DNA from: Hexactinellida sp. DTS-2022
Taxonomy: Eukaryota > Porifera > Hexactinellida
Assembly (NCBI GenBank): GCA_028753945.1
Contig: JAPNXP010000001.1
Location: 744,001 to 808,000, forward strand
Direction of reading: 5' to 3'
Length of the DNA stretch: 64,000 bases
Shown: positions 1-64,000 of the stretch, piece by piece
Numbering within the stretch: the first letter of the stretch is position 1
Layout of the letters: the number at the start of each line of letters is the position of its first letter
Notes under the pieces: model-generated
The model's input: only the letters and a program-made list of their open reading frames with translations
Told to the model about the DNA's origin: nothing
Database searches by the model: none
Translations under genes and position numbers: made by a program

Positions 1-298
1 CGTTAAATCGAAGGAAGAGGTTAGTGATACGAACGGAGTTTGCTATGTAGCTAGAAAAGCGTTCCATACACAGGTCTGTAACTCTGCAAATAGTTAAATC
101 CAGTTTGGTTAAGTACTGCAGGTGTATCAAGCTGCTAGTTAGTTCGTGTATCTTGTCATCTCCCATTAGGCATTCTACCTGGAGAGCGGGGGCGGTTGGA
201 TCGAGGAAAGAAAGGTCGTTTCTCCCGTTAATCATTATAGTTTGGAGGAAACCTTTATGCGAATCCTTAATGGAAGAAAGGCTATGCTTACCTGCCAT
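1..298 (-). CDS. Leucine-rich-repeat protein, N-terminal part (cut by window edge)
   Basis: On the minus strand an ATG at 298 opens a frame that runs without a stop to base 1, giving 99 residues before the window ends. The second half has leucine-rich-repeat spacing (LTKLDLTICRVTDLCMERF, then ITNLFLRF), as in ribonuclease-inhibitor-type LRR proteins. The first half has no recognisable domain. No signal peptide is seen. A GCAG/GTAAGC donor-like site lies just after the ATG, so an alternative model would splice there, but the continuous frame with LRR content argues for coding. The function cannot be assigned from this fragment. Confidence 0.55.
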   Translation of the reverse strand, partial: MAGKHSLSSIKDSHKGFLQTIMINGRNDLSFLDPTAPALQVECLMGDDKIHELTSSLIHLQYLTKLDLTICRVTDLCMERFSSYIANSVRITNLFLRFN

Positions 299-828
299 AA
301 CTAATAAGCTCTATTCCATGGTATAATTAAATTCCCAACTTTTCATATACGTATACTATTTATTTAAACTCGATTCTTGTGACTATGTTTGCTTATCTTG
401 AATTGTATTGAAGTGATAGGGAATAGAAACCGCGTTTTTATTTGAGATAGAGACAAATTTCCAAATTGTAATAAGCAAACGAGTATCGAGTAGTACGTTT
501 TCGCATTTACAAATATATTATGAATACCAAATTAATTACAAGAACTTTATATTCCCAACCTTTTAAACCGTGGACCCCTACCGCCCTACGGCAAATATTA
601 GACATTTGTGGACCCCCTTCCCCCATTGTCCGTAATACAAATTTTGAGATTTGTGGACCCCAGGTTGGGAACCACTGCTTTAGGGACAGTAAGTAGTACT
701 AAGTACACACCGGAATATAATGGATTATAACAGAATTGTTGATTATCGTTAGGTGTACAATGAATTTGCACTGAAACAAGTACGTACTAGCTAATAACTA
801 ACCGAGCTACTAATTCAAAATAACCTTA
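299..828. other. Intergenic spacer, 5' of LRR gene / 3' of HOOK-domain gene
   Basis: AT-rich spacer between two minus-strand genes. The only structure seen is the hAT-like repeat at about 553-681. No other coding sequence is supported. Confidence 0.6.
553..681. repeat. hAT-type MITE fragment
   Basis: The segment starts with CCCAACCTTTTAAACCGTGG and ends with CAGGTTGGGAACCACTGC. These are inverted copies of the CAGTGGTTCCCAACCT terminus typical of many hAT elements. GTGGACCCC recurs inside. The outer bases of the left end are missing and no clean target duplication is seen, so this is an old non-autonomous copy. Confidence 0.55.
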
Positions 829-3800
829 TTATGTCTTTCTCTTTTTAATGGTGCTGGTTTGAACTACGGAGTGGGAGATCTTAGATTTATTACTGCGCAA
901 TACTCTAGGTGCTAAAGCGGGCTTGCGATTGGTATTAGTATCTTTCTTAGCGATAGCACCATCCGAGCTGCCGAGATCAATCTCAAACGCGAGTGCTTTC
1001 TTCCCAGTTGGGTGCTCCGATAGGAAGTTAGGAACCGACCTCAGCTTAGGCTCCTGGTAGGCGGGGTCCGTGTTGGGACTCTCCGACTGGAGGTACCGCT
1101 CCGAGAGAGAGCTGGTCTGGAACTCGATTGGGTAGGAGGACTTCAGGTGGGGGAGGGTCTGCGCATTCCTCCGCTTTATTTCGTGAGTCCGATTCAGAGG
1201 TTGCTTCTTCGGTTCCATGGGCTGCTCGGTGTGTTTGACTGAGGAGTCAGGCTCTGCGGAGTACACAGGAGTCCGGGGCTTAGAATGACCAGGGATTTGT
1301 AACGAGCGCGTGATTGTAGGAACCCCCCACTTAGTTCGCTGTGAAGTATATTCACTTAAAGTATCCGGAGAGCTGTTTACGTCTGCAACCCCGGTGAACT
1401 GTTTTGAGTTCGTGAACCTGCCAACATTCGGTCTTTCCCTTTCAATGAGATGTTGACTCTTCGTGTCTCTGATTAATTCTGTGGATGACTTCTTTTGCTC
1501 TATTTTTAGTTGATTTTCTACAAACTGCAGCTGTACGTTCAGAGAGCGGATGTGCGAGTGTAGAGAGTTGCGCTCGCACTCTGCATCGTCCAACATTTCC
1601 TCCACGGCCTTAACTTTATTATTTGCCTCATTCAATTCCTCTACAACTGTGGTGCTGTTTTCTTCTTGCATTAACTCGTACTCCTTAACCATAAGGGCGA
1701 GCTTTTGCTTTTCCTGCTGAAGAGTTTGGATGCAGCGAGCTAGGCCAATTAAGTCGGTTCGTAGTGAATCAATAGTAGTTTGTAGTTCAGGAACCTTTGT
1801 TGATAATTGTTCTTCAGCTTGCTCAAGTTTAATTTCAAGCTTTTTTTTGCATTCCTCAAAATCTGAAGTTTCTTTTGTTAACAGTTTTGTTTGTCTTTCA
1901 AAACGTTTTTTCGATATCTCCAATTCGCTCTGAATTGAACCCAATTCACTGTTAGTTAGGTGAATTTGATTCTGAAACCCGCTATTACTCCTAACAACTG
2001 TTTCCAATTCTGTTTTGAGTTCAGTTTCTCTCTTGTTGAATGCCTCCTTGATAGTAGCGATGGTCTCTTCTTTAGAAGAGCGTTCTGATACTGCGGAAGA
2101 CAGCTTCAGCTCCAAAGACTTCGCTAGACTTTGCAGCGAGCAGTTCTTCTCTTGCAGTTCAGAACACTTGGAATTGAGTCGGGTCATTTCTTCATTCCTT
2201 TGAGAAATAATGGAATGGAGTTCAATCATGGTTCTGGTCTCTCGTTCTTGAAGCAGAATCTTATTAGATCGCAACTCTATCAGTTCTTTGTCCATGGTGT
2301 CATTATCCAATATCAACTTCTCTTTGAGACAGAACAGCTCGTTGTAAGTGTCTTGGATTGAAAGCACGGTCGTGTCCAGCTCAGTAGCGCGACGCTTCAC
2401 CATTTCCTTTTCTCGCTTTGCCTGGTCGAGACACAGCTCCAGCCGTTGGTTCTCTGTGGAGAGGGTGGTGTGGGTGGATATTTGCGAGTGAAGCTCCAGC
2501 TTAAGAAAGGAGTTTTCTTTATTCAGAGACGCGACTGTCTCCTTCGAATCTTCCAGCTGAGTCTTGTATTTTTCGAATTCGATTAACTTGCCTTCTAGCC
2601 GCAGTGCGTCTGCCTTGGTTTCGGAGTACCGCTTGCAGAGCTCCTCTCTCCCTCGGCGCATCGTGTCCAGATCCGAGGTTACCCTCTTCAGCTCAACTTC
2701 TAGCTGGTCGCGCTCGCTGGCTTTGGGAATATACTTTCTAAGATCATTTGTTTCTTCTTCCAGAATTTTTATTTTGAAGAGTAGCGCAATCTCGTCACCT
2801 CGCTCTAACATCCTCTCTCCTTCATCCACAAGAATCTCGTCAACTTTTGATTTCTTTAGAGCCGCTAGGTCGCCCTCCAGCTGTGCCATATTTCTTGTGA
2901 CCTGTTCTAGCTCCTCTTGCAGCTGCTGACTCCCCTGATACAGGATTTCCGACGAGGCCTGTTGCTCCAACGCTCTCTGTTCGAGACAAGACTTTTCTGT
3001 TTCAAGCTGGAATATTTTATCCTTTTCGGAATTGAGCTCAAGTTGTAACTTCTCAGCATTCAGTAGCAGCATCTGATTTCCCTTAGCAGAGCTAGCTAAC
3101 TCATCAGTCATATCCTGCAGGTGTTCACACCTGTCCTTGTATCCACTCAGCGCATGTACTTCCTTCTTGAAAGAAGCGTTTTCCCTTTCCAGCAATTGTG
3201 TCTGTTGAAACAATGCAACCTTTTCATCTTGCAGGTCACTCATTTTCTCACGCATGACACTCAACTCCCGACATCCCAATTCAGACTCTTCTAATTTATC
3301 CAAGTTTTCAATTAGTTCGTTTTCTTTCTCCTGGCAGAACTTTCTGAGCACGTGTATTTCCTCCTGCTGCTGATTCACCTTGTGCTGCAGTTGGCACAGC
3401 TCGGTCACTTTAGCGGGCGTGTGACGGCTGCTGTCCGGCCGTCTCAAGGAGCGCTTTATTTCCGGTTGGTTTATCCATTTGAGAGCCGCTGGAGAGTCGA
3501 ACCCATAGTACCTGTCTGTCACTCCGAACAGGCTATCCTGCTGAGGTCTGTTCACGGGAACAGGGGTGTCGTATAGCGGCGATATACATTCGATAACGGG
3601 GTTGTCCAGTGTGACAAGGTCAGGCGAGCCGATAAGAGGTGGGGTTACCGTCTTTATTGGATCGGGTAGTTGTGTAAACATAAAGTGATCAAATTCTTCT
3701 ACCGCAGAATCGTTACTAGGCTCCAGGTCTATATCAATAACCAAATCGTGAATAGTTTCGATCTGCTTACTGCCAAGTTTCTTGAACATCTCTTCAATCA

Positions 3801-4266
3801 GTTTACCAAGTGTGACCTGCACTTCGATATCCAAGTCGAGGATTCTCTGAATGATGAGTTCGTTCGGCTTCTGCTGCACTGCGTAAGCGAGGAAGGTGAG
3901 CAGCAGTTTCGTAAACTCGTGTTCGCAGCCTGAGAGCAGACCGGTCAGAGAGATGGCCTGGTCCATGGGGATATCGAAAAACTCGGATAGAGTAGCCAGT
4001 ATTTTCGAGAAGTTTGCTTCGTGATCTGGGATAGAACTCCCAAACTGCAGACTCTTGATAGCAGAATCATTCTGCAGAAGGGAATCTGGAAGAACAGTCT
4101 TGTCCGGGGTTGCAACTTCTAAGCAGTCAATTAGAAGTGTGGAGTCGGAGAGATCAGTGATAGAAGAGATCAGCTGTTTAGAACTGATATTCTCAAACGT
4201 ATTGATCCAGCTCAGGAGACTTTTGTACCATTTCAGAGCTCGAATATCCTTAGTAAATTCAGACAT
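829..4266 (-). CDS. HOOK-domain long coiled-coil protein (HOOK/CCDC88/NuMA-like)
   Basis: Single-exon gene of 1145 residues. The N-terminal ~170 residues form a small alpha-helical domain of HOOK type: LSWINTF near the start, then a leucine-rich helical stretch ending around FLAYAVQQKPNELIIQRILDL. In HOOK, CCDC88 and NuMA this domain binds dynein light intermediate chain. A Pro/Ser-rich linker (about 190-280) follows. Residues ~285-925 are a near-continuous heptad coiled coil rich in E, K, L and Q. The last ~220 residues are basic, disordered and rich in S, P, R and K (ending STIKKRKT), as expected for a microtubule- or cargo-binding tail. It is longer than HOOK (~720) and shorter than CCDC88 or NuMA (~1800-2100). 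The HOOK/NuMA choice is inference. Likely role: dynein adaptor or spindle/centrosome scaffold. Confidence 0.65.
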   Translation of the reverse strand: MSEFTKDIRALKWYKSLLSWINTFENISSKQLISSITDLSDSTLLIDCLEVATPDKTVLPDSLLQNDSAIKSLQFGSSIPDHEANFSKILATLSEFFDIPMDQAISLTGLLSGCEHEFTKLLLTFLAYAVQQKPNELIIQRILDLDIEVQVTLGKLIEEMFKKLGSKQIETIHDLVIDIDLEPSNDSAVEEFDHFMFTQLPDPIKTVTPPLIGSPDLVTLDNPVIECISPLYDTPVPVNRPQQDSLFGVTDRYYGFDSPAALKWINQPEIKRSLRRPDSSRHTPAKVTELCQLQHKVNQQQEEIHVLRKFCQEKENELIENLDKLEESELGCRELSVMREKMSDLQDEKVALFQQTQLLERENASFKKEVHALSGYKDRCEHLQDMTDELASSAKGNQMLLLNAEKLQLELNSEKDKIFQLETEKSCLEQRALEQQASSEILYQGSQQLQEELEQVTRNMAQLEGDLAALKKSKVDEILVDEGERMLERGDEIALLFKIKILEEETNDLRKYIPKASERDQLEVELKRVTSDLDTMRRGREELCKRYSETKADALRLEGKLIEFEKYKTQLEDSKETVASLNKENSFLKLELHSQISTHTTLSTENQRLELCLDQAKREKEMVKRRATELDTTVLSIQDTYNELFCLKEKLILDNDTMDKELIELRSNKILLQERETRTMIELHSIISQRNEEMTRLNSKCSELQEKNCSLQSLAKSLELKLSSAVSERSSKEETIATIKEAFNKRETELKTELETVVRSNSGFQNQIHLTNSELGSIQSELEISKKRFERQTKLLTKETSDFEECKKKLEIKLEQAEEQLSTKVPELQTTIDSLRTDLIGLARCIQTLQQEKQKLALMVKEYELMQEENSTTVVEELNEANNKVKAVEEMLDDAECERNSLHSHIRSLNVQLQFVENQLKIEQKKSSTELIRDTKSQHLIERERPNVGRFTNSKQFTGVADVNSSPDTLSEYTSQRTKWGVPTITRSLQIPGHSKPRTPVYSAEPDSSVKHTEQPMEPKKQPLNRTHEIKRRNAQTLPHLKSSYPIEFQTSSLSERYLQSESPNTDPAYQEPKLRSVPNFLSEHPTGKKALAFEIDLGSSDGAIAKKDTNTNRKPALAPRVLRSNKSKISHSVVQTSTIKKRKT

Positions 4267-4949
4267 TGTTTGGGAGGAAATCGCTTGTTTGCAAAGAATG
4301 AGATTTTACACTTAGTCAATATTATGGTCCAATTACAAAATGCCACATGTTTAAAATGCATAGCAAAATGTGATTATACTCACTTTATTAGTGTTCGTAC
4401 TAACTAGATGGTATAGTGTAAGAGTAGTATCAGAGAGTCAGAGTACCATACCTGCAAACCTATTTGAGTCATATCCCTGTACAGGGCTCCAATTTCCCCC
4501 TGTATGTACAGTACATGGCTAAAATCCCTGTACACCTGCAAAAAAATTTCTCGCTCGTCCAGGGAATCCCTCTACGCTACGCTTGAATAAATATAGAAAT
4601 CAAGTACATAGTGCCTTTATGTGGTCAATGCAAAACGCATGGCAGAATATACTATCATCACTGTCTGTAGACATTTTTAGGCTTTTTGACTCATAATTAG
4701 TAAATTAAAAATCCCTGTACAAATGGAATAAATTCCTGCATGCTTGTACAGAACAGCCGAAGTGGTTAAAATCCTGTTCTGTACTGGGAATCACAGTACA
4801 GTTGGTAGGTATGGCTCAGACATATAATGTAGATAACTTAGTTGTCTAAAATAATAGAAGTGAATAAATCTCGAAAATACAGGGAATAAATAAATAAGAC
4901 TATCAGACCGTCTCTGGGTAGGAAACTAATGGAAAATAAAACAACAATT
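4267..4949. other. Spacer between HOOK-domain gene and TRPA 3' end
   Basis: No gene is seen. Most of the spacer is the MITE-like element at 4447-4814. The rest is AT-rich. Confidence 0.6.
4447..4814. repeat. MITE-like element with short inverted ends
   Basis: Left end CCATACCTGCAAACC and right end GTTGGTAGGTATGG are inverted copies with about two mismatches. Internally the motif CCCTGTACA recurs several times, in part palindromically (CCTGTACAGGG). It has no coding capacity and no clear target duplication. The family is unassigned. Confidence 0.5.
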
Positions 4950-7900
4950 TCAAGTCTCTTCGAGAGCAGCAATTTCCTCTTTCGAAGCCAGCTTTCCAGC
5001 TAGCAGCATCAACAGCTGTTCGATCTTCTGAGTGCGCTCCTGTAGATCGTCACACTGGTTCTTGACTCCAGTCAGCTGTTCCCTGATCTGGTAGGTCTCC
5101 TCTGCGATCTCTTCCAGCTGGGTGGGCTCTTGTACCAGTGCGGAGCGGATCTTCTCGCAAGTGAGCTTGTTCTCGAATAGGAATGGAAATATTTTGAATT
5201 TTATGAGATCCACAAAATCCAGGTGGTTTGGCTTCAGGTGATTAACAGCTAGGATGAACATTTTCCTCAGCCCATACGGGAGCTTGCTCTCCGTGTTCAG
5301 CACAAGCACTACCTGCATCTCGAAGCGCTTTAGCTCTGCGTTCTCTTGCACGCCCTTAATGTCGTCTACAGCCAGACCGACTAGCAGGTTCATTAACAGA
5401 ATTGGCATCATGACGATGAATATAACCCATATTATGATAGCGGATAGGTAGTAGTGGAGCGGCTGGGTGGGATCTTCGAATATACTGTCGTATTCAAACT
5501 CGCCTGTGGTCATTGTGAGGGTCTTCAGCAGAGACTTGAGAGGGTTGCTGAAAGCGTAGCACCCCCTCCCGTCCTGCAACAGAGCCATGTAGAACGCCAT
5601 GCCAAACGCCATCAGGAAGAAGAGAGCCATGACCACAATCTTAAGGAAAGTGAACAGAATGTCCACGTACATTAAAATGTAGATCCCTATAAGAGGGAAT
5701 CTCTTCATGGAAACAAAGAAGTTTATCCAGGTAAGGAATACGGCGAATATGCCACACTGCCAGGGCCAATCGTTGGGCAGAGACTGACAGTTGAAAGCGT
5801 AGAGCGGATCCACCATGAAAAGGAGGATCAAAACGTTCGCGGTTACTTCAAGATGGTTCTCAAAAGAAAGTATATAAGAGATCGGGTTAAGTATGAACTG
5901 AAGAATCTCAATCAAGATGCGCAAGGAAGTAATAAGCAGGATTACAGTTACGATTGCTATTGTCTGTGTAGCATTCACGGTAAGCCCAGTGAACCATTTC
6001 CCATTAAACCCGTGAATGTCGCAGGTGTTGTTGGTATTGACAACAGTGCACGGATAGATAGGCTGGAAGCCCCTGTCTCTGGGGTTTGGATAGAACCACA
6101 CGAACAGCGTTAGTCCCATCACCAGCATGAGGTACAGTAGCAGATTCGGGTAGTAAAGGAAGCGACCGACTTGATTCCATTTGTAGTTGAGAATGCTGGT
6201 CACGATAGGATGGTTAATGAGCTTGGTGTGTCCTGACTGTGCCACCAGATAAAGAGGATGGTTGCTGATCTGTAGGAGCGACGGACGGATGCTGTAGAAC
6301 CAAGGAATGTCAACCTCTCGAATCACTTCCACGTGTCGCGAGGTCTCCCCTACATGCGCACGTTTGTGGAAAGAATTCTTCTGAAAAGCCTCCATGTCGT
6401 CAATGAATCTGTAATCGAACTTAACTTCGTAATTAGGGTCTCTGTAATCAACTTTCTCTCTGCTGGTGTTATCCGTGGTCCATCTGTTGAATAGGGATAG
6501 CGTCAGATCTGGCATCTTCTTTATCATTTTGCGTAGCGGCGAGCTACCGTCTGATCCGTAGTTCAGCAGACACGTCTCAAACTTGGGATGATTTAAAAAC
6601 AGCTCAACACAGTCCTTCTCATCCGCCTCTATCGCCATGTCCAGAGGAGTCTCCCCCTTGTGGTTCGTTACGGTTATACTCGCGTTGTTCTCCAACAGAA
6701 TCTTGACGCACTCGTAGCGGCCCTTCTCGCAGGCCAGGTGCAGAGGGGCGGCCCCGTGGGTCTTGGTGTCCAGACAGTCTATCGAGGCGTCCTCCTCCAC
6801 CAGGAGTCTCACCAGGCCGTCGTGTCCGTTGTAGGCAGCCAGGTGCAGCGGGGTCAGCTTCAGTCCGTTTATGGCAGACACGTTAGCGCCGTTGCTTAGC
6901 AACAGCTGCGCCGAATTGAAATGTCCGCTTTCCGCGGCTAAGTGCAGCGGCTGGTTGGAGTCCTCGTCCTCGTCTGCCACCAGGTCCGAGAAAAGAGTCG
7001 GCTTAGATTTCGCGATAACCTCGATCACCTTTGCTTTCCCTGCCTTAGCGGCTTCGTGCAGCGGAGTAGCCTCGTCCTCGTTTCTCTCCACAACATGCGC
7101 TCCGTTCTTCAGCAGAACCTATAGCGATGCCATTAATACCTACCTTACAGCCTGTATTGGCGTATTACCTGAGTTATTTTATGGAATCCCCTCTCTGCCG
7201 CCACGTGTAAGGCTGTGTTGTCTCTGTTTCCGTGGTCATTGATACTCGCCTGTATGCGTTTGTCTCGCAGCAGTGCCTCCAGAGTGTCCAGGTGTCCCTC
7301 CTCCACGGAGTAAAACAGCGCAGACTTCCCATTGCGGTCCAGCAGCAGCGGATTGCAGGACTTGTCTTTCAGAAATCGGACACAGACCTTCGTGTACCCC
7401 CAAATGGCGCCTATTATGAAAGGCGTGGCGCTCTCGTTATTGGTGCGATTCACAGAGGCGCCTTGGGAGATGAGGAACGAAACCATCTCCACACGGTTGT
7501 TCCTCGCGGCGTAGTGCAGCGGAGTGGCGCTCTCGTTGTCGGTGCAGTTAACCTTTATACTTTCGTTCTCGAGCAGCATGCCGGCTATCTCTGTGGAGCC
7601 GAACTTCGCGGCCAGATGCAGGGGCGAGGCCCCGCTGGTGTTCTTCTCCAGACCCGTGAACCTCTGCGAGATGCAGATCCGCACCGCCTCCTGGGAGCCC
7701 GACATGACGGCGCAGTGCAACACGCTGTTGTCGTCCACGTCCCGCTTCGAGAGGATGTCCCCGCCCTCTCGCAGCTGATTCACGTGCAGGAACAGCTGGC
7801 CCAGCACCTCCACGTGCCCCTCCGTGGCGGCCAGGTGGAACGCGGTCTCGTCTTCAAAGTCACTCGCGAACACGTTACCGGGGATCTTGAGGATGTGCTC

Positions 7901-8215
7901 TATTATTTCCCTGTAGCCGTAGTAAGCCGCGATGTGCAGACAGTTCTGACTCTGCTCGTCCTCCTTCCAGGGATCCGCTCCGAACTCCAGCAGCGTCCTC
8001 ACGCCCTCCACGTTCCCCCTGAGACACGCGTAGTGCATGGGGGTCATCCCGTACTTGTCCTTCTTGTCCTTACTGGCGTCGTTAACCAGCAGCAGCCGCA
8101 GACAGGACTTGAGCCCCCCCTCCCCCTTGTCGGCGCCCTCCTCCTCCTTGAGGACGTTCTTAGCGGCGAAGTGCAGCGGGGTCTGGTCCTCATCCGTCTG
8201 GGGGTCCACGGACAG
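4950..8215 (-). CDS. TRPA1: TRPA1-like ankyrin cation channel, exons 2-3
   Basis: Two exons: 7169-8215 and 4950-7118, joined in phase 0 across a 50-nt intron (7119-7168; donor CAG/GTAATA, acceptor CTATAG). The join restores an ankyrin repeat, giving HKITQ-VLLKNGAHVVERN. Together they encode about 14 ankyrin repeats (TPLHLAA motifs). Then come a linker and six membrane segments (S1 near RFLYYPNLLLYLMLV, S6 near IIIWVIFIVMMPILLMNLLV). The post-S6 LLVGLAVDDIKGVQ matches TRPA1's MNLLIGLAVGDI, and a short C-terminal coiled coil ends the protein. TRPA channels are tetrameric, plasma-membrane, Ca2+-permeable sensors of electrophiles, heat or mechanical stimuli. Exon 2 begins after a TTCTCCAG acceptor with no start codon, so an upstream exon is required; the candidate is 16041-16466. 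With it the protein has 1213 residues (human TRPA1 has 1119). Confidence 0.85.
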
Positions 8216-8361
8216 CTGGAGAATAAATAGTTACAATAACAAACTATAGTATGTTCGAGTAATAGCAGGTCGTAATTTGAACGAAATTGCTGATTAATTG
8301 GCGAAACAAAATTAAACATTAAATGCTCGCTTCGGGACTGAAAATAACTTGTTAATAGAGC

Positions 8362-8483
8362 TGCTACGGAACATGTTGACATTTGGAACATGTTAACATC
8401 TACCGCGGAACATGTTGCATCTACTGCAGAACATGTTGAATTCATATTTCTTAGTACAAATTTTCTATGGCTTGATTACAATT
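8362..8483 (+). repeat. Left TIR of the Ginger-like element
   Basis: 122 bp that match the right TIR except at base 3 and for one missing 22-bp unit. It contains four copies of the palindrome AACATGTT spaced about 17-22 bp apart, interleaved with CCGCGG and CTGCAG. These are candidate transposase-binding sites. Confidence 0.85.
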
Positions 8484-8617
8484 AAAATGTAGTAATTTCC
8501 GTTGGGTTAATATTTTACTATGGCTTTGGGGTAAATCCCAATCTGTTACGGATAGGACGGCCAGGTACATAATTCCATTCGTTAAAAGTGCATGTCAATA
8601 TTTAAACAAAAAATTCA

Positions 8618-11524
8618 ATGAGAACACTTAATCAATACATATACGTCCAATCAATTTGTATGTCTGATAATCGGTTAACCTACCACCGCCAGAAATTTGA
8701 AGAAGAAATCCTGCTTAAAAAACAGGAGCCGAAGTGTCGTATATGGAATTGCGAAGAGGTAGAAGACATAACTAACCAACTTAGCGATTTAGAGGGAACT
8801 TTTCCTAGAATTAATCGTTCTCTTAAACATTTTCATGTTCTCGAGGCCTCGCAAGTAAAGGAGCTACGCTACATAGACCCATACAATACAACATCTCTCA
8901 AAGTTATTGCGGTCGAGGATTTGTTTGAACAGCTGTATTGGGCATGGGAACAGACAGGATTCGCAGGGTGGAAACCTTTACACCACAAAATAAGGGAACA
9001 AGGAATGTACATCAGTGTTTTAGTAGTGAGGTTGTTTTTGGAACTTAGCCCTTCCCATCAAGCCAGGCTTAACAAAAAAAGCCAAAAATCTCTGGTAACA
9101 AATCCAATATTATCTCTTACCTTTGGTTCAAGGGGTCAGGTGGATCTTATTGACATGGGAAGTATTCCTGATAATGACTATAGATGGATTCTAAATTATC
9201 AAGACCACTTCACCAAGTGGGTTGTGTTAAAACCCCTATTTAGAAAATGTGCATTAGAAGTAGCAAATATTCTGGTTACAATTTTCTACACGCTCGGCGC
9301 ACCAAACATTCTCCAGTGCGACAATGGCAAAGAGTTTGATAATAAGCTTTTATTACAAACACTGAATAAATTGTGGCCATCAACAAAGATTATACATGGA
9401 AAACCTAGGAAGCCACAATCACAGGGTTCTGTGGAGAATGCAAATTGTCGTGTTGAGAATATTTTACAGAGCGTATTGGAAAAGGAAGGTCATTCCCATT
9501 GGGCTAACGAATTAGACAAAGTAGCATACATGAAAAATACCACACTGCATACGGTCCTAAACAATACTCCTTACAAGGTTCTCTATGGAAGAGATCCACC
9601 ACGAGGACTACGTGATTTTGATATTCCAACTTCTCTTCACGTTTCAATCAATACCGTGGAAGATATTAGTAAACTGTTTCCAAAATCTCAAACATTAAGC
9701 GACAACGAAGATGATATACAGCTTATAGAAAAAATTAACTCAGCATGTATCTCAAATACCACTCTAACACATTCGCCATATTCTTCTGAGTGCGACAGTA
9801 ACATTTCTGAAGAATCTGAAGACAATTATGACTTAACATTAAAATTTAGTCCTACAAAATTAGGCGCTACAGTCAACCACATAGCGGAGAGTAAATCGTG
9901 TCCAATTTGCAAATTTTCATTAGGAAGTGAATTCGTGGAGTGTCATTCATGTTTCTCACCTGGGCACAAACATTGTTTCAATGAGGATTTGGAAACATCA
10001 CACTATTATTGCATAAAATCACAGTGCATTAGAATGCAAAACCAAAACCAAATATGCTCTGTTGCAAGAAGAGGGCAAAAGAGGCAAGCGGAAAAGATGC
10101 TCTCTGATACTGCAAAGTCTCTTCCTTTAGTCTCAATTGGTGAAAACGTTAGAGTTTCAATTCCTAAAGTTGACAGGGGGAAACTTGGAGACAAGCACAT
10201 TCTAGGAGTCATCACTGAGAAAAATGGAATCTATTTCACAATTGGTACAAGATATGGCATATTAAATCGCAAGTACACAAGAGGAGAATTTGAAATATGG
10301 CAAGGATCAACATATCTTCATGTCTCGAACATCCCAAAAAATGAATGCTCAATGACTACCATTTCCAGAGCAGTAACTTTGGGAAGAAGAATTTCTTGTC
10401 AATGCAAAGGAAAATGTAACACAAAATATTGCCCCTGCAGAAGATCGGGAAACCAATGTTCGAGCGGTTGTCATTCTAAAATAAGAGGCAATTGCAATAA
10501 CAAAAGCTCGCCTCAGAAATCATTAATTGAGCTAAATACATCTGAAAAACGTGTCTCTATTCCTGTTACTCCTGAGAAGACATCAAAGGAAGAACAATCT
10601 AAACTTTCGGATTTTCCACCTATTCAATTAATTGATCACCATCCTCTTGAAAATGACGATTCGTTAGGTGTTGAAAGCTCAGATTGTGAGTCTTTGGACC
10701 ATCTCACATATGACACGAGTAGGTTAACAATGTGTTTGACTGAAATTGATCGATTTTGTGTTAGCTGGGGCGGGTGTTACAAAGGCATCAACATGATTAA
10801 CACTTGCAGTGTAGATAACTTTCTCACATTGATTAGTCTCCACCTTAGCCAGATACAAGAGGTTCTGACAAGCAGGGAAATTCCAATCAATGATAATATG
10901 AAAAATATCTTAGCATGCATTGGTTCGTTGAAGTTCAATTCATTACGCTTTTGGATAGCAAGAAAAATGGCCATTAAATGTGAAAATGATCAATTAAACT
11001 TCTTCGGATCAGAAAATAATATTGTCCAAGCATTAGTTAAGGCAGGATTAAGTACACAAGAATATCACTGCACGTTTCAATGCCCGCACTGTTCAAAGCA
11101 GTTTAATACAAAAACTCGCATCAACTACTTCACGACATTAATCGAAAATTTACAAACTACTTTGAACTCAAAAGTTGAGCCGAAATTTTGCAAAATTTGT
11201 CGATGGAAAGGTACACACTTCAAAAATGTGTCAGGGCGATTTCATCAACTTTCCCCATTACTAATTATTGAAGCAGATAACCTACAGATTGACGCAAATA
11301 TGATTGATAATGTCATTAACATGGACCACGGCAACAATATGTTAACTTTCAAACATATTGGTTATACACTCGTTTTTGGAAACCATTTCACTTTGAAAAC
11401 ATTTGTAAATCAGGATCTTGTTTCTTATGATGGAATGAGAAATCCAAAGATTCAAATCGACGAGTACTCCAAATTTCCTGACGTTCGCAAAGTAAATTTT
11501 ATTACTTACATTCTACTCCCTTAA
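8618..11524 (+). CDS. Ginger-type integrase with PHD-like, CXC and C-terminal protease-like domains
   Basis: 968 residues, ATG at 8618. Residues ~170-290 are a retroviral-type integrase core with the D,D,E triad visible in VDLIDMGS, QCDNGKEF and GSVENANC. Residues ~426-468 form a Cys/His cluster (CPICKF...CHSCFSPGHKHC) that looks like a PHD/treble-clef finger. Residues ~590-625 are a tesmin/TSO1-like CXC domain (CQCKGKCNTKYCPCRRSG...C). The C-terminal third has a Cys box (NTCSVDNFL, ~726), a CPHC/CKIC zinc knuckle pair and a His box (LVFGNHFTLKTF, ~922), the layout of a USP-like cysteine peptidase. Ginger transposases are known to carry accessory PHD or protease domains. The integrase call is firm. 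The USP-like call is inference from motif order. No stop or frameshift is seen. Confidence 0.8.
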   Translation: MRTLNQYIYVQSICMSDNRLTYHRQKFEEEILLKKQEPKCRIWNCEEVEDITNQLSDLEGTFPRINRSLKHFHVLEASQVKELRYIDPYNTTSLKVIAVEDLFEQLYWAWEQTGFAGWKPLHHKIREQGMYISVLVVRLFLELSPSHQARLNKKSQKSLVTNPILSLTFGSRGQVDLIDMGSIPDNDYRWILNYQDHFTKWVVLKPLFRKCALEVANILVTIFYTLGAPNILQCDNGKEFDNKLLLQTLNKLWPSTKIIHGKPRKPQSQGSVENANCRVENILQSVLEKEGHSHWANELDKVAYMKNTTLHTVLNNTPYKVLYGRDPPRGLRDFDIPTSLHVSINTVEDISKLFPKSQTLSDNEDDIQLIEKINSACISNTTLTHSPYSSECDSNISEESEDNYDLTLKFSPTKLGATVNHIAESKSCPICKFSLGSEFVECHSCFSPGHKHCFNEDLETSHYYCIKSQCIRMQNQNQICSVARRGQKRQAEKMLSDTAKSLPLVSIGENVRVSIPKVDRGKLGDKHILGVITEKNGIYFTIGTRYGILNRKYTRGEFEIWQGSTYLHVSNIPKNECSMTTISRAVTLGRRISCQCKGKCNTKYCPCRRSGNQCSSGCHSKIRGNCNNKSSPQKSLIELNTSEKRVSIPVTPEKTSKEEQSKLSDFPPIQLIDHHPLENDDSLGVESSDCESLDHLTYDTSRLTMCLTEIDRFCVSWGGCYKGINMINTCSVDNFLTLISLHLSQIQEVLTSREIPINDNMKNILACIGSLKFNSLRFWIARKMAIKCENDQLNFFGSENNIVQALVKAGLSTQEYHCTFQCPHCSKQFNTKTRINYFTTLIENLQTTLNSKVEPKFCKICRWKGTHFKNVSGRFHQLSPLLIIEADNLQIDANMIDNVINMDHGNNMLTFKHIGYTLVFGNHFTLKTFVNQDLVSYDGMRNPKIQIDEYSKFPDVRKVNFITYILLP

Positions 11525-11777
11525 GTTAATTAATTAACCCACTCTGATCTCTCTTTGCATGTCTACCTTGTACTTATGACATTGTATATGTAGTAGAATT
11601 GATATTAGTGCTGATGTAGTCTGTACTAAATAGTACTAGAGCAAACTAATCTATATTTTTATATGGTGGTGTTTTTTTAGATTTAAATAAATTTACAATT
11701 TCACCTGTAACAATGTGATTTTGATCAGATACCTAAATAGTAATTAAATTTGATAATCAGGGAGTTAACAGACTTGA

Positions 11778-11921
11778 AATTGTAATCAAGCCATAGAAAA
11801 TTTGTACTAAGAAATATGAATTCAACATGTTCTGCAGTAGATGCAACATGTTCCGCGGTAGATGTTAACATGTTCCGCGGTAGATGTTAACATGTTCCAA
11901 ATGTCAACATGTTCCGTAACA
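11778..11921 (-). repeat. Right TIR of the Ginger-like element
   Basis: 144 bp, inverted relative to 8362-8483. It carries five AACATGTT palindromes because the 22-bp unit AACATGTTAACATCTACCGC(GG) occurs twice here and once on the left. Confidence 0.85.
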
Positions 11922-12306
11922 GAGCCATACATATATTATTATGGACGAACACTAATTTATATAGCTATTATTAGCAAATAGTACTTACACAACTTGCTGT
12001 AATATTCTATTTAATTAAATTTCTGTATAACTTTGCTATCTAATCTAATCCCATTTAAGAAACATAACATTTGTCATTTTAAAGTCTTTAATGAAAATTA
12101 AACTAACAAAATAAGTTATTACATTAAGAATTCAAGATAAATTACATTACATAACAAGTGACATTTCCAATACGAAATTAAACACTTAATATTTAATATT
12201 ACTAGTATTGAACTATATTTAGAATTAAACATAAGACTAAGTGTGGAATGTAGAAAAGTCGAAGTGAGAGAGATCTTGTTCCTCCAAGCGAGGAATCCAG
12301 TATCGG
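11922..12306. other. AT-rich stretch between transposon and kinase gene
   Basis: No ORF or repeat is recognised. It probably contains the 3' UTR of the kinase gene (minus strand) and is intronic to TRPA under the nested model. Confidence 0.5.
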
Positions 12307-15048
12307 TTAAATATGATGTACTTGTGCGATCTCGTCGTCGAAAGGGTCACAAGTGTCCTGCGCCACGTCAGGCAGAGAAGTGGACTCAGTGGAGCTCACG
12401 CGCCACGAGCCCAGGCGCTGGAGAATAGACTCAAAATTAATTCTCTTGGAAGCGTCCATGTCCCAGCACTCCAGCATGAGAGAGTAGATCAGCTGGGGAC
12501 AGTTGTCCGGCCGTGAGAGGATCTCGCCTCCTTTCACTTTCTCGATAACCTGCTCGTTCGTGAACCCATACCAGGGCTGCATCGCGAAAGAGAACACCTC
12601 CCACATTAGCACACCGAACGACCAGATGTCCGTCTGGATGGTCGCCTTTCCGTACATAATGGCCTCTGGAGCCATCCACTTTATAGGCAGGAGAGCTTCC
12701 TTTCCGATCCTGTAATAGTCCGACTTGTACACATCCTTGCTCATTCCAAAGTCCCCTATCTTTACAACCAGGTTCTTCCCCACCAAGCAATTCCTCGTGG
12801 CCAGGTCGCGGTGCACGAAACTCCTCACGGCCAGGTAGTGCATGCCGCCTGCGATCTGATTAGAAACGTTAACCAGGTCACTCGTGGAGAGGACGGGAGG
12901 GTCCTCCGATATCTCGCTCTCCGTGCGTGACAAAGCGGGCCTAGAGTTGTTGAATCGCTTTATGTAGCTGCTGGCACAACTCCGCAGGTAGTTGTTGAGG
13001 TCTCCCTTCTCCATGTACTCGAATATGAGGCAGAGCGGGGCCGACTTCTCCTTGAAAGAGACGCCCAGCAGCTGGAGGATGTTGGGGTGGTCGAACCGCA
13101 GCATTATGTCCGCTTCCCGCTCGAAATCCAATCTGTTCTTGGTAGTGGCGCCTTCGTGCAGCGTCTTAACTGCGACCAGCGTCGCCTTCTCTCCGGGGAC
13201 GATGGAGCTGGCTTCCGCGAGGTCCACGGAGCCGAACTGGCCCTGTCCGAGTTTTCGCAGGAAGCGGACGGCCGCGCGGGGGAACTCCTTCTTATCTGTC
13301 ATTGGAGTCTTGCTGTTGAAGGGGAGATAGAATTGGTTCTCGGCGACTTTGCTCTCAGTGAACTTTGAACTGCAGAGCTGCGGTTTGCTGATCTGTCGAT
13401 AGTACACCACGCACAGGGCAATAATGCCGATAACCACAACGACGATGATAAAGAAAATAATAACAATCCCAACAATGAGCGGCGTAATCGTACTAGAATC
13501 TTGGTTTGTGGGTTGCTTAACTGTCTGTCCGGGTGTCACTGGTACGAATGTGGAGGTTATAATCCCCTCGATGCCCAGCGGAACGCAGCTCTGCGGAGAT
13601 GACGTAATGTCCTCGCACTCGCGCAGCCAGGGAAAGCTCCGGAAGAGGTCGCTAACGGAGAACTCGGTCCACGCGTCTGCGCAGCTGCTGAACCAGAAGT
13701 CGAGGCAGTCCTTCTTGCAGAAGTCGTCGGAAGGAGAGACCACCTGGAGCGGGGCCTCGACCGGGTTGCAGGGACGGAACAGATTGTTGCACAGATACTT
13801 CATCCCCGCTCGGTAGCAGGGGTCCGACTCTAGCGTTGAGGTTATGGACAGGAGGTAGTTCTTGAGGGCCGCGGCCTTCTCCTCCAGCTCTGCGCTCATC
13901 AGGTAGTGTCCAGAGACGTCGCTGAGGAAGGGAGAGCAGTCGTTGATGATGACAAGCGCGCAAGAGGAGACCGGAACTACAGGGAGACTCGGAGTGACGT
14001 AGAGTGTGATTCCTCTCTTGTCAGCTGTGAATGTACCGTTAGGACTATTCGTGGCTGTGCAGTAGTAGGTACCTTCGTCGTCAACGGAGATTGATTCAAA
14101 AGTTAAAATGTTCTGGTTTCTTGTATAAGAATCGCTTTGTAGGTCATTGGAAGACAGAGACTTTGTCCATTCGAAGACAGGATCTGGGAACCCGCTAGCG
14201 CTGCAGATGAGAGTTATTGTCTCCCCGGCAGTGACGTTTCTGGACTCGGGGAGTCCGAATATCTCAGCCGGCTGGTGCTCTGCCACGAGAATAGCGTCTG
14301 ATACCTTATCCTTGAAAACTCTGTTAGTGCTGCAGTAGGACACAATCTGGAACTTGACGAAGGCCTGGAGAGATATCCCGCTCAGTCGGAACGAGTAGCT
14401 CCCAGCTGTCCCGTCGACAATGTTGATAGACTTCTGTTCGAGATGAATCCACTCAAGAGAGCTGAGTTCGCTAGGCGTCATCCAAGATTTGTAAGAAATG
14501 TTGAAATAAGTGAGACAATGCGGGCCCTTACTCGGATAGACTTTCCAGTCCAATTGCACTGCTCCTTGTTCGGGCGAGTAGAGGTCGTATGCTGAAGGTT
14601 TGGGGGGCATTTTCCTTGTATTAGAATTGATAGGAGGCTCCGGTGTAAGAGCGGAAGAGAAATCGTTTAAAATTGTTGTAGTCGCAGTCTCAGAAACAGC
14701 AATATTCGTAAAGAAAGGGTAGCTGCCTCTAAAACAGGCGACCAGTATATCTCCGACAGTTGCATAGGAACCTGTGAGAGAAGTGTTTCTCCACTTCAGG
14801 GTTCCCACCTCGGGGCCCTCCACGTACCGTATAACGAAGTTCTCAATCAAGAAATAATTATCCCCGTTTTTGTATTTCCAAGCGTAGACAACGTCTTCAT
14901 GCGTGAGGGTGCGGAGAGTAAGAGTGAAAGTCTCGTTAATTAATATTTCTATATTTCTTTCAGGAGAAATAGTAGTTTGGCATTGTATCTGAGAGAGCGA
15001 AATTATTTGGAACAAACAAACGATTGCGAAAAGACCAGAAGGGTTCAT
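12307..15048 (-). CDS. Ror/MuSK-like receptor tyrosine kinase (Ig + Frizzled-CRD + kinase), intronless
   Basis: Single exon of 913 residues with a signal peptide (LFAIVCLFQIISLSQIQCQ). An extracellular beta-rich region is followed by an Ig domain (~262-350; CSASGFPDPVFEW ... DEGTYYCTA). A Cys-rich domain of Frizzled/Ror type spans ~368-491 (CNNLFRPCNP, CKKDCLDFWFSSC). One membrane span lies at ~520-549. The kinase domain (~590-880) has GQGQFGSV, VAVK, HRDLATRN, DFGMSK, an activation loop with the paired tyrosine SDYYR as in Trk/Ror/MuSK, and KWMAPEA. Ig plus Fz-CRD plus kinase is the Ror/MuSK layout, though no kringle is seen. Likely a Wnt- or morphogen-responsive receptor at the cell surface. 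It lies on the same strand as TRPA exons on both sides, apparently inside a TRPA intron. Confidence 0.85.
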   Translation of the reverse strand: MNPSGLFAIVCLFQIISLSQIQCQTTISPERNIEILINETFTLTLRTLTHEDVVYAWKYKNGDNYFLIENFVIRYVEGPEVGTLKWRNTSLTGSYATVGDILVACFRGSYPFFTNIAVSETATTTILNDFSSALTPEPPINSNTRKMPPKPSAYDLYSPEQGAVQLDWKVYPSKGPHCLTYFNISYKSWMTPSELSSLEWIHLEQKSINIVDGTAGSYSFRLSGISLQAFVKFQIVSYCSTNRVFKDKVSDAILVAEHQPAEIFGLPESRNVTAGETITLICSASGFPDPVFEWTKSLSSNDLQSDSYTRNQNILTFESISVDDEGTYYCTATNSPNGTFTADKRGITLYVTPSLPVVPVSSCALVIINDCSPFLSDVSGHYLMSAELEEKAAALKNYLLSITSTLESDPCYRAGMKYLCNNLFRPCNPVEAPLQVVSPSDDFCKKDCLDFWFSSCADAWTEFSVSDLFRSFPWLRECEDITSSPQSCVPLGIEGIITSTFVPVTPGQTVKQPTNQDSSTITPLIVGIVIIFFIIVVVVIGIIALCVVYYRQISKPQLCSSKFTESKVAENQFYLPFNSKTPMTDKKEFPRAAVRFLRKLGQGQFGSVDLAEASSIVPGEKATLVAVKTLHEGATTKNRLDFEREADIMLRFDHPNILQLLGVSFKEKSAPLCLIFEYMEKGDLNNYLRSCASSYIKRFNNSRPALSRTESEISEDPPVLSTSDLVNVSNQIAGGMHYLAVRSFVHRDLATRNCLVGKNLVVKIGDFGMSKDVYKSDYYRIGKEALLPIKWMAPEAIMYGKATIQTDIWSFGVLMWEVFSFAMQPWYGFTNEQVIEKVKGGEILSRPDNCPQLIYSLMLECWDMDASKRINFESILQRLGSWRVSSTESTSLPDVAQDTCDPFDDEIAQVHHI

Positions 15049-16040
15049 TCCAAGTTGGATATTATCTTTCGGCTAAACTACAACTAATAAAAGATTACTA
15101 TCTGAATAACTACAGTTCTGTGTAATTACCATAATTTGTACCAATTGTGGTGCGCATATGACAGGGTAGAAGACCCACTGTGTTATGACAATTGCACGTC
15201 ACTTCACTTGCTACGGATTGAGAATCCTAACAGGAGCATCATTGCTAGCATATTAATTCCACTAACTGCCTCCTTGGCTGTGGGTCGCCAAACACTCTGG
15301 CTTCACTCCTCAATTCAACTTTCTTTTATTATTATTTTTTGACGCGAGACATAAGGATGCTTATAAAAGATGGCAAAGATGGCAAAGAAGTCAAACAGTA
15401 ATTGGAATTGATTGATTAATCTATTCAAGATTATTATAATATTTTCAAGTGGTTCTAACCACACATTCATATTAACAATTCTAGTTGCTAGCAGGAATAA
15501 CTAATATATTATGATATTATTAATTAATGTCGGATCAAACTGTCATGAATTGTAATGAATTCAACGTGAACAGTGTATTAGTTATTTATACTAAGTTAGC
15601 AATTATATCGGGAAGAAACGGAGTACGGTATTCTATTGAAATAGTAGAATAGATAATCCTTCCGAAGGATAGTATGAATTTAATAAGTTACGAATTAGTG
15701 GTTTGGTAAGAGGCAATTGTTATGTATAAATCTATAGGAGTTAATATTACAACCTTCACATTAAATCTTAATTTAAGCGTAATAATAATACAGAAGACTC
15801 TCGTTAGTATAGCCATGCCAAATACCGTGAATTCGTATATACACTGTTTCGTTCCCTATCGGAGCATTTTGATAGTTAGTAATACCTATTACAGTGGATA
15901 CCGGCTATAAGAACATCGTCGGGAACTGCATATAATACACAACTTATGTCTATCAGCACTAGTATGTAGCCGCCGGTTGCAAATCCGGTATTCTCGGGCT
16001 AGTCGGCTGTAGCATAAGAGCATAATAAAACTGAACGCAC
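15049..16040. other. Non-coding stretch upstream of the kinase gene
   Basis: It holds the presumed kinase promoter and 5' UTR and a partial MITE at 15890-15931. No supported exon is seen. Confidence 0.5.
15890..15931 (+). repeat. TACAGTGGATACCGG MITE family, left-end fragment
   Basis: TACAGTGGATACCGGCTATA followed by AGAACATCGTCGGGAACTGC matches the left end of the fuller copies at 19482-19603 and 23686-23835. Only this end is recognisable here. Confidence 0.65.
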
Positions 16041-16466
16041 CTGCAACTCGTCTTTCCGTCTGAGTAGCTGGTTCATAACGAAGAATCTGTTCAGCTTCGA
16101 CGCGTAATGCAGAACGTACATGCCCGACTCATCTGGTATTTGCAGCAGGCGACTGAAAGTCATCTTGTGGCCTCGCCAGTAGCTCATAATAATATTCATA
16201 AAGTCGGACTCAGACCAATCTCTCACCGCTTGGAAGAGAGTCGAGGAGTCGAGTTGAGTAGGGACGACAGGAGCATCTGTTTCAGGCTGTTTCGGGGCCG
16301 GTTTTTGTGAAGGTTCCATGGTTGAAAAATAGTTTACAAGAGAATCAACTTTTCTCGGCGGCTCTATCAAAATTGCGCTATCTATAGACGTAACCAGTAG
16401 GCTAGAGTAAGAACTAGAGGAAGACCTCTTTTCAGTGAGATCATTTCCCACTGGCGTCAGCTCCAT
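16041..16466 (-). CDS. TRPA1: Putative first exon of the TRPA1-like gene
   Basis: 142 codons from ATG 16466 to a donor GAGTTGCAG/GTGCGT at 16041, phase 0. The end of the exon (GMYVLHYASKLNRFFVMNQL) reads as the first half of an ankyrin repeat. Joining it to the exon at 8215, also phase 0, gives DELQ-LSVDPQTDEDQTPLHFAA and continues the repeat with 37-residue spacing. The first ~90 residues are Ser/Pro-rich and unstructured, as in TRPA1 N-termini. The implied intron is 7825 bp and contains the transposon and the kinase gene. Undetected intermediate exons are possible. The alternative, a separate short ankyrin gene, is less likely because the frame beyond the donor soon ends. Confidence 0.65.
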
Positions 16467-17991
16467 ACAAGCTATGCTACGAGTTATAATGCAAGACCTG
16501 GCTGACCATACTCAAACGAACTCAATATAATTGTGTAAATAAATTGATGTTTCCTTATAAGGGACATTTCTATACCTCATACCGGAGAGTTATGTAACAA
16601 TAATTAGATTATAGTTAATTAAACATTTGCAAACTAGAAAAACTTACTTTATCAAGTGTAATAATCCATATGGATTTCAAAATAATGTTTAAAATAAAGG
16701 CCAAATAACCAAAACAATAATCCTGAGAAATATATGAACCATAAATAGATCTTAAACAGCAAAATGGCAATTAAACTACCAAAACGACTTAAACTTTCAG
16801 ATAATTAATTTAGTTCTGAAAAATCGTACAATTAACTAACTGTTAATTGAACAACGTGAAACTAGTAAAACAACTATCCAATACAATAAATAATATTCAT
16901 AATCAAATAATAATCTTAAATTAAAAAGATATCTAGGTAAATATATTATAACAAAATTTCCTAAATTATTCGTCATAGTGCAATTGCACAATTTGCACCT
17001 AATTTTCGACCTTCCATTTAGTAAATAGCCTGATTCAAAAGGAAATAATTTTTTTGACGAACAATTTCTATACTCTCAATAAAATAAGCTAACTTATCCG
17101 GCAAAATTATCCTAGCGCTTATATTATGTTAAAATAATGTGTTTCAACTCTGAAATAAGCAAACAAAATCGCAACCACCAGTTAGCGGAGGAAGAATGTC
17201 GCAATATGGCTTGATTAATAAGAACAAGCTATTATCTAAGATAATGGCAGTCAGGTTTCTCAGTGTGCAAGAACTATTGATTAACTATGTTAAATGTTAT
17301 ATCATGGAATTGGTTGTTATGAAGAGCTTCCATTATCCAGATGCATTAGTGATCCAGGTTTCACCATGCTGAAAAGAAACAAATTATTGCAAGTTCGATA
17401 ATAGTTTACAAGGAGATTAGATATTATGTTAAAGTTATAAATTAAGATTTAAATTGATTTTGAGTAAAATCTTGGCGATACGTATTTGTTTTTGAAACAA
17501 TGTATATTCTTAAGGGATTAATTTAGTTCATTAGCAAATTCGCTGCCTTTTAAACATGTATGATTATTTAGAAGTTTAATTGCTAATACTGAATCAAACT
17601 CTAGATTGTACTAGAGTGGGTACGGAAATTGGAAAAAGCTAAAATACTATACTAAAGTATAATCTGCAAAGTAAAAATACTCCAAATGAAGCTAAACAAA
17701 GGGATGAAGTCCATCAGTTGGAAAATACGTAGTACATAGAATTGTAACACTGAGAAAAATGGACTTCATTACTTGTCATTTTATAAGTTTTAACCTACCA
17801 TATTAGTTTCTAAACAATTCCATTATCTTTCAAACTTTCTTTCATAATATTTATTACTGAATTAGATAACTTTCAAGAGTGATGACACTATAGTACAATG
17901 TGAATTAAATCACATATTGTAAAATACCAATATAATTATGCTTCTGAATGTATTAAATAAACCAAACAATACTTGTCATTAAATGGTTGCA
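16467..17991. other. AT-rich gene-free region
   Basis: About 1.5 kb between TRPA exon 1 and the 3' end of PRPF31. No ORF, RNA gene or clear repeat is recognised. It should include the TRPA promoter and 5' UTR. Confidence 0.6.
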
Positions 17992-20345
17992 TTAATTAGA
18001 AGATTTAGGAACCGGCCTGGGTTTGAGAAAGTTGAACCCCGTTTCTGTAGTGAAATACCTCCCGGTTTCCCCTTGCTTCTTCTCAGCAGCATTTGGGTTG
18101 AATATCTCAATTCCCTGAATAGGTGTGAATGCTATTGATGACGCAGTCCCTGACACCTGACGGACAGTGGATCTCCCGCCCGAGTAGATCTGCTGCTGTC
18201 TCTGGATTTCTTTCTGCAGCTTCTTTGAAATAGTGATCTACAGTGAATTTACACAAGTGTATTAATGAGATATTAATTTAACTAAATTACAATTTACGAA
18301 TACTTGTAAATTTCTTTGAATATTATTTAAGTTTATATCAATGGCAGAGAAGAAATATAGGTGCCAAATACAACCTTACTATAAATAACTACAGCAGAAC
18401 CTCCCTAATACGAACACTATTTAAATTCCCTTCAAATCCTATCAATACGACTACACTGGTAATACGAATACCGGATAAGGCGAACGGATTTCGACGGTCC
18501 CCTGGTGTTCGTACTAACGAGGTTCTACTGTTGTTAATAATAATAATAAGTGGTTACTTGGTTCCTTGAGGTGACAGCAGGACCGCGGATCCTACCAGAG
18601 TTCTCTTTCCGTCCCAGTGTGCCCACCCCGAACCCCAGGTCGGTCTGGTACACGTCCTCTTCGATCTGTCCGAAGACAATCCGGTTGCTCTGCTTCCGGA
18701 CCTCGGTCAGGGCGTGCTTCTCCTTCATGCGCCGGATGCGCTTGCCCCCTCTCTTCTTGCGGGGCACGTCGTCCGGCTTGGGAAGAGGTTTGATGTTCTT
18801 GACGGGCGCGGGCTCTTGGAGTTTGTCGATCTTCTTGCGAACTTCTGCCAGAATACCTTGTCCTTCTTCTCCGGAGGGACTAATCAAACAAAATCAATAA
18901 ATCAACTCGTACTTATATAGTAAAATACTACAACGCAATTTTGCTAAGTGGAGAGTACAATATAGCAAAATAGTCCAATATTCTTCCCAAGGAATGTTAT
19001 AGTGAGTGGGTGTTTTCACACTTCAATAAAGTTATAATTTAATTAAGTAACTCGTGTTTGCACATGAGTTATGACATGACGTGTGCTGTAATTATTCTGA
19101 TCAAACACCGTAGCGCTTGATATGATTATCATATTCGATAGCATGACAGAGCTGTATTAGTAATACCAATTTACCATTTGCTGAAAGAGTCCAGTCTCGC
19201 TGCAATCGTGCACTTGGCTGCTATTATCCTGGCCGCCTTCATGCGGACATCTTCCGACACGCTCTGCACCATCTCTGAGAAGTACAGGAACCCCGAGTGC
19301 GGGAGGACGGAGGAGACGGAGAACCCAGCGAGCACCCGCTTCTGGGCTCCCAGCACCTGCACATTGCAGGATGGCATCTTAGCCAAGCTATGCAGGCCCC
19401 CCGCCACGCCCACCAACTTAGCTGCTATCGAGGGACCTGTATACATCCAGTTAAATACCTTATAACTTTAATGCAAGTTGATACAGTGAATACCGGATAT
19501 AAGAACATCGTCGGGAACTGCTAGTGTTCTTATAACCGGCATAATTATACAGGGTATATGGCAACCGTTTTCCAACATAATGTTCTATATCCGGTATCTA
19601 TATTTTCCCATGGTGCTACTCACCAATAATAGAAGACAAGTTGGGAGCAATGAGCGTCATGTATGACTCTACGAACTCCAGAATGCGTCTGTACGAGTCG
19701 GCTAGTCTCGCGGCAGTGCCGCACGCCTGCAGCACATTATCCAGCTCCTGTTCCGAGAGGGGCTTGCCCTGAGTGGTGGAAGCGGCCACGCTGACTATCA
19801 TGATGGTGGCAGGGGCCAGTATCTCGGAGAGGTCAGTTTTTGTGACCTCTAGATGGTTAGCCAGCTTCTCAACGGTTTGCATGTAGTCAATGGACTTATG
19901 CACCAGCTGTTCCAGCTCTGGGAATCTCTGCGAGTAGAGATCTCGCACCACTCTGTGTACCATATTAATCTGAGGGAATAACGGTAAAGACTAATTATAA
20001 ATAGTACATACTAACCTCGTTATCGATCTCTACCAAGATAGCGTTACAGTCCACAATCAGTTTGTACTGAGGACTGTCTGAGGAGAGGCCCCCTGACACC
20101 GGCGTGTCCTTATGAATAGCGTACTGTTCCTCTATGCTGGATAGGATCGCGGCTAAGCGGTCAGAGTGCGCCACGCGAGTTATGTAGTGCACCGCGTTAG
20201 TTGGGTCCTTCTGTCCGAACTGAAGCTGGAGATCCATCAACATGGAGTCGCTCTCGGTTAGGGGGGTGTGGTCATTTTCTGGGAGCTCGTCAGGTGATAG
20301 CTCATCTTCGTCCAAATCTTTTAACAGCTCTTCTGCTAGAGACAT
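17992..20345 (-). CDS. PRPF31: U4/U6 snRNP protein PRPF31 (five exons)
   Basis: Exons (transcript order): 20016-20345, 19624-19969, 19175-19436, 18558-18879, 17992-18237. All junctions are GT-AG and phases are consistent, giving 501 residues (human 499). Domains: acidic N-terminus, NOSIC/coiled-coil region (IDYMQTVEKL), Nop domain (IIGGPSIAAKLVGVAGGLHS; MPSCNVQVLGAQKR; SSVLPHSGFLYFSE) that binds 15.5K and U4 5' stem-loop RNA, then the Prp31 C-terminal region (RKKRGGKRIRRMKEKHALTE; SGTASSIAFTPIQGIEIFNP). PRPF31 bridges U4/U6 to U5 for tri-snRNP assembly in the nucleus. Two introns carry MITEs (18390-18532 and 19482-19603). Its ATG is ~150 bp from the end of the ANKRD45-like gene upstream on the same strand. 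Confidence 0.95.
18390..18532. repeat. pogo/Tc1-like MITE in PRPF31 intron 4
   Basis: The ends TACAGCAGAACCTCCCTAAT and CTAACGAGGTTCTACTGTT are inverted copies with mismatches. Termini starting CAGTAGAACCTC with TA flanks are typical of pogo/Tigger-like non-autonomous elements. The right half recurs, decayed, near 34856-34895. Confidence 0.6.
19482..19603. repeat. TACAGTGGATACCGG-family MITE in PRPF31 intron 2
   Basis: Starts TACAGTGAATACCGGATATA and ends ATATCCGGTATCTATA, an imperfect inverted pair. The internal segment GGGTATATGGCAACCGTTTT is shared with the copy at 23686-23835. Confidence 0.7.
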
Positions 20346-20494
20346 ACTGTTTGTGAAAAATATTAAAGCGTATTGCTATCGAGGAAGTATATTATTATTT
20401 GGTAATAGAGAATGTTCGTTATAAAATCGTGTAAAACAATAAATACAAAGAGATTGTACATTGATAAGTGTATGGGTTGAAGGTAGCTAACACG

Positions 20495-21154
20495 TTACAC
20501 CTGCTCCAGAGGCTGCACCTTGTCCAGAACTGTGTTCAGTTTAGATTTGAAATCTTCTCTCTGTTCGGTAACCTCGACAGTCGTAGCAGAGTTGGAATGC
20601 GTCTCTAGCCAGCTGGTCTTCTCGTCACACACTTTCGTTATTCGTGTCTTCTCGTCTTTCGATAGTTTGCCGGTAAAGTTTTCAGGTGTGAGCACGGTAC
20701 TACGCGCGTACGAAATATCGTTTCTGAGCTCCTGTTGTAACGCTAGGCACTGGAACAGCTTGAGTGCCTCCGCCTGTTTGTACCGCTCCGCTACATCCTC
20801 TGCCGTCTCTCCATGGCTGGTCCTAGCGGCGAGGTCAGCGCCCAGCCTAACGAGAGTCCTCAGAGCAGACACGACTCCCCAGCAGGCGGACAGGTGCAGA
20901 GCAGTGTAGCCCGAGTCAGTACAGCTGGTTACGTCCGTGCCAGCATTGATGAGCAGGTCTATGCACTGTGTGCGACCAGGGATGATAGCTGCTACTCGTA
21001 GCGGCTCTAGGAGAGTCCTGTTGTTCTTGAGCAGATTTATATACTCGTTCTCTTCAGACGAACCATTCCCTCCTTCGAGCAGACGAGATAGATCTTCGTG
21101 TTTGTTGTCCTTAATGAGATCTACCAATTCGTCAACAACTCCCTCGATTGACAT
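20495..21154 (-). CDS. ANKRD45: ANKRD45-like ankyrin-repeat protein
   Basis: Single exon, 219 residues. The N-terminal half has two to three ankyrin repeats (CIDLLINAGTDVTSCTDSGY, TALHLSACWGVVSALRTLVR, LGADLAARTSHGETAEDVAE). The C-terminal ~85 residues (ELRNDISYARSTVLTPENFT ... LSKDEKTRI ... EKTSWLETH) resemble the helical lid of HSP70, including the KLS-DEK and E-WLE pattern. Ankyrin plus HSP70-lid-like tail is the ANKRD45 layout (human ~266-282 residues). That protein is linked to cilia and cell division, with a poorly defined biochemical role. It lies head-to-tail with PRPF31 and the mitofusin gene on the minus strand. Confidence 0.65.
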   Translation of the reverse strand: MSIEGVVDELVDLIKDNKHEDLSRLLEGGNGSSEENEYINLLKNNRTLLEPLRVAAIIPGRTQCIDLLINAGTDVTSCTDSGYTALHLSACWGVVSALRTLVRLGADLAARTSHGETAEDVAERYKQAEALKLFQCLALQQELRNDISYARSTVLTPENFTGKLSKDEKTRITKVCDEKTSWLETHSNSATTVEVTEQREDFKSKLNTVLDKVQPLEQV

Positions 21155-21341
21155 CCTAGGAATTATAAGAAATAAATAAATAAACTTTCAAACTGAATAA
21201 CTGTTCAGAAATTATAAACAAGTATTCTAATTTGAAATCAATGAATTTTAATCAAAAAGAAATATATTATTCTAATATCTATTGAATAGTATTGATGAGA
21301 TGGGTGTTAACCTAGAACCATAGGGAGTGCGAGAACGCGAT

Positions 21342-23615
21342 CTATTTTTCTATAAATTCGTTTCTGAATTTAGAAAAGCTACACTTGAGCAGACTACTCT
21401 CGTTCCTGAGTTTAGTGCATTCTCGTTTGAGACTTTCCATAGCTTTCTTCTCTTCGTCTAATTCGGAAATCTTCTGCTTTAGACTGACGACTCCCTCGTC
21501 GAACTCCCTCGCTAGGGTCTCCAGGAACTGGTCCAGGTCCCTTCGGAACAGCGCCACGCACCCGGACACCAGCGCCGGCTCCGTGCTCCTCAGCTCGCGG
21601 TCCAACTGCCGCACTAACTGACACCTCAGGACCCCCAGCTTAGCTTGGTCAGTGAACAGGTACCAGTCCGCGATATAGAACCCTGACAGGCCACCTCCGA
21701 ATAGTAGGATGAACTTCCAACTCGTAAACTTCTGTGCTACAACAGCTATACCCACCATGGTGACTATCTGGACGATAGGAATGTTGGAGGGTCCGCTGTT
21801 CAGCAGAGAAGTGAGTCCCATTGGGAGGAGCCTAGCGAGGGAGGCACAGAGAGAGACCAGGCCTGTCTTGTCCAGGAGGGGGGCTAGTCGGGTCGGACTG
21901 AGGAAAAAGTGGAAATCCAGGTCGGGACTGAAATCAACGAGGAGGTGCGCACAGTCAGGGCCCAGCTCCGTTCTGAAGGTGACAGATTTCGCGTTTTGCA
22001 CTGACTCCTGTCCCAGTGGCTCCTGAGCTCTCTTGTCAGTGGGTGGGAGGACGCTGCTGCTTACGTCATCAACTACCTTCTTGAAGAACTCAGTCAGCTG
22101 AGAAGAAGACTCGGTGTTAAGCTTCTGCGTCAGCTGTTCATCGATGTAGGATATGAGTCCGGTTTGGAACTGGTTATTCTGATCCGTAGAGGAGTCCTGC
22201 TCCAGAGAGAAGTCCTGTTCGTACCTGTCTGCCAGGCGAGACAGACTCCCGCGCTCGCAGCAGCAGACAGCACTCACTATGCTCCCCGCTCTGCTCAGGA
22301 GTTCCCCTTGCTGCACCTGCGCTAGCTCCGCGCCCCTCTGCTCCAGGAGCTGCAGATACTCGCGGGACTCCGTGTGCTCCCGCGAGAGCGCGCGCAGGTG
22401 GTCGTCTGCCTGCTGGTCGATCTCGCGCATCAGCTGTTCCAGCTTGTCCACGAGCTCCGCTCCCTTCTGGATGTGTTTGGAGAACTTGGTGCGCACAGCT
22501 GACGTGCTCAGACATTCCAGGAGCTTCGCCTCAAAGCGCTCGAACTCAAAGTACCGCTCCGCGGCCAGGGCGTCCCCTGTCCCCTCCTGCTTGACGCTGG
22601 TCCTCTTCTCGACCGCCTCCTTGCCGGACACGAAGTACACGCGCTCCCGCGCCGTGAACGCGTCCACGGACTGCAGTTCCTTGACCAGGAAGTCGCTGCA
22701 CTTGTTCACGTGCTGCTGCCGCACCTTGTCGGCCTCCCGCGTGGCGGCCGGGGCGTCCCACCGGTTGTTCAGAATGAACACATTAGGCGAGCTCAGTCGC
22801 TGCGCTACCGTAACGAAGAACCGCTTCTCGGCCCGCATGAGTGTGGACTCCGAGTTGGCCACCAGCACGAACACGTCCGCGTCGAGACAGTGTTTGTCGA
22901 TCCACTCGTCCGTGTACCCGTCTATGTCGACGCCCGGACTGTCCACCAGCTCCACGTCGTAGGCGAGCAGCTCGCAGCGCTCCCTGGGCCAGTGCACGCG
23001 CACTATGCTGCCTGCGTCCAGCCTCTCGTCCTGCAGGGCGTTGACCAGCTGGTCCACCGAGGAGAGGGGCATCCTCTCGCAGGCCTCCGCCCCCCCCGAG
23101 CCGGTGACCAGCTCCATGAACCCCTCGCGCTCCTCGGAGCCCACCACGCTGCAGAAACAGCAGGTGGTGTGTCCGAACCCGGTGGGCAGCACCTGGTCGC
23201 GCAGCATCGCGTTGATGCAGGTGCTCTTCCCGTTACTCGTGCGGCCGAAGAAAACGATCTTCATCTGTCTCCGGGAGATTATCTCCTTTATGCCTTCCGA
23301 CTGGGACACCCACTCGCTGACCACTTTAGTGTTGTCATCCACGGTCTGCACCAAGAGGTCGCCTCGGATCATGGGGTGTCTCCGCTGGGCCGAGAGGAAG
23401 CTCTGCGACTGCTTCAGGGACTCCAGCAGGTGCGAGAATATGTCCAGCGCGCGCGTCTTGACCTGCGCGAACCTCTCCAGGGGCTTGGCCTCGTGCAGAG
23501 ACGGCAGCATGTGCTGGTGAATGGTGGCGGACTTGTTGAGGGGCGGGGCCACACTCTTGAGGGGGGTGGAGCCCGAGAGGGGCAGGGATTGGTCCATCAG
23601 ATCCATAGAGGCCAT
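21342..23615 (-). CDS. MFN: Mitofusin (outer mitochondrial membrane fusion GTPase)
   Basis: Single exon of 757 residues, the same length as human MFN2. The dynamin-like GTPase domain has P-loop GRTSNGKST, G3 DSPGVD and G4 NRWD. A helical heptad region (~380-440, rich in E, Q, L, R) follows, then a hydrophobic hairpin at ~590-650 (IPIVQIVTMVGIAVVAQKF; FILLFGGGLSGFYIADWYLF) that inserts in the outer mitochondrial membrane. A C-terminal heptad repeat (ELDEEKKAMESLKRECTKL) ends the protein. Mitofusins tether and fuse outer membranes by GTP-dependent dimerisation. A single gene resembling the MFN1/2 ancestor fits an invertebrate. A MITE lies just upstream of its ATG (23686-23835). Confidence 0.93.
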   Translation of the reverse strand: MASMDLMDQSLPLSGSTPLKSVAPPLNKSATIHQHMLPSLHEAKPLERFAQVKTRALDIFSHLLESLKQSQSFLSAQRRHPMIRGDLLVQTVDDNTKVVSEWVSQSEGIKEIISRRQMKIVFFGRTSNGKSTCINAMLRDQVLPTGFGHTTCCFCSVVGSEEREGFMELVTGSGGAEACERMPLSSVDQLVNALQDERLDAGSIVRVHWPRERCELLAYDVELVDSPGVDIDGYTDEWIDKHCLDADVFVLVANSESTLMRAEKRFFVTVAQRLSSPNVFILNNRWDAPAATREADKVRQQHVNKCSDFLVKELQSVDAFTARERVYFVSGKEAVEKRTSVKQEGTGDALAAERYFEFERFEAKLLECLSTSAVRTKFSKHIQKGAELVDKLEQLMREIDQQADDHLRALSREHTESREYLQLLEQRGAELAQVQQGELLSRAGSIVSAVCCCERGSLSRLADRYEQDFSLEQDSSTDQNNQFQTGLISYIDEQLTQKLNTESSSQLTEFFKKVVDDVSSSVLPPTDKRAQEPLGQESVQNAKSVTFRTELGPDCAHLLVDFSPDLDFHFFLSPTRLAPLLDKTGLVSLCASLARLLPMGLTSLLNSGPSNIPIVQIVTMVGIAVVAQKFTSWKFILLFGGGLSGFYIADWYLFTDQAKLGVLRCQLVRQLDRELRSTEPALVSGCVALFRRDLDQFLETLAREFDEGVVSLKQKISELDEEKKAMESLKRECTKLRNESSLLKCSFSKFRNEFIEK

Positions 23616-23685
23616 AATAGTCTTGTAAGTGTAACCGAGTGGCGAGTCTAGTTAGCTACAGCAGAAGTAACGTATAGTAACCTAA

Positions 23686-23835
23686 TACAGTGGACATCGT
23701 CAGGAACTGCACTTAATTAATGTGTTTATAACCGACATGTTCTTATCACCGACATAAATACTACAGGGTATATGGCAACCGTTTTCCAACATATTGTTCT
23801 TATAACCGGTGTGCTTATATCCGACATCTACTGTA
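23686..23835. repeat. TACAGTGGATACCGG-family MITE, fullest copy
   Basis: Starts TACAGTGGACATCGTCAGGA and ends TATATCCGACATCTACTGTA. The outer bases are inverted copies, with the shared core GGGTATATGGCAACCGTTTT. It sits between the mitofusin ATG and the FANCD2 stop codon. Confidence 0.7.
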
Positions 23836-23958
23836 GTGAGATTGCAGTTTGAGGTAATTATCTATATTGTCAGTACTGTATTACCTTAATAGACCAGTCT
23901 AATTAATACAGTTTGATATAATTTCACACCATAAGCACTATTGGACCAGATAAACTGG

Positions 23959-26900
23959 TCATATGTCCGTGTGGATAGAATCCAGGGACGCATCCATGCT
24001 CTGGGATTCTATGACGTCACCCTGCAGGTTCTTATTCTTGAGATTCCCAATCGTGAACGCCTCCGTACAGTTGTTGGCACCCAGCATTGCTTTCACGCGG
24101 AATAAGAACATTTCCAGCGACTTCCTGAGCGGCGGCACGTAGCGAGTTAGAGACACGTCTTTGAGGTTCTTAGAGTGCGTGCAGTAGTGCTGCAGACACC
24201 GGGTGCCCTGCTGCAGGGATTTGAGGAGAGAGGTGACCTCGCTGTTCTTATCTCGGAAGATAAAGTCAAGCACAGGCATCCCTAACTTCAGGAAAGAATC
24301 GATGTAGAAGCGGCCGCTCCTAAGCGCGGTCCCTAGGAAGAGACGCCCGTCAAAAGCCTTGACAATGTTAACGAGAATCGAGAATAGTCTAACAGATATC
24401 TCCAACTTGAAGAGTCTCTGAATGTGCAAATCCATAGAATCTGCGGTACGGAACGGGGGCTCCTGGAGAGTTTTCAGATCGATCACTAACTCCGAGAACA
24501 ACACCTTGTAGAATGTATACATTGTAGAGGTGTTAAGTGTTGGGAACAGCTGAGACTTCATAGCGTCTTCAAGAAGCAATTCCGGCATAGCTGTCCCTGC
24601 AATCTCCTCGATAGCAAGGAGAGGCGACTCGTGGAAATGTATGTATAACTTCACAATATCTTCAAAAGGAGACTGTTTGCTGGAGCCACAGTGTGACCAT
24701 TCGTGCTTCAATATTTTCCCCAAACTCTTCGAGATGCCCTGTCTGGTTCTAGGCTTGTCACTGAGGAGAGAAATGTGAGAATATATCTTACAAACAGGCG
24801 GCACAAATGCAAATATGTTTCCACGGAATAGTAGCGAGTCGAAGTAAGCAACAGAATTGAGAATCAACTCCTCTCTACCTAATAGAACTTGATCTGAGTT
24901 CAGCTTGAAGATAAGGGAGATCTCTTTAAGAATAATATCGAACTTAACAAGATCTTTGTAGTGCGAAATGAGATGGAATATCGTTTCCAAACACGAGAAT
25001 AAGATATTGATGAAATCAATTTCAGTCTGTGTTTGGAAAATATCTATTTCTGAAGTGTCCATTGACCCATCAGGTGTCTTGTCGACCAGCTCCAAATAAG
25101 AGCATATGTGAGGGAATATGTCACATACCATTGTAACAAGTTGGTCGTCAGTGACAAGTTTCTTTGCAGATTGGTTACTGAATCCAAACTGTCGAGAAGG
25201 GAAGAACTTATCCAGTTTGTGCTTCAAAGCGAGGAATAGAAATGTGCACTCTTCTAAGCTGACAGGGATTCTATTCCAGAACTCGTCAGAAGTGACCTCC
25301 CTGAGTTCGTCTCTGTCCAAATCAATTTCTATTAGCATTAGCGACTGCAGGGATAGCTGTTCATACAAGGGACTGGAGACGAAAACAACTTGTTGTTTGT
25401 CAGATCCCATTTTAATCTTTTCTAAGAATACATGTTTCTGTTTCTGAGTGCGGTCTGTGTGCGTAGCAGTGACCACCTGCAGCAGAGTCTGCGAGACGTA
25501 CTTGGGCAGAGAGCCCAGCTGTGCTGCGTACTTCTGAAGCAGCCGCTCCACCAGGATCAGCTGGGAGAGACACCTGAACACCGGGGACTGCGAATCTGCG
25601 CTTCTCACTGCGGAATATATATTTATCAACTCGCACAACCAAGCAGACAAGAGTAGCAGGCTAGATACAATGAGGTGCGAATTTTCGCTAGAGAACTGAT
25701 CGGGTTTCGCGAGTTCGTCCAGCTGAATGAGCAGCACTGGGGCCGCGAGCAGAAACTCGACCTGACGCAGGTCCCCGTTGAGGTGCCGACAGCAGACGGA
25801 GAGCAGCTGCAGCTGAGGCAGCAGCGAGAAGAGACAGCGCGCGTCTCGCGTGCGATCCAACTTGTTCATCTGCAGACTGTGAACTAAGCTCAGTAACTTG
25901 AGAGCTACTTTAGGCTTGTCAGAACTTAAGCCAAGTATCAAGCAGGGAGTAAGGCCAGGGATCTCATCGAATTTATCTTTTTTCAGTTCAACCATGAACT
26001 CTGTAACGAACTCTTTCTCCAGCCCAGTAATCACCCAGCTGAGGAACTTCTCGTTTCTCCTAGCGGTGCGGACTATGGATGCTAGCTCTGAGTAGAACAG
26101 GGCCAGAGAGGAGGGGTGGGAGGAGAGGATCTGTTTCAGAAGCAACACAGGCTTAGTCAGCCTTCGTAACTGAGTGTCTGTCAAGTTAGCAGTTGCGTAT
26201 TTCCCCAAAAGCAAGCGTATGCCTACTGCTACACCCGTGACACCAACATTCCTAATCAGCTCATTTCCGTTGCCTAGCAGCGAGTTCACGGCCTCGTGGT
26301 ATGTATCGTCTAGGCAGTGTTCCTCCGGGCTGGTGGAGTGTAAGGCCAGACAAGCAGTCAGCTCAAACACTCTTGTCATGTTTTGCTGTGAAAACGTGTC
26401 AAGTTCCGTGTATAAAGCCTGTAACTGCGGCGCGAATGGGAATAGCTTCTCAGTGTCAGATTCCGCGAGTGAGCTGAGGAGGGCGAGGGGCGGCATGGGG
26501 TCGAGCTGAGGGTCCAAACACAGACTCTGAAGAATGAAATCCATAACACGCTCTCGTTCGGCGGAATCTGCTGCTAGGAATAGAGCGCGCATCAAATCCG
26601 ATGTAAAGTCAGAATCATTTGAGATAAATGGAGTTTGAAACAAAGCGAAGAGAGAAGCGTGGTCTTTGGAGAGACAGTGCGATAGAATAGGCAGATCTTC
26701 CAATATAGGCTCGATACTCATTCCTTGCTTCAGTTTGGCTCTGAGTGCGCTTTGTATTCTCGGCTGTGTGCAGCTCATACCGTACATGAGGCAGAGGGTA
26801 CACAGATCGACCGCTGTGACGTCAGAGCTCGGAGATTGCTCGATATACCGCAGCCAGCTCTCAAATATTAATGGCTGGAAACGCAGTACACTCTCCAGTG

Positions 26901-27819
26901 TCTGGAGTATAACAACATTCCTATTTGGATCTCTGGTCGTCATGAATATTTCGGAGCTTCTTACATGTGAAACCACCTCGTCACTCTCCTCCTGGTGAGT
27001 TGCGTGTAAAATGAATTTTAAAAGAAATTCCAAATCGTCACTGGGAACAGAAGTGAGCATCGAAAACGCGGAATCTCTAAAATCTTCCAATAGATCGGGG
27101 GCGAGGTTGAAGTTAGAAATTGTGTCAATGATGACTGCGGTTAGACTAACGCTCGCCAGGAGCTCCTTCAGCTGCTGAGCTACGAATGTGTGTTCCGAGT
27201 CCTCCACTATCTCCGGGAGACAGAGGACGACCAGCCGCTTCAGTGAGAGCGGGGACGAAGCGAGCACCTTCAGGATCCGAGTCGAGAACTCCCGAGGCTT
27301 CACCAGCTTGCTGATCCATCGCAACTGAGAGAGAATAAGGCTAGTCATCTCGTTCACCTCTTCCTGTGCTAAGGACGTGGCATACTCTTCCAATTTCGTG
27401 AGTAATAAGGATATTATGAACGGTTGGAGACAGTGTATGTCCAGGAGGAGTCGCACGAGCGTGGGCTGACCCATGTTACTAAGAGAGCACTCAGGGGGGC
27501 CTGAGTAGTCCATTGGTCCCATTGAGGCCTTCAACCGGTCCTCAGTACCCATATGGTACTCTATCTCTCCCTGTAGCACGTCTACACTGACGGGCAGCGA
27601 AGCGAGCTTAGCTGTGAAATTCCGCGTGAAAGAAGCGATGTCGCAGTCGATTCCGTAGCTGAGCTGAGTTATCTGGATGCCGCAGTGGTCCAGGAGAACT
27701 GCGAAATTTTCTGCTTGCTCTGTTCGGATCAGATCGCGTGTCTTCTTGCGTGCGTTCTTCGATGGAGCAGACCGCCGACTAGCAGCCAGTGATTGGGTTG
27801 CATTTCCCTTCTTGTACAT
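23959..27819 (-). CDS. FANCD2: Fanconi anaemia protein FANCD2, intronless
   Basis: Single exon of 1286 residues (human ~1450). It is similar to FANCD2 throughout: the N-terminal helical region (LLLDIHCLQPFIISLLLTKL, SQLRWISKLVKPREFSTRIL), LEFLLKFILHATHQEE, and the C-terminal block (LAIEEIAGTAMPELL, LFSILVNIVKAFDGRLFLG, RVKAMLGANNCTEAFTIGNLKNKNLQG). FANCD2 forms the ID2 clamp with FANCI on DNA after monoubiquitination by the FA core complex and coordinates crosslink repair. The lysine equivalent to human K561 appears to be Arg523 here (see findings). The protein ends ~25 residues after NLKNKNLQG, without the long acidic tail of vertebrate FANCD2. Confidence 0.9.
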   Translation of the reverse strand: MYKKGNATQSLAASRRSAPSKNARKKTRDLIRTEQAENFAVLLDHCGIQITQLSYGIDCDIASFTRNFTAKLASLPVSVDVLQGEIEYHMGTEDRLKASMGPMDYSGPPECSLSNMGQPTLVRLLLDIHCLQPFIISLLLTKLEEYATSLAQEEVNEMTSLILSQLRWISKLVKPREFSTRILKVLASSPLSLKRLVVLCLPEIVEDSEHTFVAQQLKELLASVSLTAVIIDTISNFNLAPDLLEDFRDSAFSMLTSVPSDDLEFLLKFILHATHQEESDEVVSHVRSSEIFMTTRDPNRNVVILQTLESVLRFQPLIFESWLRYIEQSPSSDVTAVDLCTLCLMYGMSCTQPRIQSALRAKLKQGMSIEPILEDLPILSHCLSKDHASLFALFQTPFISNDSDFTSDLMRALFLAADSAERERVMDFILQSLCLDPQLDPMPPLALLSSLAESDTEKLFPFAPQLQALYTELDTFSQQNMTRVFELTACLALHSTSPEEHCLDDTYHEAVNSLLGNGNELIRNVGVTGVAVGIRLLLGKYATANLTDTQLRRLTKPVLLLKQILSSHPSSLALFYSELASIVRTARRNEKFLSWVITGLEKEFVTEFMVELKKDKFDEIPGLTPCLILGLSSDKPKVALKLLSLVHSLQMNKLDRTRDARCLFSLLPQLQLLSVCCRHLNGDLRQVEFLLAAPVLLIQLDELAKPDQFSSENSHLIVSSLLLLSAWLCELINIYSAVRSADSQSPVFRCLSQLILVERLLQKYAAQLGSLPKYVSQTLLQVVTATHTDRTQKQKHVFLEKIKMGSDKQQVVFVSSPLYEQLSLQSLMLIEIDLDRDELREVTSDEFWNRIPVSLEECTFLFLALKHKLDKFFPSRQFGFSNQSAKKLVTDDQLVTMVCDIFPHICSYLELVDKTPDGSMDTSEIDIFQTQTEIDFINILFSCLETIFHLISHYKDLVKFDIILKEISLIFKLNSDQVLLGREELILNSVAYFDSLLFRGNIFAFVPPVCKIYSHISLLSDKPRTRQGISKSLGKILKHEWSHCGSSKQSPFEDIVKLYIHFHESPLLAIEEIAGTAMPELLLEDAMKSQLFPTLNTSTMYTFYKVLFSELVIDLKTLQEPPFRTADSMDLHIQRLFKLEISVRLFSILVNIVKAFDGRLFLGTALRSGRFYIDSFLKLGMPVLDFIFRDKNSEVTSLLKSLQQGTRCLQHYCTHSKNLKDVSLTRYVPPLRKSLEMFLFRVKAMLGANNCTEAFTIGNLKNKNLQGDVIESQSMDASLDSIHTDI

Positions 27820-28269
27820 TCAATGAAATTCTAAGCACTTACAATACTACCATAAGAATTCTGGTAATAGTTGCATTGTAGCTTTGAAAGTAAAACTAAC
27901 TTGGTGGAATGATGTTAATTCTTTCCCCGACTTACTTTGTGATGAAAATAGAATAGCTGACCACCCTGGACAAACAAGTTTCAGTGTGCCAAATCATGAG
28001 CAATTCATAGTAGATTTGTTTCATGTATGAACTTTTGTGAGCATGACATGAACATTAAATTTTTGGCATCAACTTTCCATCAACTTGTTAGTTTGACATG
28101 AACTTTGCATAACATTTTAATTTTGATTTATGAACCTTTTAAATTTGGCATAAACTTTTCATTAAAACAGCTGGGGAGCCATTAGTTTGTTTTTTGGTTC
28201 TAGGTCCGATCTAAATATCTTGTTTTATGAACCCAAATAGGGGATAGTCTATTGTAAAACTCTACAGCA

Positions 28270-28425
28270 TACGGGCCGCGGAAATGTGCAGCGATCCTTT
28301 TAATTAAAGTAATTCTACATGTATCAACGATTGTAAATATTTTCGGGAAACGTATTCCGTTTGGCTTTTCAGAGAGCTAATGCATTATGTGGCCCGCGAG
28401 TAAAATAAGTTGGCAAACTTGGTCC
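28270..28425 (-). repeat. hAT-like terminal fragment
   Basis: On the minus strand the segment begins GGACCAAGTTTGCCAACTTA and continues CTCGCGGGCCACATAATGCA. The pattern 'AAACTT...CGCGGGCC' is common at hAT ends. A second GGGCCGCGG occurs near 28275. The other terminus is not clear. Confidence 0.45.
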
Positions 28426-28520
28426 ATAGGATAGTACGTAAGCCTCGAATTATAACTTACATTTTAACTTAATTAATTAATAACTATCTTATATAACTTA
28501 TCAACTTATTAACTTAATCA

Positions 28521-28585
28521 AATAACTAACCAAGGCACTCATTTCAATACTGGGCCACTATACTATAGTCGCACAGTAAAAATAT
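28521..28585 (-). repeat. Inverted-repeat arm A (TTTTACTGTGCCGACTAT family)
   Basis: On the minus strand it reads TTTTTACTGTGCGACTATAG ... AGTGGCCCAG ... GCCTTGGTTA. The same sequence occurs in plus orientation at 30471-30526 and, more decayed, at 62711-62765. Confidence 0.7.
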
Positions 28586-28703
28586 ATTAAACTTTTAATG
28601 AATTATTCTAAGCAGTAACTATATATCTTATCAATTAATTAATTAATAAGAAAGAAGAGCTGAAAAATCGGATTTATCTAAAAAAAGTACAAAGAACAAG
28701 CGA

Positions 28704-29252
28704 TCATTGCCAGAGTTTAGCCACCTCGTTAGTCTCGATTAGGTCCATGTAGGCGTGCGTCTGTAGCCAAGTGGCATCTACCTTCAGCTCTATCAAGAGA
28801 TCTTCAGCCACTCCGATCCCTTCTTCCCGCGACTGGCCTGGTTTCATCATAACCTCCAGCTCCAAGAAGTAGCCCAGTCCCTCCACTTTGTCCAGGTGAA
28901 TTTGTATCTGTCCCACAAGGTATAGCAGCCTGTCTTTTGTCACCTCTCCTCTCTTTCCCAAAGTCTTAGAAAGGATTTCTTTCATCGAGCGAGGTTCCTG
29001 TACTGGACTCCTCGTGTAATAGCATTGTTTGGAACAGGCTCCATCTGTTCTCTCATAGAACATTAAAGTTCCCTTTCGACCTTTCCCATTCTGCTCCCTT
29101 AGTTTCAAAATACCTTTCGCTGAGTGGAAGAACGTATCACTCTGAATGAAGCGAGTACCTTTTGATTTTGTTTTGAGATTCAAAAGTTTATGGATATGTT
29201 CAAATATTACCAAATTCGGTAATTTAGCTTTTATTTCAATATTTTGTGACAT
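28704..29252 (-). CDS. CYTH-domain protein (CyaB/ThTPase-like)
   Basis: 182 residues, about the length of one CYTH domain. The N-terminal IEIKAKL motif, KLREQNGKG around residue 50, a central YYTRSP strand and the late acidic strand LGYFLELEVMM match the CYTH tunnel fold, which binds triphosphates and two divalent metals. Relatives include thiamine triphosphatase and class IV adenylate cyclase, and many animals have a CyaB-like member of unknown substrate. No signal peptide is seen, so it is probably cytosolic. It is followed 200 bp upstream by the DUF4476 gene on the same strand. Triphosphate hydrolysis is inference. Confidence 0.75.
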   Translation of the reverse strand: MSQNIEIKAKLPNLVIFEHIHKLLNLKTKSKGTRFIQSDTFFHSAKGILKLREQNGKGRKGTLMFYERTDGACSKQCYYTRSPVQEPRSMKEILSKTLGKRGEVTKDRLLYLVGQIQIHLDKVEGLGYFLELEVMMKPGQSREEGIGVAEDLLIELKVDATWLQTHAYMDLIETNEVAKLWQ

Positions 29253-29451
29253 GAAAAAATGAACAATCTATGAGATTGAAAACAAATTAAATATTCAAAT
29301 CAGCAATTATTGTTTAATTAATTAATTATTGTCAAAATAAAACAAGAAGTATTTGAGGTAACTGTTTCAAATAATTGTGTTCAATTATATGCAAATTTCT
29401 GAATTTGTTGTAGCCAAGAACAAGTTAGTAAAGTATTGTTGATCTGTGAGT

Positions 29452-30144
29452 TTATAGCTGGATATGGAATCCTACTTCTGGAGGGGGCCCTTGGGTGATA
29501 GCACCGTGTATTAGTGGGGAGGGGTAAAGAGTTGCCTGTGGTAAGACAAAGCCGATTTTTGTGGGATTGACTGCGTTTTCACAAACAGGATTAGTCATGT
29601 TTGGAGGAATAAAAGAGCTTGTTCGACCCGAGTTGTAATAAGTGGAGGTTTGAGGAGTGGGAGATTTACCAAGGGGCGTAGGGGGCTGGCTAAGGGGCGA
29701 TGGTATTGGAGAAGCCATTGAGCATGGTGGGACTTTAGTTGTAATTTGTAGAGGAATTTTGAGTAGTTTAGCCGCAGTTTCCTCTGATACTGCTCCTCGA
29801 AATAGGTCGAATAAGTGAAAGTGTTCTCCCCCTTTCAAATTCAATTTTTTATTCTTGATTAACTCTTCCAAGCAATTGACTCGATTCCCTTCGCCTACTG
29901 TGTTGGCACTGATCTCACAGATGAGAGAAACAGCCTCTTCTAGCTTGCAAATTTGCATCTCTTCAACCAATAACTGGAACCCCTGCAACTTGGCTTTCGA
30001 TCTAGTCATAGTCTTTAACAGTTTGATTATTTGCTCTGGCGTGAATTTATGAGCCACGTAACACATGAGGATCTCGATCCTACCAACATTGTAGCGACTG
30101 GATTCCATATCCTCCAACAATTGAACGAATTTGTGGCATTCCAT
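29452..30144 (-). CDS. DUF4476 proline-rich protein
   Basis: 230 residues. The N-terminal ~95 residues show the DUF4476 pattern: a helix (FVQLLEDMESSRYNVGRIEI), then FTPEQIIKLLKTM and KAKLQGFQLLVEEM, matching FT-xQ-xxLL and KL-ALKLL. Residues ~135-230 are Pro/Ser/Thr-rich and disordered (PIPSPLSQPPTPLGKSPTPQ). Proteins with this layout are found widely in animals without a defined biochemical function. The start faces the THOC5 start across 526 bp, so the two probably share a bidirectional promoter region. Confidence 0.6.
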   Translation of the reverse strand: MECHKFVQLLEDMESSRYNVGRIEILMCYVAHKFTPEQIIKLLKTMTRSKAKLQGFQLLVEEMQICKLEEAVSLICEISANTVGEGNRVNCLEELIKNKKLNLKGGEHFHLFDLFRGAVSEETAAKLLKIPLQITTKVPPCSMASPIPSPLSQPPTPLGKSPTPQTSTYYNSGRTSSFIPPNMTNPVCENAVNPTKIGFVLPQATLYPSPLIHGAITQGPPPEVGFHIQL

Positions 30145-30670
30145 GTTTAGAAACAGAATAAGTTTTTAATTTTCTTTTGTTAATTTCTAATTTTTGCTCT
30201 TATTTATCTGTCCTACACCTCTGTGTGCATAATAATGCATTGAATCAGTTCTGCATTCATCGGGGTTATCAGAGAAAGAAACCATCTACTAATAGTGCAC
30301 TGTGATCTGGTAAAAACTTTACAATTGTCTTGAATCAGCCATACGTGAGCTGTCGGAATCATGAAAAAAGGTGTTTGGATCATGAAAATTCCTACAAGAT
30401 ATAATTATTATTAATGCGCTTTGTAGCCACTATCATATCACTATTTTTAGAGTAGTTTCTATTTTTACTGTGCCGACTATACTATAGTATAGTGGCCCAG
30501 TTCTAATCTTACTGCCTTGGTTATTTCTCCGTGTCGCCTCCCCAGGCTAAACCATAAGTGCTAGAGCTCTGAGATTTTCAGGACAGGTGTCTGGTTGTTG
30601 TAATTTAATTAATATTGATTCACTGAACCCTAGCTTGCTTTGAGGAGCTTCATATTACTTCTCAATAAGT
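30145..30670. promoter_or_regulatory. Divergent intergenic region between DUF4476 and THOC5
   Basis: 526 bp between head-to-head ATGs, so both promoters must lie here. It also contains inverted-repeat arm B (30471-30526), which is probably a recent insertion. I recognise no specific promoter motif. Confidence 0.5.
30471..30526 (+). repeat. Inverted-repeat arm B (TTTTACTGTGCCGACTAT family)
   Basis: TTTTTACTGTGCCGACTATA, then AGTGGCCCAG and TGCCTTGGTTA. It is inverted relative to 28521-28585, so the two arms bracket the CYTH and DUF4476 genes. Confidence 0.7.
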
Positions 30671-31750
30671 ATGAATCATTCTAATGACGAAACAATCACT
30701 TTTACGCAATTCACGCAGTTAGCAGGGACCCTCAAGTTGAAGCTGGAAGAGCTGCAGTCGATGCCGGCTGCCGCTCGCAGGAAGATGATGGAGGGAGGCT
30801 CCGATTCCCTGAGTACACAGGTGCTGTTCTCTGAGATCGTCAGCTGTTATAACAAGTGTGTGGGAATAAGAGATAAACATGAGGACGAGTTCCTGAATGA
30901 ACAAGACCTGTCAGATTCCGCGAATGACAAGCTATTAGAGTCAGAGTTACATCTACAAATCTTGAAGGACGAAGTTAACGACTTGAAGAGGTTCCGCGCG
31001 CTGGGCGACGGAGGCAGCAACCCCAATGACGTCATTCGCGGGAAGCTGCAGGAGCGCGCGCAGCTGGGGCGACGCATGGAGGCGCTGAAGCTCGAGGAGA
31101 TGAGCGCCGCGCACCGCTTGCTGGGCAGGAAGGCGGAGTACGATCGGCTGAACACCAAGCTGCTGCACCTGCAGGAGTTCTTCCCTCTCTTCTCGCAGTC
31201 GCAGCCAATCTACTCGGAGACAGTCGCGGAGCTGGGGCAAGGAGCGATTCCCAAGGACGTGTACGAGCTCCCGCTGCCTCTGTTCATGATATACATGCGT
31301 CTCACCATCTACGTCATCAATATGGTGGACCCTGATCTAGACTGCGTCACGAAGGAAGTCACAGATATACCCACTGACTCCCCCGCTGCGCCTCACTCCC
31401 AATCGATAGTGCTCAGCTATAGAGAGAGCCATGTCTCCTTCTGCTACCACCCCGCTCTGGAGGTGATCAGTGTGCGCCACAATCTCCCTACACACGACGG
31501 AGTACTGATAGAACTATTCCCTAATGATAACGGCGAGCTCTCCCCCAACCCAGCTACGTACTACCTGTTGAAAGCCGCGAGCCCGACCCTCTCAATGGAG
31601 GAGTTGGTACCAGGGGGACACACGGGTCGGCTGTACCGATGGAGCCAGGTGCTGGCGGGTCTCTTCTTCTATCCGGAGAGGCAGGAAGAGCTCGAGATAC
31701 AGGTGACGTCGTTTGACGTCATACGTGAGTTAGATAGTGTCTTGTCATAG
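30671..31750 (+). CDS. THOC5: THOC5-like THO/TREX subunit, short form
   Basis: 359 residues, single exon. It matches the N-terminal half of THOC5: a coiled coil containing LLESELHLQILKDEVNDLKR, the segment PKDVYELPLPLFMIYMRLT, then HDGVLIELFPNDNGELSPNP and GRLYRWSQVLAGLFFYPE. THOC5 is part of the THO core of TREX, which couples transcription to mRNA export. Animal THOC5 proteins are usually 600-700 residues, so the C-terminal half is absent. A good donor (ATAC/GTGAGT) lies 9 codons before the stop, but the XPD start is only 292 bp away and I see no exon in between. Either the protein is naturally short or a distal exon is missed. Confidence 0.75.
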   Translation: MNHSNDETITFTQFTQLAGTLKLKLEELQSMPAAARRKMMEGGSDSLSTQVLFSEIVSCYNKCVGIRDKHEDEFLNEQDLSDSANDKLLESELHLQILKDEVNDLKRFRALGDGGSNPNDVIRGKLQERAQLGRRMEALKLEEMSAAHRLLGRKAEYDRLNTKLLHLQEFFPLFSQSQPIYSETVAELGQGAIPKDVYELPLPLFMIYMRLTIYVINMVDPDLDCVTKEVTDIPTDSPAAPHSQSIVLSYRESHVSFCYHPALEVISVRHNLPTHDGVLIELFPNDNGELSPNPATYYLLKAASPTLSMEELVPGGHTGRLYRWSQVLAGLFFYPERQEELEIQVTSFDVIRELDSVLS

Positions 31751-32042
31751 GTCTACCGAATACTACGTTTGTATTAGTATTGCTCCAAATCATAATATTT
31801 TGTCTTATAACCAGATATCTTCTTACGAAGGACATGAATACTTTCACAAAGGATGATACGATCCTAGTTCATATACAAAGTTGAACCTCTATGTTATGCG
31901 CTTAGTATATAACGCCAGTTTATAAGATACTTGTGACGTATTTGCTCCGATCTGACTTCATTAAATATGAAATGCGTGTAGAAGTACTTATGATACCAAA
32001 TTATAATTGATTTACTGTTGTCTGCTGAGAGAGAGAGAGAGG

Positions 32043-34441
32043 ATGATCTTGAGTATCGACGGCCTGGAGGTGCTGTTCCCATACGAGTGCATATACCCGG
32101 AGCAGTACGAGTACATGCTCGAGCTGAAGAAGGTGCTGGACGCTAAGGGCCACGGGGTCCTGGAGATGCCCTGTGGCACCGGAAAGACGATCTCCCTCCT
32201 CTCAGTAATCCTGTCCTACTCCCTCCAGCACCCACACGCCGTGTCCAGGCTGCTCTACTGCTCTAGAACTGTGCCAGAGATAGAGAAGGTTCTAGAAGAG
32301 TTGAAGCTGCTGTTTGCTGCGCATCATAGAGAGCTGGGGAAGCCGCTCCCAATGCTCGCCATCGGTCTGAGCGCTCGTAAGAACCTCTGCATCCATCCAG
32401 AGGTTAGCCAGGAGACCGACGGTAGAGTTGTCGATGGCAAGTGTCAACAGATGACGTCATCATTTGTCCGGGAGCAACGGGAGATAAACCCACAGCTGCC
32501 GCAATGCGACTTTTTCGAGCGGTTCGAGACTTACGGGCGAGACGCGCCTCTGCCTGACGGCGTGTACACGCTGGAGGGCCTGAGGGAGTACGGGAAGGAG
32601 CACGGACTCTGTCCCTACTTCCTGGCGCGCCACGCTATACAGAACGCAAGCATTGTGGTGTACAGCTACTACTACCTGCTGGATCCGAAGATAGCACACA
32701 TCGTGTCCAAGGAAATACCCAGGAACACCGTGGTTGTATTCGACGAGGCGCACAACATAGATAACGTGTGTGTTCAGTCCATGAGTGTTAAGCTGACGCG
32801 CACCACGCTAGCCGGCGCTCTCAGGAACCTCGAAACCCTCTCTGCAGAAGTTGAGAGGATCAAGGAACAAGACGCCAACAGAATGAGGAATGAGTACAAG
32901 AGGTAACAGTACTACTTATAGCATTATTGTTGTGTTAGTGTATGCACTGTAGGCTGGTAGATGGCCTGAGAGAGGCGCGGGTAGCCAGAGAAGCGGACCA
33001 GTACCTGGGCAACCCAGTTCTGCCAGACTCCGTCCTCCTGGAGGCGGTGCCCGGCAGCATCCGGAAGGCAGAGCACTTCCTAAACTTCATGAAGCGCTTC
33101 GTGGAGTACCTCAAGAGTAGGCTTAGGAGCTCCCGCGTTATTTCCGAGAACCCTCCTCTCTTCCTGACGCACATAAGCAGGACCGTTTGTATTGAGAAGA
33201 AACCGCTGAGATTCTGTTACGAGAGACTCAAGTCACTTCTCTCCACAACAGAAACCTATAATATTACCGACTTCTCACACCTCATGTTGGTTGCTAACTT
33301 CGGCACACTAGTGGCCACTTATGAGAAGGGCTTTATGGTTCTAATAGAACCTTACACAGATCTAAACCCGACAACACTTAACCCTGTAATGCACCTGTCC
33401 TGTCTGGACGCGTCTGTCGCCTCTAAGCCTGTGTTCCAGCGGTTCCAGAGCGTCATTCTCACCTCGGGCACCCTCTCCCCTCTCGACATGTACCCCAAAC
33501 TGCTCGCATTCCATCCGGTCCTAACCGTATCCCTGAGCATGTCGCTAGCGAGGCCCTGCGCGTGTCCACTAGTCATCTCGCGTGGAAACGACCAGATGGC
33601 CATAACCACCAAGTTCGGAGACAGGGAGGACGCTAACGTGGTTAGGAACTACGGGAATTTGCTGTCGGAGCTGTCCTACATCGTGCCGGACGGCCTCGTG
33701 TGTTTCTTCACCAGCTACACTTACATGGAGTCGGTGGTAGCCGCGTGGTGCGAGCAGGGCATCCTCAGCAAGGTGCAGAGGAACAAGCTGATATTCATTG
33801 AGAGCCAGGACTCCAGCGAGACGCGCCTCGCCCTCACCAACTACTGGCGCGCCTGCGAGAACGGGCGCGGGGCCGTGCTGCTGAGCGTGGCGCGCGGAAA
33901 GGTGTCCGAGGGGGTGGACTTCACCGGGCACTACGGGAGGTGTGTCGTCATGCTGGGGCTGCCCTACGTGTACACACAGAGTAGACTGCTGAAGCTTAGA
34001 CTTGATTACTTGAATGAAAATCTACAAATACGGGAGAATGACTTTTTGACGTTTGACGCGATGCGACACGCTGCTCAGTGCATGGGGCGCGCCATTAGAG
34101 GTAAGAACGATTATGGGTTGATGATATTTGCAGACAGAAGATTCGGTCGAGTCGACAAGCGGAAGAAACTCCCGAAGTGGCTGCAAGATATAATGCCAGA
34201 TTCCAGTTGCAACCTTTCTACAGAAGAAGCTATACAAATCGGGAAACATTTCTTCAGACAAATGGGACAGCCCTTTCGTAGAGAGGACCAGTTGGGAGTC
34301 TCGCTTCTCACGTTTGAACAAGTGAGAGATCGGGAGTCCAAGAGAATAGCAGAGGAACCTGATTACAGGATGGACCAAGGATTGGATTACGAGTTTGGAG
34401 AGGATGCGGAAATTCCTGCAGAAATACTGGATACGTTGTAG
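32043..34441 (+). CDS. ERCC2: TFIIH helicase XPD/ERCC2
   Basis: Two exons, 32043-32902 and 32953-34441, split by a 50-nt GT-AG intron that completes an Arg codon ([12 protein letters not shown]). Product 782 residues (human 760). ATG 32043 directly follows a (GA)n run and aligns with the known start. Motifs: Walker [10 protein letters not shown] (Ser to Cys versus human), four iron-sulphur cysteines (NLCIHPE, DGKCQQM, LPQCDFF, GLCPYFL), DEAH in [14 protein letters not shown], motif [17 protein letters not shown] and [15 protein letters not shown], motif [16 protein letters not shown]. This 5'-3' superfamily 2 helicase opens DNA during nucleotide-excision repair and anchors CAK to TFIIH. Same strand as THOC5, 292 bp downstream. 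Confidence 0.95.
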
Positions 34442-35315
34442 GCCATTTCTTATATCTTTTGTTTAAATCTCTCTATTTTTAAATACACAAAAAAAACAGA
34501 ATTGTAGCATTGTATACTGTGCGTTGTCCAAAATTACTGGGAAAGAACAGACTATAGAAATACTTTAGTTTGTCATGCTGACAATCCATTGATATCTAGC
34601 GAAACATTAGACTATGCCATGACGTCATATGGTAACATAATCATATATAATTTCAAACAGTTAGACTCAAAAAGCTTAATTTAATTTAATTTAGATGTGC
34701 AACAACATTTCACAAATGATCATTTGTTATTAGTCCCCATACTTGCTGTGTTAAGTTAATTTTATAGTCCAATTTAATATACTGTAGACTGTTGATAGGG
34801 CGAAATTTTGGTTAATGAGTCGAATGTTTAATTCCCCTAGTCACAAATGCACACGACGGTTCCCTGGTGTTCGTATTAATAAGAATCTACGGTATTGGGC
34901 TTTGCATTGTGATTCTCTTATTCCATAGATTAGTTAACTTTATTTTTTGGCATTCTTAAACTAAAATGCCGTCCTTTTTTCTAAAAAGTAAAAAATATGA
35001 AAAATTTGCTTGATAAACAAGTAATATATTATTGATGCCCTAGGTCTATGTGTCTATATGTATGCTGTGCATTCTGCTAATTAAACAGGTTGTAATTTTG
35101 ATTTGAGTCTTATTCTAAGAATTGCTAACTTTTTATTAAAAAATGCAACGATTTTAAAATCATAAGCAAACTAGCAGACATGTTACATTTGTAATTTAAT
35201 ATTTATAGGCACAACAATTAATATATGCAGATGAGATTGTCTGTTGCCTAGTCCTGCCAAGGGGTATAAATTTCACTAATTCTTGTTGTATAGGCTTATA
35301 TTTTGTTAATTAAGA
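34442..35315. other. Spacer between XPD and the orphan TM gene
   Basis: No gene is seen. A decayed pogo-like MITE lies at about 34783-34897. The rest is AT-rich. Confidence 0.55.
34783..34897. repeat. Decayed pogo-like MITE
   Basis: The right half GACGGTTCCCTGGTGTTCGT followed by ATTAATAAGAATCTACGGT matches the right half of the copy at 18390-18532. The left end TACTGTAGACTG is strongly diverged. Confidence 0.45.
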
Positions 35316-36533
35316 ATGGCTAATAAGTTCTATTCTCTCCCGTTACTCGCTGTTGGGAGCTTTGCTATAGTGTCGCTGTTTATAGTTGTACTATTCGTTA
35401 TTCTCCAAGTAACAGTAAACCCTCGTAACACCCCAGTGCCCTTCTCTGTTATAGTGGGAGGAGACAAGCGAGTAAATTACCCAGGGGATTCTTGTCACAA
35501 CATCGAGTTGGACAGCTTTACACCAAGTGTACCGACCGTAGCGTATCTGACGTCAGCCAGTAGCATTGTAATAACAAAGAGCTTAGAACAAGTTCTGGTA
35601 AATCACTCGCTACAAGTTGGTTATGATTCGAATCAACTCACCTACTATGGAGTGCCTGTATCGAAAGATGACGAAGTTAACTTGTATGTTAGAGCCTCGA
35701 GCATTAGCCCTGAAATCCAATCTGCAACCGTATTAGCCTATGACGTAGACGGGTTTCGCCAGTTCCTAAACTACACCACTACAAATGCCGCCCCTATTTC
35801 CAGCTATAGCTTAGATGCGAGCTGTCTGCATACCGTGTCTGGGTGCGCTGTTAGCTCGGTAGTACAGTTAGACGGTTGGTTATACTTCGTGTTTGAGACT
35901 ACACCCACCCCCTCTAATCTCGTTGTGACTCTTGAGGCCACTGTTCGTGATTACGATTTAGACCTTTCTGAGATTTTCGCTGAGTGCACTCTGTATGGCA
36001 GTTCCTCAAGGTGTTTTCTCGAAGTACCCAAACGGGTGATATACAATAACAATAATAATAATAATGGCGTACAATTTTTGCCTTTCACTATAACTTATGA
36101 AACATCCCCTCTGATATCCAATGCATATCCCTCTTCCCAGTCTCTGAATGTATCTGTTGACCTCTCTTGGACTTGTTCTCGCACCGACCTGAATAACTAT
36201 ATTATCACATTTTCTTTATTTAGTGGAGGGTTTATAATCTCTGTAGGATTCTTAGTGTTTATCACCTGCACTAAATGTGCCAGGAACAATGATTTCTCTT
36301 TTAGTCTCCCTTCTATTAACTGTCGTATAAGAAGAAGGAGAACTACTCACATAAGTGCTCCTATCAGTTCTATGGACTTAGATTTGGAGACCATAACAGA
36401 ATCTCGTAGTGAAACTCAAATTCCGAAATCTTATGTTAGATCTGAGTCCCTCCCCCCTGCCTATGACAAAGTGGTTAAGACCGATATTGGGCCAGAAGAT
36501 GAACTCCCATACTACCAGTTCTCAAAAAACTGA
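35316..36533 (+). CDS. Orphan two-TM protein with PPxY tail
   Basis: Single exon, 405 residues, not recognised as a known family. A strong N-terminal hydrophobic segment (~13-36) has no obvious cleavage site. A ~255-residue region with conserved-looking Cys and N-glycosylation sites (NHS, NYT, NVS) follows, then a second span near 295-320 (SLFSGGFIISVGFLVFITC). The ~85-residue basic tail holds PPAY (380-383), a WW-domain ligand typical of NEDD4/ITCH substrates, plus YYQF. A run of seven Asn (AAT/AAC codons near 36048-36066) interrupts the extracellular part. The topology is probably N-in, loop-out, C-in. It lies 1.3 kb upstream of the chimeric DSL gene on the same strand. Confidence 0.7.
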   Translation: MANKFYSLPLLAVGSFAIVSLFIVVLFVILQVTVNPRNTPVPFSVIVGGDKRVNYPGDSCHNIELDSFTPSVPTVAYLTSASSIVITKSLEQVLVNHSLQVGYDSNQLTYYGVPVSKDDEVNLYVRASSISPEIQSATVLAYDVDGFRQFLNYTTTNAAPISSYSLDASCLHTVSGCAVSSVVQLDGWLYFVFETTPTPSNLVVTLEATVRDYDLDLSEIFAECTLYGSSSRCFLEVPKRVIYNNNNNNNGVQFLPFTITYETSPLISNAYPSSQSLNVSVDLSWTCSRTDLNNYIITFSLFSGGFIISVGFLVFITCTKCARNNDFSFSLPSINCRIRRRRTTHISAPISSMDLDLETITESRSETQIPKSYVRSESLPPAYDKVVKTDIGPEDELPYYQFSKN

Positions 36534-37838
36534 TCTTTGTTAACTTTTCTTTGTTGCTAACTCACATTAGTTTTACTAAGCGCAATATTTTCTTGAGTGC
36601 TTTGCATGTATATTTTATGGATTGTGTATTGTGTCTAAATATTCGTGTAGCTTGTACAATCTATTATCTGATTAATTAAAAATTAAAAGATGCAATATTA
36701 ATCACACTTAGGAATTTAATAATTTAGAAAAGCTATTGTATTAATTTAACAATACTAAGTTATGGTTTCGTGTCTATTTATTACAAATAAATTTTCGAGA
36801 ATACATGCATCAAATAATCTTTTATCTTAACCGGCGTTTCGTGATATTGTTTGTTATGTTCCCTTTATTACTATTCACAACTTTCATATTTCCTTTTGTG
36901 TGGTGAAATTTATATGACTATAATATCGGTTAGATGCCATAAGCGTCGGTCGAACTTGGATTTCGCAAAAAAACTGATGGGCCAAGAAGTTCGAGAGTTC
37001 CGCTCATCGAAATTATAGTAATACACAGTTGAACATAGTCTATAGTAACAGTAAGTCTGACAAACTACAATTTAGGGATTGCTATAGCTAACCAAATATG
37101 TCAGAACACTCTTATCAGCTAGTAATAATTTACAGTAACTCCCGTTATATGCAAGTCGGATATTACGAAATAACGCTTACAATATGGAGATTTCCCCCCC
37201 AGAGCACAAAATGCATTATTTTAATCCGCTTATAACGAATGTTCCGGATATAACGAACGAATTTACTGATCCCAAGCACTTCATTATAACGAGAGTTTAC
37301 TGTAATTAAAATTTTGCCATAAAATTTCTGATTTGGTATGAACAAAACTTGAATTTCGGAAATCTAAGAATTTACGCGATCGATACGATACCTTTGGTTA
37401 TATCCAAAATTACACTGATAGGGATCAATGTATTATACAACTATTTGTAAATACGCTCCTAATCCTGGTCTGATCCAATTTTCATACGCCTAAATCACAA
37501 TTTTAATGTTACGGTATAGGAGTGGATTCCAAATTTTCGCGCTCTTAAATTCAAATTTTCCAAAAATCATGCTCCAAAAGGAGCGTCTCCCGCTCCTGGA
37601 TAATTCCTTGGTAGGGATGTTACTCGTCAGTACATTCAATGTCTATTAGAGCATGCACATTATCTAATTACTTTATTACGGACAACTTTTGAGTTTAATT
37701 AAAGTAATCTAGTCTATTCGTTCAGAAATGATTACTCTAGTAATTAGTGTCTCATATTACAATGTTTCCAATGCTACTATAAAACTGAATTATGTAATGA
37801 ACCTATTAACGGACTCTTATTTTCAACTAATAGATTAG
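36534..37838. other. Spacer upstream of the chimeric DSL gene
   Basis: 1.3 kb with no ORF of note. It contains a MITE at 37131-37304, and the promoter of the DSL gene should lie in it. Confidence 0.55.
37131..37304. repeat. pogo/Tc1-like MITE
   Basis: The ends TACAGTAACTCCCGTTATA and TATAACGAGAGTTTACTGTA are inverted copies about 19 bp long, and the internal ATATAACGAA motif repeats. TA termini fit Tc1/mariner/pogo targets. Confidence 0.65.
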
Positions 37839-40800
37839 ATGAAGTCGCTTTTCCTTGCTAGCCTGCTCATCCTCTTACTAGCAAGCTACTTGGTAAGCTC
37901 AATATTATCTAAGTACGTGTATCGAAATCTTATTATACCCTAATATTGATAACTTGATAAATTGATATTTTTAATATTTTAATCTTTATACAGGAAGAAA
38001 CAGCAGGCACTGGCGAACTCACTATTGATTATATATCATTCGATTCAAGAGCAAAAGACTCCGATGGAAACGATTGCGACCTTTGTTGCTGTTTTTTCTG
38101 TACACAATATTGTGATCCAATCATTAAAATATGCCTCAGATACGGACACTCCACTTCTACATTTTTCTGTAGCTCGAGTGGAATAGTCTATCCTCAGTTA
38201 ATGCCAGATGAGTATTTAGATACTAATAAAGTCATATTTGGTACGCTTATCGATGGAAAGGCTAATCCTGTTGTGTATTATACTGGCAACCAATTCGACG
38301 TGAGTCTATTATTACTGTTATTACCAGTATTAAATCATAAAGTTTGCACAAATATGTAACTAGTCTGTTGTATTGTCAGCTTGTCTTGATTTAACTACGA
38401 GGCATTTAATTATCTTGAATACGAGCCCTTCGGTCTCGGTCGCTTTGCGACGGATCGGTACTACGCACCTCAAGTTAACGGCCGCTGTGCGGCCTTACTC
38501 CTCACCCTTTCTACCATGGAAATGGCAGTTAGGGAGTTATATACATCCCTTTAGAAAATTTCCATAGTTTTAACTTGTTTTTCAAATTCTAAATTTATAA
38601 ATGCGAAATTCGTGTTCATCATACTTGTTTACCTATAATACCCGTTGAAGCTAACTTCTAGGTTGATTTTGAATTTCATTAATTTGTTTACCATTTTGTG
38701 TAAAACAACAAATATTCATATTAGAAATTTATAAGTGCGAAATTCGTGTTCAGAATACTTGTTTACCTATTATAACATTTGTTTACCAATTATAACATTT
38801 GACAGTTAGTTTATATTTAATATATTAATGCGGTTTCTATTCCCCCATCACCTAAGTCTAATACAATCCGGACAAACAAACAAACACACCACAACAATCG
38901 AAATTTAATAATATAGATGTATATGTATACTAATTTAACCTTTCACTAGGGTAAGTTTGAGATAACATTGGATGTTACTGATGGAGACTTTGGAACGGGA
39001 GATGACGATATCGATACCGTCATTATAAGGCAGACCGTTACAAGGGGTTCGGGCTTCACCGCTGCATTGTCTTTCCCTGGGTTGCGGACATCTTATGTGA
39101 CTGCAACTGTTATAAGATATAAACTTGTGTGTCACGCTAACTACTACGGTTCCTATTGTACTGTATTCTGTGTGGCTCATGACGACAATAGTGGGCACTA
39201 CATATGTAACTCTCAAACAGGAGCCAAGATCTGTATTACAGGTTACAGCGGCGCAAATTGTGACATCGGTAAGTCTATACTTATACTCAGTCACCCAAAT
39301 AGGAATAAGTTCTTAAACTTCTAACGTCTCTATAGGAACATGTTCTACTGGTTTTCAATGGAGTGTAGCTAGTCACAGCTGTGTAGATATAAATGAGTGT
39401 TTGACAATTCAATGCTATCAGATGTGTGCCAACAGTATAGGCAGCTACCAGTGCTCTTGTGGGGCGGGCTACTACTTGTCTAGCAACATTGCTTGTAGCG
39501 TTATAACGTTTTCTACTTTGGCAACGGTATCTGCTCTCTCCAGCAGCTCTGTTCGTCTCGCTTGGCAAACTACCTACACTCCGGCAACACACACTGTCTC
39601 CCTCTCTTACAAAGCGTATTACCGCATCCAAACAACTTCCTCCTACACCTATTTCGGTCAAACGACTGGTCTCCAAATCGACGTAACTGGTCTCCTGCCC
39701 TACAGGAACTACGAGCTCTACCTCACAGCCATCGGCAGTCTCGCTACCACAGATTCCAACGCAGTTACTGTGCGGACCAATCAAGACGTGCCCAGTGAGC
39801 CTCCTGGCGGGCTGTCCGGCTCAGCCATCAGTGCCACGGAAATAACAGTCTACTGGTCTGCTCCCAGTACGGGGTCGCAGAACGGGATTCTAACTGGCTA
39901 CGTTATTCTGGTCAACGCTACCTCCAACTCGGAACAGGGATGGACCATAACTGAATTAGAAATAAGCGCTTCTACGACTTTCTACACAATTACGGATCTG
40001 GCAGCTTATAAAGAGCACTTGATAAGTGCGCTGGCTGCTACCGCTGTCGGCAGAGGGCCCCAGAGTGCCTTTATCTCAATCCGCACCCTCCAGAGCGCCC
40101 CCTCCGCGCCCCCTCTCGTCTCCCTCGTCTCCACCACTGCCACCGCCATCACACTCTATCTGCAGCCTCCCGCCAACCCCGACGGTATCAATGGAGTTAT
40201 TATCCACTACCTGGTCACGTACTCTGGTGTCGGTGTCGACACATCCGTGCGGAGCGTGCGCGAGATGCCCCCGGCAGACGACTATCTGTCGGCTGTCAGT
40301 GGGACGCTGTCTGCTCTGCAAGAAGGCGTTTCTTACACCATCAGCGCCGCCATGTATACGAGTGTGGGCGGCGGCCCCGGGTCTGACGTCATCACCGCGA
40401 CAACAGTGGAGATAGCGCCCACTGACACGCCTCAGAACATCCAGTTCGGCGCTGTCCTGACCAGCAGTTTCTCTCTCGCCTGGGACTCTCCCCCCGCGCA
40501 AGAACAGAACGGAGTTATCCTCGGGTACCGCGTGGCCTACAGAGGAGTTGTCATTGACACTCAGTGGAGAAACACGACGCTCGCGACAAACAGCACTACT
40601 GTGGCTAACCTCAGTGTCGGCGCTGAGTATCTATTCTACATTTGTGCGTTCAACAGTGCTGGAGAAGGTCCCTGCATTTCCCTAACTAAGAGGACGCTAG
40701 AACTGTTGCCCACCGGAGCCCCAACCATGCTTAAAGTCGAGAACAGAGCCTCTACCTATCTCTCCCTTTCTTGGTCTGCTCCCCCTATTCTTACGCTTAA

Positions 40801-43800
40801 CGGAGTTCTTCTAGGCTACACCTTAGAGGCGATTGGCCAGCAATACATCGTACCTGATTCCCTGTCTAACGTCAGTGCTACAACTTTGTTCTACCAATTC
40901 ACTGGCCTCGAAGAGGATTACAATTACACCATAGTGATCCGAGCATGGAACTCAGTTGGTTACGGTCCCAGCGCAGAACTGAATGTGTCCACCACTGAAT
41001 CTTCCCCCGAAGGCTCTCCCTCCAACTTGACCGCTGTTTCCACTGCCACCACCATCACGTTTAAGTGGAAAGCTGTGCCTGCCGATCAACAAAATGGCCA
41101 ACTTATTAACTATGAAGTGACTTACTTTACCCAAGCACCATTCGTACAACACACTCACATAGATACTAACGTGTCCGCAACAGAATTAGAGTACACAGCT
41201 ATTGGACTGGAAGAATACGTAATGTACTACTTCAGAGTTAGATTGTATAATGCCGCCGGCCCGGGTCCGTACAGCACTGAGCTAAGTGTGAGAACCGACC
41301 AGGCCCTGCCCTCCAACATGCCCACTAACCTGCTACTCACAGTCCTATCTTCCTCTCAGATACAAGTTCAATGGGGACCCGTTTCTCCCATAGACCAGAA
41401 CGGGCCTATAACAGGTTATGACGTCATTGTATCTGTCTCAGCTCAGCAGACATTATACTCTACAACATTAACTAGCTACACATGGGCCTCCCTTATTCCC
41501 TTTACTCTATACTACTTTCAGATCAGAGCGTACAACAGCGTGGGCCCTGGTCCTAACAATACTATCTCAGGCACAACCAACCAGGCGCCCCCGTCTGCTG
41601 CCCCCGCGCAGCTCTCCCTGCTGCTAGTCACTCACAGCTCTGTCAACATATCCTGGTACCCGGTCGCGCCCTCCTCGCTCAACGGAGTCTTCGTCAGCTA
41701 CAGTGTTCAAGTCACCGACACTAACACAGGAACCTCGTTCTTACACACCTCCATAACTTCTCTCACGCTCATCTCAGGTCTCGCTTCCTACACCACCTAC
41801 TCACTAGCCGTAGCAGTTATTAACTCCCAGGGAGCAGGTCCCTACTCCGCGCCTCTGCTCTTCGCTACCAACCAGTCGGCTCCCGCTCAGGGGCCGGACA
41901 TACTCTCCGTCACTCACTTGTCTCCTTCCAGCGTTCTGCTGCAGTGGACACACGTGCCCTCCCATCTACAGAACGGACCGGTTATATCCTACACACTCAT
42001 AGTCTCTACCAATCTAGGCGCTCTCCTGGTCTCCTCTCTCAGTCTCTCATCCCTCGCGAACTCCTCTACGCTGACAGATCTACACCCTCACACAGAGTAC
42101 ACTGCACAGCTGACAGCTACCAACATAGCCGGCACCAGTCCGCCCTCCTACGCGGCATTCCTCACCAATCCAGACGCGCCCACTGGCCCCCCTACCTCCC
42201 TCACAGGGACGCCCTCCTCCACCGGCGTGCTCCTGCTGTGGCTGCCCCCCCAGGCCTCAGAGCAGAACGGGGTTATCATTCTCTACTCCGTTCGAATCGG
42301 TTCTGTCACCAACACCACAAGCGCGACAGAGTACACATTCCTGGGTCTGCAGGAGGTGATGGCGTACGAGTTTAGCGTGGCCGCTTGGACTAGCGTCGGG
42401 ATAGGCCCCTTCAGTGCGGAGTTATCTGTGACTACCCTCGCGGCAGCTCCGACCGCAGCGCCGCAGAACGTGACAGGCACAGCTGAGTCGTACCAATCTA
42501 TCCTAGTCAACTGGTACCCTGTGCCCGCTATACATCAGAACGGAGAGATCACCAACTACGTCGTACACTACCAGGGCCAAGAGCACGACACCAGCGAGAG
42601 GAAGCTAATGCTCAGTGTCACCAACACTCAGACCACTCTAACAACTCTCAAACCCGATGAGGTGTATTCCATCTTCATAGAGGCTCAGAACTCCGAAGGC
42701 ACCAGTCCCCCCTCTCCCCCTATAAACATAAAGACGCTAGAGGGACTGCCTACTGCTGCCCCCACTAACATACTGCTAACTGCTACCTCTCCATCTTCCT
42801 TTACCGTGACGTGGGTGGGTATAGAACCGCAGCACCATAACGGGCTGCTCCTGCAATATGAAATCGTTTTTCAAGGTTCGGTTTTTGACACCTCTCAGCA
42901 ACAAATAACTGTAGCTTCGGATGCTACGTCTGCTGCAGTGACTGGTTTGCATCCGGCAAACGAGTACACTGTGTTTCTGCTGGCCTCAAATATAATTGGC
43001 AGCGGGCCGAATTCTGGTACGGTCTCTATTTTGTTGCCCGAATCTGTGCCTAGCTCAGCTCCTACTTTTGAAGATGTCACTCCAGGGTCCACAACAATAC
43101 TACTCGTTTGGGGACCAATTGATGCCATCGATCGTAATGGAGATATTATTCATTACGAGATTCGGTACACTGATAATCTCATTAATCCAACTGACAGTGA
43201 ACAGAGCTATATAATAGTCAGCGCACCAGGTCTAAGCGTTACGCTATCAGGCTTGCTGATTGACACGTACTACCAAATCCAAATACGAGTTTCCAACAAC
43301 GCTGGCTCGGGTCCCTTCTCATCGGGGTATTTAGTTTCGACTGCGCACCACACCTGTACAGTCTGTGTTCACGGGACATGTACTATAGTAAGTGATGAGA
43401 ATATATGTATGTGCAATCCTGGCTATACTGGTGAGACCTGTGACAGCAACATAGACGACTGTGCCGATGTGACCTGCGTGCATGGTTCGTGTACGGACGG
43501 AGTTAACAGTTATAGTTGTGAATGCGACAGCGGCTTTAAGGGACAGCTCTGCGACCTCCTAGCGAGTACTCCTACTTGCGCAGAAGAAACGAATCTCAAC
43601 TTATTATGGCCAGACACAGCTTATGGAGATATAGCTGTTATTCCTTGTTCCCAGTCTGACCCGCTGTTATTCGGTGACGCGAGTCGTGCATGCACATCTG
43701 CCGGCACCTGGTCATCTCCTGATGTGAATGAGTGTAAGAAGTTTGTCTATGTTGGATTAGACCCGAATTCGGACGTAGATGAACTCACCCCCACAACTGC

Positions 43801-45310
43801 TCTTGACAGTCTTAATAAGCTCCAGGCTTTGGTCTGTAACGACTCGAATAATCCTGATTCTGGTCCCTCATTCTTTCCAAGTGAAATAGTAATCGTAGTC
43901 GCCTTTATAGAAGAACTTATCGTTACGGTTAAGAATCAAAATGAATCTGGTCGTGTTGAATTAATGTCAGAGTTGATGCCTGGTATTATGTGCATCCTAT
44001 CTAGTATTCTCGACTCAAGAAATCTTGAAATATTCTCTCTTGTGAATGGATCGTCGAATGCTATTTTGATTAACGGACTCTTAGAGGAGATTGCAAAACT
44101 AAACGCGGATAATTTTGATACCTCTAGTAGTGAACCCATCCTCTTTACAGAAGATAACATTAACATCTACATATCTCCTACTGCCGCACAAGCTGTCACG
44201 CTACCAGATTACACGCTGTCAGCTGTCAATGCCTCTGGCTTATACCCAGACAGTGTAGTCATTCCAGAGAGTGAGGTGGCAGCTCTGTTTTCAGAATTGA
44301 ATGGAGGCGTGCCAGTGATAGCTATTGTATTCAGTCGCTACCTCGGCCAAGCGATCGGCACTCAATCTCTAAGCTCTGACATAGATTCTACTTCTACTAT
44401 CAGCACTGGGGTCATATCGATACAAAGCAACATAGGAGATGCTCTCACCTTTTCCTCACCCATTTCTTTAACTTTCGCGCAACTCACTTCAACTGAATTT
44501 TCTTCCGAATTAATCTGTGTGTATTGGGACAGTTCGCAAGGCTGGACTACCTCTGGGCTGAGCTTGTCAGAAGAAGGCACTAGTTCTGTTAGCTGCTATA
44601 GCACTCACGCTACTAGTTTCACCGTCCTTCAAGCGTATTCCGAGACAGCTGCTAGCTCACAGTTAACTACCTTTGCCACCGCTGGAGCTGGAATTGGATT
44701 GCTGTGTTTGTTAGCGGTTGTGTGTTGCTGTCTGTGTCTGTGCGCATGTCTGGTCCGTCGGAGGAACAAGAAGGATGTTGAGACCATACACGGGCAGTGC
44801 ATCGACCCTTTCCGACAGCTAGACGGATCCATTGTGAATCCGTTATACGGGTCCACTGCTAACACGCTTCCAACCAAGGACGGCAGTCCGAAGAAGGCAG
44901 AGTACGAGCCCATGCAACTAACGCAAGAAAATCCGTATTGCTACAGTTTCACTAAGCTGGAGCCAGGGGAAGCAGGCGTAGACACTTTCATCGCACAGGA
45001 GACGGTACGGAATAGTGGTTTATACTCTAGCATCGACTATGCTTGTCATGTTGATAACCCGTATTCAGAAATCAAGCCTGACCCCTCAATGAATCCTTTC
45101 ACAGAAATGGTTGGAGAAGAACCCATATTACCCTCACCGACCGGGCTCAACCCATTTATACACACCAGGCCCGAATCCAGTGACGATAGTACAAACCTAG
45201 CTGCAGAATTCTCTCTCCTCTCTAATCCAATATATTCCCAAGACGAGCCGAGTTCCTCTACCCCTTTCCAGCACGTTGTCTTAGAGAAAGAAACAGATAA
45301 TGATGTCTGA
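37839..45310 (+). CDS. Chimeric DSL-EGF-FN3(13)-EGF(2)-HormR-GAIN/GPS single-pass membrane protein
   Basis: Four exons: 37839-37892, 37994-38299, 38950-39268, 39336-45310. All introns are GT-AG with phases 0, 0 and 1, giving 2217 residues. Exon 1 is a signal peptide (MKSLFLASLLILLLASYL). Exon 2 resembles the MNNL (C2-like) domain of Delta/Jagged (CCCFFCTQYCDPIIKICLRY). Exon 3 ends with a DSL domain (YKLVCHANYYGSYC ... GHYICNSQTGAKICITGYSG). Exon 4 encodes one EGF (DINECLTIQCYQMC), 13 FN3 domains (~280-1563, each with PxxP-start and QNG/NG turn), two EGFs, a HormR-like domain (~1637-1694; SRACTSAGTWSSPDVNEC), a GAIN-like region, a degenerate GPS (~1953-1993), one TM (~2004-2033) and a 184-residue tail with NPLY, NPYSEI and NPIYSQ. 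DSL ligands bind Notch; GAIN/GPS belongs to adhesion GPCRs. Here there is no 7TM domain. Likely a cell-surface adhesion or Notch-ligand-like molecule. Confidence 0.85.
38300..38949 (+). other. Intron 2 of the chimeric DSL gene, with internal duplications
   Basis: The 650-bp intron contains a locally GC-rich patch (about 38420-38530), a duplicated ~50-bp block (38590-38640 and 38725-38778; GCGAAATTCGTGTTCA ... ATACTTGTTTACCTAT) and a 20-bp tandem pair at 38761-38800. No coding content is supported. Confidence 0.6.
38590..38800 (+). repeat. Local duplication and 20-bp tandem repeat
   Basis: Two copies of a ~50-bp block containing GCGAAATTCGTGTTCA, followed by two near-identical 20-mers starting GTTTACCWATTATAACATTT. 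Confidence 0.75.
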
Positions 45311-45624
45311 CAACCTCTGTTAACTGTACAAGCTAGTAACAATCCCCTTTCGTTAAATACTATTTACGTATACAGGTTTTGTAGTTGGATTTTTTAAGCT
45401 TTTTTAAGTCCTTTGTATTATTGCTTGTTTTAACCTTTTATTTATTTATATTAATGTTTTGTAAATATTGATGTAAATTGATTTGCATGATTAATTGAAT
45501 TTCTGTTTTATTTGTTTAATGTTCAATTCTACGAGACTACGGCTGTTATTATTATTCGGGTATTCTCCTAAGCTATGCTTGCTAGAACAGTCACAAGTTG
45601 AAACATTGGATTATTTCAAGACAA

Positions 45625-47109
45625 ATGCAGGACAAATATAAAACTGGGCAGAAACGTACTTCTAGCTTTACCTTTTCCATCGTTCTGTTCACAAGTTTTG
45701 TAGTTGTACTGCTCTCAGTTATTTCTAGGTTTATTTGGTACTCTTCTGGTTCTCGCTTGCAACTCTTGCTGCAGGGTCTTCTCCTGCAGGAGCAGAGAGT
45801 GCAGCCGAAATCAGATATCCATGTGCTAGTTGGAATTGGGTCCTGTTACGACGCGAAAGCTGACGCGTTTCATATATTTAACTTGTCTGGCTTGCACACC
45901 CCACTACCTGCAGTGCATCATGATACTATTCAGAACGAATATGAACTTTTGGAAACCTTTGCTTTCTTCTTCAATGAGGGCGCTGCCGGGGAGCGCTACG
46001 TATCTAACAAAACTTTGTTTGGACATCTAATTGAGTCCGCCAGACAGCTAGATAGCACTGTGTGGACTCTCGGCGGGAATGCGTATGTTATAGCAAACAG
46101 AATGGCGCAGGAAGGCTTGTCGGTAACCCTTGCGGGGCACCTCGCACCCGCGGACTACAAACAGCTGCATCCTGGGTTGAGTCCACTCCCGTTAGAAGAG
46201 GATATTCTTAGTGAATATTCGCAGGAAGACATACACCTTATTCTTGAGTACGGGACTGATGCAACTTGGGGCGGACACATAACGCCGAGAGCTAACAGGT
46301 TCATAGTACATAGTGATCAACACAATCCGAGATTATTAGCACTAGATGGGTTCATGAAATTCGTGAAACAAAAGAACCCGAGACTTGTCGTTATAAGCGG
46401 ACTACAAATGTTAGATAATTTTCCTTTTAAAGCGAGAGAACTTGAGCTCCTAATCCAGCGCTTGGGTAGGTTTCTCCAGGTGACCTCTCGCGATAGTCTC
46501 GTACACTTCGAAATGGCATCATTCAGTAACAGGAATCTGCTTCAGTTAATAAAGCAGCACGTCATACCGTATGTAGATTCTCTTGGGATGAATGAACAGG
46601 AGCTATCCAACCTCGTTAGTATTTTAGAGCGCGACGAGGTCACCTTGCTGGCAGACCAATCTCCCAGGTTGGGAGATCTATTAAGCGCGGTCAGACAGTT
46701 GTACAGACTGACAGGACACAAGTCCGATGAGCAGTTGAGTGCAGGCGAGCGGGAGGTGACACGCATACACGTGCATTCCATTACATTTCAGTTGGTGCTT
46801 GTTAGGCTTGGGTCTGCGTGGAAAAAACCGCGAGTTGCAGCTGCGAAAGCTTCGCTCGTAGCAACCCGGCACACCTGCAACCAGACTGATATCAATCTTG
46901 ATTACGTCACGCTAGACCTCCCAGGAAGCCATTCGCCTCGCGACTCCGCGGATACTGCGGTTGAAATGGATGTGGAGAATCCAGTTCAATGCTGGATCGA
47001 GGCAGGCACAAAGATTTGTGTAGCCCCGCTGTTAGTCTGTACTAAGATAATGCATACGAGTGGTGGGGGCGACAACATATCAGGGGCCGGCCTGGTGCCT
47101 CAGCTCTAA
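45625..47109 (+). CDS. ADPGK: ADP-dependent glucokinase
   Basis: 494 residues from the first ATG (45625). An N-terminal hydrophobic segment (FSIVLFTSFVVVLLSVISRF) fits an ER signal anchor, as in animal ADPGK. Ribokinase-fold signatures: VGIGSCYDAKAD near the start, WTLGGNAYVIANRMA for substrate binding, the ILEYGTDATWGG loop, NRFIVHSDQHNPRL, VVISGLQML, and the C-terminal GGGDNISGAGL with the catalytic Asp. It phosphorylates glucose using ADP, giving glucose-6-phosphate and AMP. Length matches human ADPGK (497). Intronless. It lies 315 bp after the chimeric DSL gene on the same strand. Confidence 0.93.
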   Translation: MQDKYKTGQKRTSSFTFSIVLFTSFVVVLLSVISRFIWYSSGSRLQLLLQGLLLQEQRVQPKSDIHVLVGIGSCYDAKADAFHIFNLSGLHTPLPAVHHDTIQNEYELLETFAFFFNEGAAGERYVSNKTLFGHLIESARQLDSTVWTLGGNAYVIANRMAQEGLSVTLAGHLAPADYKQLHPGLSPLPLEEDILSEYSQEDIHLILEYGTDATWGGHITPRANRFIVHSDQHNPRLLALDGFMKFVKQKNPRLVVISGLQMLDNFPFKARELELLIQRLGRFLQVTSRDSLVHFEMASFSNRNLLQLIKQHVIPYVDSLGMNEQELSNLVSILERDEVTLLADQSPRLGDLLSAVRQLYRLTGHKSDEQLSAGEREVTRIHVHSITFQLVLVRLGSAWKKPRVAAAKASLVATRHTCNQTDINLDYVTLDLPGSHSPRDSADTAVEMDVENPVQCWIEAGTKICVAPLLVCTKIMHTSGGGDNISGAGLVPQL

Positions 47110-47355
47110 CTGGCTGGAAATTAGGTTTAATATTATCCTGCTATATATCTAGCTGATTTATCGCTGCAAATTATTATATTATTTCGTTTTATAGGATGAT
47201 TGCTCGTTATATTTTAACTCGGTATTTGTGATTTATTTAAGGAAATATAATGAGGTTTTAGTACAGTGCAAACATTAATTCGTTCAGTCATGAAGTAGTC
47301 GCTTAGCTTATTTTATTTCTATGGTAATATTTTATCCTTGCAGCTTTCAGGGATA

Positions 47356-48210
47356 ATGCTCGGTGAATTAACTCGAGATGAAGTTGGTGGGAAAGTTACC
47401 TTAACCTTAATTCGAACTGAAAAATCTCGATTTTCCTACTTGCCACGACCTGTTCGTAGTGTTTATGCCCGTAAGTCCCCTTCTCAGCTCTCCCTACAGC
47501 TACAGGGAGAAAGGAGACCTCAAACGACCTCGTGCAATCGGTGGAGGGATAGAGACCCCACTTCTGATGAACACATTCCTGGTACCTTATTGGATTCCAA
47601 GGTATTCCACTCCTCTTTGAATGTCTCGCATATCCGATCAAGAATATGTTCATTCGATAACATAAGTCATCAGCCGCAGAGTAGCAACAAGAAAATATTT
47701 CACGCTTCTCCGTCTTACGCTCATATTCAAGCCACAGTTATATCTCCTTGCGTATCTGCACCTAAGATAGAATCACCGAACAAAATATTCGATCAGAAAT
47801 TAGATTACTCTCATGTGGGTCCACTGATAGCATTTCATGACAATGAGCTGCATACGCCAGGCGGCGGAAATATAACTATTCCTATCCAGAAGCTTGACTT
47901 TAGCGACACAGCGAAACCGAAGATCGATATAAAATCCAGTTACATCCCTAAGCACTCAGATGTATCTATCCCCAATCAGAAGCTCAATTTCAGAGAAATG
48001 GCAACTTCCCGGGTTGACTCCCGTCGCAAATTGGAACTCAGAGAATCGCCGAAGAACACTCGGCACCTGATCGACCTCCTGACCGTGAGTCTCCCGGACC
48101 TACGCTCGGAGAAGCCCGCTTCCGCAGAGCTGCCCGATCACTTGAGAATTAGCGCGATGCCCCCGGCCCCTATTGACTCTAGCCAGTCTGAGGACTGCAG
48201 GGTAAAATGA
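47356..48210 (+). CDS. Tau/MAP2/MAP4-type microtubule-binding repeat protein
   Basis: 284 residues from ATG 47356. Acceptor-like CTTGCAG and CTTTCAG just upstream leave room for a 5' exon. Three to four repeats of the tau/MAP2/MAP4 type are seen. The clearest is DNELHTPGGGNITIPIQKLD followed by FSDTAKPKID, matching the PGGG core and the K-LDF-d-akaK-D ending of tau repeats. An upstream degenerate copy is FDNISHQPQSSNKKIF, with PGGG lost. NKIFDQKLDYSHV and DVSIPNQKLNFREMATSRVD are further partial copies. The flanks are basic and Pro/Ser-rich. Such proteins bind along microtubules and stabilise them. A donor-like GCAGG/GTAAAA overlaps the last codons, so the C-terminus could differ. It sits between ADPGK and EFHC on the same strand. 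Confidence 0.75.
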   Translation: MLGELTRDEVGGKVTLTLIRTEKSRFSYLPRPVRSVYARKSPSQLSLQLQGERRPQTTSCNRWRDRDPTSDEHIPGTLLDSKVFHSSLNVSHIRSRICSFDNISHQPQSSNKKIFHASPSYAHIQATVISPCVSAPKIESPNKIFDQKLDYSHVGPLIAFHDNELHTPGGGNITIPIQKLDFSDTAKPKIDIKSSYIPKHSDVSIPNQKLNFREMATSRVDSRRKLELRESPKNTRHLIDLLTVSLPDLRSEKPASAELPDHLRISAMPPAPIDSSQSEDCRVK

Positions 48211-48696
48211 ATCTATCTATAGGGGGTCTCTTATAGACCAGTTGTAACTGACTATTCTATTTCCCATCCCTTCTTTCTGCTTAATTTATTTATATTCATA
48301 GTCTACAAAGACACTTGCTTTAGAATTGGTAATTGAACGATTTATGTTTGTGTTGTGTTTGAAGTGAATACAACTATGTATAAACTGTATAATTTAGCAT
48401 GGACTTCCCTGTGATTCGAAGTGCAATCATATTCTGACGAACGAGTGATCCCAACCTACCGAATATCCAGATTCGTGTCTAACCATAATATCATTTGTTG
48501 TAAATTTTGATCAAAATTGCATATTTGCTCTAACATACCCACTGACTCGATTCGACTATCTATTCTATAGTTTTATAGTTATACTTACTATAAACTTATG
48601 ACTGTAATCCGTTTATGAATGTTTCCCGCGGTAGCGTTCACTGTTACGTCATACCTTTGTTCATCATTTATGATTATTACTTAGAATTGATTTGAA
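48211..48696. other. Spacer between MAP-like and EFHC genes
   Basis: 486 bp, AT-rich. No exon or repeat is recognised. It should contain the EFHC promoter. Confidence 0.55.
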
Positions 48697-50337
48697 ATGT
48701 CTCTCCCATTCCTGCCGGGAAACACGTTCACAGATCCTGCCAAGGGCAAGTTCCACGTGTCCCAGTCGCTGGGCTACAAGAACGGCTACCCGCTCACTAA
48801 GCTCTCGGCCCGAGGCATAGGGGGGGAGACGCACCCAGTGACCAAGGCGAGTCAGGTGTCGGCTGCGGAGTTTGACGAATTGGCGCAAATGAAACCAACG
48901 CTGACCTACGGAGACCCGGCCCCCGAGCACCCGGTCCAGTTCGTGCCAGCTCACGTCGCGTTCGACAAGCGCGTGCTCCAGTTCAAAGCCTTCTTCAACC
49001 AGACGGTGCACGAGTCAGCTGTTGAGGACTACCGAGTGCGCTTCGTGAAGATATACTACTATCTGGAGGACGACAGCATCTCGGTCGTGGAGCCCGTGGT
49101 GGAGAACTCTGGGATCCCGCAGGGGAAGCTGATCAAGCGGCAGCGACTGCCCAAGGACGAGATGGGACAGATCTGGCACTGGAAAGACCTCAACCTGGGA
49201 ATTGACGTCACTCTATACGGGACGAGTTTCCACGTGTTCGACTGCGACGAGTACACGCGGAACTTCATGGAGAGCGAGGGCATGGATCTGAACCCCCCGG
49301 AGGGCTGTCCGTCGGACCCGTACACCCAGCGCAGGCGGGCGCCCCAGTACACATTCCAGACGCCTGCGGCTTTTGACAAGCTGAAGCAGTTCCTGGAGAT
49401 GGACAGGAAGGTGCTGCGCTTCTACTGCGTCTGGGACGACAGAGACAACATGTTCGGAGAGATGCGCAAGTTCGTGCTGCACTACTACCTGGTAGACGAC
49501 AGCATCGAAGTGCTGGATCTGAGACAGACCAACGACGGACGGGACCCGTATCCGGTATTTCTGAGGAGACAGCGCCTCCCCAAGGACCGCTCCGACGTGG
49601 CCAAGGACTTCCCCGCGGTGGTGCTGGAGGTCACGGACCACGAGATCGCGGACTGGTATACGCCGGCTGATCTGGGCATCGGCCGTACGATCGGGGTGCT
49701 GGGCCGGAGGTTCCTGCTGTACGACTGTGACGACTTCACTAAGCTATTCTACAAACAGATATTCAACTTGCAGGACTTCACTCCCATCGATATTGAGTCT
49801 CCGCAGGCCAGTCTGAGACAGCCGCAGCTCCCGCCCTACAACGGATACGGAACCATTGAGGACTCCATTCAGAACTGCCGCTCTCTCATTCCGCAGCCGC
49901 CCAAGAAAGATTTCATTCGCATGCTGGAGAATGACGGGAAAGTACTGCGATTCTCAGCATCCATGGTTTCAAAGTTCACAGAAGATAAGAACAGAAAGTT
50001 CATAATTTCCTATCGCCTCTCCGATGACATGTTCACTATCTACGAGCCTCCTCAAAGAAACGCTGGAATTATTGCAGGGAAATTCCTTGAGCGAACCCGC
50101 ATTAAGAAACCTGACTGCGACCCTCAGAAACCTGAGTTCTACGGGCCCCATGACTTAATCGTGGGACATACCATCGATGTGTTCAGTCATAAGTTCCTTA
50201 TTGAGGACGCTGACGAGTACGTTCTCAAGTACATGGAAGAACGGAGCGACGAGTTTCCCTCGGAGACTATCGAGGCTCTCAGGAAGAAGCACGCGCCAGA
50301 GGCAGCCCCTGCTACTGGCAATGGTAACTCAGCTTAG
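48697..50337 (+). CDS. EFHC1: EFHC1-like DM10 protein of ciliary doublet microtubules, without EF-hand
   Basis: 546 residues, single exon. The start (LPFLPGNTFTDPAKGKFHVS) and the conserved FVPAHVAFDKRVLQFKAFF match EFHC1. Three DM10 domains lie at ~80-185, 230-350 and 405-510, each with a YYLEDDS/YYLVDDS/YRLSDDM strand, an RQRLPK or RTRIKK element and a FDCDEYT/YDCDDFT/EDADEYV end. EFHC1/Rib72 proteins sit in the lumen of axonemal doublets. The protein ends ~30 residues after DM10-3 (HAPEAAPATGNGNSA). Human EFHC1 continues for ~100 residues with an EF-hand that is absent here. A polyadenylation signal AATAAA is at 50368-50373. The GC content of the CDS is clearly higher than that of its flanks, as for the mitofusin and XPD genes. 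Confidence 0.93.
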   Translation: MSLPFLPGNTFTDPAKGKFHVSQSLGYKNGYPLTKLSARGIGGETHPVTKASQVSAAEFDELAQMKPTLTYGDPAPEHPVQFVPAHVAFDKRVLQFKAFFNQTVHESAVEDYRVRFVKIYYYLEDDSISVVEPVVENSGIPQGKLIKRQRLPKDEMGQIWHWKDLNLGIDVTLYGTSFHVFDCDEYTRNFMESEGMDLNPPEGCPSDPYTQRRRAPQYTFQTPAAFDKLKQFLEMDRKVLRFYCVWDDRDNMFGEMRKFVLHYYLVDDSIEVLDLRQTNDGRDPYPVFLRRQRLPKDRSDVAKDFPAVVLEVTDHEIADWYTPADLGIGRTIGVLGRRFLLYDCDDFTKLFYKQIFNLQDFTPIDIESPQASLRQPQLPPYNGYGTIEDSIQNCRSLIPQPPKKDFIRMLENDGKVLRFSASMVSKFTEDKNRKFIISYRLSDDMFTIYEPPQRNAGIIAGKFLERTRIKKPDCDPQKPEFYGPHDLIVGHTIDVFSHKFLIEDADEYVLKYMEERSDEFPSETIEALRKKHAPEAAPATGNGNSA

Positions 50338-51392
50338 CACTACCTAATGCTGTAGGCCGATCAACCCAATAAACTTATTTAATCATTATTATTATTTGGT
50401 ACTGTTTCTCATACGCATATTCTATGACACTATATTAACAATCTGAAATCAATGCTATCAGATAGGATTCTTAGAACTAATAACTAGCGTATTAGACATA
50501 AAGTGACTCTTATTTAATTTGGTAATAATCACAATAATTAAATACTAAAATAGACGATACAATAATCGAAAACAGTCACTGATTTACAGTAGATTCACTT
50601 CTACCCTAAACGTCTGTTGAGTATGGATCAGATCCCGGTTATAGCTAGAGTCTCGTTAGAGTAGCTAGCAGTGGTGTAGGTTCCTGAAGACGTGGGTCTT
50701 ATGCCACTCTCTTCTCAACCATGTCTGTTGTAGCAATTAATTTCGCGGAGATTAATAAGTTAAGTTGTACCTGTTATATATCTTTTGGTTCTGCTATTGA
50801 AGATTCTTGTCAGATTACTCAGAATTGTGAGGAGATAGGAAAAACGTTGGTGTTGGTGTTGTGCTGGTTCTCTTCTATCATAAAGTTGTCAGTATTCGAG
50901 AATAGGACCAGCTCCTTGACTTAAAACTGGTACCTTTCTCATCTATGTTTCTGAGCACTAGCTTTGCCTCTCTCTTGCTATGTTGTCCTTGGTCCTATTA
51001 GCAAATAATACTTTATAGCAGCAATCTCGTATCATATCGAACTATATTTCCTATTCTCTCAAAGGAGTGTGTTCATAGTACTCCGCCTCATCCTTAACCT
51101 CTTAAAAATAGTTTAAACACAAGTCTTGAAATACAGTTAATATGATAACTATTAAAATTAAATTACTTATTTATTGTTTTATTTAATAGAAATACTACTT
51201 CAATGCTATTAATTAATCTGTATCCAAAATGCATGGTCTGTTGATATTTAATTAATTAATAACGATGATTCCTAGGTTTCAGTAATTGGAAAATTCTTGG
51301 ATTGACACTGAAAATTCTTGGATTGACACTGAAACGATGTTTGTGTAAGTTTGAGTAGTACGTATTATAACCGTTGCTAATTACTCTGGTTG
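50338..51392. other. Spacer between EFHC and XRCC3
   Basis: About 1 kb. A 67-codon plus-strand ORF (50721-50924) has no recognisable features and is not called. A 21-bp tandem pair (AAAATTCTTGGATTGACACT) lies at about 51290-51331, just before the XRCC3 start. Confidence 0.5.
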
Positions 51393-52457
51393 ATGTCTGG
51401 GTCTATCCGGCTAACAGGGAGTGAGCCGATCAGAATAGTTGCAGACACAATAATCCAAACAGAACTCATTGACCAGCTGAACACAGCTGGTATTACCGAA
51501 ATTAATGAATTAATTATTGGATCCATATCAGCGCTGGCTCGGCGCTCTCATATATCTGAGGCAGAGCTGAAACGGCTGAGACAGTTATTGAGTGAGAGAG
51601 TCTCCTTCGGTTGCAATCTCGGAAATGCACACCGTTTGATATCCGGTGTCCCTCTCCACCTTAAACTGAGCACCGGGTCGGCTTGTCTGGACTCGGCCCT
51701 GGGGGGCGGCATCCTGTACCCCGGGCTGGTCGAGCTGGCAGGGGAGAGCGGGGCGGGGAAAACGCAGCTCTGCTTGCAGCTGGCAATCAGTGCACAGATG
51801 CCTGCAGAGCATAACGGAGTTGGTACAGACAGGAGTGTAGCGTATATTTGCACCGAGGATCACTTCCCTAGCATGAGATTCAAAGAGCTGATAGAAGCAA
51901 GGTCCAGCCAAATCTACAAATACAGAAAAGTCGCAACAGGAAAAAGCGTATTCGAAGAATTGAGTGATAGCGTGTACATAGAGAAAACAGACACGTCATC
52001 AGGACTAGAGCACTACCTGTCTCGATGGGTCCCCAAACTGATCGAAGAGAAGAACTTGGGTCTGCTAATAGTAGACTCGATAGCGGGGGCACTGAGAGAT
52101 GAATTCGTGGTCAACTCGCCAGGACTGCGCACTGAGTCTCTATGGAGAATAGCCAAACTTCTCCGCTCTATTACATTTAAGTATAATATCCCAGTTGTAT
52201 GTGTTAATCAGGTGACAGCAAATATCGACAACAGCGACTTTAGCGCAAGACCTAACAAGGCAGCTTTGGGAATGATCTGGTCTAACGTAGTGAATGAGCG
52301 CTATTTGCTGTGCAGGAGAGAAGTGCTGCAGTTTGATACATATGACTCGGAGTGTTCTACTAAAACAGAAAGACTATTTTCTGTTGAATTATCTTCCCAT
52401 TTGCCAAATTTAACTTTACCTTATATCATTAATGCGAAGGGAATTAAATTAGTTTAA
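51393..52457 (+). CDS. XRCC3: RAD51 paralogue XRCC3
   Basis: 354 residues from ATG 51393, single exon. An N-terminal helix-hairpin-like region precedes the RecA core: Walker A GESGAGKTQLCLQL, the XRCC3-type AYICTEDHFPSMRF strand, Walker B LGLLIVDSIAG, and VVCVNQVTANI in the position of the L2 region. The sequence ICTEDxFP is characteristic of XRCC3 rather than RAD51 or DMC1. XRCC3 pairs with RAD51C (CX3 complex) in homologous recombination and Holliday-junction processing in the nucleus. Length is close to human (346). Intronless. Confidence 0.9.
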   Translation: MSGSIRLTGSEPIRIVADTIIQTELIDQLNTAGITEINELIIGSISALARRSHISEAELKRLRQLLSERVSFGCNLGNAHRLISGVPLHLKLSTGSACLDSALGGGILYPGLVELAGESGAGKTQLCLQLAISAQMPAEHNGVGTDRSVAYICTEDHFPSMRFKELIEARSSQIYKYRKVATGKSVFEELSDSVYIEKTDTSSGLEHYLSRWVPKLIEEKNLGLLIVDSIAGALRDEFVVNSPGLRTESLWRIAKLLRSITFKYNIPVVCVNQVTANIDNSDFSARPNKAALGMIWSNVVNERYLLCRREVLQFDTYDSECSTKTERLFSVELSSHLPNLTLPYIINAKGIKLV

Positions 52458-53957
52458 TTAAATGAATTGATATCTTTAGTTAATTAAGTTTAGTCCAGAT
52501 TCATTTCTAAGAATTCTAGATAGAGCAATGCCAAGAAGCCTTTCATACCTCTTTGACTTGCTACAAACTAATATAAATACATTCAAATGTAATTTCAGGT
52601 TTATGATATTAACTGAGATGTGCGTATTTTCTGCTTCTTGTTAAATGATTTGTAACTTATTCGTACAGTTACAGTGGGGTTCGCCTAATAGCAATTGCAC
52701 AATTTTCCCTAATAGCAAGATTGCTCTATTAGCGTGCTCGTGTCCACTGTCCATAGAGCCCTTGTAACAAAATGGTTCTTATTTCGTATGAAAATATTTC
52801 TTACCGAATTTAAGACAGAAACTTACAAAGCGAATTATACTCCCCTTAAAATACAGCATAGAACTTTAATTATTTAATTATTTCCTTGGTACGTTTTTAC
52901 GTAGTATAAGAATTTTATTAAAATATTGAATAGCTGAGATAATTTACAATCATCACCAGTTCACCACAATGTATTGAGTTAATGGACTTGCTTTTGTGTC
53001 TGGTAAATATCCATTTCCTCCTAAAACACATGACATGACACTTCCACCGACAAGTATATAGCATAAGTTATTTGCTGCATAGTGTTGAATAGCCCTATTC
53101 AGCAAAAAATGAGATTATCCAGACTGTGTCATTGAGAAGATAATTAGGTCATTAGTACTTTAGACTATAATAACCTCAAGTGAAAGGAAATACCTGCAAC
53201 GACAACAACGTGTTCATACAGCATCGCGTATATGTAATTTGTACAATATTTTAATTAATTCGTTTCGTATCAATGGTTGTTTAGACTACATTATTGTGTA
53301 GGATTGTTGCAATGTTTGCTCAATATGTAGACAAATTTTGTTCCCTTGAATGTTCTTAAAAAACTGTACCGAATTACAATGGTATTCCGGAATCAATCAA
53401 TTCCGTGTAACGAAGCTCAGCTTATAGAAGTGTTTATATCGAAATATCAACTAACCAGTGATGGAGATTATCAAACCATTTTATATGCAAGTTGGTACTA
53501 GTGAATTTGGCAATTAATTTGTATTTAATAAAATTGAATTTAAATAAACTGTATATTTTTGGCTATTAATCAAGTTGTTTATTAACAAAACATTTCGGGA
53601 TTATGTTTTCATTAAAATTATTGATTTGAGTGATATTTATAGTAGTATTTCATAGTGGAATTTATGGACAAATGTCTTGAATACTATATTCCACAGTTTG
53701 CTTCGAAATAGACTCTAACTCGGGAGTTCAAAACTCAATATTAATTCAATTGCCTCTAAATGTAAAGAATAATAAGACCCTCCTCGCGGATTATAGCTAG
53801 ATATTATATGTTGCATGTTGTATAATCTCATGTAGTATATATTTAGGTACATTACATAATTTGTGTGTACACTAATGAATATTAAATTTCCTAATTAAGT
53901 AACTCAAAATGTAACTGTTAAAAATTTCAAGCATAAATTAAACTCAAACTTTGCCTC
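52458..53957. other. Gene-free spacer between convergent XRCC3 and PCYOX genes
   Basis: 1.5 kb, AT-rich. A possible small MITE lies at 52669-52751, with CAGTGGGGTTCGCCTAATAG on the left and CTATTAGCGTGCTCGTGTCC on the right as weak inverted ends. Nothing else is recognised. Confidence 0.5.
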
Positions 53958-55487
53958 TCAAAGTTCAGTTCTCCCTCGGTAGGAGCCCGGTATCAGGTCT
54001 CTCAGTTTCTGACTTCTTCCTCTGATGTTCTCCTCAACCAGGAGAGCTGCGTTTTTCGCAGAAATGAGTGACATCTCCATTGCGCTCGCTGCCCACTCGA
54101 TGGCGTTGACATAGAAGAGCTTGTCGTCTAGCACTATTGGGGGGAAGCTCTGTCCCGGCTTGTACTTTGGGTAGGCGTGCCAGGACTTAGATACAACTGT
54201 TCTCCGAGACAGGAACATACGGTCCAGCTCGCTATCGAGCAGTGGCTTTCTCGACCATATCTTCCACACCGTATTGTCGTCATGCACCAGGTGCTTCGAC
54301 ATCTCCTCTGGGGTAACCACGCTAACCGGCACCGCCTTCTGGAGGGCTGAGAAGTCGACCGGCGGGTTTACCATTTCCGTTGTCAGAATTGTGTCCGGAA
54401 CCTGAGTGAGGTCTTCCAGCCCGAAGAAAGCTGGATTCACTCGCCCCTGCACGAATGTAGCCACTGTGACCTGGAAGTGTCTGTCGGCCGGCTTGCTCAC
54501 CTTCTCACTCAGCAGGTCAAACTCAACGCTGCTCAGCTCCAAAGGATGCGCGACTATAACGAAATCGAATTTGTAGTCTTTCGGGAGAGACGTGTCCTGT
54601 TCCAGTGTGTCGATGACGTATACGGTTTCCGTATCCTCCTTGACCTCCTTGACTCGGGTGACTGGTGTGTTGTGCAGAGTCGCGTGGGACTCCTGCAGCA
54701 TGCGCTCCGCGAGCAGCTTGTTCCCGCCCTGTATCGACCGGAGAGAGTCGTCCTGAGCGCCACACAGGGAGATCATTGCTACAAACCCATGCAGACTGCA
54801 GTCCTGTCCGTAGTTGGCCCGCATTATCCCTGTTATCAGCTCGTCCGTCAACTTGCGCGGGTAATTCTCGCTGTTGAAGAATTTGAAAGCACTCATCTCG
54901 GTCAGGTTCAGGAAATGGGGATCGAGGGATGCGAGAAACTCCGGTACTGTTTCGAAGGTATACCCGTAGGCCTGATACTCGTAGATCGACACGAACTTAT
55001 CCAGCATGGAAGATATGTAAGAATTGATGAAGAACAGCTTCATGCCGTATCTGTACACCAGCTTGAAGTACTTCACCAAGGGCCAGCCAGTGTCGATGTA
55101 GGCGAACTCCGCACCGTCATAGATGCCCAACTTTCCGTCTGGTTCAGTCCGTTTCGGTAATCTGAACTGATCAGATAGGCTCATCAAGTATTGGTTAGAA
55201 ATGTGGAATACCGAACCTCCAGCTTCGTATTCCCGTCCATCAACCTGCAGAGTGTGTGCTCTCCCGCCCACGCTCTCGTCTTTCTGTTTGAATACGTGAA
55301 TGTCCGCTGCTAGTCTCTCGTGAAGAAAGTAGGCCGCCCCAGTCCCTCCCATTCCTGCGCCCAGGATCGCTATGCGGGGCCGTCTGTTGCCCACCAGCTT
55401 ATGGCCGCTCCCAACCAGAAGCAACACTACAGACAGGATAGCAATGTACTTCAATATTCTGTAAACTGCGCTCGGCTTCTGTGCCAT
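53958..55487 (-). CDS. PCYOX1: Prenylcysteine oxidase
   Basis: 509 residues from the ATG at 55487. The open frame extends further upstream to 55694, but the N-terminus from MAQKPSAVYRILKY followed by a hydrophobic anchor (IAILSVVLLLVGSG) fits a lysosomal/secretory signal. The FAD Rossmann motif ILGAGMGGTGAAYFL, then VGGRAHT and DGREYEAGGSVFHI, are typical of the family. LHGFVAMISLCGAQ and SIQGGNKLLAERML are conserved downstream. Length matches human PCYOX1 (505). It cleaves the thioether of farnesyl- or geranylgeranyl-cysteine using O2, releasing H2O2, in lysosomes. Convergent with XRCC3. Confidence 0.92.
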   Translation of the reverse strand: MAQKPSAVYRILKYIAILSVVLLLVGSGHKLVGNRRPRIAILGAGMGGTGAAYFLHERLAADIHVFKQKDESVGGRAHTLQVDGREYEAGGSVFHISNQYLMSLSDQFRLPKRTEPDGKLGIYDGAEFAYIDTGWPLVKYFKLVYRYGMKLFFINSYISSMLDKFVSIYEYQAYGYTFETVPEFLASLDPHFLNLTEMSAFKFFNSENYPRKLTDELITGIMRANYGQDCSLHGFVAMISLCGAQDDSLRSIQGGNKLLAERMLQESHATLHNTPVTRVKEVKEDTETVYVIDTLEQDTSLPKDYKFDFVIVAHPLELSSVEFDLLSEKVSKPADRHFQVTVATFVQGRVNPAFFGLEDLTQVPDTILTTEMVNPPVDFSALQKAVPVSVVTPEEMSKHLVHDDNTVWKIWSRKPLLDSELDRMFLSRRTVVSKSWHAYPKYKPGQSFPPIVLDDKLFYVNAIEWAASAMEMSLISAKNAALLVEENIRGRSQKLRDLIPGSYRGRTEL

Positions 55488-55694
55488 TTTGCTAGGTCCG
55501 GTCATCACTTGATAGCTCAGAGAGATTGGTCTTGTCTGATCAACGCGAAATAGGGACAAACCTAGTTCTTTCGCATCTAATAAGTATGCACAAACACAAT
55601 CATAGAAACGCCTCAATATTGTATAAATACCGACTTTGAGGTTCCTAAAACTATTTGTTATGGTAACTAAGGAAATGAATAAATAGAATCTCAT

Positions 55695-57351
55695 AATCTA
55701 GGAAAACGAAAGCTACTCATTTGCTATTGATATACATATTATCTTGTATTGAAATTATGAGTAGTTTGCAGAATACAACTTTTGTGTCAGGTTTTATTGG
55801 CCAATTCTGAAATAAAATGCAATGGCACATTGAATAGCACACTTGCTGTAAATTTCTTACTGCTATGCATATATTTATTTAGAATTTCTGAGACTGGAAA
55901 TTTACCAAACCCTTACAGGGGAGGTTTTCTGCTTGAACTATGATACCATGCTTACAGCATTTAGTTAGTTTTTAGGATTTGTACCCTATTTATATTTCCA
56001 AACAAACTAAATAGAATAGAAAACTTTTCCTAAATTTGTGGGATCACTTGATTACTTTTCTCTAATATAATTTAGATTGTAATGTTGCAGTGTATGGGGT
56101 ACCAGCGTGCACACCAATGTATACCCGTGACACCAAGTCACCAACCTATTTTGTAGTATAGTTACTAAGTAGTACATGGTAGCTTGTACACCCATAAACA
56201 GTATTTAGCAAGTAAGATTTGTTGAGGAGATCGTTAGAATGCAAACTATAGAAATACTGTAAAAGCTGGTGAAAATATTAGCAAAGATATTAATAATAAA
56301 AGCTATTTTATATTTGTAGTATACTATCAAAATCAAATTAATAGCAAACATTTATTTTCTACTTGCATTATTCTTTTAAAGCGACTGGTCTGTATCTATA
56401 ATAATGAGGCGAGTAAGGGAAATTGTGCCAAGTTGACAAAAATACAATCTTGGTACTTTATTATGTTCCATTAACAACACTTGTAATGACCCTTTCATAG
56501 GGGGTACTTATGGGAGGAATTACTAAAATACAAATATATTAACGATTATATTATTAATTAAGTTAATACTCATTCATAATAACGTACTCTGGTTTGGAGA
56601 ACATAATCCTACAGTAATTATACCAGTTTAACAGTAACAGATACCTTGCAAGATTGAGTCGAAACAAGTGGCTGCTGTGAAATATATTACACACCGATTG
56701 TTTATCTGACGCACCAATAATGCTATTTATTAAATTACACACTTCTTTTACTTTTTATAATTAGAGCTAATTCTTATTCTATTTCCAAGGTATGCAGTGC
56801 CTAGAATAGAAAACATGGAAAAGAGCTATCCACGTTAGAATTCCATGTGAGATATGAATATTTTATGGTTACCATCATCGATTATGGAACCAATAAAATG
56901 TATAACTATTGTAGAGAAACCGACACACAAAAGAATGTTGTGAGGCAGAGGCGATAAGGTATATGGACAAATTTGGTAGAATTCTTAAAAGTATACTATA
57001 CAAGTTCCACCGCTATAGGGAATCAAGTGTTGATTAGGAATTATTGTTGTTGCTGCTACAGAAGGTCTTTATATTAGAATATAATTTATTCTTGAAATAA
57101 TGCATTTTTCATTACCATTATAATGGTAACGAATTGGAATTTCATAAAATAGAATCAAAAACCTCAAAATACTGTCTATTTCCCAATCGAGCTTAGAATG
57201 AAGTTGATATAAATTGAATGATTATTTAGTAGCTATTATAATCACATTAATATACACACTAACAAATATACAAATAAACTAAACTAGAAATATGCCAATA
57301 AACTAGTGTTACAACCCCTGTTAGAACACACAAAGGAGCTGAGGTAATAAA
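55695..57351. other. Gene-free spacer between PCYOX and alpha-tubulin
   Basis: 1.66 kb with no supported ORF. It is AT-rich and I see no repeat with clear ends. It includes the PCYOX promoter and the alpha-tubulin 3' UTR. Confidence 0.55.
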
Positions 57352-59612
57352 CTAATATTCATCTGGATCAGCGTCTCCGCCATCTCCGCCATCTTCTCCG
57401 TCACCAGTCACTTCTATGTAGTCCTTCTCTAGCGCGGCCAAGTCGTCCCTGGCGTCGATGAACTCTCCCTCTTCCATTCCCTCTCCGACATACCAGTGAA
57501 CGAAGGCTCTCTTTGCGAACATCATGTCGAATTTCTCATTTAACCTCTGCCAGACGGCCACGATTGAGGTGCTATTCGCAAGCATGCAAACTGATCGATC
57601 AATCTAACAAGAGAAATTATTAACTCCTGCACAAATGAGAATTCGATGCAAATGTTGCATAAAACTAAATAAATTATTACCTTAGCCATGTCTCCCTGAG
57701 GGGGAATAACTGGTGGCTGTGAATTGATTCCAACCTTGAATCCAGTTGGACACCATTCTACGAACTGGACTGAGCTGAGTCCCTTGATGTGCTCAATTGA
57801 CTGTGTGATGTCTTTGGGCACGAGGTCACCTCTGTACAGAAGGCAGCAAGCCATGTACTTCCCGTCCGAAGGGTTGCACTTGATCATCTGATTGTTCTTC
57901 TCGAAGCACTCCAGCGTGAGCTCCTTAGCAGAGAACATGCTTTTGGCAGCCTTGCTGCTGGATATTATGGGGGCGTAGGAGGAGAGGGGGTAGTGGATTC
58001 GGGGGAAGGGCACCAAGTTAGTTTGAAACTCATTCAAATCCACGTTCAGTTGACCTATGAAACACCAAATTTATGTTAGTTCCTGGTATAAGTTTGATAT
58101 TTTGTTAGTTTAACTTGTACTTACCAGTGAATCTGAGAGAGGCTGTGATAGAGGACACAATCTGACAGATGAGACGGTTCAGGTTGGTGTAAGCGGGCCT
58201 CTCGATATCAAGATTGTTTTTGCAGATGTCGTAGATTGCCTCATTGTCAAACAGGAAGCTGCAGGTGGCATGCTCCAGGGTCGAATGGGTTGTATGAATA
58301 GCGTTGTATGGCTCCACTACAGCAGTGCTGACCTGAGGAGCTGGATAGACAGCAAACTCCAGTTTGTCTTTCTTCCCATACTATAGCACAAGTACACATT
58401 AATACAGGTATAACGGTTATCTCGTTCTGTACAACTTACTTCGTTATGTAACTCAGACATGAGTAGACTTGTGAATCCAGATCCAGTGCCTCCACCGAAT
58501 GAATGGAAAATCAGGAATCCCTGCAGCACGCTGCACTGCTCTGTCAGCTTCTTTATCTGCTTCAGTACCGGTTCCTGCATGTTCCTACCGACTGTGTAGT
58601 TGCCACGAGCGTAGTTGTTAGCTGCGTCCTCCTTACCCGATATCAGCTGACTGGGATGGTACAACTTGCGGTATGGGCCACCTCTGATGTTATCTGATTA
58701 ATTTAAAAACATCAAATACACCCCTTGTTTAGAAACCTTATCATAATTGTAAGCAACGTACCAATGACCGAGGGCTCTAGGTCAACGAATATGGCACGAG
58801 GCACGTACTGCCCTGTTCCAGTGTCATTGTAGAAAGTGCTTAGAGATTCTTGTTTGGCGGGTGTACGTGTGGACTCAGGGAGACGACCGGTGGGTTCCAG
58901 TCCGTGCTCCAGACAGTAGAGCTCCCAGCAGGCCTCTCCGATCTGACAACCGGCTTGTCCGATGTGAATCGAGATTACTTCACGCTACACGAATCGTAGT
59001 AATTAATATGATGTGCTTGTGCTTGGTATAGTGCAATCCATGTAAGAGAGTTTAATTTATTAAGTAGTTAGAATATCGCTTTTGCCCAATAACTTTGCTA
59101 TTGTCTAAATGCAATCTTATGAACTTGATTATTTTACATAATTAATTTGATTATAGACGATATCACTTGTTATTTCAACAAAAAATACATTGTAGGTCAC
59201 AAAAGTATTGACCTGTGATTAAATTACAACGACATCTCCACCCATACCGTATTTGTAATCGATACTCACATGATAACAAAGTCTGTGTTACTTTTATTAT
59301 CGATTTATGAATTCAATTCTTTTTATGAAAAATAATAATTAGAAATCCAGTTCTTTGAAATTCAATATTAATTAATTAACCCTATGGTCATGGGTGTTAG
59401 TAAAGAGTTGTATAGTCACACGAAACTAGTTAATTAAAATATTGTATATCTTTTTAATACAAATTCCTAAAAAGAAATGGAGGCAACTTCGAAAACTGCT
59501 TTCTTTCCAGACTGCTTTATATTTTAAGAGTAGGTTACTTTAGCATGAAATTTATTAAAATTAACAATTAAGCTAGATAAATGAGCTTTTTACTGTGCTA
59601 ATAACTCACCAT
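57352..59612 (-). CDS. TUBA: Divergent alpha-tubulin (six exons)
   Basis: Exons: 59610-59612 (ATG alone, then GTGAGT donor, an arrangement common in alpha-tubulin genes), 58762-58984, 58440-58693, 58125-58380, 57681-58054, 57352-57603. Phases are consistent; 453 residues (typical 451). Landmarks: [20 protein letters not shown], the tubulin signature [20 protein letters not shown] retaining catalytic Glu254, [40 protein letters not shown] and a terminal Tyr (DPDEY) for detyrosination. Divergences: the K40 loop is replaced (Thr40, [12 protein letters not shown]), [16 protein letters not shown] replaces EVRTGTYRQLFHPEQL, and an acidic [13 protein letters not shown] tail is present. Likely a specialised isotype. 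The 625-bp first intron (58985-59609) is the longest of its introns. Confidence 0.93.
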
Positions 59613-60778
59613 TTTCGCACTGAGTTAATAAGGTGGAGAATATATTACAGAGAGACAAACTTCAAGAGTAGTTGTGCTTATAAATGTCTCCACTGTTTGA
59701 TCACTATTTATACAAATCCTTACATTGGATTCTACAATAGAGATATATATCCATAGAAATTAATACTATTAGCCTAGTCCATGCAGCCCTTTATCATCTG
59801 ACATATTATCTGCAGAATCCTATAAGAGAATTGAATAGCTTCGTAGTGTTCTCGCTACCAGGTTATCAGCATTCCATTGCTTCACAACATTAATAGAATC
59901 CTATTTTGTTACCACTACGACATGTAAGGTTTTAGCTGTAAGGTGCACCTGATCTGAATATATGTGGCAATATTATACTACTAACAATATTACTATTGCA
60001 TTCTTCGGAACTCTGTGTATCTCTAAGATATTTCTAAGTTCATTGGATTGTAGTATTAATCAAAGTATCTATTATAAATTTATAGATTAACCAATTAACA
60101 TTCTTTAAGTACTAGTTACTAATCAATATTTAAACACTTTATCATATACTTATCGTGGCCGTGGGATAGTGAAAAGAATAGGAAAGTAGTATATTAAATC
60201 ATTGAGGGGCCTAGGGGTTAGCTACAGTCTATAGACTGATCCCAGGGATTGCTAGAAGCACACAGTTGTACTCATTTAAGATTATCTCAATTTATTGTGA
60301 TGCATTTGGATAACGGTATAGCTAATAGCTATGGGGTAATTACTGAGTTCTGATAATATCTTGAAATTATGTCATTTCTACAAACAATGGATTACTTATG
60401 TTAGTTACTAATTATTATTAGATCCCCTTTGAGATTTTCACAAAAAAGCTGCTATACTATATGTAATTCACTTGGTGCACTATTGAAGGTACTTAGTTCA
60501 TACAAATTATTAATTCTGGATTCATTGCATTCACTATGTGTTATTCACAACAAAATAAACCAAAGAGCAGTTAAGCACTGGAAAATTCATTATTAAGTCA
60601 GGAAAACCTTTAACACTAGTGAAGTGTATTTATGAGGTTTATAAAACCTATGGCCAATTAAAAATATCTACAATTCTCGTAATTGAAAACTTATTTTTTA
60701 AATTGACTAAAATTATAATGAGTCTACAAGGTTAATCTGTCTATTAACAATTTATAACGTCTACATAACGTACTCAAC

Positions 60779-60946
60779 TACAGTAGAACCTGCAGAAACG
60801 GGGTGCCAGGGACGCAAGGTTTAGCCACCCCGATTCCCCGTTTGTGGAGGTTCATTTATGGGACTAGGAATTTGCTGCATTTTTTTTAACCCAATTTTCA
60901 GAGGATCCCCGTTTTCACAGGGCCCGTTTGTGGAGGTTCCACTGTA
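60779..60946. repeat. pogo-like MITE
   Basis: The ends TACAGTAGAACCTGCAGAAA and GTGGAGGTTCCACTGTA are inverted copies. CCCCGTTTGTGGAGGTTC occurs twice inside in different positions. TA at both ends fits a pogo/Tigger target. Confidence 0.65.
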
Positions 60947-61078
60947 TTTTCTACTGAAACTTGAATATCTTTGAAATGAAGTGAGCTAAAATGAAACTTC
61001 CAACTCACTAAGGGTCGTTACAATCCGAAACACCTATTTGAATTAATTTAACACCTTCATCGTGATAATGACATGTCG

Positions 61079-61206
61079 AAAAAAAATCCAAAATTGCACC
61101 TGTGCAGACCATGTTCCATTGGAGGCACTATTAATAAACAACCACCAAAATATAGTGCCACCAAAGGAACATGCGTCGGCACAGGCTGCAATTTTGGATT
61201 TTTTTT
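61079..61206. repeat. Foldback (hairpin) repeat, copy 1
   Basis: The arms AAAATCCAAAATTGCACCTG and its near-complement GGCTGCAATTTTGGATTTTT fold over ~55 bp each side (GTTCCATTGGAGGCACTAT pairs with ATAGTGCCACCAAAGGAAC), leaving a short loop. It has no coding content. Confidence 0.7.
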
Positions 61207-61360
61207 AATATACAATATATTATCTATACATAATGAATGAATGGCATTAAATTAAAGATGGTTTAAGATGGAAACAAACTCCAATTTACCAATCGTTCCT
61301 TGTAGCTTGTAATCACTTGACAAATGTGTCATAACACCCTGACGAGATGGTGACATGGCG

Positions 61361-61490
61361 GAAAAATCTAAATTGCAGCTGTGTCGACAGCATTTTCCTT
61401 GGAGGCACTATCAATTACCCAACCAGTAGCCACCAAAAGATAGTGCCTCCTAAGGGAAATGCGTCGGCACAGTTGCAATTTTGGATTTTT
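61361..61490. repeat. Foldback (hairpin) repeat, copy 2
   Basis: Same hairpin as 61079-61206, with arms ATCTAAATTGCAGCTGTGTC and GCACAGTTGCAATTTTGGAT. The upstream flank (CGTTCCTTGTAGC ... GACATGGCG) is shared with copy 3, so the repeat unit extends beyond the hairpin. Confidence 0.7.
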
Positions 61491-62334
61491 ATCCTTCCGT
61501 ATTCTCTCCACAGAACAGAGTATTATTAACTAAGAGCCCAAATTTTCAGGATATGTGTCTCATGGGTTACAGATGTGCACCTGGGGTCACGATTTATTAA
61601 TTTCGACTTGGGAAAATTTTTAACGGGACTTTTAGCTTTATTTGTCCCATAAGAAAATAAATGCAATAACAATAAATTTTTTAGAATCATTAGTATCAGA
61701 AAAGTAATTTGCAACTGATAGCTCTTCACGATTTTTTTAATCCGTCCTCATTTTCCTGATAATTAGGCTCAAAGTTGCCACAATTCACCCTTAACTTTCT
61801 AAAATCGTAAATTCATTAATATTCAATTATGCAATTATTTCGTGGTTTCGATGAAGAACTACTATTTATGAATAATTCAATAGATTCAGTGTTATTTCGA
61901 TTCAAGTTATTGATTAATGAGATGGAATATCTATTTGTATAAATATTTGTCTATGTGTGTGCTTGGTGCCCGAAATGTATTAGAGTGTAAGGGGGGGGGG
62001 GGTTTATAACGCATTTATAATGGAAATATATACTTAATTAATCCCATATGTCATTCAAAGTAAGCGAGTATGCTGAATTTAATTTCAAAACGATAACTGA
62101 TATATAAACAATGGATTATTGAGATGGAATTTCTAGTTTATGACTATTCGTTTGTGCTTGTTTGGTGCCCGAATTGTATTAGAGTGATAGGGGCCGGGGT
62201 CTAAAACGCATTTATAATGGAAAAATAAAGATGGTTTTTAAGATAGAAAGAAGCATGAAATTTATCAAACGTTCCTTAGTCCCGTAACAAATTGATAAAT
62301 GGGTGTAAACACCATGTGACGTTCATGACATGGC

Positions 62335-62463
62335 GAAAAAAATCCAAAATTGCAGCCTGTGTCGACAGCATGTTCCATTGGAAGCACTATCAATAGACCA
62401 CCACCAAAATATAGTGCCACCAAAGGAACATGCTTCGGCACAGGCTTCAATTTTGGATTTTTT
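62335..62463. repeat. Foldback (hairpin) repeat, copy 3
   Basis: Best preserved copy, with arms AAATCCAAAATTGCAGCCTG and CAGGCTTCAATTTTGGATTT. Upstream sequence (TTGGTGCCCGAATTGTATTA at about 62160) repeats at about 61965, showing local segmental duplication. Confidence 0.75.
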
Positions 62464-62710
62464 ATTTGTTAGTATAGTTACATACACATTATTTATTAAA
62501 CATCTTCCTCCTAGCTCCTATCGTTAACAACAGATGTGCTACTCAATAGTATTTTAAATACTTCATTAGTATGTTGTTTAACGGCATATGCTTGAAAAGA
62601 TTAAGCATGTACTTGTTTTATTCATAGTTAATCAGGGTGTAACTACTTCTCAATTTAATGTCTTTATTTTACCGATGAATCCAACAAATGCTACAAGATG
62701 GTAATTAATG

Positions 62711-62765
62711 AATTTTACTGTGCCGACTATTATGTAGTGGGCCAGTTTTCAAATCACTGTCTTTA
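62711..62765 (+). repeat. TTTTACTGTGCCGACTAT-family repeat, third copy
   Basis: TTTTACTGTGCCGACTATTA followed by GTGGGCCAG matches the arms at 28521-28585 and 30471-30526, with decay after the CCAG. Confidence 0.6.
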
Positions 62766-62907
62766 TTATTTAGATGTAACAGAGTTTATTAAAATGTTTG
62801 TATTTTGGAAATATAAATTCAGATTCTCCAGCATCTTCATGAGACCCAATTCACCCTCTGTCATGTTTCCCGCCTCGCCTCAATATATTCTTTCACAAGA
62901 GTTTCTT

Positions 62908-63025
62908 GACATATCTTGCTTCAGCAAACTCCCCTTCTTCCATTTCCTCTCCAACGTACCAGTGTACAAATGCTCTCTGCAAACAAGATATCAAATTTTT
63001 CGTTTAATCGAGTCCAGGTGGATAT
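62908..63025 (-). pseudogene. Alpha-tubulin C-terminal pseudogene fragment
   Basis: On the minus strand the fragment reads [13 protein letters not shown], then after a small deletion and frameshift [20 protein letters not shown], the alpha-tubulin region around residues 390-425. The AKR preceding AFVHWY is broken and the frame dies soon after. It resembles, but is not identical to, the last exon of the intact gene at 57352-57603, from which it is separated by 5.3 kb. Either a local duplication or a retrocopy remnant. Confidence 0.75.
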
Positions 63026-63487
63026 CAAATAGGTATCTCTTGGCACTGCCAAGACCTTTGATAGAATAATTAGTAATGAGCCAAAAGGATAAATTTACAC
63101 AGTTTTTGCCACCCATCTTCGTGTTTAATTAATTAATTAATAACTTATATAATTATATTATTGTAAGTATTTAGCTATAAGAAATTAATAGTTTCTCATT
63201 ATCCAAGTATTTGAGTATTTTGAGATTATATTATTATGTAGTCCCATCAAAATATGATAATTGGTTCGATCTAATCCAATCAATTCTTATTATTTGGTCC
63301 GGCCGGACCAAGTATGTGAGAGTACAAACTCCAATAGACTGTTGGGAGCGTGCGTTCCTTGTTTGAATAACAACAGCTTGTGGACTAAATAATTTTCTAC
63401 CAATAACCTAGTTTATTGTACGTATATAGTTATTGAAATATATTAACTGATAAAATTTTTAGCTACCGTATATAGATGTATTATTAT

Positions 63488-63861
63488 TAGGGCTGAAACG
63501 AATATTCGAAATGTAACGAACGAACCTTTTCTAAACGAACGAATATTCGAATATTCGTTCGTTTGAATGACTAAGCATTAATTCAATTTCTAGAGACAAA
63601 ATACATTGGAAAATAGGTTTTTGATAATGTTACAATGGTTTAATAATAGCTACAAAGTGTATTATACACAAGTTAACTAATAATCAGCTAGTTTAAGTGG
63701 GAATTTATATTTACGATATCTCTAAGCTATACAAAAGTCTTGTTGTTGTCCAAAATTAGTCAACGAATATCAGAATAAATCTAATATTCGTTTCGTAACG
63801 AATATTCGTTCAATCATTTCGAACGAATATTCGAATATTCTGTATATTCGTTTCAGCCCTA
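63488..63861. repeat. hAT MITE with perfect 8-bp target duplication
   Basis: 374 bp with ends TAGGGCTGAAACGAATATTC and GTATATTCGTTTCAGCCCTA, flanked by ATTATTAT on both sides (63480-63487, 63862-63869). Many CGAATATTCG palindromes fill both ends. TIR form and 8-bp duplication are diagnostic of hAT-superfamily elements. No transposase is present. Confidence 0.85.
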
Positions 63862-64000
63862 ATTATTATACTAAAACATTTTAATATTTTGAATTGATAT
63901 AAAGAGTGAGATTAAATCTACTACTTATTGCTTATTAGCTTTAAGCTAGAGTATACTCGGCAAGTGTCCCCTAAGCGACGCGCTCGTTCTGCCTGAGTGT

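Follow-up and report, generated by a model that had tools for sequence, protein, structure and literature searches.

Notch ligands of the DSL type (Delta/Serrate/LAG-2) and adhesion GPCRs, such as those of the latrophilin, BAI and CELSR types, are usually treated as separate systems. In 2025, LAT-1 was reported to bind LAG-2, tuning Notch in cis (passages of PMC12255766), and forms of Drosophila Cirl with one and with seven transmembrane helices (1TM and 7TM) have been described in pairs (excerpts of a review, PMC13197933).

Here, we describe a gene of a glass sponge, found in a DNA stretch of 64,000 nucleotides (the window), whose product shares with DSL ligands the signal peptide, the head made of a C2/MNNL-like and a DSL domain, the EGF domain next to it and the single TM. 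Unlike those ligands, it has 13 FN3 domains, HormR and GAIN/GPS in the place of an EGF rod, and residues of its Notch face are replaced. With adhesion GPCRs, it shares the membrane-adjacent HormR-GAIN-GPS module, with His at -2 and Thr at +1 of the cleavage site, a TM at the TM1 position and a tail resembling the one found in a 7TM relative. By contrast, it lacks TM2-7, has Ala at -1, contains two GPS cysteines instead of the four given in the review excerpts (PMC13197933) and carries a DSL head, unlike the adhesion GPCRs described in the portions of papers covered by our search. As in the Cirl 1TM variant, an adhesion-GPCR ectodomain stands on one TM; however, according to the same excerpts, the receptor to which the Cirl variant belongs exists in a 7TM form as well, whereas the window protein is encoded by a separate gene (PMC13197933). 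It is also like P0003 and P0055 of the glass sponge Oopsacas minuta, which have the same domain order, 13 FN3 domains, one TM and a HAT cleavage site.

Such a natural fusion, present as 1TM and as 7TM proteins both here and in O. minuta, provides independent evidence that DSL heads and GAIN stalks are functionally linked, and opens this link to direct tests. Additionally, a conserved, gene-encoded 1TM derivative of an adhesion GPCR beside a 7TM sister is a natural experiment on receptors devoid of the 7TM region.

Gene structure and domain order

The gene, as predicted from genomic sequence, has four exons joined by in-phase GT-AG junctions and encodes 2217 amino acids, in agreement with the initial annotation (Table 1). 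From the N-terminus, the protein comprises a signal peptide, the C2/MNNL-like and DSL domains, an EGF, 13 FN3, two EGF, HormR, GAIN/GPS, one TM and a tail of 182 amino acids. The fusion of a Delta-type head to a single-TM stalk made of HormR, GAIN and GPS, also claimed in that annotation, was confirmed by Pfam (DSL, 13 FN3, HRM and GPS) and hydropathy. Two of the expected profiles failed: MNNL gave no Pfam match at E<=1, and the GAIN model was not listed for this protein (it was weakly listed for P0003). In the region of the proposed MNNL-like domain and DSL, residues 23-236 align as one unit with Drosophila Delta 7alk (phmmer, E=1.2e-14). Rfam gave no match within the 64-kb window, and neither did a phage collection.

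Table 1. Features of the window gene (positions in the window)
Feature	Position	Strand	Evidence
Exon 1, signal peptide (MKSLFLASLLILLLASYL)	37839..37892	+	hydrophobic N-terminus, GT donor
Exon 2, initial part of C2/MNNL-like domain	37994..38299	+	AG/GT sites
Exon 3, remaining C2-like domain and DSL domain	38950..39268	+	AG/GT sites
Exon 4, EGF through stop codon	39336..45310	+	single open frame
C2/MNNL-like region, residues 23-180	38006..39129, broken by intron 38300-38949	+	phmmer to Drosophila Delta 7alk
DSL domain, residues 181-225	39130..39264	+	PF01414 E=2.5e-12
Calcium-binding EGF, residues 244-273	39386..39475	+	PF07645 E=2.5e-6
13 fibronectin type III domains, outer limits approximate	39509..43345	+	PF00041 E=3.5e-129, 13 stretches
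Two EGF domains	43346..43564	+	PF12661, 2 stretches
HormR/HRM domain, residues 1640-1695	43574..43741	+	PF02793 E=7.9e-7; fold like class B HormR structures
GAIN domain, limits approximate	43742..44640	+	adhesion-GPCR ectodomains the best fold matches (low-confidence model)
GPS motif	44513-44629	+	PF01825 E=8.5e-8
Predicted GPS cleavage tripeptide His-Ala^Thr, residues 1984-1986	44606..44614	+	
Single transmembrane helix, residues 2007-2035, at TM1 position of 7TM relatives	44675..44761	+	hydropathy
Cytoplasmic tail, 182 aa	44762..45307	+	NPLY, NPIY, two NPF, two NPY, one YEPM

A mis-annotation could produce the same picture if exons 1-3 belonged to another gene or if the single TM were the remnant of an incomplete 7TM gene. 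Genomic DNA is the sole source of the gene model, and in a second species P0002 and P0111 are separate predicted models. However, P0003 and P0055 each hold all domains within one model, and intron phases are common to relatives; a mis-joined gene was rejected on these grounds. By eye, the acceptor and donor of exon 3 have the same position and phase in the window gene, a 7TM gene on contig C7 and a copy at 10.72 Mb of contig C1; the exon 2 acceptor is common to the window gene and the C1 copy, and exon 2 is present with identical edges in P0111. This head exon and P0002 come from contigs of equal length (1,267,389), and so probably from one contig of the second species. Missing 7TM exons were likewise rejected, as GPS, TM and tail are all within one exon, and the stop codon is followed after 276 bases by the next long + strand frame. 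We regard mis-annotation as highly improbable.

Relatives with one transmembrane helix

The search for orthologues with the same domain order that had been suggested returned the 1TM proteins P0003 and P0055. P0003 is 51% identical to the window protein over its whole length, with DSL, 13 FN3, GPS and one TM; when its stalk was scanned alone, HRM and GAIN reached 22.4 and 23.8 bits, both below the cut-off. P0002 (83%) has one TM, HRM and GPS in a model that lacks the head. A search with the P0003 head, covering proteins of about 1188-3780 amino acids, gave 56 matches, with DSL in the precomputed lists of P0003 and P0055 alone and in none of the other 54. It missed P0006, an O. minuta protein whose own precomputed list has no DSL although the DSL head is present and, consequently, this search cannot show absence outside glass sponges. 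The window head by itself, compared with proteins of about 156-495 amino acids, gave two matches.

A seven-helix sister and the origin of the 1TM form

The proposal of a GAIN domain on a single-pass receptor was correct as to the single TM, but overlooked that the protein is one branch of a family which includes DSL-headed 7TM receptors. The gene on contig C7 of this genome encodes DSL-EGF-FN3-EGF-HormR-GPS followed by seven helices (DSL 5.4e-17; 12 FN3 stretches; 7tm_2 1.8e-13; GPS 2.1e-7; HRM 1.1e-4, whose 23.0 bits are under the cut-off of 26.2). Its O. minuta counterpart, P0006, combines DSL (1.7e-16), 7tm_2 (4.8e-10) and GPS (2.6e-6) in one protein, with HRM at 25.9 bits, again under the Pfam cut-off. 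A DSL head, EGF, FN3 rod, EGF, HormR and GPS are thus found together in three 1TM proteins (window, P0003 and P0055) and two 7TM proteins (C7 and P0006), although HRM, scanned separately in P0003, C7 and P0006, stays below the Pfam cut-off in all three.

In a tree of GAIN domains, whose root is arbitrary and some of whose branches are long, the four 1TM proteins form a clade (94/94, just below the tool's star) that is joined with the 7TM proteins P0004 and P0005 at 100/99. No 7tm_2 match was obtained by Pfam in the window protein, and its tail resembles that of the 7TM protein P0005, with a score of 92 (1000 shuffles: mean 34.9, maximum 58); it scores 77 against P0004 (shuffle maximum 68), and P0002 scores 73 against P0005 (shuffle maximum 72). 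Similarity was not significant between the tail of the O. minuta 1TM protein P0003 and those of P0004 and P0005 (169 and 121 of 1000 shuffles reached the score), nor between the window tail and those of C7 (84/1000) and P0006 (490/1000). Because of the DSL-headed 7TM sister, the grouping of 1TM and 7TM proteins in the GAIN tree and the likeness of the tails, it is well supported that the window gene goes back to a 7TM receptor of which TM1 and the tail were retained and TM2-7 lost; its product is best understood as an adhesion GPCR with a DSL head and without TM2-7. We propose a small family of such adhesion-GPCR-type receptors in glass sponges, as part of an explanation that we consider, as a whole, moderately probable.

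The tail had also been described as tyrosine-rich, and NPLY, NPIY, NPY and YEPM are indeed present. As it resembles the tail of P0005, it does not speak for a receptor of the kinase type, and we do not favour that reading.

A head tree of nine rows, in which paralogous heads are strongly diverged, does not unite the 1TM and 7TM heads (67/70), and speaks neither for nor against a single origin of all DSL-headed receptors. P0004 and P0005, which are closest among the 7TM relatives, have no DSL in their models, and no close match to the C-terminal half of P0005 was found in this genome, so that a DSL head in the 7TM ancestor is conjectural.

The head and the Notch pathway

The head is homologous to Delta across C2 and DSL and, for this reason, the protein might act as a Notch ligand in trans: the head would bind Notch on an opposing cell, endocytosis through the tail would open it, and the FN3 rod would replace the EGF rod. 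The NPxY and NPF motifs of the tail suit this reading, as do the report of a Notch core in glass sponges (passages of PMC5684314) and a Notch-type locus on C18 of this genome, which encodes ankyrin repeats and two LNR and matches NODP weakly. A search for the NOD family is uninformative, having given no match in this genome nor in the controls; in the DSL, GPS and Notch (LNR) searches, controls were positive in 0 of 14 genomes.

By contrast, the residues of the DSL face argue against such a ligand. F199, R201, R203 and F207 (Jagged1 numbering) are conserved for Notch contact (passages of PMC3415683). Where fly Delta has CRPRDDSFGH, the window protein has CVAHDDNSGH, so that, with numbering according to our own placement, F199 is kept and the other three are replaced, as they are in all three complete 1TM heads. 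Arg at R203 is kept in both heads of the 7TM proteins and in two ordinary Delta-type genes that lie in tandem in this genome (F207 is also absent from both Deltas). The presence of these two genes also counts against this reading, as does the Pfam order of one EGF after DSL and then FN3. We regard a trans-acting Notch ligand as rather unlikely.

The loss of Notch-contact residues would instead suit a receptor of general adhesive or immune type that reuses the DSL fold for binding proteins or glycans, with no link to Notch. Further DSL copies, one of them short and another connected to FN3, and the divergence of the paralogues point in the same direction. However, the head still aligns with Delta across C2 and DSL, and the same genome also has a Notch-type receptor along with two genes of the Delta type; we regard this alternative as possible, but doubtful.

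The stalk

As expected from the initial annotation, the predicted structure of the HormR-GAIN region has adhesion-GPCR ectodomains as its best matches, at low confidence. The model is weak (pLDDT 57, with residues 185-295 below 50) and was used for fold ranking alone; wide-coverage VIA alignments gave rmsd values of 11.5 to BAI3 and 11.0 to latrophilin 1.

The cleavage tripeptide of adhesion GPCRs is His-Leu^Ser/Thr. In the 1TM proteins, H at -2, Ala at -1 and T at +1 are each found in 4/4. A reading of GPS, one TM and tail was obtained at 1 of the 27 GPS loci of the genome. According to passages of PMC12488864, the 7TM region of ADGRE2 aids cleavage; an engineered ADGRE2-1TM produced a cleaved NTF and reached the surface, its cleavage not being quantifiable there. 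GAIN dissociation has been placed at 10-20 pN (excerpts of PMC13197933). Going by the literature, force sensing at the GAIN of the window protein would be plausible.

Possible functions

The explanation that we favour, with some reserve, is that of a glass-sponge family in which a C2-DSL head derived from Delta came to sit on a rod of EGF and 13 FN3 domains, followed by the HormR-GAIN-GPS module of an adhesion GPCR, with loss of TM2-7 and a role in cell contact. The window protein would then be a contact molecule acting independently of G proteins. Its head would bind either Notch or a different partner on a neighbouring surface. The load would be borne by the FN3 rod and GAIN, and the NPxY/NPF tail would recruit endocytic or PTB/EH adaptors, through which the partner would be pulled. 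If cleaved, GAIN would cap the pull and could shed the head. The protein may also pair with its 7TM sister as a 1TM co-receptor, like the Drosophila Cirl 1TM/7TM forms.

This pairing is part of a broader alternative, in which the protein would be a decoy, cis-regulator or 1TM co-receptor whose target, be it Delta, Notch or the 7TM sister, would lie in its own membrane. By analogy, it is suggested by the action of LAT-1 on LAG-2 in cis via GAIN/RBL, by the Cirl 1TM/7TM heterodimers (excerpts of PMC13197933) and by the coexistence of 1TM and 7TM DSL proteins, which holds for both this genome and O. minuta. However, the GAIN of the window protein is distant from that of latrophilin (ADGRL3, E 8.2e-5), and we hold this alternative as tentative.

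Beyond the favoured explanation, a two-part contact system of glass sponges could be imagined, in which head engagement of the 7TM form would lead to G-protein signalling while the 1TM form would pull via its endocytic tail, with GAIN as a force-limiting breakaway coupler. We deem it distinctly unlikely. If true, it would be a genetic fusion of a DSL ligand with an adhesion GPCR, which are cis-binding partners in C. elegans, and a single contact would then signal in both directions, in an animal that has syncytial tissue.

DSL joined to GAIN, HormR, 7TM or an FN3 rod was not found among the matches listed or in the accessible passages of the open-licence PMC literature, and no published description of P0003 or P0055 was found. 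The earlier statement that no described protein has this combination holds, in this sense, for print, but the two O. minuta proteins were already in public databases, where the names of P0003/P0055 are 'PTPRQ-like isoform' and 'Delta-like protein'.

Gene model and domain composition

Rebuilding the gene gave four exons (see the table below) that are joined in phase, as the initial annotation had proposed, by introns that are all GT-AG (phases 0, 0 and 1), with a product of 2217 residues. Of the domains named in that annotation, Pfam recovered DSL (E = 2.5e-12), EGF_CA, 13 FN3 stretches (3.5e-129), two hEGF stretches, HRM (7.9e-7) and GPS (8.5e-8). For the proposed MNNL-like domain, residues 23-236 form a single aligned block with Drosophila Delta 7alk (phmmer, 1.2e-14) but no MNNL call was obtained by Pfam at E ≤ 1. 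This is much as reported for sponge Deltas, since, in the available text, MNNL goes unpredicted in these, one of five Amphimedon proteins excepted, yet its cysteines are kept (Schenkelaars 2017, PMC5684314). MNNL was scored by Pfam in both tandem Delta-type genes of the source genome (8.4e-7 and 9.8e-10). Regarding the GAIN/GPS-like module, the HormR-GAIN region matches CELSR1 and ADGRL3 in sequence, and a structural model of it is weak (366 residues, mean pLDDT 57), but its best six Foldseek matches are all adhesion-GPCR ectodomain structures, with BAI3 ranked first by Z score (15.1, at an rmsd of 11.5 across 266 residues).

Exons of the window gene and other DSL loci of the source genome (G000; C, contig; L, locus)
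Feature	Location	Strand	Remarks
Exon 1	37839-37892	+	rebuilt from window sequence
Exon 2	37994-38299	+	rebuilt from window sequence
Exon 3	38950-39268	+	rebuilt from window sequence
Exon 4	39336-45310	+	rebuilt from window sequence
DSL-headed adhesion GPCR	G000:C7:3036693-3046036		L055, L056; seven helices, sister of window gene
Two tandem Delta-type genes	G000:C3:4954417-4961907		L064, L065
DSL-EGF locus	C8
Partial copy of window gene	G000:C1:10724257-10729036		L057; C2-like, DSL, EGF, two FN3 stretches
Short C2-DSL locus	G000:C12:2360683-2362146		L059; frame seemingly interrupted

A single helix and its relatives

In the window protein, the GPS is followed by a single hydrophobic helix and then by a tail of 182 residues, in agreement with the single-pass receptor first described. 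The tail carries NPxY twice, NPF twice and YxxM once, motifs of the PTB, EH and PI3K type. A GPS search of the genome scored 27 loci, a lower bound. Of these, the window alone presents a frame with GPS, one helix and tail: one locus (L010) has a GPS frame without a helix, another (L027) was unreadable, and the remaining 24 show two to eight hydrophobic segments within that frame, low counts being partial as frames stop at introns.

The architecture is no one-off. Two Oopsacas minuta (glass sponge) proteins, P0003 (51% identical to the window protein over its full length) and P0055, each have DSL, 13 FN3, GPS and one helix, so that relatives with the same domain order do exist. Scanned separately, the membrane-near part of P0003 gave GPS at 1.1e-8, and GAIN (3.5e-5) and HRM (1.7e-4) below the Pfam cut-offs. 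P0002 is 83% identical and has HRM, GPS and one helix in a model without a head; a head fragment from its species, P0111, has by eye the same exon edges as the window gene, and both probably lie on one contig, their contigs being equal in length. Going by its nearest named relatives, the window would come from a glass sponge. By eye, P0055 opens with an integrase-like stretch of 88 residues, ahead of what is likely its signal peptide; the two were probably joined in annotation.

A DSL profile search of the genome gave seven matches, the top one being on contig C7. There, a DSL exon (5.4e-17) precedes one open frame of 2391 residues that contains EGFs, then 12 FN3 stretches, further EGFs and 7tm_2 (1.8e-13); downstream of the GPS it has seven hydrophobic segments. 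Its membrane-near part alone gave GPS at 2.1e-7 and HRM at 1.1e-4 (23.0 bits, cut-off 26.2). P0006, from O. minuta, unites DSL (1.7e-16, first 120 residues), GPS (2.6e-6) and 7tm_2 (4.8e-10) within a single deposited protein, with HRM at 25.9 bits (cut-off 26.2). By eye, two introns are common to the window gene and C7: one precedes the second half of the C2-like domain, and the other, of phase 1, follows DSL. The partial copy on C1 has both, together with the exon 2 acceptor, and no more FN3 frames were noticed 3′ of it. The C7 receptor is arguably more striking than the window gene.

As first claimed, no description of a DSL head combined with an adhesion-GPCR stalk was found among the matches listed in the open-licence PMC literature, as far as its available text goes. 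P0003 and P0055 are already in public databases under source-given names, and both parents of the fusion are known kinds. The interest of the fusion is high, as the link between the two systems that it unites was demonstrated only recently.

Direction of change

It is very probable that the one-helix form lost TM2-7 and retained TM1 and the tail. In a HormR-GAIN-GPS tree of 13 rows (arbitrary root, several long branches), the four one-helix proteins form one group (94/94), joined at 100/99 by the seven-helix P0004 and P0005; in all nine rows outside the one-helix group, the GPS is followed by seven or eight hydrophobic segments. HormR-GAIN-7TM proteins are reported from choanoflagellates and filastereans in the accessible part of PMC12716839 and, therefore, seven helices are the older state. 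The match of the C-terminal half of P0005 (621 residues) to the window locus was restricted to query residues 4-415, ending approximately at the first helix. The window tail is similar to those of P0005, against which it scored 92 (1000 shuffles averaged 34.9, with sd 5.8, and reached 58 at most), and of P0004, where it scored 77 (shuffle maximum 68); scores against C7 (42, reached by 84 of 1000 shuffles) and P0006 (32, reached by 490 of 1000) were not significant, nor were those of P0003 against P0004 or P0005 in the same test. No DSL was found in the P0004 and P0005 models, which both start in EGFs, and a nine-row head tree did not unite one-helix and seven-helix heads (67/70).

Cleavage, force and the Notch face

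The predicted GPS cleavage site has His at -2, Ala at -1 and Thr at +1 in all four one-helix proteins, and two GPS cysteines are present in each of the eight proteins compared. According to the available text of PMC12488864, cleavage of ADGRE2 is aided by its 7TM, and an engineered one-helix form still produced the cleaved fragment, to an extent that is not quantifiable, and reached the surface. GAIN dissociation is given as occurring at 10-20 pN in the part of PMC13197933 at hand, where one-helix and seven-helix forms of Drosophila Cirl appear to pair. In C. elegans, the adhesion GPCR LAT-1 was reported in 2025 to bind the DSL ligand LAG-2 and to tune Notch in cis (PMC12255766). Considering these precedents and the features of head, stalk and tail, the window protein is probably a contact molecule acting independently of G proteins, whose tail would pull while its GAIN would carry or limit the load. 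The main alternative, for which the Cirl pairing is also the precedent, is that it might pair with its seven-helix sister.

The one-helix head is a doubtful canonical Notch ligand, judging by its sequence. The Notch face of Jagged1 consists of F199, R201, R203 and F207 (PMC3415683, available portion), a numbering transferred to the sponge heads via a conserved cysteine and GH. R201, R203 and F207 are substituted in all three complete one-helix heads (CVAHDDNSGH in the window, CIAEDSTSGH in both O. minuta proteins), hence the doubt. Arg is retained at R203 in the two C3 Deltas, where its codon is split by an intron and both junctions read Arg, and in both seven-helix heads; none of these four has Phe at F207 (Tyr in P0006). 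Thus, as read from its own Deltas, the Notch face is loose in this animal.

Other loci and surroundings

Two Delta-type genes were found, versus the one reported from glass-sponge transcriptomes (O. minuta and Aphrocallistes vastus) in the available text of PMC5684314. P0110, a predicted protein of 241 residues, is a possible counterpart of the short C12 locus. A frame on C18 is by its domains a Notch-type receptor: it has two LNR (6.4e-17) as well as ankyrin repeats (1.1e-24), and NODP is matched weakly.

Within the window, a ROR/MuSK-like receptor tyrosine kinase at 12307-15072 (-) has Ig and kinase (6e-89) domains and a weak Fz-like match (3.4e-4, below cut-off). Wnt ligands are reported missing from the lineage to which this genome seems to belong (PMC5684314, available text). 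An open frame at 8606-11524 (+) weakly matches the integrase core (rve, 8.8e-5, below cut-off). Additionally, three more GPS loci (L021, L022 and L015) lie upstream of the window at G000:C1:642111-728827, no more than about 102 kb away.
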